64,000 nucleotides of DNA, taken from positions 1,426,001 to 1,490,000 of the forward strand of contig NZ_CP061294.1 in assembly GCF_018687515.1 (NCBI RefSeq), written 5' to 3'. This document shows, piece by piece, positions 1-64,000 of the stretch. This stretch comes from Polynucleobacter sp. MWH-Spelu-300-X4. GTDB lineage: Bacteria; Pseudomonadota; Gammaproteobacteria; Burkholderiales; Burkholderiaceae. Position numbers and translations under genes: made by a program. Numbering within the stretch: position 1 is the first letter of the stretch; each line of letters starts with the position of its first letter. Below the pieces are notes generated by a model. It made no database searches. It was not told the origin of the DNA and saw only the letters and a program-made list of their open reading frames with translations.

Positions 1-30
1 CATCTTCAAAGAATTAGTTTCAGCACAAAA

Positions 31-3000
31 TTAGGCAGCATCAACCCATTCATCTCCAAGCGCCTGGACTTGTTGCAACACTAACTCAACAGCTCCATCT
101 TGTTGATCTGGTGGGTATTTGTATTTTCGCAAGATACGTTTAACCATTAGACGCAAGTTGGCGCGGACGCTTTCACGCTCCGCCCAATCTACTTTGATAT
201 TTTGACGTAGGTTTTCAGTCAGCTCATGTGCGATCTTCTTGAGTATCTCGTCATTGAGTTCACGAACTGCTGACTCGTTATTTGCAAGCGCATCATAAAA
301 CTTAACTTCATCATCCGTAAGTCCTAGTTGCTCCCCCCGACTTGAAGCTTCTCGAAACTTCTTAGCCATCTCTATAAGTTCTTCCATCACCTGCGCTGTC
401 TCAATAGCGCGGTTTTGGTATCGTTGAATCACATTGGTCAGCAGGTCACTAAACTTTTTCTCCTGCACCACATTACTGCTGAATCGGCTTCTGATTTCAC
501 CTTGCAACAAACGCTCAAGCAGCTCAACAGCTAGGTTGCGTTCAGGGATGTTTTTAACCTGCGCCAAAAACTCATCGTCCAGCAGTCCAATGTTTGGCTT
601 GTCCAAGCCCACAGCATCAAAAATATCTACTACGCTATCCGACACCACAGCAGAGCTAATAATTTGACGAATCGCTAAGTCACGCTGCTCATCTGTCTTA
701 CGCTGTGCAGTTATGTCACGCTTTGTCAGCAAGACTTTGATGCCCTGCATAAACGCGACTTCTTCGCGAACAGATTTGGCTTCATCTAATGTGCAGCACA
801 AGGTGAATGCCTTGCTCAATGCAACTGCCGTATCGGCAAATCGTTTCTTGCCATCCTTTAAGCCAAGCACGTGGTTAGCTGCACCAGCCAACGTTTTGTG
901 ACCAGCCGCCAAAAAGTTGCTGTAGTCAAAGCCGTGCAGCATTCCGCGCAATATGTCCAACTTCTCGGCGAGTATGCTGTAGGCTTCGTGGGCATCAACT
1001 GTTGTCCTACCCCGTCCGCTGCTGTTCGTATATTCCTTCATCGCGGCTTTTAGCTCGTTGCCAATGCCGATGTAGTCCACGACCAAGCCACCTTGCTTAT
1101 CCTTGAACACGCGATTAACCCGTGCAATGGCTTGCATCAGGTTATGCCCTTTCATCGGCTTATCAACGTACAGTGTATGCACACAAGGCGCATCAAATCC
1201 TGTCAGCCACATATCGCGAACGATCACCAACTTCAACTCGTCGCCTGGGTCTTTAAACCGCTTCTCAAGGCGTTTTTTGGTTTTGCCATCGTAAATATGG
1301 GGGCGCAGTAAAGCCTTGTCACTTGCCGAACCAGTCATCACGATTTTTATTGCGCCTTTTTCGGGGTCTTCATCGTGCCAATCAGGGCGCAGCTTGACGA
1401 TTTCGTTGTAGAGGTGAACGCAAATATCGCGGCTCATTGCAACAACCATTGCCTTGCCAGCCATTGCCTTGTTGCGCTCTTCAAAGTGCGCAACCAAATC
1501 AGCAGCCACTTGCGCTACACGAGGTTCAGCACCAACAACCCTCTCCAATGCGGCCCACCGGCTTTTGAGTTTGCTTTGTGCGCTTTCCTCTTCATCCTCT
1601 GCAAGCTCATCCACTTCTGCATCAATAGTGGGCATCTGCTGCTCATTGAGCTTCAACTTGGCAAGCCGTGATTCGTAATAGATTGCAACAGTTGCGCCAT
1701 CTTCTTTGGCCTGTTGCATATCGTAAATATGGATGTAGTCACCAAACACTGCGCGAGTGTCACGGTCTTCACTACTTACGGGAGTGCCCGTGAAAGCGAC
1801 AAAGGTTGCGTTTGGCAAAGCATCACGCAAGTGCTGTGCATAGCCAGCTTGGTAACGTTCTTCACCCGCCTTGCCCTTTAGCTTGGCATCAAATCCGTAT
1901 TGAGTGCGGTGCGCTTCGTCCGCAATCACCACGATGTTGCTGCGGTCGGACAAGACAGGAAACGTGTCCTCGTCTTCGCCCAGCATAAATTTTTGAATAG
2001 TTGCAAACACAATGCCGCCCGATGGACGATTGGCAAGTTTTGCACGTAAGTCTTGACGAGTGCCAATTTGAACTGGTTGTTCACGCAGCAAGTCTTGGGA
2101 CAAGCTGAACACGCCAAACAACTGTCCATCCAAGTCGTTGCGGTCAGTGATGACTACAACTGTTGGGTTTTCCATCGCAGCAGATTGCATCACCCTTGCA
2201 GCAAAGCAAGTCATCGTGATGCTCTTGCCACTGCCCTGCGTATGCCAAACAACGCCGCCCTTATGTGAGCCATCGGGACGTGATGCTTGCACAACTTGTT
2301 CGATGGCTGCACGTACAGCGTGGAACTGGTGATAGCCAGCAATCTTTTTAACCAGCTTGCCATCATCCTCGAACAGAACGAAATAACGCAGGTAGTCAAG
2401 CAGGTACTCAGGGGCTAACAAGCCACGCACTAATGTCTCAAGCTCTTGAAACTGTCCAAGCGGGTCAATTGTTTTGCCATCAATCGTGCGCCAAGCCATA
2501 AAGCGTTCAGCATCAGCAGACAACGAGCCAAGCAGGGCTTCCGTACCGTCGGAAATTACCAATACCTCGTTGTACTGGAATACATCAGGTATTTGCTCTT
2601 TGTAGGTTTGAATTTGGTCAAACGCTTTCCAAATGTCAGCGTTCTCATCGGCGGGATTCTTCAACTCCAGCAATACCAACGGCAAACCGTTCACAAACAA
2701 AATAATGTCAGGGCGGCGTGTGTGCCGTGCGCCTTTAATCGTGAACTGATTGACTGCAGCCCAATCATTTTTGGCAGGCGTTTCCCAATCAATCAAGCGC
2801 ACGAAGTCTCCGCGAGTTTCCCCGTCTTTTTGGTACTGCACGGGGACACCGTTTACCAACAGCTTGTGAAAGTGCCTGTTAGCTGACAGCAACGATGGAA
2901 TGCCAAGGTCTTGCACTTGCCTAAACGCATCTTCACGTGCAGCAAGTGGAATGTTTGGGTTTAAGCGGTTAATTGCCTCACGCAAGCGGAATGGCAGCAG

Positions 3001-3126
3001 CGTGTTCTTGTAATCAGGACGCTCAGGAGTTGTCCCATCAACGGCAATCTCATAGCCATTGAGCAACGTGTAACCAACGTCACTCAGCCAGCCTAATGCC
3101 TCTTGTTCAAGTTGGTCTTCGGTCAT
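31..3126 (-). CDS. hsdR: Type I restriction enzyme, R (endonuclease/translocase) subunit
   Basis: This is the motor and nuclease subunit of a type I restriction-modification complex; it translocates and cuts DNA lacking the HsdM/HsdS methylation pattern. The 1031-residue length is normal. A PD-(D/E)xK nuclease site is visible at about residues 139-156 (D140, then E154-L-K156 in LLELKNP). The SF2 helicase follows: Walker A QGSGKS near 297-302, DEAH at about 403-406, motif III FTGTPV, and a motif VI-like QAIARVNR. It is the last gene of hsdM-hsdS-hsdR, starting 2 nt after the hsdS stop, so translation is probably coupled. No frameshift or missing catalytic motif was seen, so the system looks active. 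The only uncertainty is whether it belongs to the same island as the integrase at 15.3 kb. Confidence 0.96.
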
Positions 3127-3128
3127 AG

Positions 3129-4397
3129 TTAGGCTATTGCCTTTTCTAGTTCTACTTCTGCGTCAGCAATATGCAGCTGCCCCGAGATTAAACGTGGCAA
3201 CAAGGTGTCACGTAACGCTGTGAGTGTGCTTATATGTTTGCGATTTGAAATTATTAGGTTATGAGTTGGAGCAACGATCGCAGCGAATTTTTGGTTGATT
3301 TGGGAGGATGGAACTATCAATCGTATTGACTTTAAATAACTAACTGGTCGCGCAATTGATGGAACACCGACTTGAGATGTGTTTGCGAGCAACTGATGTT
3401 GACCCGCTGCAGACTTGAAGTAATAAACAATCCATTCAGGGCTTATAAGTGAGCTGTTGCAGCGAAGAAAAAATTGCCGTTGTGAAAGAACGTATTTGTT
3501 GTATTCGGAGTCAGCGTGAAGCAAACTAACTTGACCAATACTACCTGCGTGCGTGAATATCACATCACCAGCTTGAACACAGGATTTAGACAGTCGCTGT
3601 GCGTGTTCTAAAGTTATGAAATTAAAAGTATTATCTTCAACAAGCAGTTGTTTCAAATGCTGGCCACTGATTACAGGAATACCTGATTCAACGAAAGTCT
3701 CTACCTTAATGTTCGAACCGAACGGTCCCATACCAACTCGTTCAGAAATTTCCTCAACAGTACTAATTTTCCAACCCTTCGGCACTAACCCAAGCTCAGT
3801 CTCTTCAAACCCATCAGGAAAAAGTGCAGCAGTTGCAGCATCAATACCTTCGGGTAACTTGCCTTCTACCTTTGCACGAACAGGGTCAAAGTCCACGAAC
3901 CAAGACTTGAACAATGCTTGGGCAATGGCTTCTAGGGTTTGATTGGTTTCGCGCAAGAGTGCGATGCGGTCGTCAAGACTACCCAACATTCCTGAAATTG
4001 ATTTTTGTACTGAAACTGGAGGCTTCGCTACACGCATAGGATGTAAATGGTTTCGGTTTAGTGTTGGCACTCCGCTTCCAGCATTCATCGAGCTAAAGTC
4101 GATTGACTTCAAAAGGTAATAACAATACCTAGGGTCATTTCCTTTGAAATCTTTAACCCAAAGCGTTGTATTCAACGGCCAAAAGTCTTGGGCTACGAAT
4201 TGACCGCCGCCAATACTCCCGCTTCTTCCAATCACAACTCCGGGAGCTTTAACTGGTGCTTCATTGTGAAAGCCAACAACTCCAGTTGAAGCAACAATTG
4301 GGTGCTTGCCCCCTTTTCTTTCTTGAACAGGCAAGTCCATACCTCTTTGCAAGGTCAATACATCACCAAGCGTTGAATCCTCCCATTCAGAAGTCAT
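3129..4397 (-). CDS. hsdS: Type I restriction-modification specificity subunit
   Basis: This subunit recognises the bipartite DNA target of the type I complex. The 422 residues show the usual two-half layout: a first target-recognition domain starting with [15 protein letters not shown], a central conserved spacer around residues 140-185 ([18 protein letters not shown], then [11 protein letters not shown]), a second target-recognition domain starting near [11 protein letters not shown], and a C-terminal conserved helix ([17 protein letters not shown]). The gene overlaps the end of hsdM by 11 bp and is followed 2 nt later by hsdR, which gives a tight single operon. Both recognition domains look intact. 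The DNA target cannot be predicted by eye. No inverted repeats or extra partial hsdS copies that would suggest phase-variable shuffling are visible nearby. Confidence 0.95.
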
Positions 4398-5934
4398 AAC
4401 CTAGACCTCCAAGCTTTTGCTTAATCACTGCATCAAGCTCAGCACCTTTAGCCATCTGCTCACCTAGCTTTTCTGTCAGCTTTTGCATCTTGTCGGCAAA
4501 TGCTTCATCGTCGTCTTCCACTTCTTCTGCACCTACATAGCGCCCCGGAGTGAGCACGTGTCCGTGAGATGCAATTTCAGCTAGAGGGACGCTGCGACAA
4601 AAGCCAGCAATATCTTGGTAATCGCCACCTTCACCACGCCAAGCAGCAACAGTTTTTTCGATGTTGCTAATCACCTCATCCGTAAACTCTGCTTGCACAC
4701 GGCTAATCATCGACCCCTGCTTACGCGCATCAATGAACAGAACTTCACCTTTGCGTTTGGTTTTTTGCTTAACCAAGAACCACAAGCAAGCTGGAATTTG
4801 AGTGTTGAAAAACAACTGACTAGGTAATGCAATCATTACCTCAACAACGTCCGCATCAACCATTGCCGCACGAATTGCGCCTTCGTTATTTTGGCTGGAA
4901 CTCATACTGCCGTTTGCAAGCACGATGCCTGCACGTCCAGCGGGCTTGAGGTGATACAACATATGCTGCAACCACGCATAGTTTGCATTGCCCTGCGGTG
5001 GGTCGCCATACACCCAACGCGGGTCGCCCATTAAGCTCCCGTGCCACCAATCGCTGATGTTGAACGGTGGATTAGCGAGGATGTAATCAGCACGAAGGTC
5101 AGTGTGTTGGTTTTTCGTGAATGTGTCAGCTGGCTCACGACCAAGATTGAAGTCGATGCCACGAATAGCCAAGTTCATCGCAGCAAGTCGCCACGTTGTT
5201 GGGTTGGCTTCTTGCCCGTAAATGGCTACGTCACCAATCTTGCCACCGTGCGCCTCAATAAACTTTTCACTCTGCACAAACATACCGCCCGAACCACAGC
5301 AAGGGTCATATACCTTGCCCTCGTGCGGAGACAGAACAGCAACCAATGCTTTAACAATTGATGCTGGCGTGTAGAACTGTCCGCCACGCTTGCCCTCTGC
5401 ATTGGCAAACATACCGAGGAAATACTCATATACCTGCCCAAGAACATCACGTGCAGCACTAGCGTTGTCGCCAAAGCCAATAGTTGAAATCAAGTCAACC
5501 AGCTCACCCATCTTGCCGTCTGGTAGCTGTGCTCTTGCATATCGCTTGTCAAGAATGCCTTTTAGCTTAGGGTTCTCTGTCTCGATAACAGTCAACGCTT
5601 CATCAATACGTTTGCCAATGTCGGGGGCTTTGGCAGCTGCACGGATAGCTTCCCAACGTGCAGATTCAGGTACCCAAAAAACGTTCGCAGCTGTGTAGTA
5701 GTCACGCTCTTCAAGCTCAGCAACAACATCAGCATCACTTGCATCAGCGAGGTAGTATTCATCCTTTGGATCACGCAAGCGCACATTCAACTCCTGCTGC
5801 TTTGCCGCGAAGGTATCAGAGATATATTTGACAAAAATAAGACCAAGGACAAGATGCTTGTACTCGGCAGCATCCATATTTGCCCGCAATTTATCGGCGG
5901 TCGCCCAAAGAGTTTTCTTAATATCGTCAAGCAT
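4387..5934 (-). CDS. hsdM: Type I restriction-modification N6-adenine methyltransferase subunit
   Basis: This is the methyltransferase that, with HsdS, modifies adenines in the target and protects the host. The 515-residue protein has the helical HsdM N-terminal domain (about residues 1-150), the SAM-binding motif I DPCCGSGGM at about 210-218, and the catalytic NPPF motif at about 288-291. Both are intact. It is the first gene of the hsdMSR operon. The ATG at 5932-5934 lacks a strong ribosome-binding site, but the HsdM N-terminus (MLDDIKKTLWATADKLR) supports it. A GATAAT hexamer about 35 bp upstream on the minus strand could be a -10 element, although no convincing -35 was found. The C-terminal 11 bp overlap hsdS. 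Confidence 0.96.
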   Translation of the reverse strand: MLDDIKKTLWATADKLRANMDAAEYKHLVLGLIFVKYISDTFAAKQQELNVRLRDPKDEYYLADASDADVVAELEERDYYTAANVFWVPESARWEAIRAAAKAPDIGKRIDEALTVIETENPKLKGILDKRYARAQLPDGKMGELVDLISTIGFGDNASAARDVLGQVYEYFLGMFANAEGKRGGQFYTPASIVKALVAVLSPHEGKVYDPCCGSGGMFVQSEKFIEAHGGKIGDVAIYGQEANPTTWRLAAMNLAIRGIDFNLGREPADTFTKNQHTDLRADYILANPPFNISDWWHGSLMGDPRWVYGDPPQGNANYAWLQHMLYHLKPAGRAGIVLANGSMSSSQNNEGAIRAAMVDADVVEVMIALPSQLFFNTQIPACLWFLVKQKTKRKGEVLFIDARKQGSMISRVQAEFTDEVISNIEKTVAAWRGEGGDYQDIAGFCRSVPLAEIASHGHVLTPGRYVGAEEVEDDDEAFADKMQKLTEKLGEQMAKGAELDAVIKQKLGGLGYDF

Positions 5935-6101
5935 GAGTGAGCTTTTTAAGTGATTAATTTAGCTCATTATCGCTTAAAAAATATGAAATTTAGTAGCAAT
6001 TTTGCTGATTTGAGTCTCGGAAAAATACCCTTACACCCCAATACTCATAATCCTCAAATTTAACGAGAACTCTTACAGGTTTATCTAGCTGCAGAAAACA
6101 A

Positions 6102-6132
6102 AAAAGCCGGCAATCCATTAAGAATTACCGGC
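6102..6132 (-). terminator. Intrinsic terminator after the 139-aa gene
   Basis: On the minus strand a 9-bp stem with one mismatch (arms 6106-6114 and 6124-6132, GCCGGYAAT type) is followed by a T-rich run. It lies just downstream of the gene at 6150-6569 and ends the cluster that starts near 9079. Confidence 0.75.
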
Positions 6133-6151
6133 AAATCGTTTAAAACGAATT
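6133..6151. repeat. CGTTT-N-AAACG palindrome, copy 1
   Basis: The sequence AAATCGTTT-A-AAACGAATT is a near-perfect inverted repeat with one mismatch, overlapping the stop codon of the gene at 6150-6569. Close relatives are at 6622-6640, 10158-10176 and, inside the tRNA intron, at 20294-20311. Function unknown; see findings. Confidence 0.7.
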
Positions 6152-6569
6152 AGTGATTGCGTCTTTGCACCGCTATGCCTTTAATCAGATCGGGCATTCC
6201 AATACGAGCAGCCTCTTTTGAATTGAGCGCTTTACTACTATAACTATCTGGGTGAACCAATCTAATAGGATTACCAAAAAGATAGCAATCTAATGTAGCC
6301 AGCTCAACACACCCATCGCAAAACTTAGCCCACCTTGTGTTATCCCCGATAGCCTCATCAGGATGGTTATTAAAGTATTCATCCTCTTTCAATAAGCTCA
6401 GCTTCACCTCATTAAAAGTTAATTGCTTTTGCATTTGCGACCACAAATGCAGCCCATCATCACAATACCCCTTTAGATAACTTTCCACTGTTACCCCATT
6501 AGTCATCACAACAGTGCTAATTCCATAATGCGGCATATATAAAGCACTTTTTGCCTTGCTTTGTTTCAT
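6150..6569 (-). CDS. Hypothetical island protein, 139 aa
   Basis: I do not recognise this family. The start at ATG 6567-6569 is chosen because an AAGGAGAG ribosome-binding site lies just upstream; a longer reading would run into the terminator hairpin at 6589-6618. The protein begins MKQSKAKSALYMPHYG, has no signal peptide or membrane segment, and contains a Cys pair around FCDGCVELATLDC that could hold a metal but is not a clear zinc motif. It is the last gene of a minus-strand cluster (9079 to 6150) and has its own ribosome-binding site and terminator. A copy of the CGTTT-AAACG palindrome sits at each end of the gene, like a cassette boundary. Expression is expected on the basis of the strong ribosome-binding site only. 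Confidence 0.65.
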   Translation of the reverse strand: MKQSKAKSALYMPHYGISTVVMTNGVTVESYLKGYCDDGLHLWSQMQKQLTFNEVKLSLLKEDEYFNNHPDEAIGDNTRWAKFCDGCVELATLDCYLFGNPIRLVHPDSYSSKALNSKEAARIGMPDLIKGIAVQRRNH

Positions 6570-6588
6570 ATTCTCTCCTTGTACCAAT

Positions 6589-6618
6589 AAAAAAGCCTGC
6601 ACTGTGTTAGCTGCAGGC
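6589..6618 (-). terminator. Intrinsic terminator between two island genes
   Basis: On the minus strand a 7-bp stem GCCTGCA/TGCAGGC (6612-6618 and 6595-6601) is followed by TTTTTT. It lies after the 107-aa gene and directly before the ribosome-binding site of the 139-aa gene, so it probably reduces read-through into that gene. Confidence 0.8.
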
Positions 6619-6621
6619 ACC

Positions 6622-6640
6622 AAATCGTTTCAAACGATTT
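6622..6640. repeat. CGTTT-N-AAACG palindrome, copy 2 (perfect)
   Basis: The sequence AAATCGTTT-C-AAACGATTT is a perfect 9+1+9 inverted repeat that begins immediately after the stop codon of the 107-aa gene. It is the most symmetrical member of the family described at 6133, 10158 and 20294. Confidence 0.8.
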
Positions 6641-6964
6641 TTAGATGGGTGAAGCGATAGTGGTTCCGTCAATAGCGTTGACAGAATTCCAAAATGACAA
6701 ACAGCGCACTAAATCTGAATCCATGCACTCTTTTTTGCAATTTCCCAGCGCAATACCAGCCTCTAAAAAACTCAGCCGTGAGTCACTATCAAAAAATATG
6801 CCAACACTGATAACCCTATCCTTCTCAACGTATGAAATTTGGACATCTTCTACATCAGCATCATTTGCAGCGCACTCCAAAATTTTCTCCATCGCCAAGA
6901 TGGTGTCGTTTGTATCGTCACCTTCTATAAATTGAATATTTAAAGTTGCCAATTGAATTGCCAT
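6641..6964 (-). CDS. Hypothetical island protein, 107 aa
   Basis: No family is recognised. The ATG at 6962-6964 follows an AAGGAGAG ribosome-binding site. The protein is acidic (for example IEGDDTNDTI and CAANDADVEDVQ), has no signal peptide or transmembrane segment, and contains an alternating strand/helix pattern (ISYVEKDRVISVGIFF) compatible with a small alpha/beta fold. It lies 18 bp downstream of the AAA+ ATPase gene and is probably cotranscribed with it. A perfect CGTTT-AAACG palindrome and then an intrinsic terminator follow the stop codon. A role linked to the ATPase is only a guess from position. Confidence 0.6.
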   Translation of the reverse strand: MAIQLATLNIQFIEGDDTNDTILAMEKILECAANDADVEDVQISYVEKDRVISVGIFFDSDSRLSFLEAGIALGNCKKECMDSDLVRCLSFWNSVNAIDGTTIASPI

Positions 6965-6982
6965 ACCATCTCTCCTTATAAG

Positions 6983-7672
6983 TTAAATGACTACAGATTT
7001 ATTTGCGTAGTAATGCTTCACGATTTGCTTGCAGCCGTTTAGTACCCCACGACCACTACCTCTACAAACTGCTGCCAGATCAATCAACACTTGATCTGGA
7101 ATTCCCAGTACGCCGTAATAACTCAACACTTTGCCCATAACAGGGAGCCAATGACTGCTTGGTGCTGCTGTAAAGTCCACCACATGACACCGATCCATCA
7201 CTGCGCGGTCGATTTTTGACAAATTGTTTGTTGTTAGTACAAATACTGCAAATCGTCCGCCTGCATTCATCGCCGTTTTGAGCGATGGCATGTGTGCGCT
7301 AGTTAAGTTGTCTACCTCGTCAAGCACAAAGTAGTGAAACGCATCAATTGGTGTGAAATTGGTGCGATTGGTAATGTCTGAAATAATTTTTGCGTGATTA
7401 GACGTAGTCGAAATATCGTAATACTGTGTTAACTGCGCATCTTGTCCGCTATGCACTTGCTCAATCAAATCAGGCAATATTTTTGCCAAAGCACTCTTTC
7501 CAGTCCCCACATCTCCGTACAACAAAATCCCATTTTTACCCGAGCCGGGGAAACCACCATCTTTAGCAATACAGGCCTCAATCGTCTGCTTTGCCTTTGT
7601 ATCTTTAAAAACCACATCACCCAATGTTTTAGGCTGAAATAGTTCATCAAAATTACTAAAATTAACACTCAT
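6983..7672 (-). CDS. AAA+ ATPase, clamp-loader/RFC-like
   Basis: This is a 229-residue P-loop ATPase of the AAA+ class. The visible motifs are Walker A GDVGTGKS (about 53-60), Walker B FVLDEVDN (about 115-122), sensor 1 LTTNN (about 146-150) and candidate arginine fingers R156 and R161. The layout (FDELFQPKTLGDVVF opening, short lid, small C-terminal helical part) resembles replication factor C small subunits and phage clamp loaders more than transposition or protease ATPases. A strong GGAGG ribosome-binding site precedes ATG 7670-7672. An intrinsic terminator sits between the upstream 346-aa gene and this gene, so it may be partly uncoupled. A role in replication, segregation or defence of the element is possible; no partner with a known function is visible. 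Confidence 0.85.
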   Translation of the reverse strand: MSVNFSNFDELFQPKTLGDVVFKDTKAKQTIEACIAKDGGFPGSGKNGILLYGDVGTGKSALAKILPDLIEQVHSGQDAQLTQYYDISTTSNHAKIISDITNRTNFTPIDAFHYFVLDEVDNLTSAHMPSLKTAMNAGGRFAVFVLTTNNLSKIDRAVMDRCHVVDFTAAPSSHWLPVMGKVLSYYGVLGIPDQVLIDLAAVCRGSGRGVLNGCKQIVKHYYANKSVVI

Positions 7673-7683
7673 ATAGCCTCCAG

Positions 7684-7717
7684 AAAAAAATGCTACAAGG
7701 CGCGTGGCCCTGTAGCA
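7684..7717 (-). terminator. Intrinsic terminator before the AAA+ ATPase gene
   Basis: On the minus strand TGCTACA and TGTAGCA (7711-7717 and 7691-7697) form a 7-bp stem that can extend by GG/CC, followed by seven T residues. It lies directly before the GGAGG ribosome-binding site of the ATPase gene. It is the second of three terminators placed between genes of the same orientation in this cluster. Confidence 0.8.
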
Positions 7718-7735
7718 ATCTGTTTAGTTAAAAAA

Positions 7736-8776
7736 TTACTCAGCCATTGCCGCTGCTTGCGCTGCCAACTGATCAATTTGATCGGCTTCTTGCGTGTGCT
7801 CTTGTTCTTCTTGCCCATTGCCAATAGCTTCTTTGCTAGCTTTATAAAAAGCCAACAATGCTGCATCGACCACGGCTTTGTCGCTCAGACCGGCACGTAC
7901 CGCATACTTACCACCTGACAACGGCGTAGCAATTAACACAATGCTGCCCGCGGTTGCGTCCACGTTTTGCGCCAGCACTTCACTATCGAACACGGCAATC
8001 TCTCGCGCATTAGCCCATTGCGTTGCTTGCGCCAACTTTTCGTCACGCGATAACACTGCTTGTGCGCTTGCACTTGTTGACTTTTTGCTTTGCGCATTTG
8101 CTAGGCGCATTGCTTGCAAACCACCGCACTCTTGCACATACTGCTCAAAGCTACCGATCAAGCAACCGTTTTTTTGTGCATAAGCAATAGCCGAGTAGTA
8201 GCTATTAATTTTTTTAGCATCCGCACCAACAAATACACACATTAATAACTTACTTAACGTATATGTTTTGCTGGTTACATTGATGTTGCGATCGAGCATA
8301 TATGCGTCAATGCGATTAACAATGCGCTTTTGCTCTTTTATGCTTTGCTTTAAGAACTGAGCATACTTGTCGTGGCATTTACCAACCATACCGATTAAAA
8401 ACTTATTGCTGCGTGCCTCTGCGACCTGCAGCTCGCCTACATGACGACCATATTCTGCTGCTAGCTCATCTAGCTGCTTTTCAATATCGCCCATGCGTGG
8501 TTCGCCAATTAACGACTCGAATGCGATTGGCTCAGCAGGACCAGTGCCATCACTGATGTATTGCGCTCGCACGTCGTACCAACCTGTCTTTTGGTTTACG
8601 CTAGCCTTTTCGAGATCGCGCAATATCTGCTGCGCCTCCTCAATCTTGGCCTGCTGCTCAGCAGATGCACCGCTAACGGTGATCTCTGCACCAGTAGTTT
8701 TTGCAAACTCTTCTAAGTTGATTGCAAAATTTGTGTTGATCGAATTTGTGTTTACTGCTGCTTGGATATTGTCCAT
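7736..8776 (-). CDS. Hypothetical island protein, 346 aa
   Basis: No family is recognised. The protein starts at ATG 8774-8776 after an AAGGGAAG ribosome-binding site. It has an N-terminal region rich in Asn and Ala, a long charged helical stretch at about residues 60-150 (EQQAKIEEAQQILRDLEKA, then MGDIEKQLDELAAEYGRHV) likely to form a coiled coil, a basic middle part (SIKEQKRIVNRIDAYML), and an acidic Gln/Ala-rich tail. There is no signal peptide or membrane span. The composition suggests a soluble, possibly DNA- or filament-associated protein. It sits between the 82-aa gene upstream and the AAA+ ATPase downstream, so it may work with the ATPase, but nothing in the sequence proves this. Confidence 0.7.
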   Translation of the reverse strand: MDNIQAAVNTNSINTNFAINLEEFAKTTGAEITVSGASAEQQAKIEEAQQILRDLEKASVNQKTGWYDVRAQYISDGTGPAEPIAFESLIGEPRMGDIEKQLDELAAEYGRHVGELQVAEARSNKFLIGMVGKCHDKYAQFLKQSIKEQKRIVNRIDAYMLDRNINVTSKTYTLSKLLMCVFVGADAKKINSYYSAIAYAQKNGCLIGSFEQYVQECGGLQAMRLANAQSKKSTSASAQAVLSRDEKLAQATQWANAREIAVFDSEVLAQNVDATAGSIVLIATPLSGGKYAVRAGLSDKAVVDAALLAFYKASKEAIGNGQEEQEHTQEADQIDQLAAQAAAMAE

Positions 8777-8830
8777 ATGCTTCCCTTATGTTTGTTTGAA
8801 AGTACTGCGTTATTTGTTACTTGTTTGCTA

Positions 8831-9079
8831 CTAGTACATTTTTGAAAGAGCCATCTCGTCGTCATTGAGTTCTGCAACATATTTGCGGTACTCGATAACG
8901 CCGCCCATTTCTTCCCAAAAATTTGTTTCCCACTGTGTTTCGCGATGAAAATCGCTTAATGCCAAACCAAAATCTGTTACCAAGCTAGCTTTGCGCTTTA
9001 CCGTTTGCTGCTCTTGAATTCGCTTGCTATCTAGCAAATAGCAAGATTGTTTTGTTGCTGTTTCTTGAAAAAGCTGCAT
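8831..9079 (-). CDS. Hypothetical island protein, 82 aa
   Basis: Small unknown protein, first gene of the minus-strand cluster 9079-6150. The ATG at 9077-9079 is preferred over an upstream in-frame start because a GGGGG run lies five bases before it. The product starts MQLFQETATKQSCYLLDSKR and ends ELNDDEMALSKMY; it is charged, soluble and without recognised motifs. The region upstream (9080-9284) is shared with the divergent gene at 9285 and should hold promoters in both directions. Small first genes of such clusters are often regulators, but no helix-turn-helix can be seen here. Confidence 0.55.
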   Translation of the reverse strand: MQLFQETATKQSCYLLDSKRIQEQQTVKRKASLVTDFGLALSDFHRETQWETNFWEEMGGVIEYRKYVAELNDDEMALSKMY

Positions 9080-9237
9080 ACATCCCCCGTTGCATGTAAA
9101 AAACTGCATTAATAAATGCCGCACAGCGCCTGCACTTAGCAAGTGCTATGCAGTGTTAAAACTGCTTATAGGTGTGGCTAAGTTGTTAAAGAACGGCAGC
9201 ATTGCTGCGATATAGGTGATTACAGCAAGAATTCATT

Positions 9238-9283
9238 AATGTTAAAATTCACGCTAGTTTGATAATTTCTATTTGTTAACATT
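9238..9283. promoter_or_regulatory. Candidate operator/promoter of the gene at 9285
   Basis: Two 8-bp inverted arms, AATGTTAA (9238-9245) and TTAACATT (9276-9283), are separated by 30 bp and flank a GATAAT hexamer at 9261-9266. The right arm ends one base before the ATG at 9285, leaving no Shine-Dalgarno. This fits an autoregulatory site or a near-leaderless promoter, but only by inspection. Confidence 0.35.
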
Positions 9284-9284
9284 T

Positions 9285-10169
9285 ATGGCAAAAAAACCTG
9301 TACCATTCGATGCGCATTGGGACTTAGAAGGTGTTGATGTGGTCGCAAACTGGCGCTATCCGCTCATCCTTCCTTACATCACACAGAGCCCGAGCTTTAT
9401 TGCGGTCACCAAAAAACATAGAGGGCTCAAAGTTCCAAGGGCTGAACTACCGAAAGACGAAAAACTGGTTTTTGAGGTTGCCAAGAAATTTGGGCTTTTA
9501 AATGTTGAATATGGCTTCGATGATTTTTTCAACATTAAGTGGTGGAATACCACTGGAAAACATCTTTATGGCACAAAACACGCCATACCCGACATTGAGC
9601 AAAAACTAGTCAAGGCAGGTCAGACCCAGACAGTTAAGGTTACAAGCGAAGAATCACCAACTATCGTTCTGCAAATTCCGACCAACTTAACCGCGACAGA
9701 AGCGATTAGCCGCATACGGCAAATTTTCTATATCAACAGAGAGTTATTCAATGTAGAGTTTGGAACGCCACTGCCAGCAAAATATGACTCTGAATACAAA
9801 CTAGAACCCAGCAAGCTGCGCAAAGATACTGTAATTAAAGGTGCCAGTGCTATCGCGATGTACAGAGAGGGAATGCCACTATGGAAAATTGGTAATCAAC
9901 TGAAAATAAGCCCCGATCATCTAATCAAAGATTCAGATTTAGATATGGATCAAGATAAGCTAGCCGAACACAAGAGAGTTCTGAGTATCATGGCATTGCG
10001 ACTTGTAAAAACCGCCCTACTAATTGCAGAAAATGCTGCCCGAGGACGATTTCCTCTAGATAAACCCTTTCCGCAAGCCAAGCTTAAGAGCTACAAGAGA
10101 CCAGCTGGGAGACCTATTGGATCAAGGCGACCAAAACGAATAAGCGTGACCGAGTTCAAATCGTTTTAA
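9285..10169 (+). CDS. Hypothetical island protein, 294 aa
   Basis: Unknown family. ATG 9285 (MAKKPVPFDAHWDLEG) is preferred over a TTG twelve bases upstream. The first two thirds are a mixed alpha/beta protein with no obvious catalytic motif. Near residues 190-215 there is a helix-turn-helix-like stretch (AMYREGMPLWKIGNQL, then KISPDHLI). The last 35 residues are strongly basic (SYKRPAGRPIGSRRPKR), with an AT-hook-like RPAGRP, which suggests DNA binding. It is transcribed divergently from the 9079-6150 cluster, so a regulator or partition-type role is possible. The TAA stop lies inside a CGTTT-AAACG palindrome, and the gene converges on the short recombinase at 10178. Confidence 0.7.
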   Translation: MAKKPVPFDAHWDLEGVDVVANWRYPLILPYITQSPSFIAVTKKHRGLKVPRAELPKDEKLVFEVAKKFGLLNVEYGFDDFFNIKWWNTTGKHLYGTKHAIPDIEQKLVKAGQTQTVKVTSEESPTIVLQIPTNLTATEAISRIRQIFYINRELFNVEFGTPLPAKYDSEYKLEPSKLRKDTVIKGASAIAMYREGMPLWKIGNQLKISPDHLIKDSDLDMDQDKLAEHKRVLSIMALRLVKTALLIAENAARGRFPLDKPFPQAKLKSYKRPAGRPIGSRRPKRISVTEFKSF

Positions 10170-10176
10170 ACGAATT
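10158..10176. repeat. CGTTT-N-AAACG palindrome, copy 3
   Basis: The sequence AAATCGTTT-T-AAACGAATT contains the TAA stop of the gene at 9285 and ends 1 bp before the stop codon of the convergent recombinase gene. It has the same arms as copy 1. Confidence 0.75.
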
Positions 10177-10177
10177 A

Positions 10178-10750
10178 CTAGATCAGCTCTACTGCTTTGC
10201 GCTTTTGATCATCGTTGCAGTCTATATAGTGCTGCACGCTAGATAACTGTCTGTGCCCTGATAGCCCCATGATCACCCTGACCCCAACTCCCTTAGCAGC
10301 TAAGTTAGTAATAAAGCTGCGTCTACCTGAGTGGCTACTTGCCCCTGGGATCGCTGCCCTTTGATATAGATAGTGAAAAAACTGGGTAGCGGTATTGGCA
10401 TTAAAGCCATCACTACTTTTCTTCTGGGAATAAAACAGTTTTTCTTGGGGGTCTTTTGGGGTGTAGAACTTGATATAGGCGGCCAGCTCCTTTTTGAGTT
10501 TTTCACTAATAAAGACCGTACGGGCGTAATTGCCCTTGGTTTGCTCTGGGCGCAGCATTATCTCGTTTTTAATTGCGCCTTCTGCATCAACAACGTCTAC
10601 AAAGCGCAAAGACGCCATTTCTGCAACACGTAGCCCTGCGTAATGCGTAATAAGCAGCATCGCCCTATTTCTAGCTGAATGCTTGCGTGTAGCTATGTGA
10701 TCTAAAACTCTACGTAATTCTTGTGGTGTTAATGTTTTTGCTTGTTTCAT
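10178..10750 (-). CDS. Short tyrosine recombinase (catalytic domain only)
   Basis: This 190-residue protein has the complete catalytic set of a tyrosine recombinase: R41 (AGLRVAEMASLR), K72 (EQTKGNYAR), H140 and R143 (HSGRRS), H166 (LSGHRQ) and nucleophile Y175 (SVQHYID). It lacks the N-terminal SAM-like core-binding domain of XerC/XerD and phage integrases, so its size and layout are like the FimB/FimE invertases and other minimal recombinases. ATG 10748-10750 has a GGGAGA ribosome-binding site. It may act on short local sites; the CGTTT-AAACG palindrome next to its 3' end is a candidate. It is separate from the full-length integrase at 15270 and could be a relic of another element, but nothing looks broken. 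Confidence 0.88.
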   Translation of the reverse strand: MKQAKTLTPQELRRVLDHIATRKHSARNRAMLLITHYAGLRVAEMASLRFVDVVDAEGAIKNEIMLRPEQTKGNYARTVFISEKLKKELAAYIKFYTPKDPQEKLFYSQKKSSDGFNANTATQFFHYLYQRAAIPGASSHSGRRSFITNLAAKGVGVRVIMGLSGHRQLSSVQHYIDCNDDQKRKAVELI

Positions 10751-10986
10751 CTTGTAATCTCCCTAAATCAAATAAAAGTCACACATTCAATGTAATTTCT
10801 TATTTGTGTGAAGTCGACCTAAAAAGGCATACAAGTATTTAGTGCAAATTCATCAATGATCACAATGGTTTAGAGATGATCAGCAGGCAAATATAAGGTT
10901 TTACTTATTTGCTTATATTCAAATTAATTTTTATCAAATTTAGATTTAATATCTATACTAATAACAGCAATTTTTAGGGGACACTT

Positions 10987-11235
10987 ATGGCGACCAAGAA
11001 CTCAAGATCAGTTTTTAAATCTCAAGATGGCTCATGGGCAAACAAAAGGGATGGAGCAACAAAAGCTGCCAGTAAACATGCCACCCAATCAGAGGCTGAG
11101 AGGGCTGCAAAGGAGATGCTATTTAGATCTGGCGGGGGCGAGCTTAAGGTAATGGGGCGAGATGGAAAAATTCGCAGCAAAGATACTATTGCACCAGGGA
11201 ATGATCCGAATCCACCAAAAGATAAAGAACATTGA
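10987..11235 (+). CDS. DUF2188 family small protein
   Basis: This 82-residue protein matches the DUF2188 pattern: an N-terminal WANKRDGATKAASKHATQSE segment, a helix with AERAAKEM, then GGELKVMGRDGKIRSKDT and a C-terminal GNDPNPPKD. Proteins of this family are widespread small cytosolic proteins, often in mobile elements, with no proven function. ATG 10987 follows an AGGGG ribosome-binding site at good spacing. The gene is divergent from the short recombinase at 10178-10750, with 236 bp of AT-rich sequence between them, and a stem-loop follows at 11265-11282. Recognition is from sequence memory only. Confidence 0.75.
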   Translation: MATKNSRSVFKSQDGSWANKRDGATKAASKHATQSEAERAAKEMLFRSGGGELKVMGRDGKIRSKDTIAPGNDPNPPKDKEH

Positions 11236-11978
11236 TTGGATCATTAATTGTTCAAACATTCATTAGCGAGCTTTAGCTCGCTTGTTTCCTCGCTCTCGCT
11301 CGAAACACTTTTCTTTCTTTTAATTTAAGAATCTATTCTTTTTATCTTTTCTTGACCTCTTTCACTAGGAAGCTCAAGCCAAGCCCCTTTAGGCTTGACT
11401 TGAAGCAAACCTTTCACTGAGGTCTTGCGATCAACTGATATACGCACAACTTGTTAAACAAGGAAGGCAGGTTTTGCGATCTCCTTTTATGTGCCGCCGT
11501 ACGCAACTAATCTGCGCTCTATATCAAGGGAGCATATGCAAATTAGCTTGTGGGGTTATTTCATTGGCTTTCCCACTCACTTTCAGCCTGGACGAATTAC
11601 TTCGACATTCAGCCTACGTTCACATATTTCTACGTTACCAACTATATACAGCATTGCAAACGCTACTACCACATAGGGGTGTCGTTTAAAGCATCCAACG
11701 AAAATCGTTGGGTAGTGCAATGAGGCCAGATAGTAAGAGATCCGAATTGCTATCCGTCACACATCAGAACGGGTTTCGCAGCACTATTCCTTCGGCGTGC
11801 CAACCTTTGCCTTACTTGTATTTCTTATGCTTTTATTTAGCAAAAGTAATTTCTTCATTGGTATTTATGAAATCCTTACAAAAACCAGGAGATCTGTTGT
11901 TTTTCCATGCCTATTTAGGTCGACTCCGTACAAGGCCATCTATAGATTGAAGACTCCCAAACAACAAAGGAGTTTTAA
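11236..11978. other. 743-bp gap without a convincing gene; several inverted repeats
   Basis: No ORF here has a ribosome-binding site or protein-like composition. Structures visible: a 7-bp hairpin AGCGAGC/GCTCGCT at 11265-11282 with a weak T tract (possible terminator of the DUF2188 gene); nested inverted repeats at 11354-11424 (outer GACCTC/GAGGTC, inner TCAAGCC/GGCTTGA at 11374-11398); a short hairpin CCAACGA/TCGTTGG near 11695-11711, followed by a possible pairing of GGTAGTGCAAT with ATTGCTATCC. These could be an untranslated RNA, a long leader of the DUF6641 gene or an element origin. None is proven. Confidence 0.5.
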
Positions 11979-12422
11979 ATGTCAGTTCTAACAAGTCTTA
12001 AATTAGTAACAGGTAAACGCCCAGTAAGCGCAAGCCCAATCGTTTCACGCAGAAACAAGATGGCCAGCAAAATTGCTGAGCAATTGGCACTTTGCGAAGC
12101 CCAAAAATCAGGGCAACAATATCAACCCAAAGTCACCCGCACCTATACAAACAAGCAAACGGGTGAGCGCATGACTGTAGATGCCGTTAAGCGTGTACGT
12201 CAGTGGTTTTACATCAGCCCCGAGGGCAAGATTAACTTGACACTCAAATACGGCAGCAAAGTATTGCCTCTAAACAAGAAAGGTGCCAATGCGATTGAAC
12301 TTGCTACAGGCGATGAATTGATTGCTACGTTGAAAAATCTACAAGCCGCTGTACTAAACGGTGATTTAGATGAAGCAATTAACGAAGTAAGCGAGATGAC
12401 TCGCAATTCGTTTAAGAAATGA
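11979..12422 (+). CDS. DUF6641 family protein of integrative elements/plasmids
   Basis: The 147-residue protein begins MSVLTSLKLVTGKRPVSA and contains RRNKMASKIAEQLALC, KVTRTYTNKQTGE, VKRVRQWFYI and a helical C-terminus with LIATLKNLQAAVLNGDLDEA. I recognise this as the DUF6641 family, commonly annotated in integrative and conjugative elements and plasmids of beta- and gammaproteobacteria; its function is unknown. It is basic in the first half and acidic at the end, with no signal peptide or membrane segment. AAAGGAG precedes ATG 11979. It heads a three-gene plus-strand run with the 48-aa gene at 12482 and DUF6876 at 12631. Confidence 0.75.
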   Translation: MSVLTSLKLVTGKRPVSASPIVSRRNKMASKIAEQLALCEAQKSGQQYQPKVTRTYTNKQTGERMTVDAVKRVRQWFYISPEGKINLTLKYGSKVLPLNKKGANAIELATGDELIATLKNLQAAVLNGDLDEAINEVSEMTRNSFKK

Positions 12423-12481
12423 TGACCCAGGGCTAGCTTGCAATCGTGCATCTAGCCCATTTTTACTTTTAGGAGATACAA

Positions 12482-12628
12482 ATGAATACTTACTCAGCTT
12501 ACGTACGTGCAAATGGTTATGTGGTGCAAACTCGTATTTGCGCTAACAATATGGCCGATGCAATCTTTTTACTTAAAGGGCAATATGGTGCAGACAACTT
12601 AGTTCACTTGCCCGTGCAGGTTAATTAA
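12482..12628 (+). CDS. Small conserved-looking island protein, 48 aa
   Basis: A short gene with a good TAGGAGA ribosome-binding site six bases before ATG 12482 and TAA at 12626-12628. The product starts MNTYSAYVRANGYVVQTRI and ends DNLVHLPVQVN, with a helix NNMADAIFLLKGQYG between. The strand-helix-strand pattern looks like a complete small alpha/beta unit. Similar tiny proteins precede DUF6876 genes in integrative elements, as far as I recall. It is followed after 2 nt by the DUF6876 gene, so the two are likely cotranslated. Confidence 0.7.
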   Translation: MNTYSAYVRANGYVVQTRICANNMADAIFLLKGQYGADNLVHLPVQVN

Positions 12629-12630
12629 GC

Positions 12631-12993
12631 ATGTCAAATACTGAGTTTGACGCTGCAATGCTTAGCCAATTTACAGGTACTGAGCACTATTACCGTATCA
12701 GCCCCAGCACTGTCATTACAGATGGCTGCAAATATCTAGCTGATGAAGCTGAGGCGTATTGGCTAATGGATGCCATTGCTAGTTATTTGCCTCAATTTAC
12801 GGGACGTGAGGAATTTATATCAGCCAAGCTCACTGTGACAAGAGGTAGTGCCGAGCTAGTGTTAGATAACGGCAATGGCAAAGTGCTTGATCGCCAGCAT
12901 ATCCCATTTACCGACTTTCCTTTGCCCGCTATCACCCTATACGCTTGCTGGGGTGGTGATTTTTGGGTGCTGCTACTGCCCAGCGAATATTGA
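12631..12993 (+). CDS. DUF6876 family protein
   Basis: The 120-residue protein contains LSQFTGTEHYYRISPSTVI, TDGCKYLADEAEAYWLMDAI and a C-terminus FPLPAITLYA ending in VLLLPSEY. This pattern is that of DUF6876, a family of unknown function found in integrative elements and plasmids next to DUF6641-type genes. It starts 2 nt after the 48-aa gene and has no ribosome-binding site of its own, so it should be translationally coupled. No catalytic motif is evident. The gene converges on the HEPN-motif gene at 12995 with a 1-bp gap. Confidence 0.75.
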   Translation: MSNTEFDAAMLSQFTGTEHYYRISPSTVITDGCKYLADEAEAYWLMDAIASYLPQFTGREEFISAKLTVTRGSAELVLDNGNGKVLDRQHIPFTDFPLPAITLYACWGGDFWVLLLPSEY

Positions 12994-12994
12994 T

Positions 12995-13627
12995 TCAAAA
13001 GCTGGGGGCTGCACCTAAAAGCTCACGTTTCTGACGGCATTCGTCAATCTGACTCACCCATCCTGAGGCCTCAGGAATTGGATCAAGCTCATTTGGAGCA
13101 AACATTCCGGCCCTCTCGCCTATGGCGGTGTTGCGTACCAAATCAAAAACCGCAATTACACACCTCATTTCATAACGAAGGATTGCAATCTGCTCGTATA
13201 GCCAATTTAAGGATTGGGGAGTTATAAGCACCTCTTCAATATCACCAGATCTAGTAATGCGACTGCATATAGCATTTGAAGAATCATATATGCGGGAATG
13301 GACAACTGCATTTCTACAATTCTTCAAATCGCTAAACGCTTTTGCTGATGCTCGAATAGACGCAATAAATGCTTCCGGTAAGCCCCATTTATCTGCAGCC
13401 TGTCCAACTTGCCTAACTTTCTCATCCAATCCTCTTTTTGGAAGATCATCTTGCAGACATTCAGCCGGCAACTCTTCACCACTATACAAGGCGCAATCGA
13501 GCATAAATTCCAGCTCATTCCACACCATCACAACAGCGCCGATACCAGCCAACTGATCACTAGAAAAATCTTTCTTTACATCTTGCTGCGAACTTCCAGA
13601 TCTTGATTGAGGTGCAGGTCTTAGCAT
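12995..13627 (-). CDS. Hypothetical protein with HEPN-type R-x4-H motif
   Basis: This 210-residue protein is mostly helical. Residues 105-110 read RNAVVH, preceded by a helix (ASAKAFSDLKNC) and followed by SRIYD. The R-N-x3-H form with an earlier helix bearing conserved acidic residues (WNELEFMLDCAL) fits the active-site motif of HEPN-domain RNases, many of which are toxins or abortive-infection effectors. The assignment rests on this motif and the helical pattern only; the same arrangement occurs in non-catalytic HEPN proteins. It stands alone on the minus strand with no visible MNT-type nucleotidyltransferase partner. The start at 13627 is the first ATG and has only a weak ribosome-binding site. 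Confidence 0.6.
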   Translation of the reverse strand: MLRPAPQSRSGSSQQDVKKDFSSDQLAGIGAVVMVWNELEFMLDCALYSGEELPAECLQDDLPKRGLDEKVRQVGQAADKWGLPEAFIASIRASAKAFSDLKNCRNAVVHSRIYDSSNAICSRITRSGDIEEVLITPQSLNWLYEQIAILRYEMRCVIAVFDLVRNTAIGERAGMFAPNELDPIPEASGWVSQIDECRQKRELLGAAPSF

Positions 13628-13696
13628 TATTAAATTCCAGTTAGCTTTGTATTTTTTAACTCTACCTTAAATAAATATAAGAAATGGAGAGCCCCA

Positions 13697-14161
13697 ATGA
13701 GATTAAATGAATTTTTAAGTAATGATGAGTGGATTCGTTTGCAACGAATTATGTATGCAAGCGTCTGGGAAGCATTAAATGCTTATCAAAAACAACGTGC
13801 TGCGCAGTATGCCCCCAAGCCCCTAGCTACTAAATTAAAACCAGCAACAACTAAAAAGGCACGTGCCCTAGCTCGCAAAGCAAAACGTCCTGCCCAAGTT
13901 GCAGAGCCTAAGCCCTTGCCCAAACCCAAGCAGCAACCCCTGCCTACTGCACCTGGCACCCCAGCGTATCAACCAGTTAAAGCACCCACCCCGCTACCCG
14001 CTGGTACTAAAACTGTGGCCGCAAGAAACCAACCCAAGCCCCCACCACAAAATGCCAAATTACCGCCCAGTATGCGCGAATTGCCAAGCGGTCTAGTAGC
14101 CATGATTCATGCCAAGTCCGATCCAATAGTTCAGAGGAATATAGACAAAGAACGGGGCTAG
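13697..14161 (+). CDS. Pro/Lys/Ala-rich hypothetical island protein, 154 aa
   Basis: Unknown family. ATG 13697 has a GGAGAG ribosome-binding site. A short helical N-terminus (MRLNEFLSNDEWIRLQRIM, then VWEALNAYQKQ) is followed by about 85 residues of basic, proline-rich, low-complexity sequence (AKRPAQVAEPKPLPKPKQQP), and a short C-terminal helix (LPSGLVAMIHAKSDPIVQRN). The middle part is probably disordered and could bind nucleic acid or act as a linker. It may be a structural or accessory protein of the element. The codons for residues 13-18 contain ATTCGTT-TGC-AACGAAT, which resembles but does not match the CGTTT-AAACG palindrome. Confidence 0.6.
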   Translation: MRLNEFLSNDEWIRLQRIMYASVWEALNAYQKQRAAQYAPKPLATKLKPATTKKARALARKAKRPAQVAEPKPLPKPKQQPLPTAPGTPAYQPVKAPTPLPAGTKTVAARNQPKPPPQNAKLPPSMRELPSGLVAMIHAKSDPIVQRNIDKERG

Positions 14162-14164
14162 AGA

Positions 14165-14220
14165 GCCGGCAGAGCGGTTATCTTGGGGATCTATATAACG
14201 CAGAAAAGTGCGCTACCGGC
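14165..14220 (+). other. Imperfect long hairpin after the 154-aa gene
   Basis: GCCGG (14165-14169) can pair with CCGGC (14216-14220) and AGCG (14173-14176) with CGCT (14211-14214), leaving a 34-nt loop. There is no T run, so it is not a normal terminator. It lies between the convergent 154-aa and DUF2971 genes. Confidence 0.25.
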
Positions 14221-14274
14221 ACGACAGAGGCTATGTGAAAATGGATACCAACTGTTTGCTAGGCAAGCGTTAAA

Positions 14275-15240
14275 TTACACTCGGACCGGGATTCCTGAAA
14301 CTGTCACTTTTTGATTTGGCTTTGCAACCCCAAGCTCAGTCAACTTATGTACAAAGGCCTCTCGAATACTATGCGGGTATTTCGTGGGCCCAATAATCAC
14401 CTGCTCCAAAAGATCAGAAATCTCTACGCCTCGGATTCCCTGATCGGCATGATTCTTCAACGGAACTTTATGTACCAATTGAGGAATTCCATGAACAACT
14501 TCTACACTCCTAGGAACAAATGTTGATGCACTTTGCAATGGAGCATGTACTAGCCTCCACTCTCGTTCCTCATGAAACCCAGGATGTTTAGAAGAAACTG
14601 ACATGGTCATCAACATTACATAAATTGAACTAACAATTAATTGCCTATCCACGGTCTTCAAAAATTCCTGATTATTCTTAATGTTTTCCAATATCCGGCC
14701 AAACTCATCTTGAAAATCAATTGAGGTTCTGTATTCAACAGGCGTGAAAAAGACATTTAATGGCAATGCAGCATAAGGCGTCGGGAATTTGAATATCAAC
14801 GCAACTCCATTCACCCCTTGAGTGAAGCCCCTCCACATCGACAATCTTCCATGTTCGCCCTCATTAGCATCATGCTCAGAAAAGCAAGCTATATAGGTTG
14901 CGTTTTGAATGCTATTCCACCACGCATCAAAATGTCTAATGCCATCCTGACCTAAATTTTCATCCAGAAAACTTAACGCCTCATTGAAATTCTTTCTGTT
15001 TTCTTCCAGAGAAAAGTGACTATGCAAATGGTGATAGCCATACTCAACTTCGGAAAAATCTTGCATCGCACGAGCATTTCTTAGCCATAACTCTCCATTC
15101 TTAAGAATGCTTAGCGCATTTTCAGCGGACGTGTAATGAACTAATTTACCTTCGCCATCCACCATCTTCTTTTGTCTTGCTGAAGCGCGAGGAGAAAATA
15201 TGCCATACAAACGTTCAACTTGATCCATGTTCAATTGCAT
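14275..15240 (-). CDS. DUF2971 family protein
   Basis: The 321-residue protein has the DUF2971 features: LVHYTSAENALSILKNGELW near the start, LRNARAMQDFSEVEYG, then CFSEHDANEGEHGRLSMWRG, and HPGFHEEREWRLVH near residue 230. The HYTS and FHEEREWR blocks look like active-site elements of this family. The function is unknown; genes of this family occur often in defence-rich islands of bacterial genomes, so a defence role is reasonable but unproven. ATG 15240 has a GAGAGGA ribosome-binding site. It is 29 bp downstream of the integrase gene and may be cotranscribed with it. Confidence 0.75.
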   Translation of the reverse strand: MQLNMDQVERLYGIFSPRASARQKKMVDGEGKLVHYTSAENALSILKNGELWLRNARAMQDFSEVEYGYHHLHSHFSLEENRKNFNEALSFLDENLGQDGIRHFDAWWNSIQNATYIACFSEHDANEGEHGRLSMWRGFTQGVNGVALIFKFPTPYAALPLNVFFTPVEYRTSIDFQDEFGRILENIKNNQEFLKTVDRQLIVSSIYVMLMTMSVSSKHPGFHEEREWRLVHAPLQSASTFVPRSVEVVHGIPQLVHKVPLKNHADQGIRGVEISDLLEQVIIGPTKYPHSIREAFVHKLTELGVAKPNQKVTVSGIPVRV

Positions 15241-15269
15241 TTATTTTTTCCTCTCACAAAACGCGATAC

Positions 15270-16676
15270 TCAAGATTTCTTTTTCTCAGCAACTTCTTCC
15301 TGCTGCTTCTTAAGTTTTTTCGACTGATATACCTCGGGTACATCAATCTCATGAAACAGGGCTTGCCTAGCTTTTGGTGCACGAACGTTTTCAGCAATAG
15401 CCTCGCCAGTAGCCCGATCGTAGTGCTTGGCAATAATCCCAGGTGAATTACCCAATTGCAAAGCAATGTCTCTGAGCGGTACCCCATCAAAATTTAGTAC
15501 AGCTGTCGTGTGAGCACTGCGGAAGCTATAGAACACCCTTTTTTTACCTGAGTTAGGGTCATACAATAAATTATGCTCATCCAAAAAGCGATCAAACATA
15601 TGATTGCTCGTACCCAGCTTGCCACCACTTCTAGTTCTAAATACATAACCCGGGTCGTTATTCTCGGTAAGCTTCTTAAGGGTTACCTCAGAATCAGGGT
15701 AATTACGAGCCACAATCTCTTTTAATACTTTGAATGTTTCATCAAAGCCATTAACGTTACGATCCTTGGTCTTGCCATAAACAGAAAGTATCACTGTTGG
15801 CTGCCATTCAATCGACTCAATTAAATTACCTTCCTCATCATATTCTTCGATGAGCTCATCCTTCTTAATATCTTCAATCAAAAAGCCATCTTCATCAAGC
15901 TCTTGTTTCGGTGCATCAACAACCCTCACCTTGTACTTGATGTTTTTCCACTGCAAATCAAGCAGCTCTTTACCAGGGCGAGCACCCGTATCGATCAAGA
16001 TACGCACATAGTCATACAACAGCTCTCTTTGCTCTCGCTTAGCTTCTGATCTTCCCCGCTTAATCCAATCAGGGAAGTTAGCCAAGATGGCGTTGATTTC
16101 TTTCACACTGAAAGTGGCGTAGTTTTCACCCTTGCGCCCTTTGGTTTCTAACTCGGGCTTATTCACCCTGGTCATAAACCCACGCAAGATAGCTTCTTCA
16201 AAGATGTAATTCAGCGTAACGTTATGTTTACGCACCGTACTATAAGCGGGCTCTTTGCCCATTAACTTAGCTCGGTCTTCTTCGTACTGCTTTAAAGCTG
16301 CGTAATCAATCTTGTCGATATTCTTATTACCCAGACAAGGAATCAAGAAGTCATCAATGATGCGTTTGTAGACATTGTAGGAAACGGGAGCTTCACCCTT
16401 TTTAGCCTTGTCATCCATGCGCTGCTTGGTTAAGCGAGCGATATCTTTAAATTTCTTGGTAACTACAGGAAGGTTGGCTTCTTTTTTAAGTTCGGCGATA
16501 CGCTTGAGATCTTTTGCCCGTTCAATGGCTTTTTCACGATCACGCAATTTTGTGGAAGCTATTAACCACTTACCATCCACCTTGTAACGGCACTGCCAAA
16601 CAGTACTCGTTGGGCGCTTATAGAGAATAAGCTCACGCGGGTAGATTTCATAGGTGCTGTCGAGCTTTTCAGGCAT
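15270..16676 (-). CDS. int: Tyrosine-family site-specific integrase of the island
   Basis: The 468-residue protein is a full-length phage-type integrase: an N-terminal arm-binding region (about 1-75), a SAM-like core-binding domain (about 80-185), and a C-terminal catalytic domain with R at about 233 (TGARPGKELLDLQW), Y-x2-R at about 383-386 (YSFRSAH, Y in place of the usual H), LGNSPGIIAKHY with nucleophile Y419, and a Lys-rich tail. An acidic insert of about 40 residues (PKQELDEDGFLIEDIKKDEL onward) lies between the first Arg and the beta-hairpin. The first codon is either GTG 16679 or the next codon, ATG 16676. It is the best candidate for the enzyme that inserted the island into tRNA-Ile(CAU); a TGTAGAAGCA repeat found upstream of it recurs at the island end. 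Confidence 0.9.
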   Translation of the reverse strand: MPEKLDSTYEIYPRELILYKRPTSTVWQCRYKVDGKWLIASTKLRDREKAIERAKDLKRIAELKKEANLPVVTKKFKDIARLTKQRMDDKAKKGEAPVSYNVYKRIIDDFLIPCLGNKNIDKIDYAALKQYEEDRAKLMGKEPAYSTVRKHNVTLNYIFEEAILRGFMTRVNKPELETKGRKGENYATFSVKEINAILANFPDWIKRGRSEAKREQRELLYDYVRILIDTGARPGKELLDLQWKNIKYKVRVVDAPKQELDEDGFLIEDIKKDELIEEYDEEGNLIESIEWQPTVILSVYGKTKDRNVNGFDETFKVLKEIVARNYPDSEVTLKKLTENNDPGYVFRTRSGGKLGTSNHMFDRFLDEHNLLYDPNSGKKRVFYSFRSAHTTAVLNFDGVPLRDIALQLGNSPGIIAKHYDRATGEAIAENVRAPKARQALFHEIDVPEVYQSKKLKKQQEEVAEKKKS

Positions 16677-16718
16677 CACAACACTTTAAATTTTTATAAC
16701 GTTTACGTCAACGGATTT

Positions 16719-16728
16719 TGTAGAAGCA
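16719..16728. repeat. TGTAGAAGCA repeat, copy upstream of int
   Basis: The 10-mer TGTAGAAGCA lies about 40 bp upstream of the integrase start. Two exact tandem copies are at 20519-20528 and 20530-20539 by the island end. This pattern is expected of integrase arm-type sites, although the three copies alone are weak evidence. Confidence 0.4.
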
Positions 16729-16730
16729 AA

Positions 16731-17249
16731 TCAATTGATATTTAAAACTAAATGGGCATTAGGGATTAATTTCTGAAACCATGCCAGGTTGTCGGCACAA
16801 ACCATAAGCGATATGATCTCCGCCCCCATATACCTAGCCACCGTCAACCTATGCTTGCCGTCACATACAAGGGCAAGGCCATTTTCATGGGGGCACAAAA
16901 AAATAGGTGACAACTTGATTTCTTGCGCCCAGCATTCAATTACTTTTGCAATATTTGCGGGGTTATGTCCTTGCGCCCCAGACTTCCATAAAGTAGTAGC
17001 TTCGTAAACTTCGGGTCTATGTAAAGCACTCCAGACATCACTAAAGTTCGCACTAAAAATCACTAGTCCAGCACTCAAAACTTCCTTGGATAAATCGTTA
17101 TAACTTATTGACTCATGAGAATGATCCCAAATAGGATTTACTTTTGGAGTAGATTTCTTATACCCTTTAACAAGCTTACGAATGCGAGAATTTTCTTGGG
17201 CAATGGCCGACTGTCTATCAATAAAATCTTTGATTTCGTCCTGATTCAT
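16731..17249 (-). CDS. ParB/sulfiredoxin-fold protein, partner of the OLD ATPase
   Basis: A 172-residue protein with a ParB/Srx-like domain: the typical VCDGKHRLTVARYMGAEII signature (about residues 127-145) corresponds to the DGxHR nucleotide-binding loop of ParB-type nucleases and sulfiredoxin. Upstream is IFLCPHENGLALV, the strand before it. The N-terminus is a charged helix with no helix-turn-helix, so it is not a plasmid partition ParB. The gene starts 13 bp after the stop of the OLD-type ATPase/TOPRIM gene and is clearly in the same operon. It may be a CTP- or ATP-dependent switch or nuclease working with the ATPase. The function is inferred from the fold alone. Confidence 0.7.
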   Translation of the reverse strand: MNQDEIKDFIDRQSAIAQENSRIRKLVKGYKKSTPKVNPIWDHSHESISYNDLSKEVLSAGLVIFSANFSDVWSALHRPEVYEATTLWKSGAQGHNPANIAKVIECWAQEIKLSPIFLCPHENGLALVCDGKHRLTVARYMGAEIISLMVCADNLAWFQKLIPNAHLVLNIN

Positions 17250-17262
17250 TCGCTTGTCTATT

Positions 17263-19188
17263 TCAAGAAATTTTTGACTTAATAAAATCTACGACGTTTT
17301 TGTACTTTTCAGAAATATTTTTCAACTCACAATCATTAACGAGTTTTAATTTATATGAATCAATGAAAGGGTTGATAAGATCCCTTTCAATGCCCTGTTT
17401 GTGCAATATGCTCTTAAGAAAATTTAATTTACCGACCTCAGGAAAGGTTATATCCGCTAGATTCACCTTTATGCCAAGCTCAATGGCATTTTCAGAAATT
17501 TTTTGAAGAAAATATTCATCAGAATAAAAATCTTCAATAGTTTCAGGGATCTGATATTCAGGATTACCAAAAATATCGGCATAAGTTATCCACTCGCCAT
17601 GCCCATGAAACTTATTATGTTCATCTCTGTATTGCAGGGCAGTCTTATCTGAGTCACTAAGGATCAGGAGCTCTCTATTTGCAACCTGGAACATAGGAGT
17701 CAAATTCTTTATCAACTTAACGCCCTGTGAAAAACAAGATCCAACACGACTAAATTTGTCTCGAATGGCTTTACTTTGGCCGCTTATGTATAGATCAAAT
17801 ATTCTTTTATCCTGCCAACCCTCAAATAGAATATTTTTTTCGGAAATTACTTCAAAAATAGATGCTCCTAGTGCGCTATATAAAACTTCATCCTCATAAA
17901 GCCTAGACTCTTCACTCCCTTGATACACCTTTGTAATTTCCGATGCTTTCTTCACAACAAAATTTGCATCGTAATCTTTTTTATTAATCATATAAGGAGA
18001 ATGCGTCGCTATAAAAACAGCATTTGTTTGAGCCATCCTAAGAAGCTCATCTCTTAGATTTTTAATACCACTTGGATGAAGGCTAATTTCTGGCTCATCA
18101 AATAGGAGAACCATGTCTTTCATTTCACCATTTTTTACTTTTGCAGAAATCAAAAGCAATAGTGAAACAAATCGCTTAAATCCATCGCTCCTATCCTGAA
18201 AACTGAAGTCGGTTACATCATCAACAACCGATATAGTCATCAAAGATCCATTCGGAGTAATTTCCAATCTCACATCTTTGTAATCACGCCATATATTCTT
18301 AAGATATTGAGTGGCCGCCGATGATACTTTTTTTAACACAGCTTTAAATTGATGTTGACCAAGAATTTTTTCTCCAAGAAGATCTTTCTCTAAATCAGAA
18401 ATTCCTGCCAACATGAAAATACTCTTTAATGGCGCACAACTGTCAGGGTTTTTAGAAAATGCATCAATATCGATTTCACTTGGCAATATGTTAGTTGGGT
18501 CGAAGTTCCACAACAATGCTTCTGGCAACAAATCTTTAGCCAAAGCAATGATTGCCCCACCAACAATTATGTTTAACTTCTCTGGAGTTAAAGGCTTAAT
18601 CCAGGCATCGGATCTATTTTCTATCGAATTTAATTCAACAAGGTCAACGGTACTTGCCTGAACTTCAACGCCATCGTCTATTTTTTTGAGCTTGGACTCC
18701 CCATTAATTTCACTTTTTTCTATATACCCCCACTCCCCTATTATTTTTGCTGTTTTAGGGAGCTGAAAATACTGCAGAGTCTTCTCCTCGGAAATGATAT
18801 TTGCCTTATATTGCAGCCTACCTTTTGCATTAAAAAAGTCTTGCAAAGACAATTCTTGCTTATCTCCCAGCGAAACTATCAACTTCCCCGAAGCCGGCTC
18901 AATAACATTTAATTTTAATTTTTTATATGCTTCATTAATTTCATCTTCATTCATTTGAAATATAAATTTGACGAATGATTCATCTATTATTTGGTCTGGA
19001 TCTGCGCTCATTCGACAATCTTTTCTAGATATTTTCGAATTGCTTGCCAGCAAATTGATGGCCTTCAATATATTTGATTTTCCAGACTCATTCATGCCAA
19101 CAAATACACTTGTCACGCCGTCCCTCACTGAGAGAGACAATGTATCAATACTTCTATAGTTTTTTATGTCAATATTAGTAAGTTTCAT
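17263..19188 (-). CDS. OLD-family ATPase with TOPRIM-like nuclease domain
   Basis: The 641-residue protein opens with an ABC/SMC-like ATPase (KLTNIDIKNYRSIDTLSL, Walker A GMNESGKSN at about 31-39), has a signature-like RSDGFKR near 333-339, Walker B VLLFDEPEISLHP at about 360-372 and the switch THSPYM near 395-400. A TOPRIM-like domain follows: E456 in LFEGWQDKR and D512/D514 in LILSDSDK. This is the layout of OLD-family proteins such as P2 Old and GajA, which cleave DNA in phage defence. Gabija would have a UvrD-like GajB next to it; instead there is a ParB-fold gene. The start ATG 19188 has GTGGAAA upstream. Activity of the TOPRIM centre cannot be judged by eye. Confidence 0.85.
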   Translation of the reverse strand: MKLTNIDIKNYRSIDTLSLSVRDGVTSVFVGMNESGKSNILKAINLLASNSKISRKDCRMSADPDQIIDESFVKFIFQMNEDEINEAYKKLKLNVIEPASGKLIVSLGDKQELSLQDFFNAKGRLQYKANIISEEKTLQYFQLPKTAKIIGEWGYIEKSEINGESKLKKIDDGVEVQASTVDLVELNSIENRSDAWIKPLTPEKLNIIVGGAIIALAKDLLPEALLWNFDPTNILPSEIDIDAFSKNPDSCAPLKSIFMLAGISDLEKDLLGEKILGQHQFKAVLKKVSSAATQYLKNIWRDYKDVRLEITPNGSLMTISVVDDVTDFSFQDRSDGFKRFVSLLLLISAKVKNGEMKDMVLLFDEPEISLHPSGIKNLRDELLRMAQTNAVFIATHSPYMINKKDYDANFVVKKASEITKVYQGSEESRLYEDEVLYSALGASIFEVISEKNILFEGWQDKRIFDLYISGQSKAIRDKFSRVGSCFSQGVKLIKNLTPMFQVANRELLILSDSDKTALQYRDEHNKFHGHGEWITYADIFGNPEYQIPETIEDFYSDEYFLQKISENAIELGIKVNLADITFPEVGKLNFLKSILHKQGIERDLINPFIDSYKLKLVNDCELKNISEKYKNVVDFIKSKIS

Positions 19189-19276
19189 TTTTATATTTCC
19201 ACTCTTTGTGACTTAAGTTTATTCTAATTTCTATAAAAAATATGCTCGACATCAAATCCGTACCAACTTCAAATAC

Positions 19277-19306
19277 ACAGCCCATTAGATCAAGCAAATG
19301 GGCTGT
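19277..19306 (-). terminator. Hairpin between the protease and OLD ATPase genes
   Basis: A perfect 10-bp stem, ACAGCCCATT paired with AATGGGCTGT, with a 10-nt loop. No long T run follows on either strand, so termination would be weak; it may instead stabilise the 3' end of the protease mRNA. Confidence 0.45.
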
Positions 19307-19323
19307 CAACCCCTAAATTAAGT

Positions 19324-20064
19324 TCAATTTTTCAAAAATGGAAATGAAGTAGCAGCCCTAATATATAAACTCTCTGTAGACTCATGCATTTTGTAAATTA
19401 CGCCAGCAAATTTATAGTATTGAATATTTTCTGGGGTTCTACAGATTAAAAAAGCGGGGCCTCCACTAATCCCGCCTAAACAGTTTGGTTCTAGCTCATA
19501 AGAGCTTGATATCCAGTGCTCTCTTTCAAACTCACAGCAAATGTAATCTGAATAGATATCAGACACGCGGCACGCCCCACTGCTATAAGACCCAAAATTA
19601 ATTTCCGCATAAGAATCAAGTCTACGTAAATCACCAGGGAATCCACTGTATGCAACAAAATCATTATTTTTGACAATTGCTAAATCACCGTCATGGATGC
19701 GGAAAAATGCTTCACCAATACCAATACTCCCCTCTGAAACCATGGAGGCCTGTTCTTCGGTCAATTCAAAAGCAACCACATCCAAGGCCTCATCTTCATA
19801 TATCAACTGCTTTTCAGGATCAAAATGGACATTTGATATTGAGAAAAATATTTCCCTCTCCTCTCTCAATCTCTTCCTATAGTGCTTAAATACATGATGA
19901 CACGTCAAAGCTAAAAATTTATTTTGATATTGCAATAAAGTAGACGTGCCATTATTAATCGATACTCCTGCATCTTTTCTGGGGGTCAACCCAAAATAAA
20001 TTGGCTTACAAAATCTCAATGGAAATCTTTCCATTTGCTGAAGAAGGTCTGTCTGCATATTCAT
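19324..20064 (-). CDS. Trypsin-like serine protease domain protein
   Basis: A 246-residue protein with a plausible chymotrypsin-fold catalytic triad: His in LALTCHHVFKHY (about residue 56 or 57), Asp in EDEALDVVAFE (about 95) and Ser in GGISGGPAF (about 200). No signal peptide or transmembrane helix is visible, so it is expected to act in the cytosol, unlike DegP-type proteases, and it has no PDZ domain. ATG 20064 is preferred; a TTG 15 bases upstream is possible. Stand-alone trypsin-like proteins of this kind occur in defence islands, where a protease can activate or destroy an effector. It is 135 bp upstream of the OLD ATPase operon, in the same direction, with a hairpin between. Confidence 0.8.
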   Translation of the reverse strand: MNMQTDLLQQMERFPLRFCKPIYFGLTPRKDAGVSINNGTSTLLQYQNKFLALTCHHVFKHYRKRLREEREIFFSISNVHFDPEKQLIYEDEALDVVAFELTEEQASMVSEGSIGIGEAFFRIHDGDLAIVKNNDFVAYSGFPGDLRRLDSYAEINFGSYSSGACRVSDIYSDYICCEFEREHWISSSYELEPNCLGGISGGPAFLICRTPENIQYYKFAGVIYKMHESTESLYIRAATSFPFLKN

Positions 20065-20082
20065 TTTTTTATTATCCAATTA

Positions 20083-20114
20083 AAAAACAAAACCCCCACC
20101 ATTGCTGATGAGGG
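20083..20114 (-). terminator. Intrinsic terminator of the intron-containing tRNA-Ile gene
   Basis: On the minus strand CCCTCATC pairs with GGTGGGGG (20107-20114 and 20093-20100) including two G-U pairs, loop 6 nt, followed by TTTTGTTTTTT. It lies 10 bp after the tRNA CCA end. Confidence 0.8.
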
Positions 20115-20293
20115 CTTGCTTTCTGGTGGGCCCACCAGGACTTGAACCTGGGACCAAAGGATTCCGGTTTGTGTTGCTTTCACAACTCCCTGGACTATGC
20201 CTTCATCATATCCATTGCTGGACTTAGATGGGTGCCGTCTAGTCTCTACACGTTCAAAGTAATTTCTTACTGAGCTTCGCTCGGTGTTGCCAT

Positions 20294-20311
20294 ATTCGTT
20301 TGAAACGATTT
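20294..20311. repeat. CGTTT-N-AAACG palindrome, copy 4 (inside the intron)
   Basis: Read on the minus strand it is AAATCGTTT-C-AAACGAAT, the same as island copies 1-3 apart from the central base and last position. It lies in the enlarged P6 region of the group I intron. Confidence 0.75.
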
Positions 20312-20337
20312 GTGCATTTAGTAAAAAATACATTAAC

Positions 20338-20349
20338 TCGTTTAAACGA
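20338..20349. repeat. TCGTTTAAACGA palindrome in the intron P6 extension
   Basis: A perfect 12-bp palindrome related to the CGTTT-N-AAACG family but without the central base, 26 bp from copy 4. The two together make up most of the P6 enlargement. Confidence 0.65.
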
Positions 20350-20453
20350 CTTTAGGTTTCGCCGAATTTGACACCATCCCTTATGCAGTTTCCACGCATA
20401 AGGCACAACTTTCGCTATGAGTCCTCTGCTCTAACCAACTGAGCTATAGGCCC

Positions 20454-20612
20454 TAAAACTTCACATTACTTGCTCCACTACTTCTGCACTCGCTAGGCCA
20501 TTAATTAGGTCTAAAAAGTGTAGAAGCACTGTAGAAGCAATTTTTACTACTTTTACTACATGTAACTACTTGATTTAATTAAGTAATTTTAATAAATCAA
20601 AAAACTTAATTA
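20454..20612. other. Candidate island end: AT-rich spacer with tandem repeats
   Basis: This 159-bp AT-rich stretch lies between the truncated and the complete tRNA-Ile genes. It contains two tandem TGTAGAAGCA copies (20519-20528, 20530-20539) and two TTTTACTAC copies just beyond them, a pattern usual for integrase arm sites. The same 10-mer is upstream of int at 16719. No gene is visible. Confidence 0.5.
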
Positions 20613-20653
20613 GATTATGAGTCCTCTGCTCTAACCAACTGAGCTAAGGGCCC
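20613..20653 (-). pseudogene. Truncated tRNA-Ile(CAU) 5' half next to rpoD (probable att site)
   Basis: The first 41 nt of a tRNA-Ile(CAU) gene (GGGCCCTTAGCTCAG to ACTCATAATC) begin 7 bp after the rpoD stop codon. Nucleotides 8-37 are identical to the complete copy at 20453; positions 6-7 differ (CT instead of TA). After the anticodon it continues AATC, as in the intron-less mature sequence, then changes to AT-rich DNA. The 3' half is absent, so it cannot make a tRNA. The arrangement is that of an integration site at the anticodon arm, with the missing 3' half expected at the other end of the island, outside the window. Confidence 0.85.
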
Positions 20654-20660
20654 TTATGGA

Positions 20661-23183
20661 TTAATCTTCCTCTAAGAAGCTCTTTAGTTTGTCGCTTCTG
20701 CTTGGATGACGCATTTTACGCAAAGCCTTAGCTTCAATTTGACGAATACGCTCACGCGTTACATCGAATTGTTTACCCACTTCTTCTAATGTGTGGTCGG
20801 TGCTCATTTCAATACCGAAACGCATTCTAAGAACCTTGGCTTCACGCGGTGTCAATGAATCAAGAATATCTTTCACCACATCACGCATTGAATCATGCAA
20901 CGCAGCTTCAGCAGGCGCTAATGTGTTGGTATCTTCAATGAAGTCACCTAAATTAGAATCTGCGTCATCACCAATCGGTGTTTCCATAGAGATAGGTTCT
21001 TTAGCGATCTTCATGATCTTACGAATCTTATCTTCTGGAATTTCCATCTTCGCCGCAAGCGTTGCTGCATCTGGCTCATTACCAGTCTCTTGAAGAATCT
21101 GACGGCTAATACGGTTCATCTTATTGATTGTTTCAATCATATGAACAGGGATACGGATTGTTCTTGCTTGGTCAGCAATCGAGCGTGTGATCGCCTGACG
21201 AATCCACCATGTTGCATAAGTTGAGAACTTATAACCACGACGATATTCAAATTTATCAACCGCCTTCATCAAGCCGATATTACCTTCTTGAATTAAGTCC
21301 AAGAACTGTAAACCACGATTGGTGTACTTCTTAGCAATCGAGATAACCAAACGCAAGTTAGCAACGGTCATCTCACGCTTCGCAGCGCGTGCACGTTTCT
21401 CACCTTCATTCATCTGCTTGTTCACTTCCTTCAACTCAGGAAGTGGCAATACAACATTTGTTTGAATATCAATTAACTTTTGTTGAACTTCTTGAACAGC
21501 AGGCACATTACGCTCTAGAACAGCGCTATATGGCTTGCTCTCTTTAAGAAGCATCGCAGTCCACTTCAAATTCAAAGCATTTTTTGGCAAAGCAGCTAGA
21601 ACTTCATTACGAGGCACGCCCACCTTGTCCACCAAAATACGCACCAAACTGCGTTCTAAATTCCAAACTTGCTCTACCTGCTTACGCATTGTGTCGCAAA
21701 GTTTTTCAACAGACTTCGCTGTCAAACGGAATCCCATCAACTCATGACGAATCGCTTCTTGAGCCTTTTTATAAGCTGGTGAGTTGTAACCCTCTTTCTC
21801 ATGGGCCTTACGCATTTTGTCAAACTGCGCACGAATTACCGCAAATTTCACCAAAGAAAGTTGCTTTAATTCTTCTAATTGCTTAGCTGAGGCCGTATTA
21901 CCACCGCCACCACCGCCGCCTTCATCTTCCTCGTCACCGTCTTCTTCATCAAGATTTTCCTCTTCCTCAACAGCGGTCATCGGAATATCTTCAGCATTAG
22001 GATCTACCAAACCATCCACAAACTCATCAATTTCCATCGTGCCTTCTTCAATCTTCTGCACGTTATCTAGGATTTCAATAATTGTTACTGGGCAAGCAGA
22101 CAAAGCCATCACCATCTCTTTGAGGCCAGCCTCAATTTTCTTGGCAATCACAATCTCGCCTTCGCGAGTCAATAGATCAACAGTGCCCATCTCGCGCATA
22201 TACATACGCACAGGATCGGTTGTACGACCAAACTCAGAGTCAACAGTTGATAGCGCTGCTTCAGCCTCTTCTTCAGCCTCTTCCTCTGTAGTTGCTGAAG
22301 GTGCGTTCTCATTTAAGAGCAATGTCTCAGCATCAGGAGCTTGCTCATAAACAGTAATACCAATATCACTTAATAAACCAATCAAGGTTTCTAATGAATC
22401 TGAGTCAGAAATTTCATCCGACATCACGTCATTAATTTCGCCATGCGTCAAATAGCCGCGTGACTTACCCATCTTAATTAAGTGCTTTAAGCGTGCACGA
22501 CGTAACTCTTGTTGCTCTTCGCTACCTAATTTTTGAGCATTAAATTCTTGTAACAAAGCTTTTTCTTTAGCTTTACGATCACGCGCCTTTTGGCGATCGG
22601 TTCTGTTATCTACATTAGGATCAACAGGCTCAACTGGTTTTGGTTTACGGCCACGTGTCTTTTTAGGCTGCTCCACTAACTCTTCAGCAACAGCAGCTTG
22701 CTCGACAACTTCTTTCTCTTTACCTTTTTTAACTTCAACCTTTTTAGCATCCGCCTTTTTTAATTCAGGCTTTTTAGCTTCAGCCACTTTCCCTTTTACC
22801 GGTGCTTTTGCTTTAACTTCCACCTTCTTCGCCACGGGCTTAACTACTGGCTTAGCTACCGGTTTTGTGGTTTTTGTGACAACTGGCTTAGCTGCTGGCT
22901 TTTTTGCCACTGGCTTAGCTACTGGTTTTGCAGTTTTTTTAGCAACCGGTTTATTTACCTTAGCCACTGGCTTCTTAACTGCCGGCTTAGCTACAGGCTT
23001 TTTAACGGCAGGTTTAGTAGCTTTAGCCACTGGTTTTGCAGGTTTTTTAGCTACAGGCTTAACAACCTTAGCCGCAGGCTTCTTGGCAACCACCTTACCG
23101 GCAGGCTTCTTAGCTGCAGGTTTAGCGCTTGTTTTTTTAAGGTCAGCCTTAGTAATCGTTTTTTTGGCTTTAGATGCTGGCAT
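20661..23183 (-). CDS. rpoD: RNA polymerase primary sigma factor (sigma-70) with long basic N-terminal repeat tail
   Basis: Primary sigma factor that directs RNA polymerase to housekeeping promoters. Visible parts of the 840-residue protein: a Lys/Ala/Pro-rich tail of about 170 residues (repeats of AKKPVAKP type), a charged linker (TRGRKPKP), region 1.1, region 1.2 ([11 protein letters not shown]), an acidic non-conserved region with a Gly run ([12 protein letters not shown]), region 2 ([33 protein letters not shown]), region 3 and region 4 ([20 protein letters not shown]). The core regions are complete. The tail makes it longer than E. coli RpoD (613 residues); Lys-rich tails are known in Burkholderiales sigma-70. 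It ends the rpsU-yqeY-dnaG-rpoD cluster and has its own -10 candidate at 23266-23271. Confidence 0.97.
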
Positions 23184-23265
23184 GTTGGTACTCGCTCACT
23201 TAGTTGGCTAAAAAGTTATATAACTGCTAACTTATTGAATTTTATTGGAAATTCGAAAACCTTAT

Positions 23266-23271
23266 ATTATA
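23266..23271 (-). promoter_or_regulatory. Candidate internal promoter (-10) of rpoD
   Basis: A consensus TATAAT on the minus strand, 83 bp upstream of the rpoD start in the dnaG-rpoD gap. The -35 region (TGGAAA at 17-bp spacing) is poor, so only the -10 is supported. Confidence 0.45.
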
Positions 23272-23296
23272 GTCGGTGACCTGAAGATTTTCCAGA

Positions 23297-25153
23297 TTAT
23301 TTAAGTTTTGCCATTAATTGACGGTAACGTTCTGCGTCACCCTCTTTGGCCTGCCCCGCAGAGATTCTAGAGGCGATCTCAGTCATTTGATCTTTTGAAT
23401 CAATCAACTCCAGCTTTTTCAAAGTACCAATAAAGTCTTCTTTTGCGACATCTTCAGTGATATCACTAGACATAATGCGTTCGCGCAAAATGGCATAAGA
23501 CTTAGAAAAAGTGCTTTTATCTAACTGTTCTTGAAAAACTGCAAATCCAACGTTGGATGGCATTTGCTCACATTGAGCAATTAAATCCTCCATGAGAGTT
23601 TTAGCTTTTTCTGAACGCTTAGCCGCCGCAGCTAAAACAAGGCGCTTTGCTTCCAAATCCAACTCTCGACCCAAATGAGGGAATTGCAACAAAATTCTTA
23701 AAGCCTGCTCAGCTAAATCAGTTGGCGCCGTTGGAGGTGGCCCTTGAGGAATGGTAGATTTTTTTGACCAAGGTTTTTTGGCATTAGACTTATCTGAACC
23801 AGCGCCCACATAATTTGGCGAAGCCGGATAATTTGATTGAGATGATGGCGGTGTTGGCGCAACCGTTTTAATCCCGCAAAAACTTTCCAATTCGGCAGGC
23901 GTAATTCCAATTTTTTGAGAAAGCTCACGAATAATTTGTGCGCGCAACGCAATAGCAGGCATGGCTAACAATAAAGGCTTGGCATCATGTTGCGTCTGAG
24001 CACGACCTTCTGGTGTAGCCCAATCATGCCCCTCATTAGCCACCTTGATAAAGAATGACGACAAAGGCATCGCATGAGCAATTGCATCCTCAAATGCTGG
24101 CGCACCACGCTCTCTAACAAAACTATCAGGATCATGCTCTTCTGGCAGAAATAAAAACTTCACTTCCTTATCATCTGCCATCATAGGCAGGCAAGCCTCC
24201 AAAGCTCGCTTAGCAGCACGTTGTCCAGCCAAATCACCGTCAAATGAAAATACGATTCGGTCCGCTTGACGCATCAATGACCGAACATGATTAGGCGTGC
24301 AAGCAGTTCCCAAGGTAGCAACGCCATTAGGAAAACCTAACTGCGCTAAAGCGACTACATCCATGTAGCCCTCGCACACAATTACATAACCTTTATCACG
24401 TATAGCCTGTCTAGCCTCAAATAAGCCATACAAGGTATTACCTTTAGAAAAGAGCGGTGTTTCCGGAGAATTAAGGTACTTAGGTTCACCTTTATCTAAG
24501 ATGCGTCCACCAAAGGCAATGACTTGACCTTTAGTGTTACGAATCGGAAACATGATGCGATCGCGAAAACGGTCGTAACGTTTGGCTTCAGCTTGAATAA
24601 TCAAACCAGCCTCAACTAATACATGGGCTAAGGTATCTTCACCATAAGAACCAAAGACTGCCTCTAATCCTTGCCAGGCTTCAGGCGCATAACCCAAATT
24701 AAATCGTTTAGCGACCTCCCCACTTAAGCCGCGATTTTTAAGATATTCAATCGCACGTGGCGTGGCTTTTAATTGTTGCTTATACCAATCAGCCGCAGGA
24801 CTCATTACCTCGCTTAAAGCAAGTGCTTGCTTTTGCTTTGCCAAATCTTGAGGTCTACGCTCTTCATGTGGAACCGTTAACCCAGCGGACCTCGCTAAAT
24901 CTTCAATGGCATCAACATACGTTAAGCCAGAGTGCTCCATCAAAAAGCTAATTGCCGAGCCATGCGCACCACACCCAAAGCAGTGATAAAACTGTTTCGT
25001 TGGTGAAACACTAAACGAAGGGGACTTTTCATTGTGAAACGGACACAACCCCTGATAATTAGCCCCCGCCTTTTTTAAAGTGACATGGCGCCCAACCACC
25101 TCGACGATATCGACGCGATTTAATAAATCAGCAATAAATGATTGAGGAATCAT
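23297..25153 (-). CDS. dnaG: DNA primase
   Basis: Makes RNA primers for chromosome replication with DnaB helicase. The 618-residue protein has the N-terminal CHC2 zinc-binding domain (CPFHNEKSPSFSVS and HCFGCGAHG, residues about 38-64), the TOPRIM catalytic core with IVCEGYMDVVAL and SFDGDLAGQRAAKRAL, and a C-terminal helicase-binding domain. The region between (about residues 425-465) is Pro/Ser-rich and probably a flexible linker. It lies in the rpsU-yqeY-dnaG-rpoD cluster, 54 bp after yqeY and 113 bp before rpoD. The start ATG 25153 (MIPQSFIADLLNRVDIV) agrees with the family. Confidence 0.97.
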   Translation of the reverse strand: MIPQSFIADLLNRVDIVEVVGRHVTLKKAGANYQGLCPFHNEKSPSFSVSPTKQFYHCFGCGAHGSAISFLMEHSGLTYVDAIEDLARSAGLTVPHEERRPQDLAKQKQALALSEVMSPAADWYKQQLKATPRAIEYLKNRGLSGEVAKRFNLGYAPEAWQGLEAVFGSYGEDTLAHVLVEAGLIIQAEAKRYDRFRDRIMFPIRNTKGQVIAFGGRILDKGEPKYLNSPETPLFSKGNTLYGLFEARQAIRDKGYVIVCEGYMDVVALAQLGFPNGVATLGTACTPNHVRSLMRQADRIVFSFDGDLAGQRAAKRALEACLPMMADDKEVKFLFLPEEHDPDSFVRERGAPAFEDAIAHAMPLSSFFIKVANEGHDWATPEGRAQTQHDAKPLLLAMPAIALRAQIIRELSQKIGITPAELESFCGIKTVAPTPPSSQSNYPASPNYVGAGSDKSNAKKPWSKKSTIPQGPPPTAPTDLAEQALRILLQFPHLGRELDLEAKRLVLAAAAKRSEKAKTLMEDLIAQCEQMPSNVGFAVFQEQLDKSTFSKSYAILRERIMSSDITEDVAKEDFIGTLKKLELIDSKDQMTEIASRISAGQAKEGDAERYRQLMAKLK

Positions 25154-25207
25154 TGCGTTTGATGTTTATTAATATTGAACTGTTGTCACTTTTAATGAGC
25201 TGCTTAG

Positions 25208-25654
25208 TTACTTAGTCAATGCTGCTTTAACTTGAGCGGAGACAACACCCATATCGGCTTTGCCAGCCAACTTAGGCTTAACAATACCCATAACTTTACC
25301 CATATCCTGAGGGCCAGTAGCACCCACTTGAGCAACAGCCTCAGCAACCACTGCAGCCACCTCAGCTTCTGACATTTGTGCAGGCATATATGCTTGCAGA
25401 ACCACGAGCTCAGCATTTTCAATGGCAACTAAATCATCACGACCGGCTGCCTGAAATTGAGAAATAGAATCTTTACGTTGCTTAATCAGTTTTTCAACAA
25501 TAGCAATCACAGCCGCATCATCTAATTCGATGCGCTCATCCACTTCCTTTTGTTTCATCGCTGCTAAAAGCAAACGAATAGTTCCTAAGCGTCCAGTATC
25601 TTTGGCACGCATAGCGTTTTTCATATCTTCTGTAATCTGTTCTTTTAAGCTCAT
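25208..25654 (-). CDS. yqeY: GatB/YqeY domain protein
   Basis: A 148-residue helical protein of the YqeY family, related to the C-terminal tail domain of GatB of the tRNA amidotransferase. It shows the family features LKEQITEDMKNAMRAKD, RLGTIRLLLAAMKQKEVD, and GKVMGIVKPKLAGKADMG near the C-terminus. The exact role is unknown; a tRNA-related function is assumed from the GatB similarity. The start was placed at ATG 25654 (MSLKEQ), five bases after GAGGAG; two in-frame codons just upstream (GTG, ATG) are less well spaced. It lies between rpsU and dnaG, as in many Burkholderiales. Confidence 0.9.
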   Translation of the reverse strand: MSLKEQITEDMKNAMRAKDTGRLGTIRLLLAAMKQKEVDERIELDDAAVIAIVEKLIKQRKDSISQFQAAGRDDLVAIENAELVVLQAYMPAQMSEAEVAAVVAEAVAQVGATGPQDMGKVMGIVKPKLAGKADMGVVSAQVKAALTK

Positions 25655-25670
25655 CATCACTCCTCAAATG

Positions 25671-25702
25671 AAAAAACCCACTGCGGGATAACCGTCAGTG
25701 GG
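25671..25702 (-). terminator. Intrinsic terminator between rpsU and yqeY
   Basis: On the minus strand CCCACTG and CAGTGGG (25696-25702, 25677-25683) form a 7-bp stem followed by TTTTTT. A partial terminator after rpsU is a known feature of macromolecular synthesis operons, letting S21 be made in excess over primase and sigma. Confidence 0.85.
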
Positions 25703-25743
25703 CTCATCGTATCCCAAGGCTAGAAATCCAGCCCGAGAAAGAA

Positions 25744-25956
25744 TTAATACATTTTCTTAGGCAACATTTGGCTGCGAATACGCTTGTAATGGCGTTTAGC
25801 AGCAGCAGCTTTCAAGCGCTTGCGCTCAGCTGTTGGTTTTTCGTAGAACTCACGAGCACGTAACTCAGTCAAAAGACCGTTTTTTTCAATTGTGCGCTTG
25901 AAGCGGCGTAATGCAACTTCAAATGGTTCGTTTTCGCGTAAGCGGATAGTTGTCAT
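25744..25956 (-). CDS. rpsU: Ribosomal protein bS21
   Basis: Small basic protein of the 30S subunit that helps base-pairing of mRNA with the 3' end of 16S rRNA. The 70-residue sequence [20 protein letters not shown] and the basic helical remainder ([16 protein letters not shown]) are typical for bS21. The start is ATG 25956; an extension upstream by 21 codons is not part of the protein. It is the first gene of the rpsU-yqeY-dnaG-rpoD cluster and is divergent from tsaD, with the two promoters in a 77-bp gap. Confidence 0.97.
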
Positions 25957-26033
25957 GCTGTAATTCTCTAAAAGGTTCTGAAAAAAGTCAGAAAAAACTG
26001 TAAAACGAGATTGTAGCACGGCAAAATAGAGTC

Positions 26034-27095
26034 ATGCGAGTACTTGGTATAGAAACTTCTTGTGATGAAACTGGCGTAGCTATTGTTGACACAGCCCCAT
26101 GGGAGGCTGGAGAGCCGGCTGGCAAGGGACTTTTGGGTCAGGCGCTCTACTCACAAATCGCTATGCACGTTGATTATGGTGGGGTTGTCCCTGAATTAGC
26201 CTCCAGGGATCACATAAAAAGAGTAATACCCCTTATAAATCAAACACTTAATGATTCGAATACTTCTCTAAATGAGATTGATGCGATTGCATTTACCCAA
26301 GGCCCCGGCTTGGCTGGCGCACTTTTAGTGGGTGCTTCAATTGCCAAAGGGCTGGCACTTTCGATGAATAAGCCCGTTTTAGGCATTCATCATCTAGAAG
26401 GGCACCTACTATCACCACTTTTGGCCAAGAATGCGAATATTCAGTTTCCGTTTGTCGCACTGCTTGTATCCGGTGGGCATACACAGCTCATGGAAGTAAA
26501 AGCTGTTGGTGAATACACCATTCTTGGGGAAACATTGGATGATGCCGCTGGCGAAGCTTTTGATAAAACTGCCAAACTATTAGGCTTAAGCTACCCAGGT
26601 GGTCCGGCCGTATCAAAGTTAGCTGAAATAGGGGATGCCTCCATCTATCAATTCCCACGCCCTATGAAACATTCTGGCGATTTAGATTTTTCATTCGCCG
26701 GTTTAAAAACATCCGTACTAACGCAAGTAAAAAAACTAAAAGCTCAAGGCGATGATATTTTCGAGGCACAAAAAGCATCTATAGCCCGAGGCTTCGTTGA
26801 TGCCATCGTGGAAGTCTTAGTATCAAAATCAATTGCGGCACTTAAGCAAACTGGTCATAAAACTTTAGTAGTTGCAGGTGGGGTTGGCGCCAATACGCAA
26901 TTACGCCAAGGACTTGAAACAGCTTGTGCTCAAGCTGGGTATAGCGTGCACTATCCGCCACTAGAACTTTGCACAGATAACGGCGCCATGATTGCATTTG
27001 CAGGAGCCATGCGCTTAAGAAAAAACCCCCAACTTGCAAAGAAAGATTGGGGGTTCGATGTGCGACCCAGATGGCCTTTAGACCAGATAGGTTAA
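26034..27095 (+). CDS. tsaD: tRNA N6-threonylcarbamoyladenosine synthase catalytic subunit
   Basis: Transfers the threonylcarbamoyl group from TC-AMP to A37 of ANN-decoding tRNAs, with TsaB and TsaE. The 353-residue protein starts [17 protein letters not shown], contains the metal-binding HHLEGH motif (about residues 116-121), the ASKH-fold signatures [11 protein letters not shown] and [12 protein letters not shown], and the C-terminal [12 protein letters not shown]. All typical residues are present. It is divergent from rpsU, a neighbour arrangement common in proteobacteria, and converges on folE2 with only 6 bp between stop codons. Confidence 0.96.
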
Positions 27096-27101
27096 ATATT
27101 T

Positions 27102-27923
27102 TTAACTAGACCGAATCAAGGCATATGCGCTGTGATTATGAATTGATTCAAAGTTCTCAGCTTCAACGACAAATGATTTAATTCTGGCATCTGCTTTCAA
27201 ACGATCGGCCACATCACGCACCAAATCTTCAACAAATTTAGGGTTGTCATACGCGCGCTCAGTAACAAATTTTTCATCTGGACGTTTGAGCAAACCCCAC
27301 AATTCACAAGAAGCTTGCGACTCTGCGATCTGTACAAGATCTTCAATACTTAATTCTTGGCTATTGTTTAACTCAACATTCATCGTGACATGAGAACGTT
27401 GATTATGAGCGCCATATTTTGAAATTTCTTTAGAGCAGGGGCACAAACTTGTGACGGGCACAACCGCTTGTAAACGCAAGTCAACCTGTACACCATCATT
27501 CACTTTTTTAGCAAACGCCATCCAAGTAATGTCGTAATCCAACAAACTTTGCACACCTGAAACAGGGGCTATTTTATTAATAAAGTGGGTGTATTTCAAA
27601 GAAATTTGACCAGCTTCCGCCTCTAGCAATGGCAACATTTTGCTTGCCATAGCGCGCAATTCAGCCGCATCCAATGGCGCCTGATGCTCTTGCAACAAAG
27701 CCACAAAACGTGACATATGTGTACCTTTTTTATCACCAGGTAAAGCCACATCCAAATCAATGGTTGCAACGCTTGGCTGAACGCCTTGCGCCGTTTTCAC
27801 CTGAATAGGGTGACGAACACCCCTGATACCCACACGATCAATAGCGATATTGCGATGATCCACGCTAGATTGCACATCTGGCATGGCTGAGTTTTTCAGA
27901 AAGGTTGGATTAATATCGTTCAT
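27102..27923 (-). CDS. folE2: GTP cyclohydrolase FolE2 (type IB)
   Basis: Converts GTP to dihydroneopterin triphosphate, the first step of folate synthesis, by the metal-flexible type IB enzyme. The 273-residue protein has the family blocks [21 protein letters not shown], the catalytic-Cys segment [19 protein letters not shown] and the C-terminal [12 protein letters not shown]. FolE2 replaces or supplements zinc-dependent FolE and is often induced under zinc limitation by Zur, although I see no clear Zur box here. It converges with tsaD and is preceded by dxs on the same strand with about 20 bp between them, so it may be transcribed with the dxs block. Confidence 0.95.
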
Positions 27924-27943
27924 AGCCTTATTGTCCGATAAAT

Positions 27944-29839
27944 TTAAGCGACTTGCTTACTTGGGATAATTCCCACCCTAGCAGCAATGGCTTTAGCAAT
28001 GCCCTCGGCATCTAAACCACATTCTTTCATTAATAACGCATGGTCACCATGATCCACAAAGCGATCGGGCAACCCCAACTGTAAACATGGCACCTCTATG
28101 CCGGCAGCAGCCAAGGCTTCCAAGCAAGCACTGCCGGCGCCGCCGCCAATAGCACCTTCTTCAAGGGTGACAATCAGGTCATTTTCAGCAGCCAACTTGC
28201 AAACCAAATCAACATCGAGTGGCTTAATAAAGCGCATATTAGCTACCGTGGCATCCAGCTGCTCAGCAGCCGCTAATGCCGGATATAACAAGGTTCCAAA
28301 AGCCAAAATCGCAACACGTCGGCCATGAGGCGCCTGCCCTTGACGACGTATCTCACCCTTACCTAAAGGTAGCGTTTTTAATTCTTTACTGACTTCGGCA
28401 CCAACACCTGCACCCCTTGGATAACGAACTGCGGATGGATGATCCTGTTTAAATGCAGTCGTTAATAAATCCCTACACTCTGCCTCATCCGCTGGCGCCA
28501 TCAATAACATATTTGGCACACATCGAATAAATGGAATGTCATAAGCCCCCGCATGTGTTGCGCCATCTGCGCCCACCAAGCCGGAGCGATCCAATGCAAA
28601 CACCACTGGTAAATCTTGAAGTGCTACATCATGGATTAATTGATCGTAGCCACGTTGTAAAAAAGTGGAATAAATCGCAACAACTGGTTTCATGCCTTCG
28701 CAGGCCATACCACCTGCAAAGGTTACTGCGTGCTGTTCAGCGATGCCCACATCAAAATAACGGTCAGGGAAACGGTTCTCAAACTCGACCATACCCGAGC
28801 CCTCACGCATTGCAGGTGTAATGCCTACCAAGCGCTTATCAGCAGCAGCCATGTCACATAACCATTCACCAAATACCTGTGTAAATGTTTTCTTTGCTAC
28901 TGTCGATGGGCTAATGCCTTGAGATGGGTCAAATTTTCCAGGTCCGTGATACAAAATTGGGTCAGCTTCCGCTAACTTATACCCTTGCCCTTTTTTAGTC
29001 ACCACGTGTAAAAACTGAGGGCCCTCACCATTCAAGGCTAAGCGTCTGACATTTTGAAGCGTTGGCACCAATGAATCTAAATCATGACCATCAATTGGGC
29101 CAATGTAATTAAAACCAAATTCCTCAAAAATAGTGCCTGGCACAACCATACCCTTGGCATGCTCTTCTAATCGCTTCGCAAACTCTCTCAATGGCGGCGC
29201 CATGGATAAAACACTATCTAAACCTTTTTTTGTGGCAGCATAAAAACGTCCACTCATTAGTCTAGCCAAATAACGATTTAAAGCGCCAACCGCTGGAGAA
29301 ATTGACATGTCGTTGTCATTCAAGATGACTACGAGTGGCACATCTTTATGAATACCGCCATTATTTAAAGCTTCAAATGCCATACCGGCACTCATCGCAC
29401 CATCGCCAATCACAGCAACAGCCACTCGCTTTTCACCTTGGGCTTTAGCGCCCAAAGCCATACCTAAAGCGGCGGAAATACTGGTTGAAGAATGCGCTGT
29501 ACCAAATGTGTCGTACTCGCTTTCAGAGCGGCGCGGGAATCCAGAGATGCCACCATATTGGCGCAAACTACCCATCAAATCACGACGCCCCGTGAGAATT
29601 TTATGGGGATAACTTTGATGACCCACATCCCATACCAAACGGTCATAGGGAGTTTGAAGAACATAATGCAAAGCAACAGTCAGCTCTACTGTTCCTAAAT
29701 TTGAAGATAAATGGCCGCCTGTTTTAGAAACAGAATTAACCAAAAATTCTCGGAGCTCTTTAGCAAGCAATGGTAACTGCTCGCGCTCTAATAGTCGCAA
29801 GTCAGCAGGTGAGTTAATTGTTTGTAATAAATCGCTCAT
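27944..29839 (-). CDS. dxs: 1-deoxy-D-xylulose-5-phosphate synthase
   Basis: Thiamine-diphosphate enzyme joining pyruvate and glyceraldehyde-3-phosphate in the first step of the MEP isoprenoid pathway. At 631 residues it is of normal size. The motifs seen are [18 protein letters not shown], the ThDP site [16 protein letters not shown] with NDNDMSIS, the catalytic-region [12 protein letters not shown] and [15 protein letters not shown]. The start is set at ATG 29839 ([10 protein letters not shown]) since the upstream TTG lies inside the end of ispA. It follows ispA after 23 nt in the xseB-ispA-dxs operon, and folE2 follows on the same strand. Confidence 0.96.
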
Positions 29840-29862
29840 ATGACACTTATCTGTATTTGCTA

Positions 29863-30762
29863 TCAATTCTGCCTATACAGAACTTTATTGGCTAATGCCT
29901 TTAATAAATTAGCATTGTCGCCCCAAACGCTCAGGCTATCGATAGATTCTTGATGCAATTTTCTCGCAAAATCCTGCGCCCCATCTAAACCCATTAAAGA
30001 AACAAAGGTGGGCTTATCGGCAGCGGCATCTTTCCCAGCTGTTTTTCCCAATGTTTGACTATCCGATGTGGCATCCAATATGTCATCAACCACCTGAAAT
30101 GCCAAACCTAATGAGGAAGCATATTGATCTAGCCGCTCAAGCTCAACCTCATCTAAATCAATTGCAACGCCACCCATACCAACACAAGCTCGCAATAAAG
30201 CGCCGGTCTTGAGACGATGCATTCTTTCTAATTCAGGCTGCTCAAGAGAAGCCCCAACACTTTCTAGATCAATAGCCTGACCACCAGCCATACCAGCCAA
30301 ACCACCTGCTTTCGAAAGCAAAAGCATCGTCGCTACTTTTTGTTCATCTTTTAATGCGCTACCTGCTACTAATTCAAACGCCATCGTTTGCAAAGCATCC
30401 CCTACCAACAAGGCTGTAGCTTCATCATAAGCCTTGTGAACAGTAGCTCTACCTCGCCTTAAATCATCGTTATCCATGGAAGGCAAATCATCATGAACCA
30501 AGGAATATGTATGAAACAACTCCACCGCCACCGCACTGGCATCAATTCCAGGAACCTTCTCTAAAGACTGTCCTTTTAAGCTCGCTGCCGCGTAAACCAA
30601 TAAAGGGCGAATTCTTTTACCGCCCCCCATAACGGCGTAACGCATGGCATCCTGTAAACGCTTAGCGGGCTCATTCAAATGGATAAAAGAAGCCTCTAGC
30701 TCAGTCTCAATACGCTGAGTTGATTGTTCTAGCCACGCGGCTGTCATAGCATCTAGACTCAA
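29863..30762 (-). CDS. ispA: Farnesyl diphosphate synthase
   Basis: Condenses IPP with DMAPP and geranyl diphosphate to make farnesyl diphosphate. Both Asp-rich motifs are present: first [16 protein letters not shown] and second FQVVDDILD, along with [10 protein letters not shown] near the N-terminus. The length is about 299 residues from TTG 30762, which has an AGGG ribosome-binding site and lies 2 nt after the xseB stop; ATG 30747 (MTAAWLEQ) is the alternative start. It belongs to the xseB-ispA-dxs operon, which is conserved in many proteobacteria. Confidence 0.95.
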
Positions 30763-30764
30763 AA

Positions 30765-30983
30765 TTAACCCTGAAACACCTTCACCTGATGCTCCACCTG
30801 TAGAAGTACTTGCTGGCAGTGCTTTAACAACTCGGCACCCCGTTTATATGCCTCTAAAGTCTCCTCCAAGGAGAGTTTTCCTGACTCCATTTGTGAAATC
30901 AGCACCTCAAGTTGCCCCACAGCATCTTCATAGCGAAGCTTAGGATCCACCGAATTTTCAACTGAATCAGATTTTTTAGGCAT
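30765..30983 (-). CDS. xseB: Exodeoxyribonuclease VII small subunit
   Basis: Small helical subunit (72 residues) of ExoVII, which with XseA degrades single-stranded DNA. The core YEDAVGQLEVLISQMESGKL, then LEETLEAYKRGAELLKHC, is the family signature; the C-terminus VEHQVKVFQG is typical. ATG 30983 has an AAAGGGG ribosome-binding site. It starts the xseB-ispA-dxs operon and is divergent from the Rieske gene at 31137. Confidence 0.95.
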   Translation of the reverse strand: MPKKSDSVENSVDPKLRYEDAVGQLEVLISQMESGKLSLEETLEAYKRGAELLKHCQQVLLQVEHQVKVFQG

Positions 30984-31043
30984 AAAACCCCTTTATTTGT
31001 CTTAAAACAATATACGGATAGATTTTAAGGCTTTATTGGCCGC

Positions 31044-31049
31044 TATAAT
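31044..31049 (+). promoter_or_regulatory. TATAAT -10 candidate in the xseB/Rieske gap
   Basis: A consensus -10 hexamer on the plus strand upstream of the Rieske gene. No good -35 is found. A 14-bp palindrome, ATCGACATGTCGAT, follows at 31068-31081, where a repressor could block the transcript. Confidence 0.4.
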
Positions 31050-31067
31050 CATCGATTCCTTTCCAAT

Positions 31068-31081
31068 ATCGACATGTCGAT
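31068..31081. promoter_or_regulatory. Perfect palindrome, candidate operator of the Rieske gene
   Basis: ATCGACATGTCGAT is a perfect 14-bp inverted repeat about 20 bp downstream of the -10 candidate at 31044. No regulator gene is adjacent, so the binding protein is unknown. Confidence 0.4.
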
Positions 31082-31100
31082 GGTTGGATTGGTTATTCCG

Positions 31101-31122
31101 CTTAGCTTCGGCTGACTTTTTT
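31101..31122 (+). terminator. Possible attenuator just before the Rieske gene
   Basis: A 5-bp stem (TTAGC/GCTGA) with a TTCG tetraloop is followed by CTTTTTT and then by the ribosome-binding site of the gene at 31137. The stem is short, so termination may be weak or conditional. Confidence 0.35.
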
Positions 31123-31136
31123 CGGGGGTGGGAAGA

Positions 31137-32246
31137 ATGACTAATCTGGCTACCGTGCAGCAACTTGCACCGTCCAAGCTACAACTACCGGTATCGGCTT
31201 ATTTTGATGCCGAGCTATACCAACGTGAAATTGAATTGCTTTTTAAGCAAGGGCCTGGCTATGTCGGTCACGAATTAATGGTACCTGAGATTGGAGACTA
31301 TCAAACACTGACTTCAGAGAGTGAAGGTCGTGTTCTAGTTAGAAACCAGTCAGGCGTAGAACTTTTATCAAACGTGTGCCGCCACCGCCAAGCCATCATG
31401 CTTAACGGCAAAGGTCACACCAATCAAATCGTTTGCCCATTACATCGCTGGACCTACAAAACTGACGGCACTTTATTAGGAGCGCCGCATTTTGATGAGC
31501 AACCCTGTTTAAATTTAGGTAAGTCACCACTACAAAACTGGCAAGGTCTTCTTTTTGAAGGTCCACGCGATGTGCACGCTGATTTGCAAAAAATGGGGGT
31601 CAGTAAAGATTTGGATTTTTCTGGCTACATGTTGGATCACGTGGAAGTTCATGAATGCAACTACAACTGGAAGACATTCATTGAGGTCTACCTAGAGGAT
31701 TACCACGTAGAACCATTTCACCCAGGTCTTGGCAAGTTTGTTTCTTGCGATGATTTGAATTGGCAATTTGGTGATTGGTATAGCGTACAAACCGTAGGTA
31801 TACACAAACAATTGCAGCAAGCCGGTTCGCCAACCTATCAACGTTGGCACGAGGCTGTTTTACGCCATCACAATGGGCAAATGCCTAAATACGGTGCCGT
31901 TTGGTTAACTTACTACCCTAACATCATGGTGGAGTGGTATCCGGGTGTTCTTTGTATTTCAACCTTGCAACCTTTAGGCCCGAACAAAACTCGCAATATT
32001 GTTGAGTTCTATTACCCTGAAGAAATTGCGCTCTTCGAAAGAGAATTCATCGAAGCTGAAAGAGCTGCCTACATGGAAACATGTATTGAAGATGATGAAA
32101 TCGCTGAGCGCATGGATGCCGGCAGAAAAGCTTTACTTGATCGCGGCATTAACGAAGTGGGTCCTTATCAAAGCCCTATGGAAGATGGCATGCAACACTT
32201 CCATGAGTGGTACAGAAACACCATGGCTTACCAAGATTCAAAATAA
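31137..32246 (+). CDS. Rieske non-heme iron oxygenase alpha subunit family protein
   Basis: A 369-residue protein of the aromatic ring-hydroxylating dioxygenase alpha-subunit family. The Rieske 2Fe-2S ligands are at CRHRQAIML and CPLHRWTYK (Cys-x-His and Cys-x2-His), and the mononuclear iron site has EDYHVEPFHPGLGKF (His-x4-His) with a late Asp. No beta subunit or reductase lies next to it, so the electron donor and substrate are unknown; in Burkholderiales this gene is conserved beside xseB. ATG 31137 is chosen because GGGGGTGGGAAGA precedes it; a GTG nine bases upstream is unlikely. The ferredoxin reductase at 55741 could be a donor, but only as a guess. Confidence 0.9.
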   Translation: MTNLATVQQLAPSKLQLPVSAYFDAELYQREIELLFKQGPGYVGHELMVPEIGDYQTLTSESEGRVLVRNQSGVELLSNVCRHRQAIMLNGKGHTNQIVCPLHRWTYKTDGTLLGAPHFDEQPCLNLGKSPLQNWQGLLFEGPRDVHADLQKMGVSKDLDFSGYMLDHVEVHECNYNWKTFIEVYLEDYHVEPFHPGLGKFVSCDDLNWQFGDWYSVQTVGIHKQLQQAGSPTYQRWHEAVLRHHNGQMPKYGAVWLTYYPNIMVEWYPGVLCISTLQPLGPNKTRNIVEFYYPEEIALFEREFIEAERAAYMETCIEDDEIAERMDAGRKALLDRGINEVGPYQSPMEDGMQHFHEWYRNTMAYQDSK

Positions 32247-32287
32247 TTTTTAAATCCCAAATTCTTAAATCTCAATAAGAGGGTGAT

Positions 32288-33133
32288 ATGTCAGGCGCAT
32301 CACTAATTGAAGTAGATCAACTTAAAGATCTTCTTGATACCAAGACCCCCATCCTCTTATTTGATTGCAGATTTGATTTAGTCGACTCAGAAGCTGGTTA
32401 TCAATCTTACTTAGAAGGCCACATTCCTGGCGCCGTCTATATTCACTCTGATAAAGATTTAGCCACCAGCAAAAATGGTAAAAATGGTCGCCATCCGTTA
32501 CCTAGCCTTTCCGCATGGGAAAAGACTTACGCCAACCTAGGCATCACACCCCATCAACATGTGGTCGCTTATGACAATCAAGGTGGCATGTATGCCGCAC
32601 GCTTATGGTGGATGTTACAAGCAACGGGACATCAACACGTTTCCATTTTAAATGGTGGCTTTAGTGCCTGGAAAAATTTTGGTTTTCCAGTAACTGACTC
32701 TGAGACGTTTCGTCAGCCAGTAGCGGAAACAAAATTACAACCTTATAAAAATTTGGTTTTAGTAGATGCCGTTGTCAACAATCTTAAAAATAAAAATTTC
32801 ACTATTTTGGATGCGCGCGCCAATGATCGATTCCATGGTGAAAATGAAGTCTTAGATCCTGTAGGCGGACACATTCCAGGAGCCATCAATCGTTGCTTTA
32901 AAGACAATCTTGATGGTGATGGGAAATTCAAATCAATTGAGGCTTTACGTCAAGAATTTGATGCGCTTTTAGGAGGCCTGCCTAGCTCCGAAATAGTCCA
33001 TCAATGTGGCTCGGGCATCACCGCTTGCCACAATCTTTTTTCGATGGAATTAGCGAACCATTCAGGATCGTCTGTTTATGCAGGCAGTTGGAGCGAGTGG
33101 TGCGCAGACCCTACTCGCCCGATAGAAAAATAA
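32288..33133 (+). CDS. sseA: 3-mercaptopyruvate sulfurtransferase
   Basis: Two rhodanese domains in 281 residues. The second carries the active-site loop QCGSGITAC, matching the CGSGVTA-type loop of mercaptopyruvate sulfurtransferases rather than the CRKGVT loop of thiosulfate sulfurtransferases. The linker motifs EGHIPGAVYIH and GGHIPGAINRC are typical. It probably moves sulfur from 3-mercaptopyruvate to thiols or cyanide in the cytosol. A GAGGGTGAT ribosome-binding site precedes ATG 32288. It follows the Rieske gene by 41 bp on the same strand and may be cotranscribed. Confidence 0.93.
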   Translation: MSGASLIEVDQLKDLLDTKTPILLFDCRFDLVDSEAGYQSYLEGHIPGAVYIHSDKDLATSKNGKNGRHPLPSLSAWEKTYANLGITPHQHVVAYDNQGGMYAARLWWMLQATGHQHVSILNGGFSAWKNFGFPVTDSETFRQPVAETKLQPYKNLVLVDAVVNNLKNKNFTILDARANDRFHGENEVLDPVGGHIPGAINRCFKDNLDGDGKFKSIEALRQEFDALLGGLPSSEIVHQCGSGITACHNLFSMELANHSGSSVYAGSWSEWCADPTRPIEK

Positions 33134-33136
33134 TTC

Positions 33137-33304
33137 ATGGACCCAATCAAACAAAAGAGTCGCATCATTTCTGAAATGGAAGAAACAATTGCTAGCCTTA
33201 TTAAAATAGGCGCACTCAATCCCGAGAAAGTATTAGCTCTTAGCTCTCTTAATGAACATGGCCAAGCTCAGCAATCGATAGAACTAGCACCACACCAAGA
33301 ATAA
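33137..33304 (+). CDS. Possible small protein, 55 aa
   Basis: An open frame from ATG 33137, 3 bp after the sseA stop, to TAA 33304. It encodes MDPIKQKSRIISEMEETIAS and LIKIGALNPEKVLALSSLNE, a regular amphipathic helical sequence, ending in QSIELAPHQE. Its last 56 bp overlap the 3' end of the ZIP gene in the opposite direction. No ribosome-binding site is clear, but coupling to sseA is possible. The protein-like composition suggests a real gene; the family is unknown. Confidence 0.4.
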   Translation: MDPIKQKSRIISEMEETIASLIKIGALNPEKVLALSSLNEHGQAQQSIELAPHQE

Positions 33305-34028
33305 TTAGAGCTACTTGCTCAATAGATTCTTTAAGCTTAGGCCTACGATGCATTTGCGGCATCAAATCACTCACAGCGATATAAATAAAACTGCTGGATG
33401 CGAAAACGATCACATATGGAATAAGCGCTTCAGCCTTATCCAAGAAGAAATAACCCAAGACACCGCCAACAACAGCCATCAAACTTGAAATCAAGTTATA
33501 GACCAAAGCCCTAGCCTTGGTAAATCCGGCATTTAGTAAAACAATGAAGTCGCCAACCTCTTGAGGAATTTCATGTAAAGCAATCGCTACCGCAGTCAAA
33601 ATACCCACTTGAGGATCCGCTAAGAATGCGGCTGCAATCAAAATACCATCAGCAAAATTATGTAAGCCATCACCCAATAGAATGACCCAACCACTACGAC
33701 CCGCTGATTCAGCATCATGGCCATGATGATGTCCATGCCCATCATGCTCATGGTGATGTGTGTGGCGTAATAAGGCAGCTTTTTCTAAAACAAAGAAGCC
33801 AAGCAAACCCACAAATAAAGCAATAAAGAGCGCTGGAATATCAACACCCTCAGAAGTAAATGCCTCAGGTAATGAATGCAATAACGCTGTTGATAGGAGC
33901 ACGCCTACAGAAAGACTCACCATCTTATCAACCATGCGCGACAAAATAGTTAAAGACAAACTAGCTGCCGCAGCAATACTTAATACTCCAGCAACGGTCG
34001 TTGCTAAAACAATCCAAAATAAGGTCAT
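33249..34028 (-). CDS. ZIP-family metal transporter
   Basis: Inner-membrane importer of divalent metals (zinc, possibly iron or manganese). The 259-residue protein has about eight hydrophobic segments. Between segments 3 and 4 is a His-rich cytoplasmic loop (HTHHHEHDGHGHHHGHD), and the metal-binding transmembrane motifs are GLHNFADGI and LHEIPQEVGDF. The start ATG overlaps the stop codon of the upstream dienelactone hydrolase-like gene (ATGA), so the two are translationally coupled and belong to the polA-dlh-zip run on the minus strand. Confidence 0.92.
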   Translation of the reverse strand: MTLFWIVLATTVAGVLSIAAAASLSLTILSRMVDKMVSLSVGVLLSTALLHSLPEAFTSEGVDIPALFIALFVGLLGFFVLEKAALLRHTHHHEHDGHGHHHGHDAESAGRSGWVILLGDGLHNFADGILIAAAFLADPQVGILTAVAIALHEIPQEVGDFIVLLNAGFTKARALVYNLISSLMAVVGGVLGYFFLDKAEALIPYVIVFASSSFIYIAVSDLMPQMHRRPKLKESIEQVALIILGVVLVLSIAELGHVH

Positions 34029-34915
34029 ACCACTCCCTGTTGCTTAAACCACGCGAGGCATCTAGCCCAACCATCTTTTGCAGGTGCTTCACGATATGTT
34101 GGGCGGTAGTCTGCATGGAAAGCATGTGGCGCATCAGGATAAATCTCAAAAGTCGCCGCTTGCGCTGCTTTATTGTCTTTAGCTGCAGATAAGGCAACCT
34201 TCATCTGATTAATACTCTCGACAGAAATACCCGTATCAGCACCTCCATAAAGACCTAGCACCGGCGCTTTCATTTGAGCAGCCAAATCAATCGGATGTAA
34301 CGGGGAATTAGGTGTCTTGTCTCCCACCAACCTGCCATACCAAGCAACACCTGCTTTAATTTGAGGAATCTGAGCGCTCGCTAACCAAGTGATGCGACCA
34401 CCCCAACAAAATCCTGTGATGCCCATACGTTTTAAGTCACCGCCATTCTTACCAGCCCAAGCGATGGTTGCTTTTAGATCATCCATGACTTGAGCATCCG
34501 GTGTTTTGGCCACGATTTCTTTCATGATCTCGGCAAGCGTACCCATAGCACTGGGGTCTCCCGCTCTTGCAAATAATTCTGGCGCAATCGCCAAATAGCC
34601 CAATTTAGCAAAGCGTCTTGTAACGTCAGCGATGTATTCGTGCACACCAAATATTTCACTCACCACCAAAACCACCGGCAACCCTGTTTTAGGAGTGACT
34701 TTAGGTCTAGCAACATAAGCAGACATTTGAAAATCTTTAGACATAAAACTGACTTCACCACCTTGAATACCTTCAAAGTCTGTTTTGATTGCCTGCGCCA
34801 TGGCTGGCTCAGCAGCTGCCACATAACCTAAACCAGTTGCTACCGTTGCCCCTACCTTTAAAAATTCACGTCTATTTGGTTTTGACGGATTTAATAAAGA
34901 TGTTGCTTCACTCAT
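34025..34915 (-). CDS. Dienelactone hydrolase family protein with Tat signal
   Basis: An alpha/beta hydrolase of the dienelactone hydrolase family, 296 residues. The nucleophile is Cys in TGFCWGGRI, the acid Asp in GADTGIS, and the His in HAFHADY. The N-terminus after ATG 34915 has NRREFLKVGATVATG followed by a hydrophobic stretch and AEPAMA, a twin-arginine signal with a cleavage site, so the enzyme is exported folded to the periplasm. An upstream in-frame ATG inside polA is rejected since it would bury the signal. The substrate is unknown. It overlaps the ZIP gene by ATGA and starts 43 bp after polA. Confidence 0.92.
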   Translation of the reverse strand: MSEATSLLNPSKPNRREFLKVGATVATGLGYVAAAEPAMAQAIKTDFEGIQGGEVSFMSKDFQMSAYVARPKVTPKTGLPVVLVVSEIFGVHEYIADVTRRFAKLGYLAIAPELFARAGDPSAMGTLAEIMKEIVAKTPDAQVMDDLKATIAWAGKNGGDLKRMGITGFCWGGRITWLASAQIPQIKAGVAWYGRLVGDKTPNSPLHPIDLAAQMKAPVLGLYGGADTGISVESINQMKVALSAAKDNKAAQAATFEIYPDAPHAFHADYRPTYREAPAKDGWARCLAWFKQQGVV

Positions 34916-34958
34916 TAAGTTTTTATCCACAGCAGTCTCCGTTGTTTTTATCCACTTA

Positions 34959-37736
34959 TTAATGTGCCTCTTCCCAATTAAGGCCAACGCCCACCTCAAC
35001 CAATAATGGTACTTTTAATTGGGCCACATTCGTCATCAAACCAGGCAGTTGCTCCTTCACCAATTGCAACTCATGATCAGGCACCTCAAGCACCAACTCA
35101 TCATGCACTTGCAATAACAGACGAGTCTCTAGTTTATTCTTCTCTAACCACTCTTGCACGGCAATCATCGCCATCTTAATTAGATCAGCCGCCGTCCCCT
35201 GCATCGGCGCATTAATCGCAGCACGCTCAGCACCCTGGCGCCTCATCCCATTGGCACTTCTAATCTCAGGTAACCAAAGGCGGCGCCCAAAAACAGTTTC
35301 AACATACCCATGCTCTTTTGCCAAGACGCGCGTATCAGCCATGTACTGAGCCACTCCAGGGTAACGCGCAAAGTAAGTATCAATGTATTGCTGAGCAGCA
35401 GAACGCTCGATCCCTAAGTTAGAAGCCAAACCAAACGCGCTCATGCCATAGATCAAACCAAAGTTAATAACCTTGGCGTAGCGACGCTGCTCTGAGCTCA
35501 CTTGATCTAAAGGCACATGGAACATCTCGGAAGCCGTCGCCTTATGAATATCCTCTCCAGCAGCAAAAGCTTTTAATAAGCTTTCATCTTCAGCAATATG
35601 AGCCATGATGCGCAATTCAATTTGTGAATAATCTGCAGATACCAAATGAGAACCAGTCGGCGCAACAAATGCTTCGCGAATTTTTCGGCCCTCTTCAGTT
35701 CTAACAGGAATATTTTGTAAATTAGGATCACTCGAAGCTAAACGACCGGTCACCGCTACCGCTTGAGAAAAACTAGTATGCACTCTGCCCGTTTTTGGGT
35801 GAACCATGCGCGGCAATTTTTCAATATAAGTCGACTGCAACTTGGCCAAACTTCTGTAATCCAAAATCCTAGCCGGCAGAGGATAGTTTTCAGCGAGTTT
35901 CTGCAAAACTTCTTCATCGGTTGAAGGTGCCCCAGAAGGGGTTTTCTTAACCACCGGCAACTCTAATTTACCGAATAATATTTCACCAATCTGTTTAGGA
36001 GATTGGATATTAAAAGGTTGTCCGGCCAACTCATGAATTTGTTTTTCCAACTCCAACAATCGCTGACCAACGACCTGACCTTGAGCAGCCAACTTAGGAA
36101 TATCAATCAAAATGCCATTTCTTTCCATGACCGCCAATGCGTGCATCGCCGGCATTTCGATCTCTCGATAAATTTTTAATAACTTTTCATCCGCCTCAAT
36201 GGCTGGATACATCGCATGATGCAATCGCAACGTGATATCAGCATCTTCCGCCGCATATTTAGTTGCAGTCTCCAAATCAACTTGATCAAAAGTAATCTGA
36301 TGAACGCCCTTGCCACACACCTCTTCATAAGTGATGGTTTTTTCACCTAAATGGCGAGAAGCCAAACTATCCATGTCATGACTTCGGTGTGATTCAAGCA
36401 CATAGGATTGCAACAAGGTGTCATGCGCCACACCCTTTAACTGAATACCCTCATTGGCAAAAATATGGATGTCATATTTAAGGTTTTGGCCAAGCTTTTT
36501 ATATTGCTCACCTTCCAACCAAGGTTTTAGCTGCGCCAAAACATCTGCTTTATTTAATTGATCTTCATTCGTGGTGTGCGCTAAAGGTATGTAACAAGCA
36601 ACCCCTGGCTCAGTGGATAAAGAAATGCCTACCAAACCAACCCGCAAAGGCTCTAACCCAGTTGTTTCTGTATCAACGCATGTCAAAGTAGACGCTTCTA
36701 TTTTCTTAATCCAGCCAGCCAACTGTTCTTGCGTTGTCACGCATTGATAGTTCCTCTCTAAAGGAGCAGGCACCTGATTGGCGACAAAGCCAAATAAATC
36801 GCCTGCAGCTTGAGTTGTCTGCATTGGGAGTGGCGTAGACTTGGGTGCCAGGGGACTTGTCGTGCTTGCAGGATTGCCTTTATCCAAATCTCTTAATAAA
36901 GATTTAAATCCAAACTGCGTAAATAAATCTCTTAAAGCATTTTTATCTTCTTCTTTAGCATGTAACTCATGCAGGCCAATCAAATGCTCTTTTAAATCAC
37001 AATCAATTTTGACGGTTACCAACTCTCGAGCTTTAGGAAGCCACCCTAGAGTTGCCCGCAGATTCTCACCAACAACTCCTTTAACTTCATCAGCACGACG
37101 CATTAACTCATCCAAAGTGCCAAATTCATTTATCCACTTAACCGCTGTCTTCGGGCCCGCCTTAGGAACACCGGGAACGTTATCAACAGCATCACCCATG
37201 ATGGATAGATAATCAACAATGCGCTCAGGTGGCACGCCAAATTTAGCAATCACGCCATCTGTATCTAAACGCTCTTCAGTCATGGTGTTAATCAAACTAA
37301 TACCCGGCTCAACTAGCTGCGCTAAATCTTTATCACCCGTCGAAATGAGCACTGTCCAATTCTGAGCTTTGGCTTGCTTAGCCAAAGTGCCAATCACATC
37401 ATCTGCTTCGATACCTTCAACTGCCAACACCGGCCACCCCAAAGCTTTGACGACTTGGTGAATGGATTCAATTTGCATCGCCAAATCTTCCGGCATCGAA
37501 GAACGATTCGCCTTGTACTCGGGATACATTTCTTCTCTAAATGTTTTACCTTTGGTATCGAATACGCAGGCAATATGATCCGCATCTAATTCAGTGCGCG
37601 CACGGCGCATCATGTTGACCATTCCTTGAATAGCTCCCGTAGGAAATCCCTGAGAATTTCTCAAATCTGGCATGGCATGAAAGGCACGGTAAAGGTAGCT
37701 AGAACCGTCAACTAGCAAAAGGCGATGTGTAGACAT
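34959..37736 (-). CDS. polA: DNA polymerase I
   Basis: Repair polymerase that removes RNA primers and fills gaps. The 925-residue protein has three parts: the 5'-3' exonuclease with LLVDGSSYLYRAFHA and the Asp-rich VFDTKGKTFRE segment; the 3'-5' exonuclease with CVDTETTGLEPLR and YAAEDADITLRLH; and the polymerase with DYSQIELRIMAHI (motif A), RRYAKVINFGLIYGMSA (motif B) and LLQVHDELVLEVP (motif C). The proofreading carboxylates seem present. The start is ATG 37736 (MSTHRLLLVDGSS) with GTGGG upstream; a TTG 15 bases earlier is less likely. Confidence 0.97.
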   Translation of the reverse strand: MSTHRLLLVDGSSYLYRAFHAMPDLRNSQGFPTGAIQGMVNMMRRARTELDADHIACVFDTKGKTFREEMYPEYKANRSSMPEDLAMQIESIHQVVKALGWPVLAVEGIEADDVIGTLAKQAKAQNWTVLISTGDKDLAQLVEPGISLINTMTEERLDTDGVIAKFGVPPERIVDYLSIMGDAVDNVPGVPKAGPKTAVKWINEFGTLDELMRRADEVKGVVGENLRATLGWLPKARELVTVKIDCDLKEHLIGLHELHAKEEDKNALRDLFTQFGFKSLLRDLDKGNPASTTSPLAPKSTPLPMQTTQAAGDLFGFVANQVPAPLERNYQCVTTQEQLAGWIKKIEASTLTCVDTETTGLEPLRVGLVGISLSTEPGVACYIPLAHTTNEDQLNKADVLAQLKPWLEGEQYKKLGQNLKYDIHIFANEGIQLKGVAHDTLLQSYVLESHRSHDMDSLASRHLGEKTITYEEVCGKGVHQITFDQVDLETATKYAAEDADITLRLHHAMYPAIEADEKLLKIYREIEMPAMHALAVMERNGILIDIPKLAAQGQVVGQRLLELEKQIHELAGQPFNIQSPKQIGEILFGKLELPVVKKTPSGAPSTDEEVLQKLAENYPLPARILDYRSLAKLQSTYIEKLPRMVHPKTGRVHTSFSQAVAVTGRLASSDPNLQNIPVRTEEGRKIREAFVAPTGSHLVSADYSQIELRIMAHIAEDESLLKAFAAGEDIHKATASEMFHVPLDQVSSEQRRYAKVINFGLIYGMSAFGLASNLGIERSAAQQYIDTYFARYPGVAQYMADTRVLAKEHGYVETVFGRRLWLPEIRSANGMRRQGAERAAINAPMQGTAADLIKMAMIAVQEWLEKNKLETRLLLQVHDELVLEVPDHELQLVKEQLPGLMTNVAQLKVPLLVEVGVGLNWEEAH

Positions 37737-37785
37737 CCCACAATCGTACAATTGATGAACGATTAGCTTGGTATTTTCTTATTCT

Positions 37786-38169
37786 ATGCAAACAAAAAAT
37801 TCTTTAAATGTGGCTCTTTTGAGCGTGGCATTTTCCATATTTTCCTTTACATCACAAGGACTTAGCGCTCAACCTGTGCAAGCATTAAGCGCGGAAGAAC
37901 TGCAGAAGATTAATCAGCAACCAGCTGTGCCCGCCATCAAAAATAATGGCGAAAGTGGCAAAGCTGGCCCTAAAAAGCCTTCTTTTGAGCATAAAGAAGC
38001 GGATGGCACCAACATCAAAGAATACAAAGAAGGTGGCAAAGCGACTGAAGTGATTGTGGAAACCCCAATGGGCACTCGCTATGAAATGAGCGCGCCATCC
38101 GACGCACCCGCACCGAATGTACGCAATCAAGATGTGAATCGCGTGCCAACCATTCGAATGCCTTTCTAA
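37786..38169 (+). CDS. Exported DUF2782-like protein
   Basis: A 127-residue protein with an N-terminal signal peptide (MQTKNSLNVALLSVAF to about SAQP). The mature part contains FEHKEADGTNIKEYKEGGKA and VIVETPMGTRYEM, which resembles DUF2782, a small periplasmic family found next to polA and thrB. Its role is unknown. ATG 37786 is preferred over an upstream TTG. It is divergent from polA and 13 bp upstream of thrB, with which it is probably cotranscribed. The family match is by memory and is moderate. Confidence 0.7.
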   Translation: MQTKNSLNVALLSVAFSIFSFTSQGLSAQPVQALSAEELQKINQQPAVPAIKNNGESGKAGPKKPSFEHKEADGTNIKEYKEGGKATEVIVETPMGTRYEMSAPSDAPAPNVRNQDVNRVPTIRMPF

Positions 38170-38182
38170 TTATTTCATCGCT

Positions 38183-39151
38183 ATGGCTGTCTTTACCCCC
38201 GTTACCCTAGAAGAAGTCAATAATTGGCTTTCAAAAAAATATGATCTTGGCATTGCCACAGATCTCAAAGGTATTAGCTCTGGCATCGAGAATTCAAATT
38301 TCTTTTTAACATTAGAAAAAGATGGCATTCAAAAAGAATTCGTACTGACTTTATTTGAACGCCTCAAACCAGAACAGCTCCCTTATTATTTAAACCTTAT
38401 GGGGCATTTGGCGGAAAAGGGCATACCCGTGCCTGCGCCCATGAAAAATAAGCAGCAAGAAGTTCTCGAATCACTGAATAACAAGCCCGCGACGATTGTC
38501 ACAAAACTTTCCGGTAAGTCTCAATTAACACCTACCGCTCAACATTGCCAGGCAGTCGGTCAAATGTTGGCTAAGATGCATTTAGCTGGCGCAGACTTTA
38601 AGATGTTCCAAGGCAACTTGAGAAGTTTGTCTTGGTGGAAAGAAACCATCCCAAGCGTCCAACCCCACCTTAATCCAACGCAGCTTGAATTAATTAATAC
38701 AGAACTTGAAGCACAAATAGCATTCTTTACCAGCAACGACTATGCAGCTCTCCCCTCAGGCCCTAGTCATTGTGATCTATTTAGAGATAACGTTTTATTT
38801 AACTCAGATAATGAGCTTGGCGGATTTTTTGATTTCTATTTTGCCGGCACGGATAAATGGTTATTTGACTTGGCAGTTACCGTAAATGATTGGTGCATTA
38901 ATTTGGTCACCGGCGAATTAGATGCCCCACGCTATAACGCCATGATGTCTAGTTATCAATCAGTTCGTACATTAAAACCAGAAGAAATAGCATCGTGGCA
39001 GCTTATGTTGAGAGCCGCAGCACTGAGATTCTGGGTGTCGCGTTTATGGGATTACTACCTGCCTCGCGACGCGCAAATGCTCACACCTCATGATCCAACC
39101 CATTTTGAACGTGTGCTAACGCAACGTCGCACCAATCTAGCAATCATTTAA
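38183..39151 (+). CDS. thrB: Homoserine kinase (ThrB, APH-fold type)
   Basis: Phosphorylates homoserine on the way to threonine. The 322-residue protein belongs to the aminoglycoside-phosphotransferase-like homoserine kinase family used by many beta- and gammaproteobacteria. Features are MAVFTPVTLEEVNNWL, KGISSGIENSNFFLT, the catalytic loop SHCDLFRDNVLF and the metal-binding GGFFDFYFAG. It stands between the DUF2782-like gene and a BPSS1780-type membrane protein gene, all on the plus strand and close together. Confidence 0.94.
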   Translation: MAVFTPVTLEEVNNWLSKKYDLGIATDLKGISSGIENSNFFLTLEKDGIQKEFVLTLFERLKPEQLPYYLNLMGHLAEKGIPVPAPMKNKQQEVLESLNNKPATIVTKLSGKSQLTPTAQHCQAVGQMLAKMHLAGADFKMFQGNLRSLSWWKETIPSVQPHLNPTQLELINTELEAQIAFFTSNDYAALPSGPSHCDLFRDNVLFNSDNELGGFFDFYFAGTDKWLFDLAVTVNDWCINLVTGELDAPRYNAMMSSYQSVRTLKPEEIASWQLMLRAAALRFWVSRLWDYYLPRDAQMLTPHDPTHFERVLTQRRTNLAII

Positions 39152-39153
39152 AT

Positions 39154-39918
39154 ATGCAATTAAGACAAGCTAAAGCCCGCGATGGCTACCTATGGATACG
39201 TCAAGGACTTTGGCTATTCAAGAAAAATCCTTTGGCATTTTTCATGCTCATTTTTCTTTACATCTTTATTGCACAATTCTTAATTCTTATTCCAGTCTTT
39301 GGCGTATTTATCGTCTTACTTTTAACACCAGCTCTAACAGTTGGCTTCATGACTGCATGCCAAATGGTTATTAAGGGAGAACGCGTTACGCCTGGCGTTT
39401 ACCTAGTGGGATTAAAAAATGTCATACCCAACATCAGAAAGAATCTTTTGGTACTGGGGACTATTTACGCATTTCTAGTTTTAATACTCAGCCTAATAGC
39501 GAGCGCTTTTATAGATTTTCAGCAGTTGATTCCCATGCTGACAGAACAAAAACAGCCCACTATTCGCGAAGTCAAAGAACTTTATTTCAGCTTAGGTATT
39601 GGCGCATGTCTGTACGTGCCAATTGCTATGGTGATGTGGTTTGCGCCAGTTTTAGTTGCTTGGGAAAAAATGTCTGTAGGGCAAGCTTTGTTTTCAAGTT
39701 GGATTGCTTGCTGGACAAACAAAGCTGCCTTTATTTATTACTTAGCCATTTGGGGCATTGTGATTGTGGCTGTACCATTTTTTATAGAGGCCATACTTGA
39801 TAGCTTTGGCGCTAGAGCAGCCATCCCATTTGTCATACCGCCTTACTCAATGGCGGCACTGACTGTGATGTACTGCTCTTTCTTCGCGACTTGGAAAGCT
39901 TGCTTTAACAACGACTAA
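39154..39918 (+). CDS. BPSS1780-family membrane protein
   Basis: A 254-residue integral membrane protein with about five to six hydrophobic segments (for example FFMLIFLYIFIAQFLILI and LLVLGTIYAFLVLILSLI). The beginning, QLRQAKARDGYLWIRQGLWL, and the pattern agree with the BPSS1780 family found in Burkholderiales, whose function is unknown. It starts 2 nt after thrB and is expected to share its transcript. It is convergent with uvrD. Confidence 0.8.
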   Translation: MQLRQAKARDGYLWIRQGLWLFKKNPLAFFMLIFLYIFIAQFLILIPVFGVFIVLLLTPALTVGFMTACQMVIKGERVTPGVYLVGLKNVIPNIRKNLLVLGTIYAFLVLILSLIASAFIDFQQLIPMLTEQKQPTIREVKELYFSLGIGACLYVPIAMVMWFAPVLVAWEKMSVGQALFSSWIACWTNKAAFIYYLAIWGIVIVAVPFFIEAILDSFGARAAIPFVIPPYSMAALTVMYCSFFATWKACFNND

Positions 39919-39944
39919 TTAATTTTTTTATTAATTAGCCGCCA

Positions 39945-42254
39945 TCAATCAATAGCGGTCAACTTAGCAATCGCTAACTGAAGCCACTTAGGGCCATGTC
40001 GATTAAAGTTCACATGCGCCTTAGCTTCAGCAGCGCTACCCTCAATAGCTAAAATTCTGCCTTCGCCAAATTTAGTGTGGAACACGCTTTGCCCCACTCT
40101 GAAACCATGGCCATTATCTTTTCTAGGCATTGAACTAATTGGGGCCGCAATTGCGCTTGGCGTCACATCAAAACTTCCACCACGATGCCTTGTAGCAGCA
40201 GGACCACCCCAATCACTGCCCTCTGACCAAGATGGCATTCGAGTCGTTGTACCCCCCCATCTTGCATCTTTATTTCTAGGTGTTAGATGTTTTAAAGATT
40301 CCGCCGGCAACTCATCCAAGAACCTTGATGGCAAGTTGTAGCGCACTTGACCGTGCAAAAGCCTAGATTGCGTATGCGATAAAAATAATCGCTCTTTAGC
40401 ACGTGTAATCGCCACATACATCAAGCGGCGCTCTTCTTCTAGGCCATCTTCTTCATTCACACTATTTTCATGAGGGAATAAACCCTCTTCCAACCCTGTA
40501 ATAAATACTGTCGTGAACTCCAAGCCTTTTGCCGCATGCACAGTCATTAATTGAACCGCATCTTGTCCAGCTTGAGCTTGGTTATCACCAGCCTCCAAAG
40601 AAGCATGCGCTAAAAATCCAGCTAAAGGAGACATCTCAATCACAGGCTCATCTTGGGAAGTGCCAGCTACGGTGTCTTGCGCAAAACCTTCTTCAGCAAT
40701 GAAAGCTGTTGCGGCATTGACCAATTCCTGCAAGTTTTCTACGCGATCCTGACCTTCTCGCTCCGTCAAATAGTGTTGAATCAAACCACTGTTCTGAATC
40801 ACATAATCGACTGTTTCAGGCAATGTGTAATGGCGGGTGGAATCTCTCATATGATCAATCAACCGCACAAATGCGCCAATCAAACTGCCCGCCTTACCAT
40901 CCAAATAAGGAGCTGCTGCATAGAAAGAGCAATTATTAACTTTTGCACTATCTTGCAAAGTCTCCACACTCTTAGCGCCAATACCTCTAGTTGGGAAATT
41001 CACTACCCGTGCAAAAGAGGTATCGTCATTGGGATTTTCTAAAAGTCGCAAATAAGCCAACGCATGCTTAATCTCAGCACGCTCGAAGAATCGCAAACCA
41101 CCATAAACACGATACGGAATGCCCGCGGAAAATAAGCCGTGCTCAATGATGCGGGATTGCGCATTGCTACGATAAAGAATAGCAATCTCACTTCTAGCGC
41201 TACCTGTATTAATGAGACTCTTAATCTCATCAACCATCCAAGCAGCTTCGGTGCCATCCGTTGATGCCTCATAAATTCTTACAGGCTCGCCATGACCAGC
41301 ATCTGTGCGCAAATTCTTACCTAAACGCTCAGTGTTATTCGCGATTAAATGATTAGCCGCATCAAGAATATGCCCAAAAGAACGATAGTTCTGCTCAAGC
41401 TTAACCAAGTGAGGCTTAAAGTGGCGCTCAAATAAGCGCATATTCTCAACATCTGCGCCGCGGAAAGCATAAATACTTTGGTCATCATCACCCACAGCAA
41501 AAACAGAGCTTGGATTAGATGAACCATAACCAGAAATTAACTTAAGCCACGCATATTGCAAGGCATTGGTATCTTGAAACTCATCAACCAAAATATGGCG
41601 GAAACGTTCTTGATAATGCTCACGAATGGGCTGGTGGTTTTTGAGCAGCTCATAGCTACGTAATAAAAGCTCCGCAAAATCAACAACACCCTCTTTTTGG
41701 CATTGCTCTTCATAAGCTTGGTACAACTCAACCATGGTGTTCTGAAAAGAATCTCCACGATCCATATCTTTAGAACGTAAACCTTTTTCTTTGGCATGCG
41801 CGATGAAATACTGTAATTGCTTAGGCGGATATTTCTCATCATCAATTTTTAATGACTTCAATAAACGCTTAATCGCCGACAACTGATCTTGAGTATCCAA
41901 AATCTGAAAGGTTGAAGGCAAACCCGCATCTTTATGATGAGCTCTTAATAACCGATTACATAAACCATGGAAAGTGCCCACCCACATTCCTCGTGTATTA
42001 ATGGGCATCATGGCCGATAAGCGCGTCAACATCTCTTTAGCGGCTTTATTTGTAAAAGTAACCGCCAAAATCCCAATAGGAGAGGCCTGTCCTGTTTGAA
42101 TTAACCATGCAATACGGGTTGTTAAGACCTTGGTTTTGCCACTTCCAGCACCCGCAAGAATCATAGCTGACTGGGCTTTGCCGTCATTATTCACAGGGGA
42201 TAGCGTTACCGCTTCTAGCTGTTCGGGATTGAGGTTTTGAAGAATATTTGTCAC
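39945..42254 (-). CDS. uvrD: UvrD-type DNA helicase II
   Basis: SF1A 3'-5' helicase for nucleotide excision and mismatch repair. The 769-residue protein has the full motif set: Q motif LNPEQLEAV, Walker A AGAGSGKTK, motif II ILVDEFQDTN, motif III AVGDDDQSIYAFRGA, motif IV LEQNYRS, motif V MTVHAAKGLEF and motif VI EERRLMYVAITRAK. The C-terminus carries the Tudor-like GQSVFHTKFGEGRIL segment that binds RNA polymerase. The start codon is GTG 42254 with an AAAGG ribosome-binding site. It is divergent from valS. Confidence 0.95.
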   Translation of the reverse strand: MTNILQNLNPEQLEAVTLSPVNNDGKAQSAMILAGAGSGKTKVLTTRIAWLIQTGQASPIGILAVTFTNKAAKEMLTRLSAMMPINTRGMWVGTFHGLCNRLLRAHHKDAGLPSTFQILDTQDQLSAIKRLLKSLKIDDEKYPPKQLQYFIAHAKEKGLRSKDMDRGDSFQNTMVELYQAYEEQCQKEGVVDFAELLLRSYELLKNHQPIREHYQERFRHILVDEFQDTNALQYAWLKLISGYGSSNPSSVFAVGDDDQSIYAFRGADVENMRLFERHFKPHLVKLEQNYRSFGHILDAANHLIANNTERLGKNLRTDAGHGEPVRIYEASTDGTEAAWMVDEIKSLINTGSARSEIAILYRSNAQSRIIEHGLFSAGIPYRVYGGLRFFERAEIKHALAYLRLLENPNDDTSFARVVNFPTRGIGAKSVETLQDSAKVNNCSFYAAAPYLDGKAGSLIGAFVRLIDHMRDSTRHYTLPETVDYVIQNSGLIQHYLTEREGQDRVENLQELVNAATAFIAEEGFAQDTVAGTSQDEPVIEMSPLAGFLAHASLEAGDNQAQAGQDAVQLMTVHAAKGLEFTTVFITGLEEGLFPHENSVNEEDGLEEERRLMYVAITRAKERLFLSHTQSRLLHGQVRYNLPSRFLDELPAESLKHLTPRNKDARWGGTTTRMPSWSEGSDWGGPAATRHRGGSFDVTPSAIAAPISSMPRKDNGHGFRVGQSVFHTKFGEGRILAIEGSAAEAKAHVNFNRHGPKWLQLAIAKLTAID

Positions 42255-42281
42255 ATACGCCTTTAAGTTCTAACAAAAAAT

Positions 42282-42287
42282 TATAAT
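42282..42287 (+). promoter_or_regulatory. TATAAT -10 very close to the valS start
   Basis: A consensus TATAAT ends only 8 bases before the valS ATG, so a transcript started from it would have almost no 5' leader. The -35 at normal spacing is poor. Confidence 0.45.
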
Positions 42288-42295
42288 TCGGGGAT

Positions 42296-45157
42296 ATGTC
42301 AAAAAATCTTTCTGATCTCGCTAAATCTTTCGAACCCGCCAACATCGAGGCTCAATGGGGCCCCGAATGGGAAAAACAGGGTATTGCCACCGGCACTTTA
42401 GATGCCAATAAGGCCAATTTTTGCATTCAACTGCCTCCGCCAAACGTCACTGGCACCCTTCATATGGGGCATGCCTTTAACCAAACCATTATGGATGGGT
42501 TAGCCAGACATGCTCGCATGAGCGGCAAAAACACCCTATGGGTTCCTGGCACCGACCATGCCGGTATTGCCACCCAAATCGTCGTAGAACGCCAATTAGA
42601 CGCTCAGAAGGTCTCTAGGCACGACCTAGGCAGAGAAAAGTTCCTAGAAAAGGTTTGGGCATGGAAAGAACAATCTGGCTCCACTATCACCCGTCAAATT
42701 CGTCGTCTAGGCGCCTCCATTGATTGGAGTCGTGAATATTTCACGATGGATGCCAAAATGTCCAAAGCAGTCGTTGAGGTATTTGTTAGCCTATATGAGC
42801 AAGGTCTTATCTACCGAGGTAAACGATTAGTTAACTGGGACCCCATCTTGGGCACCGCCGTTTCAGATCTTGAGGTGGAGAGTGAAGAAGAGCAAGGCTC
42901 GATGTGGCATATTCGCTACCCACTCGCCAGCGGCCAAGGATATTTAACGGTTGCGACCACTCGACCAGAAACCATGCTTGGCGACGTTGCCGTGATGGTG
43001 CATCCGGAAGACGAGCGTTACAAGCATCTCATTGGTCAATCAGTACGCTTACCGCTTTCTGATCGAGATATCCCAATCATCGCGGATGATTATGTGGATA
43101 AAGAATTCGGCACAGGGGTTGTCAAAGTAACCCCTGCGCATGATTTCAATGACTATGCAGTCGGTTTACGCCATCAATTGCCAATGATCAATATCTTGAC
43201 GCTCGATGCCAAGATTAATGATGACGCTCCTGAAAAATATCGCGGCCTTGATCGCTTTGAGGCTAGAAAATTAATTGTTGCCGATCTTGAAACTGCCGGA
43301 CTACTTGAAAAAGTTCAACCTCACACATTGATGGTGCCAAGAGGTGATCGTACAAAATCGGTCATCGAACCTATGCTCACAGATCAATGGTTTGTGGCCA
43401 TGTCCAAACCAACTGAGCACAATCAATACCGCCCAGGAAAATCCATTGCCGATGCGGCTTTAGATGCCGTGAAATGTGGCGATGTGAAGTTTGTTCCGGA
43501 AAATTGGACTACCACCTATAACCAATGGTTAGAAGGCATCCAAGATTGGTGTATCTCTAGACAACTCTGGTGGGGTCACCAAATTCCCGCTTGGTATCAA
43601 GAAGATGGAAAGATTATTGTTGCGCGCACTGAAGCTGAAGCTACGGCAAAAGCGAAGGCCAACGGTTACAACGGTAGCCTTCGTCGAGATGAAGATGTCT
43701 TAGATACATGGTTTAGCTCAGCTCTCGTACCATTCTCATCATTAGGCTGGCCAGAAAAAACGCCTGAATTAGCTCACTTCCTACCTTCATCAGCGTTAGT
43801 TACTGGATTTGACATTATTTTCTTCTGGGTTGCTCGCATGGTGATGATGACTTGTCACTTTACCGGCAAGATTCCTTTTGAAACAGTCTACGTCCATGGT
43901 CTTGTGCGCGATGCGGAAGGTCAAAAGATGAGTAAATCAAAAGGCAATACTTTAGACCCGATTGATTTAATCGATGGCATTGATTTAGATACTTTATTAG
44001 CAAAACGCACCACTGGATTAATGAATCCAAAACAAGCTGAAAGTATCACTAAGAAAACCAAAAAAGAATTTCCAGACGGCATTCCCGCTTTTGGCACCGA
44101 TGCATTGCGCTTCACGTTTGCGTCCATGGCAACATTAGGCCGCAATATTAATTTTGATCAAAAACGCTGTGAAGGTTATAGAAACTTTTGCAACAAACTA
44201 TGGAACGCCACTCGTTTCGTACTCATGAATTGCCAAGGCTCTCTTGAAGATAATGGCTTTGGTGAATGCAAAGGTGGTTGCGGGCCTGATGGCCAACTAG
44301 ACTTTTCTGCAGCAGACCGTTGGATTGTGTCTTTATTGCAAAAAGTAGAAGCAGATATTGAAAAGGGTTTCAAAGACTACCGCTTCGACAATATCGCCAC
44401 CTCTATTTATCAATTCGTTTGGGATGAATACTGCGACTGGTACCTAGAGCTTGCCAAAGTTCAACTACAAAATGGCACGCCAGCTCAACAACGCGCCACC
44501 CGCAGAACTCTATTAAGAGTTCTTGAAACTATTCTGCGCTTAGCCCACCCAATCATTCCATTTATCACGGAAGAATTGTGGCAAATCGTAGCGCCAATGT
44601 CTGGCAAGGATATTTCCAAAGACGAAAAGCAAACGATTGCTCTTCAAGCTTACCCTATGTCACAACCGGAAAAGATTGATGAGGTAAGCGAGAAATGGGT
44701 TGCGGAAATTAAGTCTCTTGTCGATGCGTGTCGCAACCTTCGCGGTGAAATGCAAATCTCCCCGGCTCAAAGAGTTCCGCTATATATCTGTGGAGACTCC
44801 GCTTATTTGCAAATAGCAGCCCCCTATATTCAAGCACTAGCTAAGCTTTCGGAAGTAAAGATTTATGAAGATGATGCCCAGCTAGAAAAAGATGGCGCAG
44901 GAGCTCCCGTTGCTATTGTCGGCAACACAAAGATGATGCTCAAGGTCGAAATTGACGCCACTGCTGAACGCGCTCGCCTCAATAAAGAAATTGAACGCAT
45001 CTCTTCTGAAATCGCTAAAGCCAACTCCAAACTAAATAATGAAAGCTTTGTTGCAAGAGCCCCTGAAGCTGTAGTGATTCAGGAAAAACAACGTTTGGCA
45101 GATTTTGAATCTTTGCGCGAAAAATTGGAAAGTCAATTAAGTCGTTTACCATCATAA
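42296..45157 (+). CDS. valS: Valyl-tRNA synthetase
   Basis: Charges tRNA-Val. The 953-residue class Ia enzyme has the HIGH motif as [11 protein letters not shown] (near residue 55), the editing domain with [15 protein letters not shown], the KMSKS motif in [14 protein letters not shown], the anticodon-binding helical domain ([19 protein letters not shown]) and a C-terminal coiled coil ([20 protein letters not shown]). No key residue seems missing. It is divergent from uvrD, and galU follows after 2 nt, so galU is probably cotranscribed. Confidence 0.97.
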
Positions 45158-45159
45158 AT

Positions 45160-46026
45160 ATGAAAAATACTATTACCAAAGCAGTATTCCCAGTAGCAGG
45201 TCTTGGCACACGCTTTTTGCCTGCCACCAAGGCAAGCCCAAAAGAAATGCTCAACGTAGTGGACAAGCCATTGATTCAATATGCGGTTGAAGAAGCGATG
45301 GCTGCTGGCATTACTGAAATGATCTTCGTAACCGGTCGTAGCAAACGTGCGATTGAAGATCATTTTGATAAAGCCTACGAATTAGAAGCAGAGTTAGAAG
45401 CTAAAAATAAAAAAGAACTTCTTCAATTAGTCAGAAGCATTAAACCAAGTCATGTGGACTGTATTTACATCCGCCAACCAGAAGCGCTAGGTTTGGGCCA
45501 TGCAGTGTTATGCGCTGAAAAATTAATTGACGACGAACCATTTGCCGTCATTTTGGCGGACGACTTATTAGATGGCAAAGTTCCCGTTATGAAACAAATG
45601 GTCGATAAATACCAACACTACCGTAGCTCCATCTTAGGCGTGGAAAAAATTGCTCCGGAACAAAGTAAGTCATACGGCGTCATCGATGGCAAGGTATTTG
45701 AAGACCACATCTACAAATTAAACGGAATAGTTGAGAAACCAGAGCCATCCAAAGCCCCATCTAATATGGGTGTTGTAGGTCGCTATATTTTGTCTTCAAG
45801 AATCTTTGATCATATTCGCCAAATCAAACCAGGCGCCGGCGGCGAATTACAGCTAACTGATGCGATTCAATCACTATTACAACAAGAACAAGTCCTCGCG
45901 TATGAATACGAGGGCACCCGCTATGACTGCGGCAGCAAACTTGGCTACCTTAAAGCAACAGTTGAATTTGCTTTAAGACACCCTGAAGTAAAAGATAGTT
46001 TTGCTGACTTCTTAAAAAATAGATAA
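45160..46026 (+). CDS. galU: UTP-glucose-1-phosphate uridylyltransferase
   Basis: Makes UDP-glucose for cell-surface polysaccharides. The 288-residue nucleotidyltransferase shows VFPVAGLGTRFLPATKASPK (UTP-binding loop), VDKPLIQYAVEEA, QPEALGLGHAVLCA, ILADDLLDG and GRYILSSRIFDHI, all typical of GalU. It starts 2 nt after valS. The arrangement valS-galU is common in Burkholderiales. A HipBA-like unit in the opposite direction follows after 40 bp. Confidence 0.96.
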   Translation: MKNTITKAVFPVAGLGTRFLPATKASPKEMLNVVDKPLIQYAVEEAMAAGITEMIFVTGRSKRAIEDHFDKAYELEAELEAKNKKELLQLVRSIKPSHVDCIYIRQPEALGLGHAVLCAEKLIDDEPFAVILADDLLDGKVPVMKQMVDKYQHYRSSILGVEKIAPEQSKSYGVIDGKVFEDHIYKLNGIVEKPEPSKAPSNMGVVGRYILSSRIFDHIRQIKPGAGGELQLTDAIQSLLQQEQVLAYEYEGTRYDCGSKLGYLKATVEFALRHPEVKDSFADFLKNR

Positions 46027-46066
46027 AGTAATCAATCCGTTAAGCCTAATGATTTAGGGTGAGAAA

Positions 46067-47317
46067 TTATGTGTTGAGGGGGAGAGTCTCCGCTCGGTGA
46101 AAGGCCTTCTCCAGAACAGCAACATCTTTCGAGCTCACCCCTTGCTCTGCAAAAAAAGTTCTCCAATTTGAAACAATGCTTTGCATTTCCTTTATTAAAA
46201 CAGTTGCCTGAGTTTTCGAGAGCCCAAATAATTCGCATTGGCTGAGGGCATTATTGAGAGTAGCCAGGCGGCCATATTGACCAACATTTAAATGTTGATA
46301 ACGCTCCGTAGCAATCGCTGGGGCAGGCACAATATCATAAACAGGAGAGAGGCAGTAGCAACCATCTTGGTAAATAAAGCCATGATTGCGTAGATGGTCA
46401 TCATCATTACCCACCAAAATATTAAAGACCATTCTGCGATATAACTCTTTTTTCATGGGAGAATTTTCTTTCGGCCCATAACGCATGATGGCAGTCAAAA
46501 TATCTGTATAAGATGAGCCAAGAGATTCAGACTCATCTTTACCAAGTAAAGTTAGGGCACTAATAAAATGTGTGCGGGTATAACTAGCTCCTGATTTGTG
46601 GCGATCAAATCGTTTGATTAGAAAAATATTGGCGTCACCCGTTGCTTGGACACGAACCTCAGGGATATTAATACCACACTCTTTGGCGAGCAATAAAGTA
46701 GCCGACTCCACTTTAGCGTAATCAAATTTATCATTACGTGCTCGAAATTTCGCTAACCATAGACCAGCATTATCTTCAACAACAGCCTTGGGTCTTGCTC
46801 CACCCATGCTTGCACCATAGTTAAACATTTGCAACATGTCATCTGGAACGGGTTCATCACATTCAATTTTGTCAGCGCAATCGAGAAGATATTGCAAATC
46901 TAAAACTCTATTAAAAGGATGCTGCCGAGGTGGGGCAGTCGGCGAATCTCTAAAGTCAAGCGCTCCAACACGGTCATCGTAAGAATATTTAATGTATTCG
47001 ATTTCCGGTAAGTTAACTGCTTTAAGGTGCTTCTCAATGACTCTGCGCCCCCAAGCATCTGGGGTAGCATCTCGAAAGGCACCGAATACCGACAATCCTG
47101 CAATCGGAGTAATTTCTTCACCAGCATTTCGGGGAACTGATTTAAAAGGCAAGCTAATGGGGTCTAGCTCGATAGCATTACTGCGCTGCATGTAGCGCGA
47201 GCCATACACAAATTTACTCGAAAGTTCTTTGCCAATTTGAGTAAGCGTCAGAGTACCTGCGGGGACTGCCTCGAGTTCTCCTGGTAAATACACAAAAACA
47301 ATAATTTCAGAAATCAT
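46067..47317 (-). CDS. hipA: HipA-type Ser/Thr kinase toxin
   Basis: A 416-residue protein of the HipA kinase family, the toxin of type II HipBA modules (phosphorylates a tRNA synthetase or another translation factor). It shows the N-terminal couple domain (VYLPGELEAVPAGTLTLTQI), the region SLPFKSVPRNAGEEITPI, a Gly-rich loop-like MGGARPKAVVED, the catalytic VFNILVGNDDDHLRNHGF and the metal-binding YCLSPVYDIVPA. The HipB-like gene overlaps its start by 11 bp. The pair interrupts the usual galU-alaS neighbourhood and may be a horizontally acquired insertion; no transposase or att repeats are visible. Confidence 0.92.
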   Translation of the reverse strand: MISEIIVFVYLPGELEAVPAGTLTLTQIGKELSSKFVYGSRYMQRSNAIELDPISLPFKSVPRNAGEEITPIAGLSVFGAFRDATPDAWGRRVIEKHLKAVNLPEIEYIKYSYDDRVGALDFRDSPTAPPRQHPFNRVLDLQYLLDCADKIECDEPVPDDMLQMFNYGASMGGARPKAVVEDNAGLWLAKFRARNDKFDYAKVESATLLLAKECGINIPEVRVQATGDANIFLIKRFDRHKSGASYTRTHFISALTLLGKDESESLGSSYTDILTAIMRYGPKENSPMKKELYRRMVFNILVGNDDDHLRNHGFIYQDGCYCLSPVYDIVPAPAIATERYQHLNVGQYGRLATLNNALSQCELFGLSKTQATVLIKEMQSIVSNWRTFFAEQGVSSKDVAVLEKAFHRAETLPLNT

Positions 47318-47642
47318 GCTTATCCTTGGTTAACCGTTTTGCACCCACGCGAGTCGGCAGACGAGAGACCTCGAGCGCCTTGCCTTGCTTATCATTATCA
47401 GGATGAACGCCGCTTAATGCAGCACCATCTAGGCCATATAACCATAGGGCACTAAAGTAGCCACCACCCGAAACTGACGGATCGCCTTTTTCTATTCTGG
47501 TAACCGTTTGATAGCTTAAATTAAGGCGATCTGCGACCTCTGTCATGGTGAGCCTTCTGCGCTTGCGGGCAATACGCAGAAACGAGCCTAATTCTTTAAG
47601 GTCTTGGGTGACATGAGGGATAGTTTTGATGGTATTTTTCAT
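47307..47642 (-). CDS. hipB: HipB-like XRE-family antitoxin/regulator
   Basis: An 111-residue protein with an XRE helix-turn-helix at about residues 18-52 (LGSFLRIARKRRRLTMTEVA, then DRLNLSYQTVTRIEKGD), followed by a C-terminal tail rich in charged residues. It overlaps hipA by 11 bp, which is usual for antitoxin-toxin pairs with coupled translation. Such antitoxins bind operators in their own promoter, and an imperfect inverted repeat is found just upstream at 47647-47695. Confidence 0.9.
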   Translation of the reverse strand: MKNTIKTIPHVTQDLKELGSFLRIARKRRRLTMTEVADRLNLSYQTVTRIEKGDPSVSGGGYFSALWLYGLDGAALSGVHPDNDKQGKALEVSRLPTRVGAKRLTKDKHDF

Positions 47643-47646
47643 TTTT

Positions 47647-47695
47647 TATACCTTAAATCATATATTAAAGTAAATAATATATGAAACTTGGTATA
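47647..47695. promoter_or_regulatory. Candidate HipB operator
   Basis: Two long imperfect inverted arms, TATACC-TTAAAT-CATATATT and AATATATG-AAACTT-GGTATA, lie 5-53 bp upstream of the hipB-like gene. The matching blocks are TATACC/GGTATA and CATATATT/AATATATG. This is the expected position for autoregulation. Confidence 0.6.
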
Positions 47696-48072
47696 TATTC
47701 AATCAAGATATGAAGATAAATTACCTCTAATTTATATGGGTTATTAGGATCCGAAGTGAGCTAGAAGAATGTTTCACCGCTAATTTTTGGATCGTCTTTC
47801 TTAGCAACAGTTCTTTTGTTTTTTGCTATTACTGGAGTAACTCGCAATCTAGATAGAGGATCTCTCAATGACACCCCCGTCTTATCAGAGTAGATCTAGA
47901 GCGAGGAAAAGATTGGCACGACTTCAATGATTAACATTGTGGGCAGAAATTAGCTTGCTGTTAATCTCATACACATTCAAAGCTGCTATTAATAAATAGC
48001 ACTCAGAAAAAACAACTAGTTATTGCCATGAAAATATAAGGCAAGGGATTTTCATCAACATTTAGTCTATTG
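47696..48072. other. 377-bp stretch without a gene
   Basis: No open frame with a ribosome-binding site, no tRNA and no clear terminator was seen. The sequence is AT-rich and has no strong inverted repeat. It separates the HipBA-like unit from tusA and may be the remnant of an insertion. Confidence 0.4.
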
Positions 48073-48312
48073 CTATCGGCGCTTTAAATAAAAGACAAAA
48101 GCTTCACCCAGACTTTCTGAAGCAACTAGCTCATTACCTGTTTGTTTTGCAAAAGTTGGGAAATCGTGAGATGAACCACTATCTGTGGCGATGATTTTTA
48201 AAATTTCACCAGTCTGCATATCAGCTAGAGCTTTCTTGGCACGCAAAATAGGTAGCGGACAATTAAGTCCGCTAGCATCCACTTCCTTATGAATAACATC
48301 TGGAATTGTCAT
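48073..48312 (-). CDS. tusA: TusA/SirA-family sulfur carrier protein
   Basis: A 79-residue protein with the family motif [12 protein letters not shown] (the CPxP Cys at about residue 18 carries persulfide). The C-terminus [14 protein letters not shown] is typical. It is likely to pass sulfur for tRNA 2-thiouridine synthesis or other sulfur transfer. Its ATG overlaps the alaS stop codon (ATGA), so it is translationally coupled to alaS. Confidence 0.93.
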
Positions 48313-50936
48313 AAACGTTCAGCTACCCAACTCTGTACGCTTTGCAATGCGCTAGGCAAGCCTTTAGGGTCAGTACCACCAGCCATCGCCATATCCGGCT
48401 TACCGCCACCTTTGCCACCCACTTGTTGAGCAACAAAATTAACTAACTCGCCAGCCTTGACCTTTGCCAAAACATCCGATGTAACACCCGCTGCTAATTG
48501 AACCTTGCCATCTTGCACCGATGCCAAAACAATCGCAGCCGACTTCAATTTATTTTTCAACTGGTCTAGGGTTTCTCTAAGAACCTTAGCGTCTGCGCCA
48601 TCTAACTGAGCTGCAAGGACCTTGATACCTTTTAACTCAATAGCCTGCGATAACAACTCATCTCCTTGGCTAGCAGCTAATTTGGAACCCAAACGCTCAA
48701 GTTCTTTTTCTAAAGATCTGGCATGTTCTTGCAATTGTGAAATACGTTGGGCTAAATCATTTGGCGTTGCTTTCAAGCTTGCCGCCAATTGATTAACTTG
48801 AGCATCTAACTGCTGCAAGTAAGCAAGAGCACGATCACCTGCAATTGCTTCTACACGACGAATACCCGCAGCCACGCCACTTTCAGAAAGAATCTTGAAT
48901 AAGCCAATATCACCTGTACGCTGCACATGCGTACCACCGCACAACTCTTTTGAAGAACCAATTTCTAAAACGCGTACGGTTTCACCATACTTCTCGCCAA
49001 ACAACATCATGGCACCAGTCTTCTGCGCATCATCTAAGCTCATCACTTTCGCAGAAGCTTGCGCATTTACCAAAATTTCAGCATTAACAATCTCTTCTAC
49101 ACGAGCGATTTCATCAGCAGTCATTGGGCTGGCGTGTGTAAAGTCAAAGCGTGTCTTATCGGCATCCACCAAAGAACCTTTTTGCTGCACATGCGCACCT
49201 AAAACTTCTCTCAAAGCTTTATGCATCAAATGAGTGGCGCTATGGTGACGAATCGTTCGAGCTCGCCTCTCAGCATTGACCTTAGCGTTGAACTGATCGC
49301 CCACCTTAATCTCACCCTCTAATACTTGACCATGATGCCCAAACACATCCGCCTGTATCTTAAGAGTATCTTCAACGTCAAAAAGACTCGAAGCATTGCG
49401 CAGCTCCCCAGCATCGCCAACTTGACCACCGGATTCAGCATAAAAAGGCGTGTGATCCAAAACAACCACAGCGCTATCGCCAGACTGAATAGAGTTAACT
49501 TGCGTACCATCTACATACAGGGCTAAAACTTTAGCGCCCTCTCGATTTAAGGAATCATAGCCATGAAACACTGTTGGCGCGCCCTTGTACTCCAAGCCTT
49601 GCGACATCTTGAATTTTCCGGCAGCTCTTGCTTGATCACGCTGACGATTCATTGCCACTTCAAAACCAGCTTCATCTACCGTCACACCTCGCTCGCGACA
49701 TACGTCGGCGGTCAGATCTAACGGAAAACCAAATGTGTCATGTAATTTAAATGCTGTTTCACCATCAATCACTTTAGAGCTAGCAGATAAGGCAGCTTCC
49801 AAAATTTCCATACCATTCGCAATCGTTTGGAAAAAACGCTCTTCTTCTTGCTTAAGTACTTCAATAACTTTTGTCTCGTTAGCTTTTAATTCAGGATAAG
49901 CATCACCCATCTCTTTAACTAATGCAGAAACAAGCTTATGGAAAAATGGCGCGCGAGCACCCAATTTATAACCATGACGAATCGCGCGACGCGTAATACG
50001 GCGCAACACATAACCACGGCCAGCATTACCCGGAATCACCCCATCAACAACGGTAAACGTGCAAGCTCGAATATGATCGGCAATAACCTTTAATGATGGG
50101 CTAGCAGCGTCACAATTACCGGCCCCAGCTTCATCAACAGCTGCCTTAGCTGCTGCCAACAAATTAACAAACAAATCAATTTCATAATTTGAGTGCACAT
50201 GTTGCAAAACAGCAGCAATACGCTCTAAGCCCATACCTGTATCAACACTTGGCTTCGGCAATGGATGCATCACACCGTCTTCATCGCGGTTAAATTGCAT
50301 GAAAACGTTATTCCAAATTTCTATGTAACGATCACCATCTTCTTCAGGGCTGCCAGGAGGACCCCCAGGAATTTCCTCGCCGTGATCATAAAAAATTTCA
50401 GTGCAAGGTCCGCAAGGACCTGTATCGCCCATCATCCAAAAATTATCAGATGCGTAACGAGCACCTTTGTTATCGCCAATACGGATAATTCGCTCAGTAG
50501 GCACACCCACTTCTTTTGCCCAAATGTTGTAAGCCTCATCATCTTCCGCATAAACAGTCACCCACAACTTATCAGCAGGTAATTTATAAACAGTCGTCAG
50601 CAACTCCCAAGCATAGGTAATCGCGTCACGTTTGAAGTAATCGCCAAACGAAAAGTTACCCAACATTTCAAAGAAAGTGTGATGACGCGCGGTATAACCT
50701 ACATTATCTAAGTCGTTATGCTTACCACCTGCGCGAATACACTTTTGCGCCGTGGTTGCTCTCGTGTAAGGGCGCTTATCAAAGCCAAGAAACACATCTT
50801 TGAACTGATTCATACCCGCATTGGTAAATAGCAAGGTTGGATCATCACCAGGAACGACTGGACTAGAGGCAACAATTTGGTGCCCTTTTGATTCAAAGAA
50901 CTTAAGGAAATTTTCGCGAATTTGAGTAACTTTCAT
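48309..50936 (-). CDS. alaS: Alanyl-tRNA synthetase
   Basis: Charges tRNA-Ala. The 875-residue class II enzyme has motif 1 region [18 protein letters not shown], motif 2 ([18 protein letters not shown]), motif 3 ([12 protein letters not shown]), the editing-domain zinc ligands [12 protein letters not shown] and [10 protein letters not shown], and the C-terminal DHHA1-like end ([14 protein letters not shown]). No change in the metal ligands. It is followed by tusA with an ATGA overlap and is divergent from tctB. Confidence 0.97.
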
Positions 50937-50986
50937 AGCCGTGATTATCGCTCAGAGCGAGCCTTTCCGTATAAACCCTAAGTAAC

Positions 50987-51006
50987 AAAGGTATCAATAT
51001 ACCTTT
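50987..51006. promoter_or_regulatory. Perfect inverted repeat upstream of tctBA
   Basis: AAAGGTAT and ATACCTTT are perfect 8-bp arms separated by CAAT, in the alaS/tctB gap about 60 bp before tctB. It could be an operator for either divergent gene or a weak stem-loop. Confidence 0.45.
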
Positions 51007-51067
51007 AATGAAGCTTACAATGTGCCGCAGTAGGCATAAATAAATAACAAATATAAAGGAGCGCAAG

Positions 51068-51529
51068 ATGCAAATTCGCAGCCAAAAAGACTTTGCTTCG
51101 GGTCTCATGTTTGTGGTGATTGGTCTCATATTTTCATATGTCGCCACCACATACAACATGGGTACAACTGCAAAAATGGGTCCAGGATTTTTCCCGTTCT
51201 GGCTTGGTATCGTCTTAGCCATATTAGGAGCCATCGTAACAATGGGCGCACTCTCTAAAAAGGGTGAAAAAGATCAGATTCCTAAATGGGATTGGCCTTC
51301 CGTTCTATGGGTAACAGGCTCGGTAGTTCTATTCGGCGTTGTTCTAGCTGACTTGGGTCTTGTACTTTCCTTATTTGTATTGGTATTTATCTCCGCAATG
51401 GCCAGTCACGAATTCCACTGGAAAGGCACGGTTGTTAATGCCGTGATTCTGAATGTGATTGCTTATGTGGCTTTTGTCTGGGGCTTAAAACTCCAGTTCC
51501 AAGTTTGGCCAAGTTTCTTTACTGCTTAA
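51068..51529 (+). CDS. tctB: Tripartite tricarboxylate transporter small membrane subunit
   Basis: A 153-residue protein with four hydrophobic segments, of the TctB/DUF1468 family. It starts MQIRSQKDFASGLMFVVIGL and has AKMGPGFFPFWLGIVLAILG, a typical TctB block. It forms the transporter with TctA, taking up citrate, tricarboxylates or other organic acids delivered by a periplasmic TctC (Bug-type) protein. GGAGCG precedes ATG 51068. It starts the tctBA operon. No tctC lies nearby, so the binding protein must come from another locus. Confidence 0.9.
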   Translation: MQIRSQKDFASGLMFVVIGLIFSYVATTYNMGTTAKMGPGFFPFWLGIVLAILGAIVTMGALSKKGEKDQIPKWDWPSVLWVTGSVVLFGVVLADLGLVLSLFVLVFISAMASHEFHWKGTVVNAVILNVIAYVAFVWGLKLQFQVWPSFFTA

Positions 51530-51544
51530 ACAGAGGAGCACATC

Positions 51545-53047
51545 ATGGAATTATTAGATAACTTAGCTCTAGGCTTCTCAACAGCGCTCACACTTCAAAA
51601 TTTAGCTTATTGCTTGATTGGTTGCGTACTAGGCACATTGATTGGTGTACTACCAGGACTAGGTCCTATTGCAACCATTGCGATGCTATTACCTGCTACC
51701 TACGCTCTCCCCCCAGTTGCAGCTCTTATTATGTTGGCGGGTATTTATTACGGCGCCCAATATGGTGGTTCAACTACAGCTATTTTGGTGAATATCCCTG
51801 GAGAATCCTCCTCGGTAGTAACGGCGATTGATGGCTATCAAATGGCTAGACGAGGACGCGCAGGTGTTGCCCTATTTACAGCCGGCATGGGTTCATTTTT
51901 TGCTGGATGCGCTGCCACGTTGGTATTGGCTGCTTTTGCAGCACCTTTATCAGAGTTGGCATTTAAATTTGGCCCCGCCGAATACTTCTCTTTAATGGTT
52001 TTAGGCTTAATTGGCGCGGTAGTACTTGCATCTGGCTCACTGATTAAAGCGATTGCCATGATTGTTCTAGGTCTATTGCTTGGTTTAGTCGGAACGGATG
52101 TTAACTCTGGAACAGCGCGTTACTCATTCGATATTCCTGAATTAACAGATGGTATTGGTTTTGTGGCAGTTGCCATGGGCATGTTTGGTTTTGCTGAAAT
52201 CATGACCAACCTTGAGCAAAAAGAAAATCGTGAAACCTTCTTGGATAAAGTTTCCAGCTTATGGCCTGGTAAAGAAGACTTCAAGCGCATGATCCCACCA
52301 ATTTTACGTGGCACAACAATTGGTTCATTACTGGGTGTCTTACCCGGTGGTGGTGCAGCTTTAGCCTCATTTGCCGCTTATTCATTAGAGAAGAAAACCT
52401 CTAAATACAGCGCAGAATTTGGTAAAGGTGCGATTGAAGGTGTTGCCGGCCCAGAGTCTGCTAATAATGCAGCCGCTCAAACATCATTCATTCCACTCCT
52501 TACATTAGGCATTCCTCCTAATGCGGTGATGGCTTTGATGGTAGGCGCGATGACGATTCACAACATTCAACCTGGCCCACAAGTGATGAGCTCCAATCCA
52601 GCATTATTCTGGGGCTTGATTGCCTCTATGTGGATTGGTAACTTGATGTTAATCGTCTTGAATTTGCCAATGATCGGTGTTTGGGTCAAGCTATTAACTA
52701 TTCCATACAAACACTTATATCCAGCCATTCTGGTGTTCTGCTGTATCGGCGTCTACACAGTTAACAACACAACTTTTGACATTTATCTAACAGCAGCCTT
52801 CGGGATTGTTGGTTACTTATTTACAAAATTAGGATGCGAAGGTGCGCCATTACTTCTTGGCTTTGTTCTAGGCCCGATGATGGAAGAAAATTTCCGTCGT
52901 GCGATGCTTCTAGCAAGAGGTGATTTCACGGTATTCTTTACTCGCCCATTGTCCTTAGGTCTCTTAATTGCAGCTGCAGCGTTAGTGGTGATTGTGACCT
53001 TGCCAGCGGTTAAGAAAACACGAGAAGAAGCCTTCGTCGAAGAATAA
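51545..53047 (+). CDS. tctA: Tripartite tricarboxylate transporter large membrane subunit
   Basis: A 500-residue TctA-family permease with about 11-12 membrane segments. Family signatures are GTLIGVLPGLGPIATIAMLL, AGIYYGAQYGGSTTAILVNI and PGESSSVVTAIDGYQMARRG, repeated in inverted form later at GVLPGGGAALASFAAYSLEK and GVAGPESANNAAAQTSFIPL. It starts 15 bp after tctB with an AGAGGAG ribosome-binding site. Substrate is probably a carboxylate; it cannot be told from the sequence without the TctC component. Confidence 0.95.
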   Translation: MELLDNLALGFSTALTLQNLAYCLIGCVLGTLIGVLPGLGPIATIAMLLPATYALPPVAALIMLAGIYYGAQYGGSTTAILVNIPGESSSVVTAIDGYQMARRGRAGVALFTAGMGSFFAGCAATLVLAAFAAPLSELAFKFGPAEYFSLMVLGLIGAVVLASGSLIKAIAMIVLGLLLGLVGTDVNSGTARYSFDIPELTDGIGFVAVAMGMFGFAEIMTNLEQKENRETFLDKVSSLWPGKEDFKRMIPPILRGTTIGSLLGVLPGGGAALASFAAYSLEKKTSKYSAEFGKGAIEGVAGPESANNAAAQTSFIPLLTLGIPPNAVMALMVGAMTIHNIQPGPQVMSSNPALFWGLIASMWIGNLMLIVLNLPMIGVWVKLLTIPYKHLYPAILVFCCIGVYTVNNTTFDIYLTAAFGIVGYLFTKLGCEGAPLLLGFVLGPMMEENFRRAMLLARGDFTVFFTRPLSLGLLIAAAALVVIVTLPAVKKTREEAFVEE

Positions 53048-53056
53048 ATCTACAAT

Positions 53057-54844
53057 ATGGGTATGTCTGAAAAGAAGAACCCAAATCCTTCAAAATTCGA
53101 GACCCCTGAGGTCTCGAATTTTTTGCGCCAAATCATTGATGGCGACTTAAATACTCGTAAGCATGCCAACCGTGTAGATGCAACCGGCAAACCTCTGCCC
53201 AGCATCATCACACGCTTTCCACCAGAACCAAACGGCTACCTCCACATTGGTCACGCTAAAAGCATTTGCCTTAATTTTGGTTTAGCGCGCGATTATGCTC
53301 ACGCCCCGAATGGCGCGCGTTGTCATTTACGTTTTGACGATACAAATCCGACCAAAGAAGAAACAGAGTACGTGGACAGCATTATTGACGCGGTTCGTTG
53401 GTTAGGCTTTGATTGGGTTAAAGATGGTGTGGCTCATCAACACTATGCAAGTGATTACTTTGACAAACTTTATGAATTTGCCGAGATACTGATTCAAGCG
53501 GGCAAAGCTTATGTCGATGGTCAAACAGCGGATGAGATTCACAAAAACCGTGGTAACTTTTCTGAATTAGGAAAAAATAGCCCCTTCAGAGATCGCCCCA
53601 ACGCTGAGAGTCTTGAGATATTTAGGGATATGAAAGCGGGTAAATATCCCGATGGCGCCCTCGTCCTACGATTAAAAATCGACATGTCCCACCCAAATAT
53701 CGTGATGCGCGACCCCGTGATTTACCGTATCCGCCACGCACACCATCATAGAACTGGTGACAAATGGTGTATCTACCCGCTCTACGATTTCACCCATTGC
53801 ATCTCTGATGCAATTGAAAATATCACTCACTCGATTTGCACCTTAGAGTTTGAAAATAACCGTCCTCTTTACGACTGGGTGCTTGAAGCACTAAAAGAGG
53901 CTGGTGTATTTAAAGACCCCCTACCAAAGCAGTATGAATTTGCACGCTTAAATCTTACCTACGCCATCACAAGCAAAAGAAAACTATTGCAGCTAGTTGA
54001 TGAAAAACGTGTCGATGGTTGGGATGACCCACGCCTACCAACCATTGTTGGTATTCGCCGCAGAGGCTTCACCCCTGAAAGCTTGCGGTTATTCTGCGAA
54101 AGAATTGGTGTATCCAAAGCGGATAGCTGGATTGACATGTCTGTCTTAGAGCAAGCTCTCCGCGATGATTTAGACGCGCGTGCAGAGCGAGCTTTTGCTG
54201 TTCTAAAACCACTCAAACTTATTCTTGATAACTTTGACGAAAACCACTCAGAACCTTGCTCCGCTCCCAAACATCCTCACCATGAAGATTGGGGTCGCCG
54301 CGAATTCAATCTAACCAAAGAATTATGGATTGAAGCCGATGACTTCATGGTTGAGCCCATCAAAGGTTTCTTTAGACTAACGCCACCGAAAGACGGTCAA
54401 CCAGGTAGTCGAGTGCGTCTACGCCATGGTTTTGTGATTGAATGCACCGGCTACGATGTAGATGCAAATGGAGCAGTAACTGCTGTTCACGCCAATTATT
54501 TTGCAGATAGCAAAAGTGGCACACCAGGCTCTGACAACTACAAGGTTAAGGGTAACTTACACTGGGTCAGCGCTAAAACCGCCATCAAAGCGGAAGTGCG
54601 CATTTACGATCGATTATTCACAGACCCACACCCAGATAGCGGGGATAAAAATTTCTTGGATGCATTAAATCCACATTCAAAAGAAACTTTGACCTGTTAC
54701 TTAGAGCCAAGTCTTTCAAATGTGGCACCCGAGCAACGCTTCCAATTTGAACGCCATGGTTACTTTGTGGCCGATCGCAATGACCACACTCCGGCAAACC
54801 CTGTGTTTAATCGTTGTGTTGGCCTAAAAGATACTTGGAAGTAA
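53057..54844 (+). CDS. glnS: Glutaminyl-tRNA synthetase
   Basis: Charges tRNA-Gln directly. The 595-residue class Ib enzyme has the HIGH motif in FPPEPNGYLHIGHAKSICLN, the KMSKS variant in TYAITSKRKLLQLV, and the GlnRS catalytic block RFDDTNPTKEETEYVDSI. The C-terminal anticodon-binding beta-barrels end in FNRCVGLKDTW. Two ATGs are possible (53057 and 53063). Its last 38 bp overlap the 3' end of the convergent SDR gene. Confidence 0.96.
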   Translation: MGMSEKKNPNPSKFETPEVSNFLRQIIDGDLNTRKHANRVDATGKPLPSIITRFPPEPNGYLHIGHAKSICLNFGLARDYAHAPNGARCHLRFDDTNPTKEETEYVDSIIDAVRWLGFDWVKDGVAHQHYASDYFDKLYEFAEILIQAGKAYVDGQTADEIHKNRGNFSELGKNSPFRDRPNAESLEIFRDMKAGKYPDGALVLRLKIDMSHPNIVMRDPVIYRIRHAHHHRTGDKWCIYPLYDFTHCISDAIENITHSICTLEFENNRPLYDWVLEALKEAGVFKDPLPKQYEFARLNLTYAITSKRKLLQLVDEKRVDGWDDPRLPTIVGIRRRGFTPESLRLFCERIGVSKADSWIDMSVLEQALRDDLDARAERAFAVLKPLKLILDNFDENHSEPCSAPKHPHHEDWGRREFNLTKELWIEADDFMVEPIKGFFRLTPPKDGQPGSRVRLRHGFVIECTGYDVDANGAVTAVHANYFADSKSGTPGSDNYKVKGNLHWVSAKTAIKAEVRIYDRLFTDPHPDSGDKNFLDALNPHSKETLTCYLEPSLSNVAPEQRFQFERHGYFVADRNDHTPANPVFNRCVGLKDTWK

Positions 54845-55712
54845 AACTCAAATAATCCTGGACTGTTGGGTATTGAAGGCGGAATCCAAGCTCGCGTAAG
54901 CGTTGATTTTGAATCTGCCTTGATTCACTCATAAAAGATAGCATCATGGGATCTATCCTTGCCTCCAACTCTTTTTTACTGACACGCGGAGGTCTAGGTA
55001 ATTGAAAAGTATCAGCCACCGCATCAAAATAGTCCCCCATTTTCATTTGACTATCATCACAAGCATTGAGCACTCGTTGTGGTTTTGCTCTGTAAAGCGC
55101 TAATTTAATTAATCTAGCCAAATCATCCGCATGAATATGGTTGGTATAGACGTCTTCTGACGCCTCTAGAGCAGGGGTGGCACGCTTAATTCTTTCAAGT
55201 GGCAAGCGATCTTGAGCATAAATACCTGGCACCCTCAAAATATGTGCAGCCACTCCGGTTTGTATTGCCCAAGCCCTAATTTGAGCCTCGGCCGACACCC
55301 GTCGCTTAGCTCTTAAAGTTTGAGGATTAACGGCTTTTACCTCATCAATAAAAGCGCCACCACAGTCTCCATAGACCCCCGTGGTGCTGATATAGATCAG
55401 TTGCCTGATAAATCCGCCCCCCTGGGCTAAAATCCTGAGTAAGTTGTGCGTGCGCGTGTCTGTTTGCCCTATCGATGGCGGTGGAGCAAGATGGATTACC
55501 TGTGAAGCTAACTGCGGTAGGCGCCATAAAGTATCAGCTCGGTCTAAATCTCCAAAAATGGGAACAGCACCAGCTTTTCTTAAAATAGGCGCTCGATCCT
55601 CAGAAGACGTCAAGGCAAAAACCTTATAAAAGGACGTTAATTGAGGAAGTAAGCGCAGTCCAACATCACCGCAACCAACTATTAGAATTCTAGGTTTACC
55701 TAAACGTTGCAT
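54807..55712 (-). CDS. NAD(P)-dependent sugar-nucleotide epimerase/SDR-like protein
   Basis: A 301-residue extended SDR with the dinucleotide-binding ILIVGCGDVGLRLLPQL at the N-terminus and YISTTGVYGDCGG, which places the catalytic Ser-Thr and Tyr of the fold, though the usual Tyr-x3-Lys is changed. A substrate-binding block HILRVPGIYAQDRLPLERI follows. In Burkholderiales this type of gene is annotated as NAD-dependent epimerase or SDR of unknown substrate. It overlaps glnS by 38 bp in the opposite direction and is divergent from the ferredoxin reductase gene at 55741. Confidence 0.8.
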   Translation of the reverse strand: MQRLGKPRILIVGCGDVGLRLLPQLTSFYKVFALTSSEDRAPILRKAGAVPIFGDLDRADTLWRLPQLASQVIHLAPPPSIGQTDTRTHNLLRILAQGGGFIRQLIYISTTGVYGDCGGAFIDEVKAVNPQTLRAKRRVSAEAQIRAWAIQTGVAAHILRVPGIYAQDRLPLERIKRATPALEASEDVYTNHIHADDLARLIKLALYRAKPQRVLNACDDSQMKMGDYFDAVADTFQLPRPPRVSKKELEARIDPMMLSFMSESRQIQNQRLRELGFRLQYPTVQDYLSFTSKYLLGQHND

Positions 55713-55740
55713 GAGCTCAATCGTAATGCTTTAAAAAGGA

Positions 55741-56805
55741 ATGTGCGTGTCTTATCAAATAACTCTAAAAACTAGCGGCAAAATTTTCACTGCCAATCCA
55801 GATGAAACCGTTCTTGAGGCTGCTATCCGCCAAGGCATCAATTTACCCTATGGTTGCAAAAATGGCGCATGCGGTTCTTGCAAAGGCAAAGTAGAAAGCG
55901 GTCAAGTAACTCATGGCAATCATAGTGAAAAAGCGCTTAGCCCTGAAGAAGCTCTAGATGGTTGCGCGCTATTTTGCTGCGCAAAAGCACAGTCTGACTT
56001 AACGATTAATGTAAAAGAAGTAGAAGGTCTGGGCGACATCCCTGTTAAGAAAATTCCTTGTCGCGTCAGCAGCTTAGACAGAGTGGCTGATGATGTTGTT
56101 ATTGTTAAGCTCCAATTACCCGCAACAGAAAAGTTTCAATTTGTGGCAGGTCAATATATTGAATTCTTGCTCAAAGATAAACGTCGCGCTTACTCTCTAG
56201 CAAGCGCCCCTCATGAAGAAGGTCCGATTGAGTTACATATTCGTCATATGCCTGGCGGCTCCTTTACTGATTTTGTTTTCGGCAGCAGCGAGTCCGGCAC
56301 GATGATGAAAGAAAAAGATATCCTGCGCTTTGAAGGCCCTTTAGGAAGCTTTTTCTTGCGTGAAGACTCTCAAAAACCAATTATCTTCATCGCTTCAGGT
56401 ACTGGTTTTGCGCCCATTAAAGCCATCATTGAACACATGCGCCATCAGGGCATTCAACGCCCAGTCAGCTTGTACTGGGGCGGCCGTCGCCCGAAAGATT
56501 TTTATAAAAACGAACTTTGCCAGTCTTGGGAAAAAGAAATTCCTAACTTCAAATACATTCCTGTCGTATCAGATGCACTTCCCGAAGATAACTGGACTGG
56601 CCGCACGGGCTTTGTTCACTTAGCAGCATTAGAGGACCATCCTGATATGTCGAACTATCAGGTATATGCTTGCGGGGCCCCAATTGTCGTTGAATCTGCT
56701 AAAAATGATTTTGTTGCGAAATCTAAACTTCCTAGTGATGAGTTTTATGCGGATGCCTTTACATCAGCAGCAGATCTAGCCAAAAAAGCTGCCTCAAATT
56801 CTTAA
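55741..56805 (+). CDS. ascD: 2Fe-2S ferredoxin/FAD oxidoreductase (CDP-6-deoxy-delta-3,4-glucoseen reductase-like)
   Basis: A 354-residue electron-transfer protein. The N-terminal plant-type ferredoxin has the cluster ligands CKNGACGSCKG and a distant Cys in LFCCAKAQ. The FAD/NAD(P) reductase follows, with RRAYSLASAPHEEG (FAD binding), a phosphate-binding FIASGTGFAPIKAII and the C-terminal VYACGAPIVVESAKNDF. In Burkholderiales it is usually annotated as CDP-6-deoxy-delta-3,4-glucoseen reductase, but the partner is unclear; it could also serve as donor for a Rieske oxygenase. ATG 55741 follows AAAAAGGA. It is upstream of the argD-like gene. Confidence 0.85.
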   Translation: MCVSYQITLKTSGKIFTANPDETVLEAAIRQGINLPYGCKNGACGSCKGKVESGQVTHGNHSEKALSPEEALDGCALFCCAKAQSDLTINVKEVEGLGDIPVKKIPCRVSSLDRVADDVVIVKLQLPATEKFQFVAGQYIEFLLKDKRRAYSLASAPHEEGPIELHIRHMPGGSFTDFVFGSSESGTMMKEKDILRFEGPLGSFFLREDSQKPIIFIASGTGFAPIKAIIEHMRHQGIQRPVSLYWGGRRPKDFYKNELCQSWEKEIPNFKYIPVVSDALPEDNWTGRTGFVHLAALEDHPDMSNYQVYACGAPIVVESAKNDFVAKSKLPSDEFYADAFTSAADLAKKAASNS

Positions 56806-56831
56806 CATGACTCTGCTAACCTTCTTTCAAT

Positions 56832-58031
56832 ATGACTGAAAATACAAACCCTATGAATATTGATACCCACTCAGTGATGTACATCACTAAACGCCCTGAA
56901 TTAGTCTTCACAGAAGGCCAAGGGTCTTGGTTAACGGATCATCAAGGGAAAAAATATCTTGATTTCTTGCAAGGCTGGGCTGTTAACTGTCTTGGCCACT
57001 CGAACCCAGGCATGATTGCGGCACTAGAAAAACAAGCGCGCAAGATTATTAATCCAAGCCCTGCGTTCTATAACGAGCCCATGATCAAGCTAGCAGATCT
57101 ATTAACCTCCAATAGCTGCTTTGATAAGGTTTTCTTTGCGAATAGTGGTGCTGAAGCAAATGAAGGCGCCATTAAGTTGGCTCGCAAATGGGGCAAGCTC
57201 CATAAAAATGGTGCTTATGAAATTATCACCTTTAACCACGGCTTTCATGGCAGAACCATTGCAACCATGAGCGCTTCCGGTAAAGATGGTTGGGATACGA
57301 TGTATGCGCCTCAAGTACCAGGATTCCCCAAGGCAGAGCTCAATGACATTGAATCAGTTAAAAAACTAATCAATGACAAAACTGTTGGCGTCATGCTAGA
57401 GCCTGTTCAAGGCGAAGGTGGCGTGATTCCAAGTGATCATGAATTCATGCGCCAATTACGTCAATTAACAAAAGAAAAGAATATTCTTTTAATGGTTGAT
57501 GAGGTGCAAACAGGCTGTGGTCGTACTGGCAAGTTATTTGGTCACCAGCTATATAACATCACACCAGATATCATGACGCTAGGCAAAGGTATTGGCGGTG
57601 GCGTGCCTCTAGCGGCCTTGTTAGCAACCGATGCTGTTGCTTGTTTTGAGCCAGGTGACCAAGGCGGCACTTATAACGGAAACCCATTAATGACAGCGGT
57701 GGGATGCAGCGTCATTGAACAGTTACTAGCACCAGGCTTCCTAGATGAAGTCATTGCTAAGGGCGCTTATTTAAGAGAACTTTTACTGGATATTAGCCAA
57801 GAGTTTGGTTTTGAAGGCGAGCGCGGCGAAGGCTTACTAAGAGCTCTCAAATTAAATAGAGATATTGGGCCAGAAATTGTTGAGCGTGCTCGCAATCTCG
57901 AGCCTATCGGTCTACTGCTTAACTCACCAAGACCTAATCTACTGCGTTTTATGCCTGCGTTAAACATCAGTAGAGAAGAACTGAAGAAAATGGCAGAAAT
58001 GCTCAAAGGTATTCTTAAAGAGATGCAGTAA
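56832..58031 (+). CDS. argD: Acetylornithine aminotransferase family protein
   Basis: A 399-residue class III PLP aminotransferase, the enzyme for N-acetylornithine in arginine synthesis or, more broadly, succinyl-diaminopimelate. Motifs: NSGAEANEGAIKLARKWG, the PLP-stacking FNHGFHGRTIATMSASG, VMLEPVQGEGGVIP, the MVDEVQTGCGRTGKLFG block with the PLP Asp, and the Schiff-base Lys in TLGKGIGGGVPLAAL. The start ATG 56832 is 26 bp after the ferredoxin reductase gene. The bidirectional terminator at 58085-58112 closes it. Confidence 0.88.
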   Translation: MTENTNPMNIDTHSVMYITKRPELVFTEGQGSWLTDHQGKKYLDFLQGWAVNCLGHSNPGMIAALEKQARKIINPSPAFYNEPMIKLADLLTSNSCFDKVFFANSGAEANEGAIKLARKWGKLHKNGAYEIITFNHGFHGRTIATMSASGKDGWDTMYAPQVPGFPKAELNDIESVKKLINDKTVGVMLEPVQGEGGVIPSDHEFMRQLRQLTKEKNILLMVDEVQTGCGRTGKLFGHQLYNITPDIMTLGKGIGGGVPLAALLATDAVACFEPGDQGGTYNGNPLMTAVGCSVIEQLLAPGFLDEVIAKGAYLRELLLDISQEFGFEGERGEGLLRALKLNRDIGPEIVERARNLEPIGLLLNSPRPNLLRFMPALNISREELKKMAEMLKGILKEMQ

Positions 58032-58084
58032 TCTCTAAAAATGTAGCTTTAATCTAAATAGCAATATTTAGATTTTCCAAGCAA

Positions 58085-58112
58085 TAAAAAAGCGGCCTAG
58101 GCCGCTTTTTTA
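58085..58112. terminator. Bidirectional intrinsic terminator between argD and ispH
   Basis: AAAAAAGCGGCCTA-GGCCGCTTTTTT is a perfect palindrome with A and T runs on the outer sides, so it can end transcription from both convergent genes. Confidence 0.9.
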
Positions 58113-58139
58113 TTTGGGAGAAGGGAATTAATTCGGCTC

Positions 58140-59090
58140 CTAATTTAATCCCTTTGGTAATGGGAATGCGGTGTTCTCAACAATACCATCTAGATTTCTA
58201 ACCGTACGTGGCCCTAGCTCTTTAATGCGATCAATAATCGATTGAGCCAAACTCTCAGGAGCAGAAGCACCTGCGGTTAACCCAACGCGCTTCTTATTAA
58301 TAAACCACTCCGGCTTTAATTGATCAGGGTGATCAATCATGTAAGAAATAACACCCAGTTTTTCAGACAATTCCCTCAAACGATTCGAGTTAGAGCTATT
58401 AGGGCTACCAACGACAATCACCAAATCAACTTGTGGAGCCATGAACTTAACGGCATCTTGTCTATTTTGAGTGGCGTAACAAATATCTTGTTTTTTAGGC
58501 TGTTGAATTTCTGGAAACTTAACCTTTAACGCATCAACGATTTCTTTAGTCTCATCAACCGATAAGGTTGTTTGAGTGACATAGGCAATTGGAAGATGAC
58601 TGGGAATCGTTAACTTCTCCACGTCACTCACTGTCTCCACCAGCTGAATGCCTTCAGGTGCCTGGCCCATGGTGCCCTCAACTTCAGGATGTCCTTTATG
58701 ACCAATCATGATGATTTGCATACCTTCTTTACGCATTTTCATCACTTCAACATGCACCTTTGTCACCAAAGGACAAGTCGCATCAAATATTTTCAAACCT
58801 CTAACTTCAGCTTCTTGTCTAACTGCGGGGGAGACACCATGCGCGCTAAAAATAACCGTGCTACCTACCGGCACTTCCGACAACTCATCAACAAACACGG
58901 CACCACGCTTGCGCAAATCATCAACAACATAAGCGTTGTGCACAATCTCATGTCTAACGTAAATTGGCGCGCCAAACTTCAACAATGCTTGCTCAACGAT
59001 TGTGATGGCGCGATCCACACCTGCGCAAAATCCTCTGGGCTGAGCCAGCAAAATTTCATCAACCATCACTTCATTGGTCAAGTCTGCCAT
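58140..59090 (-). CDS. ispH: 4-hydroxy-3-methylbut-2-enyl diphosphate reductase
   Basis: Last step of the MEP isoprenoid pathway, making IPP and DMAPP; iron-sulfur enzyme. The 316-residue protein has the cluster Cys residues in [23 protein letters not shown] and [13 protein letters not shown], with the conserved [10 protein letters not shown] and [13 protein letters not shown]. Its start is immediately after the fkpB stop, so the genes form an fkpB-ispH operon, as known in E. coli (lspA-fkpB-ispH). lspA is absent here. Confidence 0.96.
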
Positions 59091-59564
59091 TTAAAGAATA
59101 CCTATGATCTGAGCTTCCAACTGAATCGTCTTACCCGCCAAAGGATGATTAAAGTCGAACAAAGCAGAGTCTTCACTCATCGAAACCAACGTTCCAGAAT
59201 ACGTGGCGCCATTAGGTGCATTGAACTCAATCATATCGCCTGGCAAGTAATCTTCTTCTGGAGAACTGTTCTCATGCAACGTTTTCAACGAAATGCGGCG
59301 AACCAACTCAGGATTTTTAACCCCATAAGAAGATTCAGGGTCCAAGGTAAAAGTTTTTCTTTCACCAACACGCATACCAAGCAAAGCTTGCTCCAAACCA
59401 GGGGAAAATTGCCCAGTACCCATCATCAGCGTAGCGGGCTTATCTTCAAAAGTATTAATCAAATCCCCACCCTCAGGCAAACCAATGCGGTAATTAAGGG
59501 TCAAATAAGAAGTAGCTGTCACGACAAGGTCGCCAGCATCAGGGGAGGTGTTGATATCAGTCAT
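59091..59564 (-). CDS. fkpB: FKBP-type peptidyl-prolyl isomerase, SlpA/FkpB type
   Basis: A 157-residue FKBP-type PPIase of the 16-kDa class, with an inserted IF domain. Family signatures are TLMMGTGQFSPGLEQALLGM, the VGERKTFTLDPESSYG block and the C-terminal FDFNHPLAGKTIQLEAQI. No signal peptide, so cytosolic folding helper. Its stop is directly before the ispH ATG. It is divergent from radC. Confidence 0.92.
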   Translation of the reverse strand: MTDINTSPDAGDLVVTATSYLTLNYRIGLPEGGDLINTFEDKPATLMMGTGQFSPGLEQALLGMRVGERKTFTLDPESSYGVKNPELVRRISLKTLHENSSPEEDYLPGDMIEFNAPNGATYSGTLVSMSEDSALFDFNHPLAGKTIQLEAQIIGIL

Positions 59565-59570
59565 GATGGC

Positions 59571-60296
59571 ATTTTAGCGACCCCTGATAAAAATGCACAA
59601 AATTCCATAAAACACTGGGGTAAGCCATACCAACCCAGAGAAAAACTTTCACATTCAGGACCCAACTCTTTAAATGATGCGGAGCTTTTATCCATCATTA
59701 TTCGCACAGGCAGCCAAGGAGAAAACTCCTTAGAACTATCCAAAAAACTACTTACTCACTTTGGCTCGATTACTTCGATCCTTAATTCAACATTGGATGA
59801 CTTTAAAAATTTCAAAGGCATTGGCATCTCCAAATGGACTCAATTAAGAGCGACTCATGAGCTCGTCAGGCGAAGCCAGTTAGAGCAATTGCATATGCAA
59901 GATGTATTCAGCTCCATCGACATGGTGAAGTCTTTCCTAATTAATACGATTGGTCATAAAGATCATGAAGTGTTTATGTGCCTTTATTTAGACATTCACA
60001 ATCGACTTCTTCATAGCGAAGAAATTTTTAGAGGCTCCATTAATCAAACTGCGATTTATATTCGAGAAGTAGCAAAGGCGTGTCTACTCAGAAATTGCAG
60101 TAACTTGATAGTGGCTCACAACCACCCAAGTGGGCATTTAACCCCTAGCAAAGAAGATCTTGCCGTAACTAAAACACTCGCCAAATCTTTAGCCCTTATT
60201 GAAGTTCACCTATTGGACCACTGCATTGTTTCTAAAAATGGAGCTATTTCAATGTTAGAACTCGCGATTTTACCCAATCAAGCTAGTGAGCACTAA
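59571..60296 (+). CDS. radC: RadC family JAB/MPN-domain protein, start codon unusual
   Basis: The RadC family (helix-hairpin-helix plus JAB/MPN domain) is complete from KHWGKPYQPREKLSHSGPNS onwards, with FKGIGISKW and the metalloprotease-like AHNHPSGHLTPSKEDLAVT (His-x-His plus Ser and Asp). However, no ATG, GTG or TTG is in frame near the N-terminus. The only in-frame near-start codons are ATT 59571 and ATA 59607; an ATG at 59593 is in another frame and soon stops. So it may use a rare start, or a frameshift may have broken the 5' end. Its function is unknown, and loss would be tolerated. The 5' limit given here is the ATT. Confidence 0.75.
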   Translation: MLATPDKNAQNSIKHWGKPYQPREKLSHSGPNSLNDAELLSIIIRTGSQGENSLELSKKLLTHFGSITSILNSTLDDFKNFKGIGISKWTQLRATHELVRRSQLEQLHMQDVFSSIDMVKSFLINTIGHKDHEVFMCLYLDIHNRLLHSEEIFRGSINQTAIYIREVAKACLLRNCSNLIVAHNHPSGHLTPSKEDLAVTKTLAKSLALIEVHLLDHCIVSKNGAISMLELAILPNQASEH

Positions 60297-60453
60297 CATT
60301 GTTATTTGCTCACCCAAAAAATCTATAACCTATTAATTTTGAATATTATTTTATTTTCAACCCCATGAATGAGTGAAAAATAAAGGGGAAGTAGTGGCAT
60401 TGTTTTGTTCCACCTGCTACAATCTCTTTTTTTCGCATTTCAAGGAGTGTGTC

Positions 60454-60687
60454 ATGGCAAGAGTATGCCAAGTCACCGGGAAGAAGCCGATGGTCGGCAA
60501 CAATGTTTCCCACGCTAACAATAAGACTAAACGTCGCTTTTTGCCTAACTTGCAAAACCGTCGTTTTTGGGTTGAATCAGAAAACCGTTGGGTAAGCTTA
60601 CGCATTACCAATGCCGGTCTTCGCTTAATCGATAAAGTAGGCATCGACGCAGTTTTGGTTGATTTGCGTGCTCGCGGTGAAATCTAA
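60454..60687 (+). CDS. rpmB: Ribosomal protein bL28
   Basis: Component of the 50S subunit. The 77-residue sequence [20 protein letters not shown], then [20 protein letters not shown], is typical. ATG 60454 has a strong AAGGAG ribosome-binding site; an in-frame extension upstream is rejected. It is the first gene of the rpmB-rpmG pair. Confidence 0.97.
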
Positions 60688-60698
60688 GGAGCAACAAA

Positions 60699-60866
60699 AT
60701 GGCTAAAGGTGGTCGCGAAAAGATCAAGTTAGAGTCGACAGCAGGTACTGGTCACTTCTACACAACAACAAAAAACAAACGTAACATGCCAGAGAAAATG
60801 GAAATCATGAAGTTTGATCCAAAAGCTCGTAAGCACGTTTCATACAAAGAAACTAAGATCAAGTAA
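60699..60866 (+). CDS. rpmG: Ribosomal protein bL33 (zinc-free form)
   Basis: A 55-residue 50S protein, [20 protein letters not shown], then [20 protein letters not shown] and [15 protein letters not shown]. It has no Cys at all, so it is the zinc-independent (C-minus) form of L33. AAGGAG precedes ATG 60699, 11 bp after rpmB. A bidirectional terminator follows at 60909. Confidence 0.96.
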
Positions 60867-60904
60867 GCACTTTATTACTTTGCTTTAGTTTTAATGGCTT
60901 CAAC

Positions 60905-60933
60905 AAAAAACCCGCTTAAAGCGGGTTTTTTAT
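60905..60933. terminator. Bidirectional terminator between rpmG and the desaturase
   Basis: AACCCGCTT and AAGCGGGTT (60909-60926) form a stem with A and T runs on both outer sides, serving rpmG on the plus and the desaturase gene on the minus strand. Confidence 0.88.
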
Positions 60934-60955
60934 TTATGCGTATTTCGGATTTGAT

Positions 60956-62155
60956 TTACGCCACATAGCGACGCAGGCGCAATGAGAAATCTTGCAAGCT
61001 AGTTACGCCACTGGCCTCAGCCTTATGGCACCACTCCTGCAAACGCGCCAACAACTGCTCTTTAGTCACGTGAGACCTCTCCCACAAAGCAGCTAGATCA
61101 CGACGCATCTCAACCATTAACTGAACTGACTTATTAGCAATCATCAACTTTTCTAAGCGCTGTTTTTCTTCAGCACTTAATTTAGACTCATCTTTATATA
61201 GCCATGCACCACGATCACCAAACTGCACTGCTAAATCACGCATATGCTGCACCTCTTGGTCAAAAGTTTGACGTAGAACCTTGGCATAGCGCGCCATGAT
61301 TTCATAGCGATTTGTAATGACAGCCTGCAAAGTTTGCTCAGAGGCTTGACGCAGTTCACTTAGAACTGGCTTAGGCGGTAATTTTTTAACCTTCGCCAAA
61401 CCCATCATCTCAAGCGCACGAATATAAGCCCAACCGATATCGAACTCGTACCACTTATTGGATAACTTAGCGCTTGTTGCATAGGTATGGTGATTGTTAT
61501 GCAACTCTTCTCCGCCAATAATGATGCCCCACGGCAAAATATTGGTAGAGGCATCTTCACAATCGTAGTTACGGTAACCCCAATAGTGCCCCACCCCATT
61601 AATAATGCCCGCAGCAGTAATCGGGATCCATAACATTTGAACCGCCCATACAGTAGCGCCTAGCGCTCCAAATAAGAACAGATCAATAATCAACATCAAC
61701 CCAACACCTTGCCACTGAAACTTGGAGTACAAGTTGTGCTCAATCCAATCGTCTGGCGTGCCGTGACCAAATTTCTCAATCGTCTCTGCATTCTTAGCTT
61801 CAGCTCGATATAGTTCTGCACCACGAGACAGCACGGTCTCAATACCTAAAATTTGTGGGCTATGAGGATCATCAACTGTCTCGCACTTAGCATGGTGTTT
61901 ACGGTGAATAGCCGCCCATTGCTTAGTGACCATACCGGTTGTGAGCCACAACCAAAAGCGGAAAAAATGTGAAGGAATAGCATGTAACTCAAGAGCTCTA
62001 TGCGCTTGGCAACGATGCAAGAAGATCGTTACCGCTGCAATAGTGATATGAGTTAAAACCAGTGTGAAAACAAGTATCTGAACCCAACCCCAATCAAGGT
62101 AACCATGGGCCAACCATTGCAAAATAAAGTCTCTTGTTGAATCTAAAAAAGCCAT
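60956..62155 (-). CDS. Acyl-CoA/acyl-lipid fatty acid desaturase
   Basis: A 399-residue membrane-bound diiron desaturase, probably delta-9. The three His boxes are HRCQAH (near residue 46), HRKHHAKCE and HNNHHTYATSA; the four hydrophobic segments around them form the membrane domain. The C-terminal 130 residues are helical and charged, longer than in short desaturases but usual in betaproteobacteria. It makes unsaturated fatty acids for membrane fluidity. It converges with rpmG and follows rsmB on the same strand. Confidence 0.92.
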   Translation of the reverse strand: MAFLDSTRDFILQWLAHGYLDWGWVQILVFTLVLTHITIAAVTIFLHRCQAHRALELHAIPSHFFRFWLWLTTGMVTKQWAAIHRKHHAKCETVDDPHSPQILGIETVLSRGAELYRAEAKNAETIEKFGHGTPDDWIEHNLYSKFQWQGVGLMLIIDLFLFGALGATVWAVQMLWIPITAAGIINGVGHYWGYRNYDCEDASTNILPWGIIIGGEELHNNHHTYATSAKLSNKWYEFDIGWAYIRALEMMGLAKVKKLPPKPVLSELRQASEQTLQAVITNRYEIMARYAKVLRQTFDQEVQHMRDLAVQFGDRGAWLYKDESKLSAEEKQRLEKLMIANKSVQLMVEMRRDLAALWERSHVTKEQLLARLQEWCHKAEASGVTSLQDFSLRLRRYVA

Positions 62156-62282
62156 CCGGCCATCCCTCTATAAATGTAATACAGCAATTTTACCAAAAAT
62201 TGCTGTATACCGCCCTGAAGTTATAGAAGATTTTGACCTAAATCACTACTTTTAAATGCAAGTTAAAGAAAATTAATGACTT

Positions 62283-63644
62283 TTAAGACTTGCGCTCCAA
62301 AATGGCTCCAAAAAATCCATCCGTACCATGTAAATGTGGGAATAACTGCCACCACTTAGAGTTAGCACTAGCGCCAATCGGCAAATTATCCATAGCTGGG
62401 AAGCTATCGCGCAATACTTCTTTAGGATCTTTAAGTTCAAAATTGGGGTTGGCTGCCAAGAATTCCTCAACAACCCCTTGATTTTCTTGATAAATTAAAC
62501 TGCAGGTCGCATAAACCAGGCGCCCACCCGGCTTTAACAATCTAGAAGCCGATTGAAGAATCGACAACTGCTTTTGAGTTAACTCCGCCACGCTTTGGGG
62601 CGACTGCCGCCACTTTAAGTCTGGGTTTCTACGCAAAGTTCCCAGACCACTACAGGGAGCATCCACCAAAACTCGATCAATTTTTCCCGCCAAACGCTTC
62701 ACCTTGGCATCGTTTTCGTTATCAATCCATACGGGGTGAACATTCGATAAGCCACTTTTCGCCAAGCGAGGCTTCAAATTAGCCAAGCGCTTTTCTGATA
62801 CATCAAAGGCATATAGGCGACCGCTCGAGCGCATCATTGCACCCAAAGACAATGTTTTACCACCAGCGCCAGCACAGAAATCCACCACCATCTCACCACG
62901 CTTAGGCTCAAGCAACATACTCAATAATTGGCTGCCTTCGTCCTGCACTTCGACCAACCCCTGCTTAAAGAACTCCTGAGTTTGTAAAGCAGGCTTACCC
63001 TTTAATCTCACTCCATTTGGAGCATAAGGGGTAGGCTCAGCAGCGTAGCGGCCGCCAAGGTCATTTAAAACGCCTAGAAGCTCTTCTCTCGCAGCTTTAA
63101 TGGTGTTCACGCGCAAATCTAAAGGCGCAGCCTTCAGCATCGCCTCAGCAAGCGGCAAACATTGATCCTTAGGCACGGAAGAACCAAGAGCATTCCAAAT
63201 CCACTCTGGCAGGTTAACTCTTGTCAGAGGTGCCAAAGACTCTCGCTCGATTGTGCCAAAACGCTGCAACCAATCAATTTCACCAGGGTGCACCACAAAA
63301 GCTAAATCTGCCAATGCGCTTTCTGCGCGATTACCACTTCCCAAGCCACTCTCAACCATCGTGATGAAAAGAGATAGCAATGCCAAGCGGCGACCCAAAG
63401 GGCCCTGGCCACTCTCGGCAAATTGAGAAATCTCAGTTTTACGGCGCAAAAAAGCAAATGAAGCTTCGGCAATCAATGCCCTATCGCGGTTACCCAGCTT
63501 GGGTTGAGAACGGAAATAGCGACTCACCACCATATCCGCTGGGTGGGCAAAACGAGCCAACTCCGTAATCAAAATAGAGAGGTGCTCAACATGTTGCGGC
63601 AAAGCCTTCGCTCTTGCTGCTACCGCTTTTTGGTCAATACGCAT
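62283..63644 (-). CDS. rsmB: 16S rRNA m5C967 methyltransferase (RsmB/NOP family)
   Basis: Methylates C967 of 16S rRNA, using SAM. The 453-residue protein has an N-terminal NusB-like helical domain and a Rossmann methyltransferase with VDFCAGAGGKTLSLGAMM, the catalytic Cys in VDAPCSGLGTLRRNPDLKWR, and the second Cys in LVYATCSLIYQENQ. Both are intact. It lies 3 bp downstream of purN, as in other Burkholderiales, and is likely in the purN-rsmB operon. Confidence 0.93.
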   Translation of the reverse strand: MRIDQKAVAARAKALPQHVEHLSILITELARFAHPADMVVSRYFRSQPKLGNRDRALIAEASFAFLRRKTEISQFAESGQGPLGRRLALLSLFITMVESGLGSGNRAESALADLAFVVHPGEIDWLQRFGTIERESLAPLTRVNLPEWIWNALGSSVPKDQCLPLAEAMLKAAPLDLRVNTIKAAREELLGVLNDLGGRYAAEPTPYAPNGVRLKGKPALQTQEFFKQGLVEVQDEGSQLLSMLLEPKRGEMVVDFCAGAGGKTLSLGAMMRSSGRLYAFDVSEKRLANLKPRLAKSGLSNVHPVWIDNENDAKVKRLAGKIDRVLVDAPCSGLGTLRRNPDLKWRQSPQSVAELTQKQLSILQSASRLLKPGGRLVYATCSLIYQENQGVVEEFLAANPNFELKDPKEVLRDSFPAMDNLPIGASANSKWWQLFPHLHGTDGFFGAILERKS

Positions 63645-63647
63645 TAG

Positions 63648-64000
63648 TTACTTATCCTGAGATACGAGTAATTGGGACTCTGGTGGACTAACCAGAACAC
63701 GACCCTGGTCAATAGAAATACGATTATCAATGAACCAGCGCACAGCGCGGGGATAAATAATATGTTCTTGCTTTAAAACTCTCTTAGCTAAGGTATCCGC
63801 ATCATCCCCAGGAAGCACCGGTACAGAGGCTTGGATCACCATTGGACCGTGGTCTAGAGCCTCGGTCACAAAATGAACGGTGGCTCCATGCTCAGACACC
63901 CCAGCCGCCAAAGCCTGCTCATGAGTATGTAAACCAGGGAATAAAGGCAACAAAGATGGGTGAATATTTAATAATTTCCCCTCGTAATGGCTCACAAAAT
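63648..64000 (-). CDS. purN: Phosphoribosylglycinamide formyltransferase, 3' part
   Basis: C-terminal part of PurN, which formylates GAR in purine synthesis with 10-formyl-THF. The frame runs off the right edge without a start. Visible: SHYEGKLLNIHPSLLPLFPG with the catalytic Asn-x-His, LHTHEQALAAGVSEHGATVH, and FVTEALDHGPMVIQ with the catalytic Asp. The stop is 3 bp from the rsmB start. Nothing looks broken; the N-terminus is outside the window. Confidence 0.93.
   Translation of the reverse strand, partial: FVSHYEGKLLNIHPSLLPLFPGLHTHEQALAAGVSEHGATVHFVTEALDHGPMVIQASVPVLPGDDADTLAKRVLKQEHIIYPRAVRWFIDNRISIDQGRVLVSPPESQLLVSQDK

Follow-up and report, generated by a model that had tools for sequence, protein, structure and literature searches.

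A genomic island of about 22.2 kb in Polynucleobacter sp. MWH-Spelu-300-X4 has split the host tRNA-Ile2(CAU) gene beside rpoD and carries close to its left end a complete replacement, here called the rescue gene, which is itself interrupted by a group I intron. The explanation that we favor, with a probability of roughly three in four, is a tRNA-dependent island on whose rescue gene the intron would be mostly a passenger. The first-pass annotation of this DNA had proposed that the intron makes the rescue gene immune to a second integration; in its strict form this proposal is contradicted by three other genomes of the genus, in which an island right end is directly joined to the intron. The scar, the replacement, and their recurrence in Polynucleobacter are solid.

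A broken host tRNA gene and its replacement beside rpoD

The window, that is, the whole 64-kb stretch that was analyzed, corresponds to positions 1426001-1490000 of a 1.786-Mb contig. The 5' half of a tRNA-Ile2(CAU) gene and a complete intron-bearing tRNA-Ile2 gene both lie 3' of rpoD (Table 1); the first-pass annotation had recognized this pair, and its limits, 20124-20653, are exact. Run without its intron option, ARAGORN detects zero tRNAs across the 64-kb window, and with the option it reports an anticodon CAT and a 253-nt intron from tRNA position 38. Two further CAU tRNA genes are present in the genome, which we take from their sequences to encode the initiator and elongator tRNA-Met (L025 and L019, respectively). 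Since these are tRNA-Met genes and the native gene resembles the rescue gene, the latter presumably encodes an AUA-reading tRNA-Ile2, an assignment made by elimination and likeness. No second tRNA-Ile2 was found in the genome among the 30 of 35 tRNA matches that were read, the other five being 81-99 nt long.

Table 1. Features of the rpoD-linked locus and of the island within the window (window coordinates).
Feature	Position	Strand	Basis or remark
rpoD (putative)	20661-23183	(-)	Named from sequence, as also in the first-pass annotation; chromosomal neighbor of the target tRNA
Broken host tRNA-Ile2(CAU), 5' half, 41 nt	20653-20613	(-)	Ends ACTCATAATC
attL core, last 9 nt of the broken 5' half	20621-20613	(-)	CTCATAATC; also at far island end
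Island left end, core to rescue tRNA, 159 bp	20454-20612	(-)	Sequence
Rescue tRNA-Ile2(CAU), complete, island-borne, intron-bearing	20124-20453	(-)	ARAGORN; about 200 bp from broken half
Rescue tRNA 5' exon, 37 nt	20417-20453	(-)	ARAGORN; last base is U36 of the anticodon
Group I intron, 253 nt	20164-20416	(-)	ARAGORN and Rfam RF00028
Rescue tRNA 3' exon	20124-20163	(-)	ARAGORN
Terminator-like hairpin 3' of rescue tRNA	20090-20117	(-)	Consensus match only
Weakly LmuA-like protein	19324-20079	(-)	Cargo between rescue tRNA and integrase
AAA/SMC-like ATPase	17263-19188	(-)	Cargo between rescue tRNA and integrase
Candidate island integrase, 469 aa	15270-16679	(-)	PHROG phrog_1, E 2.2e-32; zero Pfam matches
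Short second recombinase, XerC/D-like, 190 aa	10178-10750		In island
Type I restriction-modification genes hsdR, hsdS, hsdM	31-5934	(-)	Island cargo

The missing 3' half of the host gene, which the first-pass annotation had expected at the other island end, starts at genome position 1424412 on the same strand, 22.2 kb away and just beyond the window. It is preceded by a sequence that differs from that at the rpoD-side half. Seven nucleotides of the host 5' half (GGGCCCT) pair with AGGGCCC of the distant 3' half, but not fully with TGGGCCC at the 3' end of the rescue gene. When rejoined, the two halves (77 nt) are identical to the intronless native gene of the island-free relatives G410 and G427, each of which has a single intact intronless copy and zero stray 3' halves. 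The native gene of G499 is also identical to the rejoined halves, but another 3' half lies about 5 kb away in that genome. The core CTCATAATC is common to both island ends, a rebuilt tRNA is found at neither junction, and the classical tRNA-restoring feature, an attP fragment that regenerates the tRNA at one end, is absent from both. These sequence comparisons support the view that the broken copy is an integration scar.

Candidate integrase and cargo of the island

The protein encoded at 15270-16679 is probably the integrase of the island. Its family is present in 90 of the 186 genomes of the genus at E 1e-20 and has 48 matches there that score 200 bits or more. A rescue tRNA lies within 12 kb of 27 of these matches (in 2 cases an intronless one) and at a greater distance from 5, and the remaining 16 are on contigs that have none. 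The sequence GCTTCTACA occurs in the island left end and again close to the far end, and its copies are possible candidates for integrase arm sites. No phage structural genes were found among the island open reading frames scanned, which were a part of the total, and the exact 20-base intron pattern has zero matches in viral contigs.

Between the rescue tRNA and the integrase, the ATPase and the LmuA-like protein (17263-20079) are perhaps a defense pair. The short recombinase is convergent with the gene of a 298-aa protein without a family match (together 9273-10750); in G031 (L318), relatives of both proteins are close to an island right end, and further relatives of the recombinase occur in L150, L170, and L302. 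Just past the far 3' half (L277, 507-2092), an AbiEii toxin family protein (PF08843) is encoded together with a DUF6088 protein, likely as a toxin-antitoxin pair. The palindrome ATCGTTTNAAACG has five matches in the window, two of them overlapping, against 0.02 expected; all are inside the island (6135, 6624-6638, 10160, and 20297), one is within the intron, and a similar sequence is present near the far island end (L277).

The introns of the rescue genes

The intron of the rescue gene matches Rfam RF00028 with 54.6 bits (E 4.2e-11), above the gathering score of 50. Introns of this type, kind 1, interrupt the anticodon loop after U36. The pre-tRNA-Ile gene of Azoarcus likewise has a CAU anticodon and is split at the same point. 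The 78 readable kind 1 copies were reduced by likeness to 13 for alignment, in which the fold is kept, compensatory changes are seen at 20 of the 57 predicted pairs, and U8, with which the 5' exon ends, pairs invariantly with G21. One aligned copy, L126 (G512), has a kind 1 beginning and a deviating 3' part that resembles kind 2, and is perhaps a hybrid of the two. No homing endonuclease was recognized in the intron; the sole open reading frame of at least 80 aa that touches it (20061-20333, 90 aa) has no Pfam match.

A second intron, kind 2, sits between U33 and C34 of the anticodon loop and was observed in the rescue tRNA-Ile2 of L072, L091, L095, L106, and L164. It is group I-like, with scores of 25.5-35.6 bits in five loci, under the gathering score.

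The position of the kind 1 intron bears on the suggestion, made in the first-pass annotation, that the integration target is split exactly at the anticodon. The intron does lie after U36, but because it begins with A, the sequence CTCATA, six of the seven loop bases, survives in the intron-bearing gene, and the entire left arm is intact as well. Searches of open-licence literature, among them one on Polynucleobacter islands, listed no earlier case of an island-borne tRNA that is interrupted by a group I intron.

Recurrence in Polynucleobacter

The 5'-half pattern of the tRNA was matched in 162 of the 186 genomes of the genus, at 286 sites: 99 intact intronless genes, 87 genes with a kind 1 intron, 13 with kind 2, and 87 truncated halves. 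Intron-bearing copies are present in 73 genomes. Within 300 bp, the truncated halves are followed by a kind 1 gene in 55 cases, a kind 2 gene in 6, and an intronless gene in 8; in 2 cases a second truncated half follows, 5 halves are at a contig end, and 11 have no replacement within 300 bp. The readable replacements within this distance are therefore intron-bearing in 61 of 69 cases and intronless in 8 of 69. These counts are based on one genome per species and are uncorrected for shared descent, and some loci of draft genomes are split at contig ends. G472 was left out, as it has a truncated half whose upstream sequence is not a left end, while G449 was counted as a truncation. Intronless 3' halves behind island ends are found in 79 of the 186 genomes.

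Islands with intronless rescue genes also persist: in 7 scars the commonest left end is succeeded by such a gene, and for 2 of them a strong integrase match is located no more than 12 kb away. Another kind of island accounts for some of the 11 halves without a nearby replacement. It carries a 5' half and restores the gene, the intact gene being 5-6 kb away (G408, G508, G461, and G514). The rescue tRNA-Ile2 of G449 (L157) is intronless and has a different anticodon stem, perhaps another way of not being an attachment site. In G429 and G431 (L101 and L135), an intron-bearing tRNA-Ile2 is located straight after rpoD with no truncated half beside it; here the native gene was apparently displaced by the copy from the island.

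Island ends joined to the intron

If the intron acted as a shield, junctions between it and island ends would not be expected. Searching with a single pattern, 87 kind 1 intron starts were detected in the 186 genomes, 7 of them without a tRNA 5' half. In G439 (P. sinensis), G497 (AP-Kaivos-20-H2), and G535 (a metagenome-assembled genome), the 60 bp before the intron are a known right end, with 97, 97, and 100% identity, respectively, to one of 30 known right ends; the control maximum was 50% in 1500 random windows. The flanks of the three are independent, and in each the island right end is directly joined to CTCATA, the intron, and the 3' half, and therefore an island entered an intron-bearing copy. 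Strict immunity conferred by the intron is thus contradicted, and the simplest reading of these junctions is that integrases enter intron-bearing genes, which would be explicable because CTCATA and the left arm remain.

Three further genomes (G440, G441, and G501) share one decayed relic, which matches a right end only with a small indel; its ungapped identity of 42% is inside the control range (99th percentile 45%), and it is uncertain whether it represents a right end in an intron-bearing copy. The sequence before the intron in G407 is unrelated.

The partner expected of such an integration is a truncated 5' half preceded by island-type sequence. G439 has one on another contig, between two left ends; none was seen for G497 and G535. 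Beyond the junction, G439 is 99.9% identical over 748 bp to the flank after the intron-bearing gene in G577 and 98.5% identical over 1162 bp to the flank after an intronless 3' half in G440. The post-junction sequence of G497 is native-like, sharing 90% identity over 1194 bp with the native flank in G409, and that of G535 has matches of only about 40 bp among the sequences compared.

Mechanism and alternative explanations

In the mechanism that we propose, the site recombined by a tyrosine integrase would be a short core, CTCATAA in the genus and CTCATAATC here, within the anticodon-loop sequence of the host tRNA-Ile2(CAU) gene. The host gene would be split on integration, because the core is too short for rebuilding it, leaving the 5' half at one island end and the 3' half at the other. 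The cell would survive on the complete tRNA-Ile2 gene that the island supplies, located some 200 bp in from the left island end, and this gene would then be essential to its host. The rescue gene usually has a group I intron, presumably removed by self-splicing, and this intron would be no reliable barrier against the entry of another island. Three observations count against a pure passenger. It might be expected in native genes too, yet only 2 of 73 readable rpoD-linked genes have an intron as compared with 61 of 69 rescue genes (counts uncorrected for descent); two different introns are involved; and insertions at att junctions exceed those in intron-bearing tRNAs. The simplest answer to the bias is that the island-borne gene descended from an intron-bearing donor, which we offer because, among 27 loci with a group I intron in the order outside the genus, ARAGORN identified 6 as CAU tRNAs, in calls unchecked by hand.

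The same observations can be read in favor of a different account, which we consider unlikely: that the intron was selected for weakening the rescue gene as an attachment site, with less re-entry and less recombination beside attL. More broadly, and just as doubtfully, rescue tRNAs may have been selected as poor attachment sites, with group I introns recruited at least twice to weaken attB and removed at the RNA level. The two different introns that split one loop, and their presence in 61 of the 69 readable rescue genes, are in keeping with this account. Secondary insertions at att junctions, counted for the commonest left-end type only, number 23 (26 rows minus the unrelated L328 and the tRNA 5' halves L330 and L344), more than in intron-bearing tRNAs. 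If attL, attR, and the tRNA are assumed to be equal targets, the deficit in intron-bearing genes has a P value of 0.011 when the 3 clean cases are counted, 0.028 when the relic is added as one lineage, and 0.10 with all 6 rows. Counted by lineage, 77 of 161 intronless native or restored genes are broken as compared with 4 of 104 intron-bearing ones, but this is no clean control, because of the longer exposure of native genes and because the former intron state can no longer be read from a broken half. One intronless rescue gene has itself been entered (G516), and a search for a right end joined to a kind 2 intron yielded none, its two rows being unrelated. Against selection for a weakened site, kind 1 copies have been entered in at least three genomes, and the rate for intronless rescue genes (1 of 10) does not differ significantly from that for intron-bearing ones, taken as 3 of 103 (p 0.31) or 4 of 104 (p 0.37), with Fisher p values ranging from 0.17 to 0.37. 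Alternative solutions also exist elsewhere, namely the divergent stem of G449 and the restoration by a 5' half in G408, G508, G461, and G514. The intron may lower the rate of entry without giving immunity; if it was selected for this, a ribozyme would be protecting its gene at the DNA level, incompletely in the case of kind 1 and perhaps more tightly in that of kind 2.

It is more improbable still that 3' halves left behind at attR acquired the intron through homing or reverse splicing, in which case the junctions would not be integrations and immunity could remain absolute. Reverse splicing of group I introns is thought possible at four to six matching bases (PMC3984707), and the post-junction sequence is native-like in G497 and in G439 is common to intronless sites too. 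However, no endonuclease was recognized in the intron, an intron-bearing target was available because native genes with the intron exist (G429 and G431), and G439 holds the expected partner half, although on another contig and with no counterpart seen in G497 or G535. Intronless 3' halves behind island ends are, moreover, frequent. A tandem duplication and decay of the host tRNA without any island, suggested by two similar copies 200 bp apart, is refuted by the complementary 3' half 22.2 kb away, which rejoins with the 5' half to give the native gene.

Comparison with known systems

Our working model, a tRNA-dependent integration with an intron-bearing rescue gene, follows the descriptions of actinobacterial and rhizobial systems in PMC10865867 and PMC11476347. 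In the tRNA-dependent lysogeny of mycobacteriophages and other actinobacteriophages (Guerrero-Bustamante and Hatfull 2024, PMC10865867), a tyrosine integrase acts on a tRNA gene through a core of about 10 bp, the gene is not rebuilt, and the element carries the cognate tRNA; according to a table in that paper, tRNA-Ile2-CAT is the target of Gordonia phages whose cores measure 9 and 10 bp. The Polynucleobacter island similarly combines a short common core without tRNA rebuilding and a cognate CAU tRNA (20124-20453), but it belongs to a genomic island family whose rescue gene lies beside the attachment site and is mostly interrupted by a group I intron, unlike the phages described there. In Sinorhizobium meliloti, also a proteobacterium, a host tRNA is inactivated by phage-related integration and replaced by the copy of the element (PMC11476347), although mostly fMet and Met genes are concerned and the word "intron" appears 0 times in the main text. 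Classical tRNA islands, as presented for Islander (PMC4383910), include the anticodon loop among the listed attachment sub-sites but restore their target with a fragment, which the Polynucleobacter island does not.

With respect to the intron, the pre-tRNA-Ile of Azoarcus as described in PMC3984707 is alike in having a group I intron in a tRNA-Ile gene, whereas here the intron is in an island-borne replacement gene. A similar arrangement is that of the Caldiarchaeum tRNA-Thr (Sugahara et al. 2012, PMC3293823), where a mobile element is associated with a full gene that contains an intron and has a tRNA 5' fragment upstream, and for which it was already suggested, following Randau and Soell, that the intron keeps further elements out. 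That report describes a single locus with an archaeal intron at 24/25; in Polynucleobacter the introns are bacterial, belong to group I, interrupt the anticodon loop, and are present in 73 genomes, and there is evidence against strict exclusion. Applied to these islands, the shield idea published for archaea fails in its strict form. Integration dependent on a tRNA, earlier described from actinobacteriophages and rhizobial phage sequences, appears to be widespread in a freshwater Polynucleobacter island family and to be coupled there to group I introns. The published idea of exclusion by a tRNA intron becomes countable, as intronless and intron-bearing rescue genes occur in one genus and the latter have been entered.
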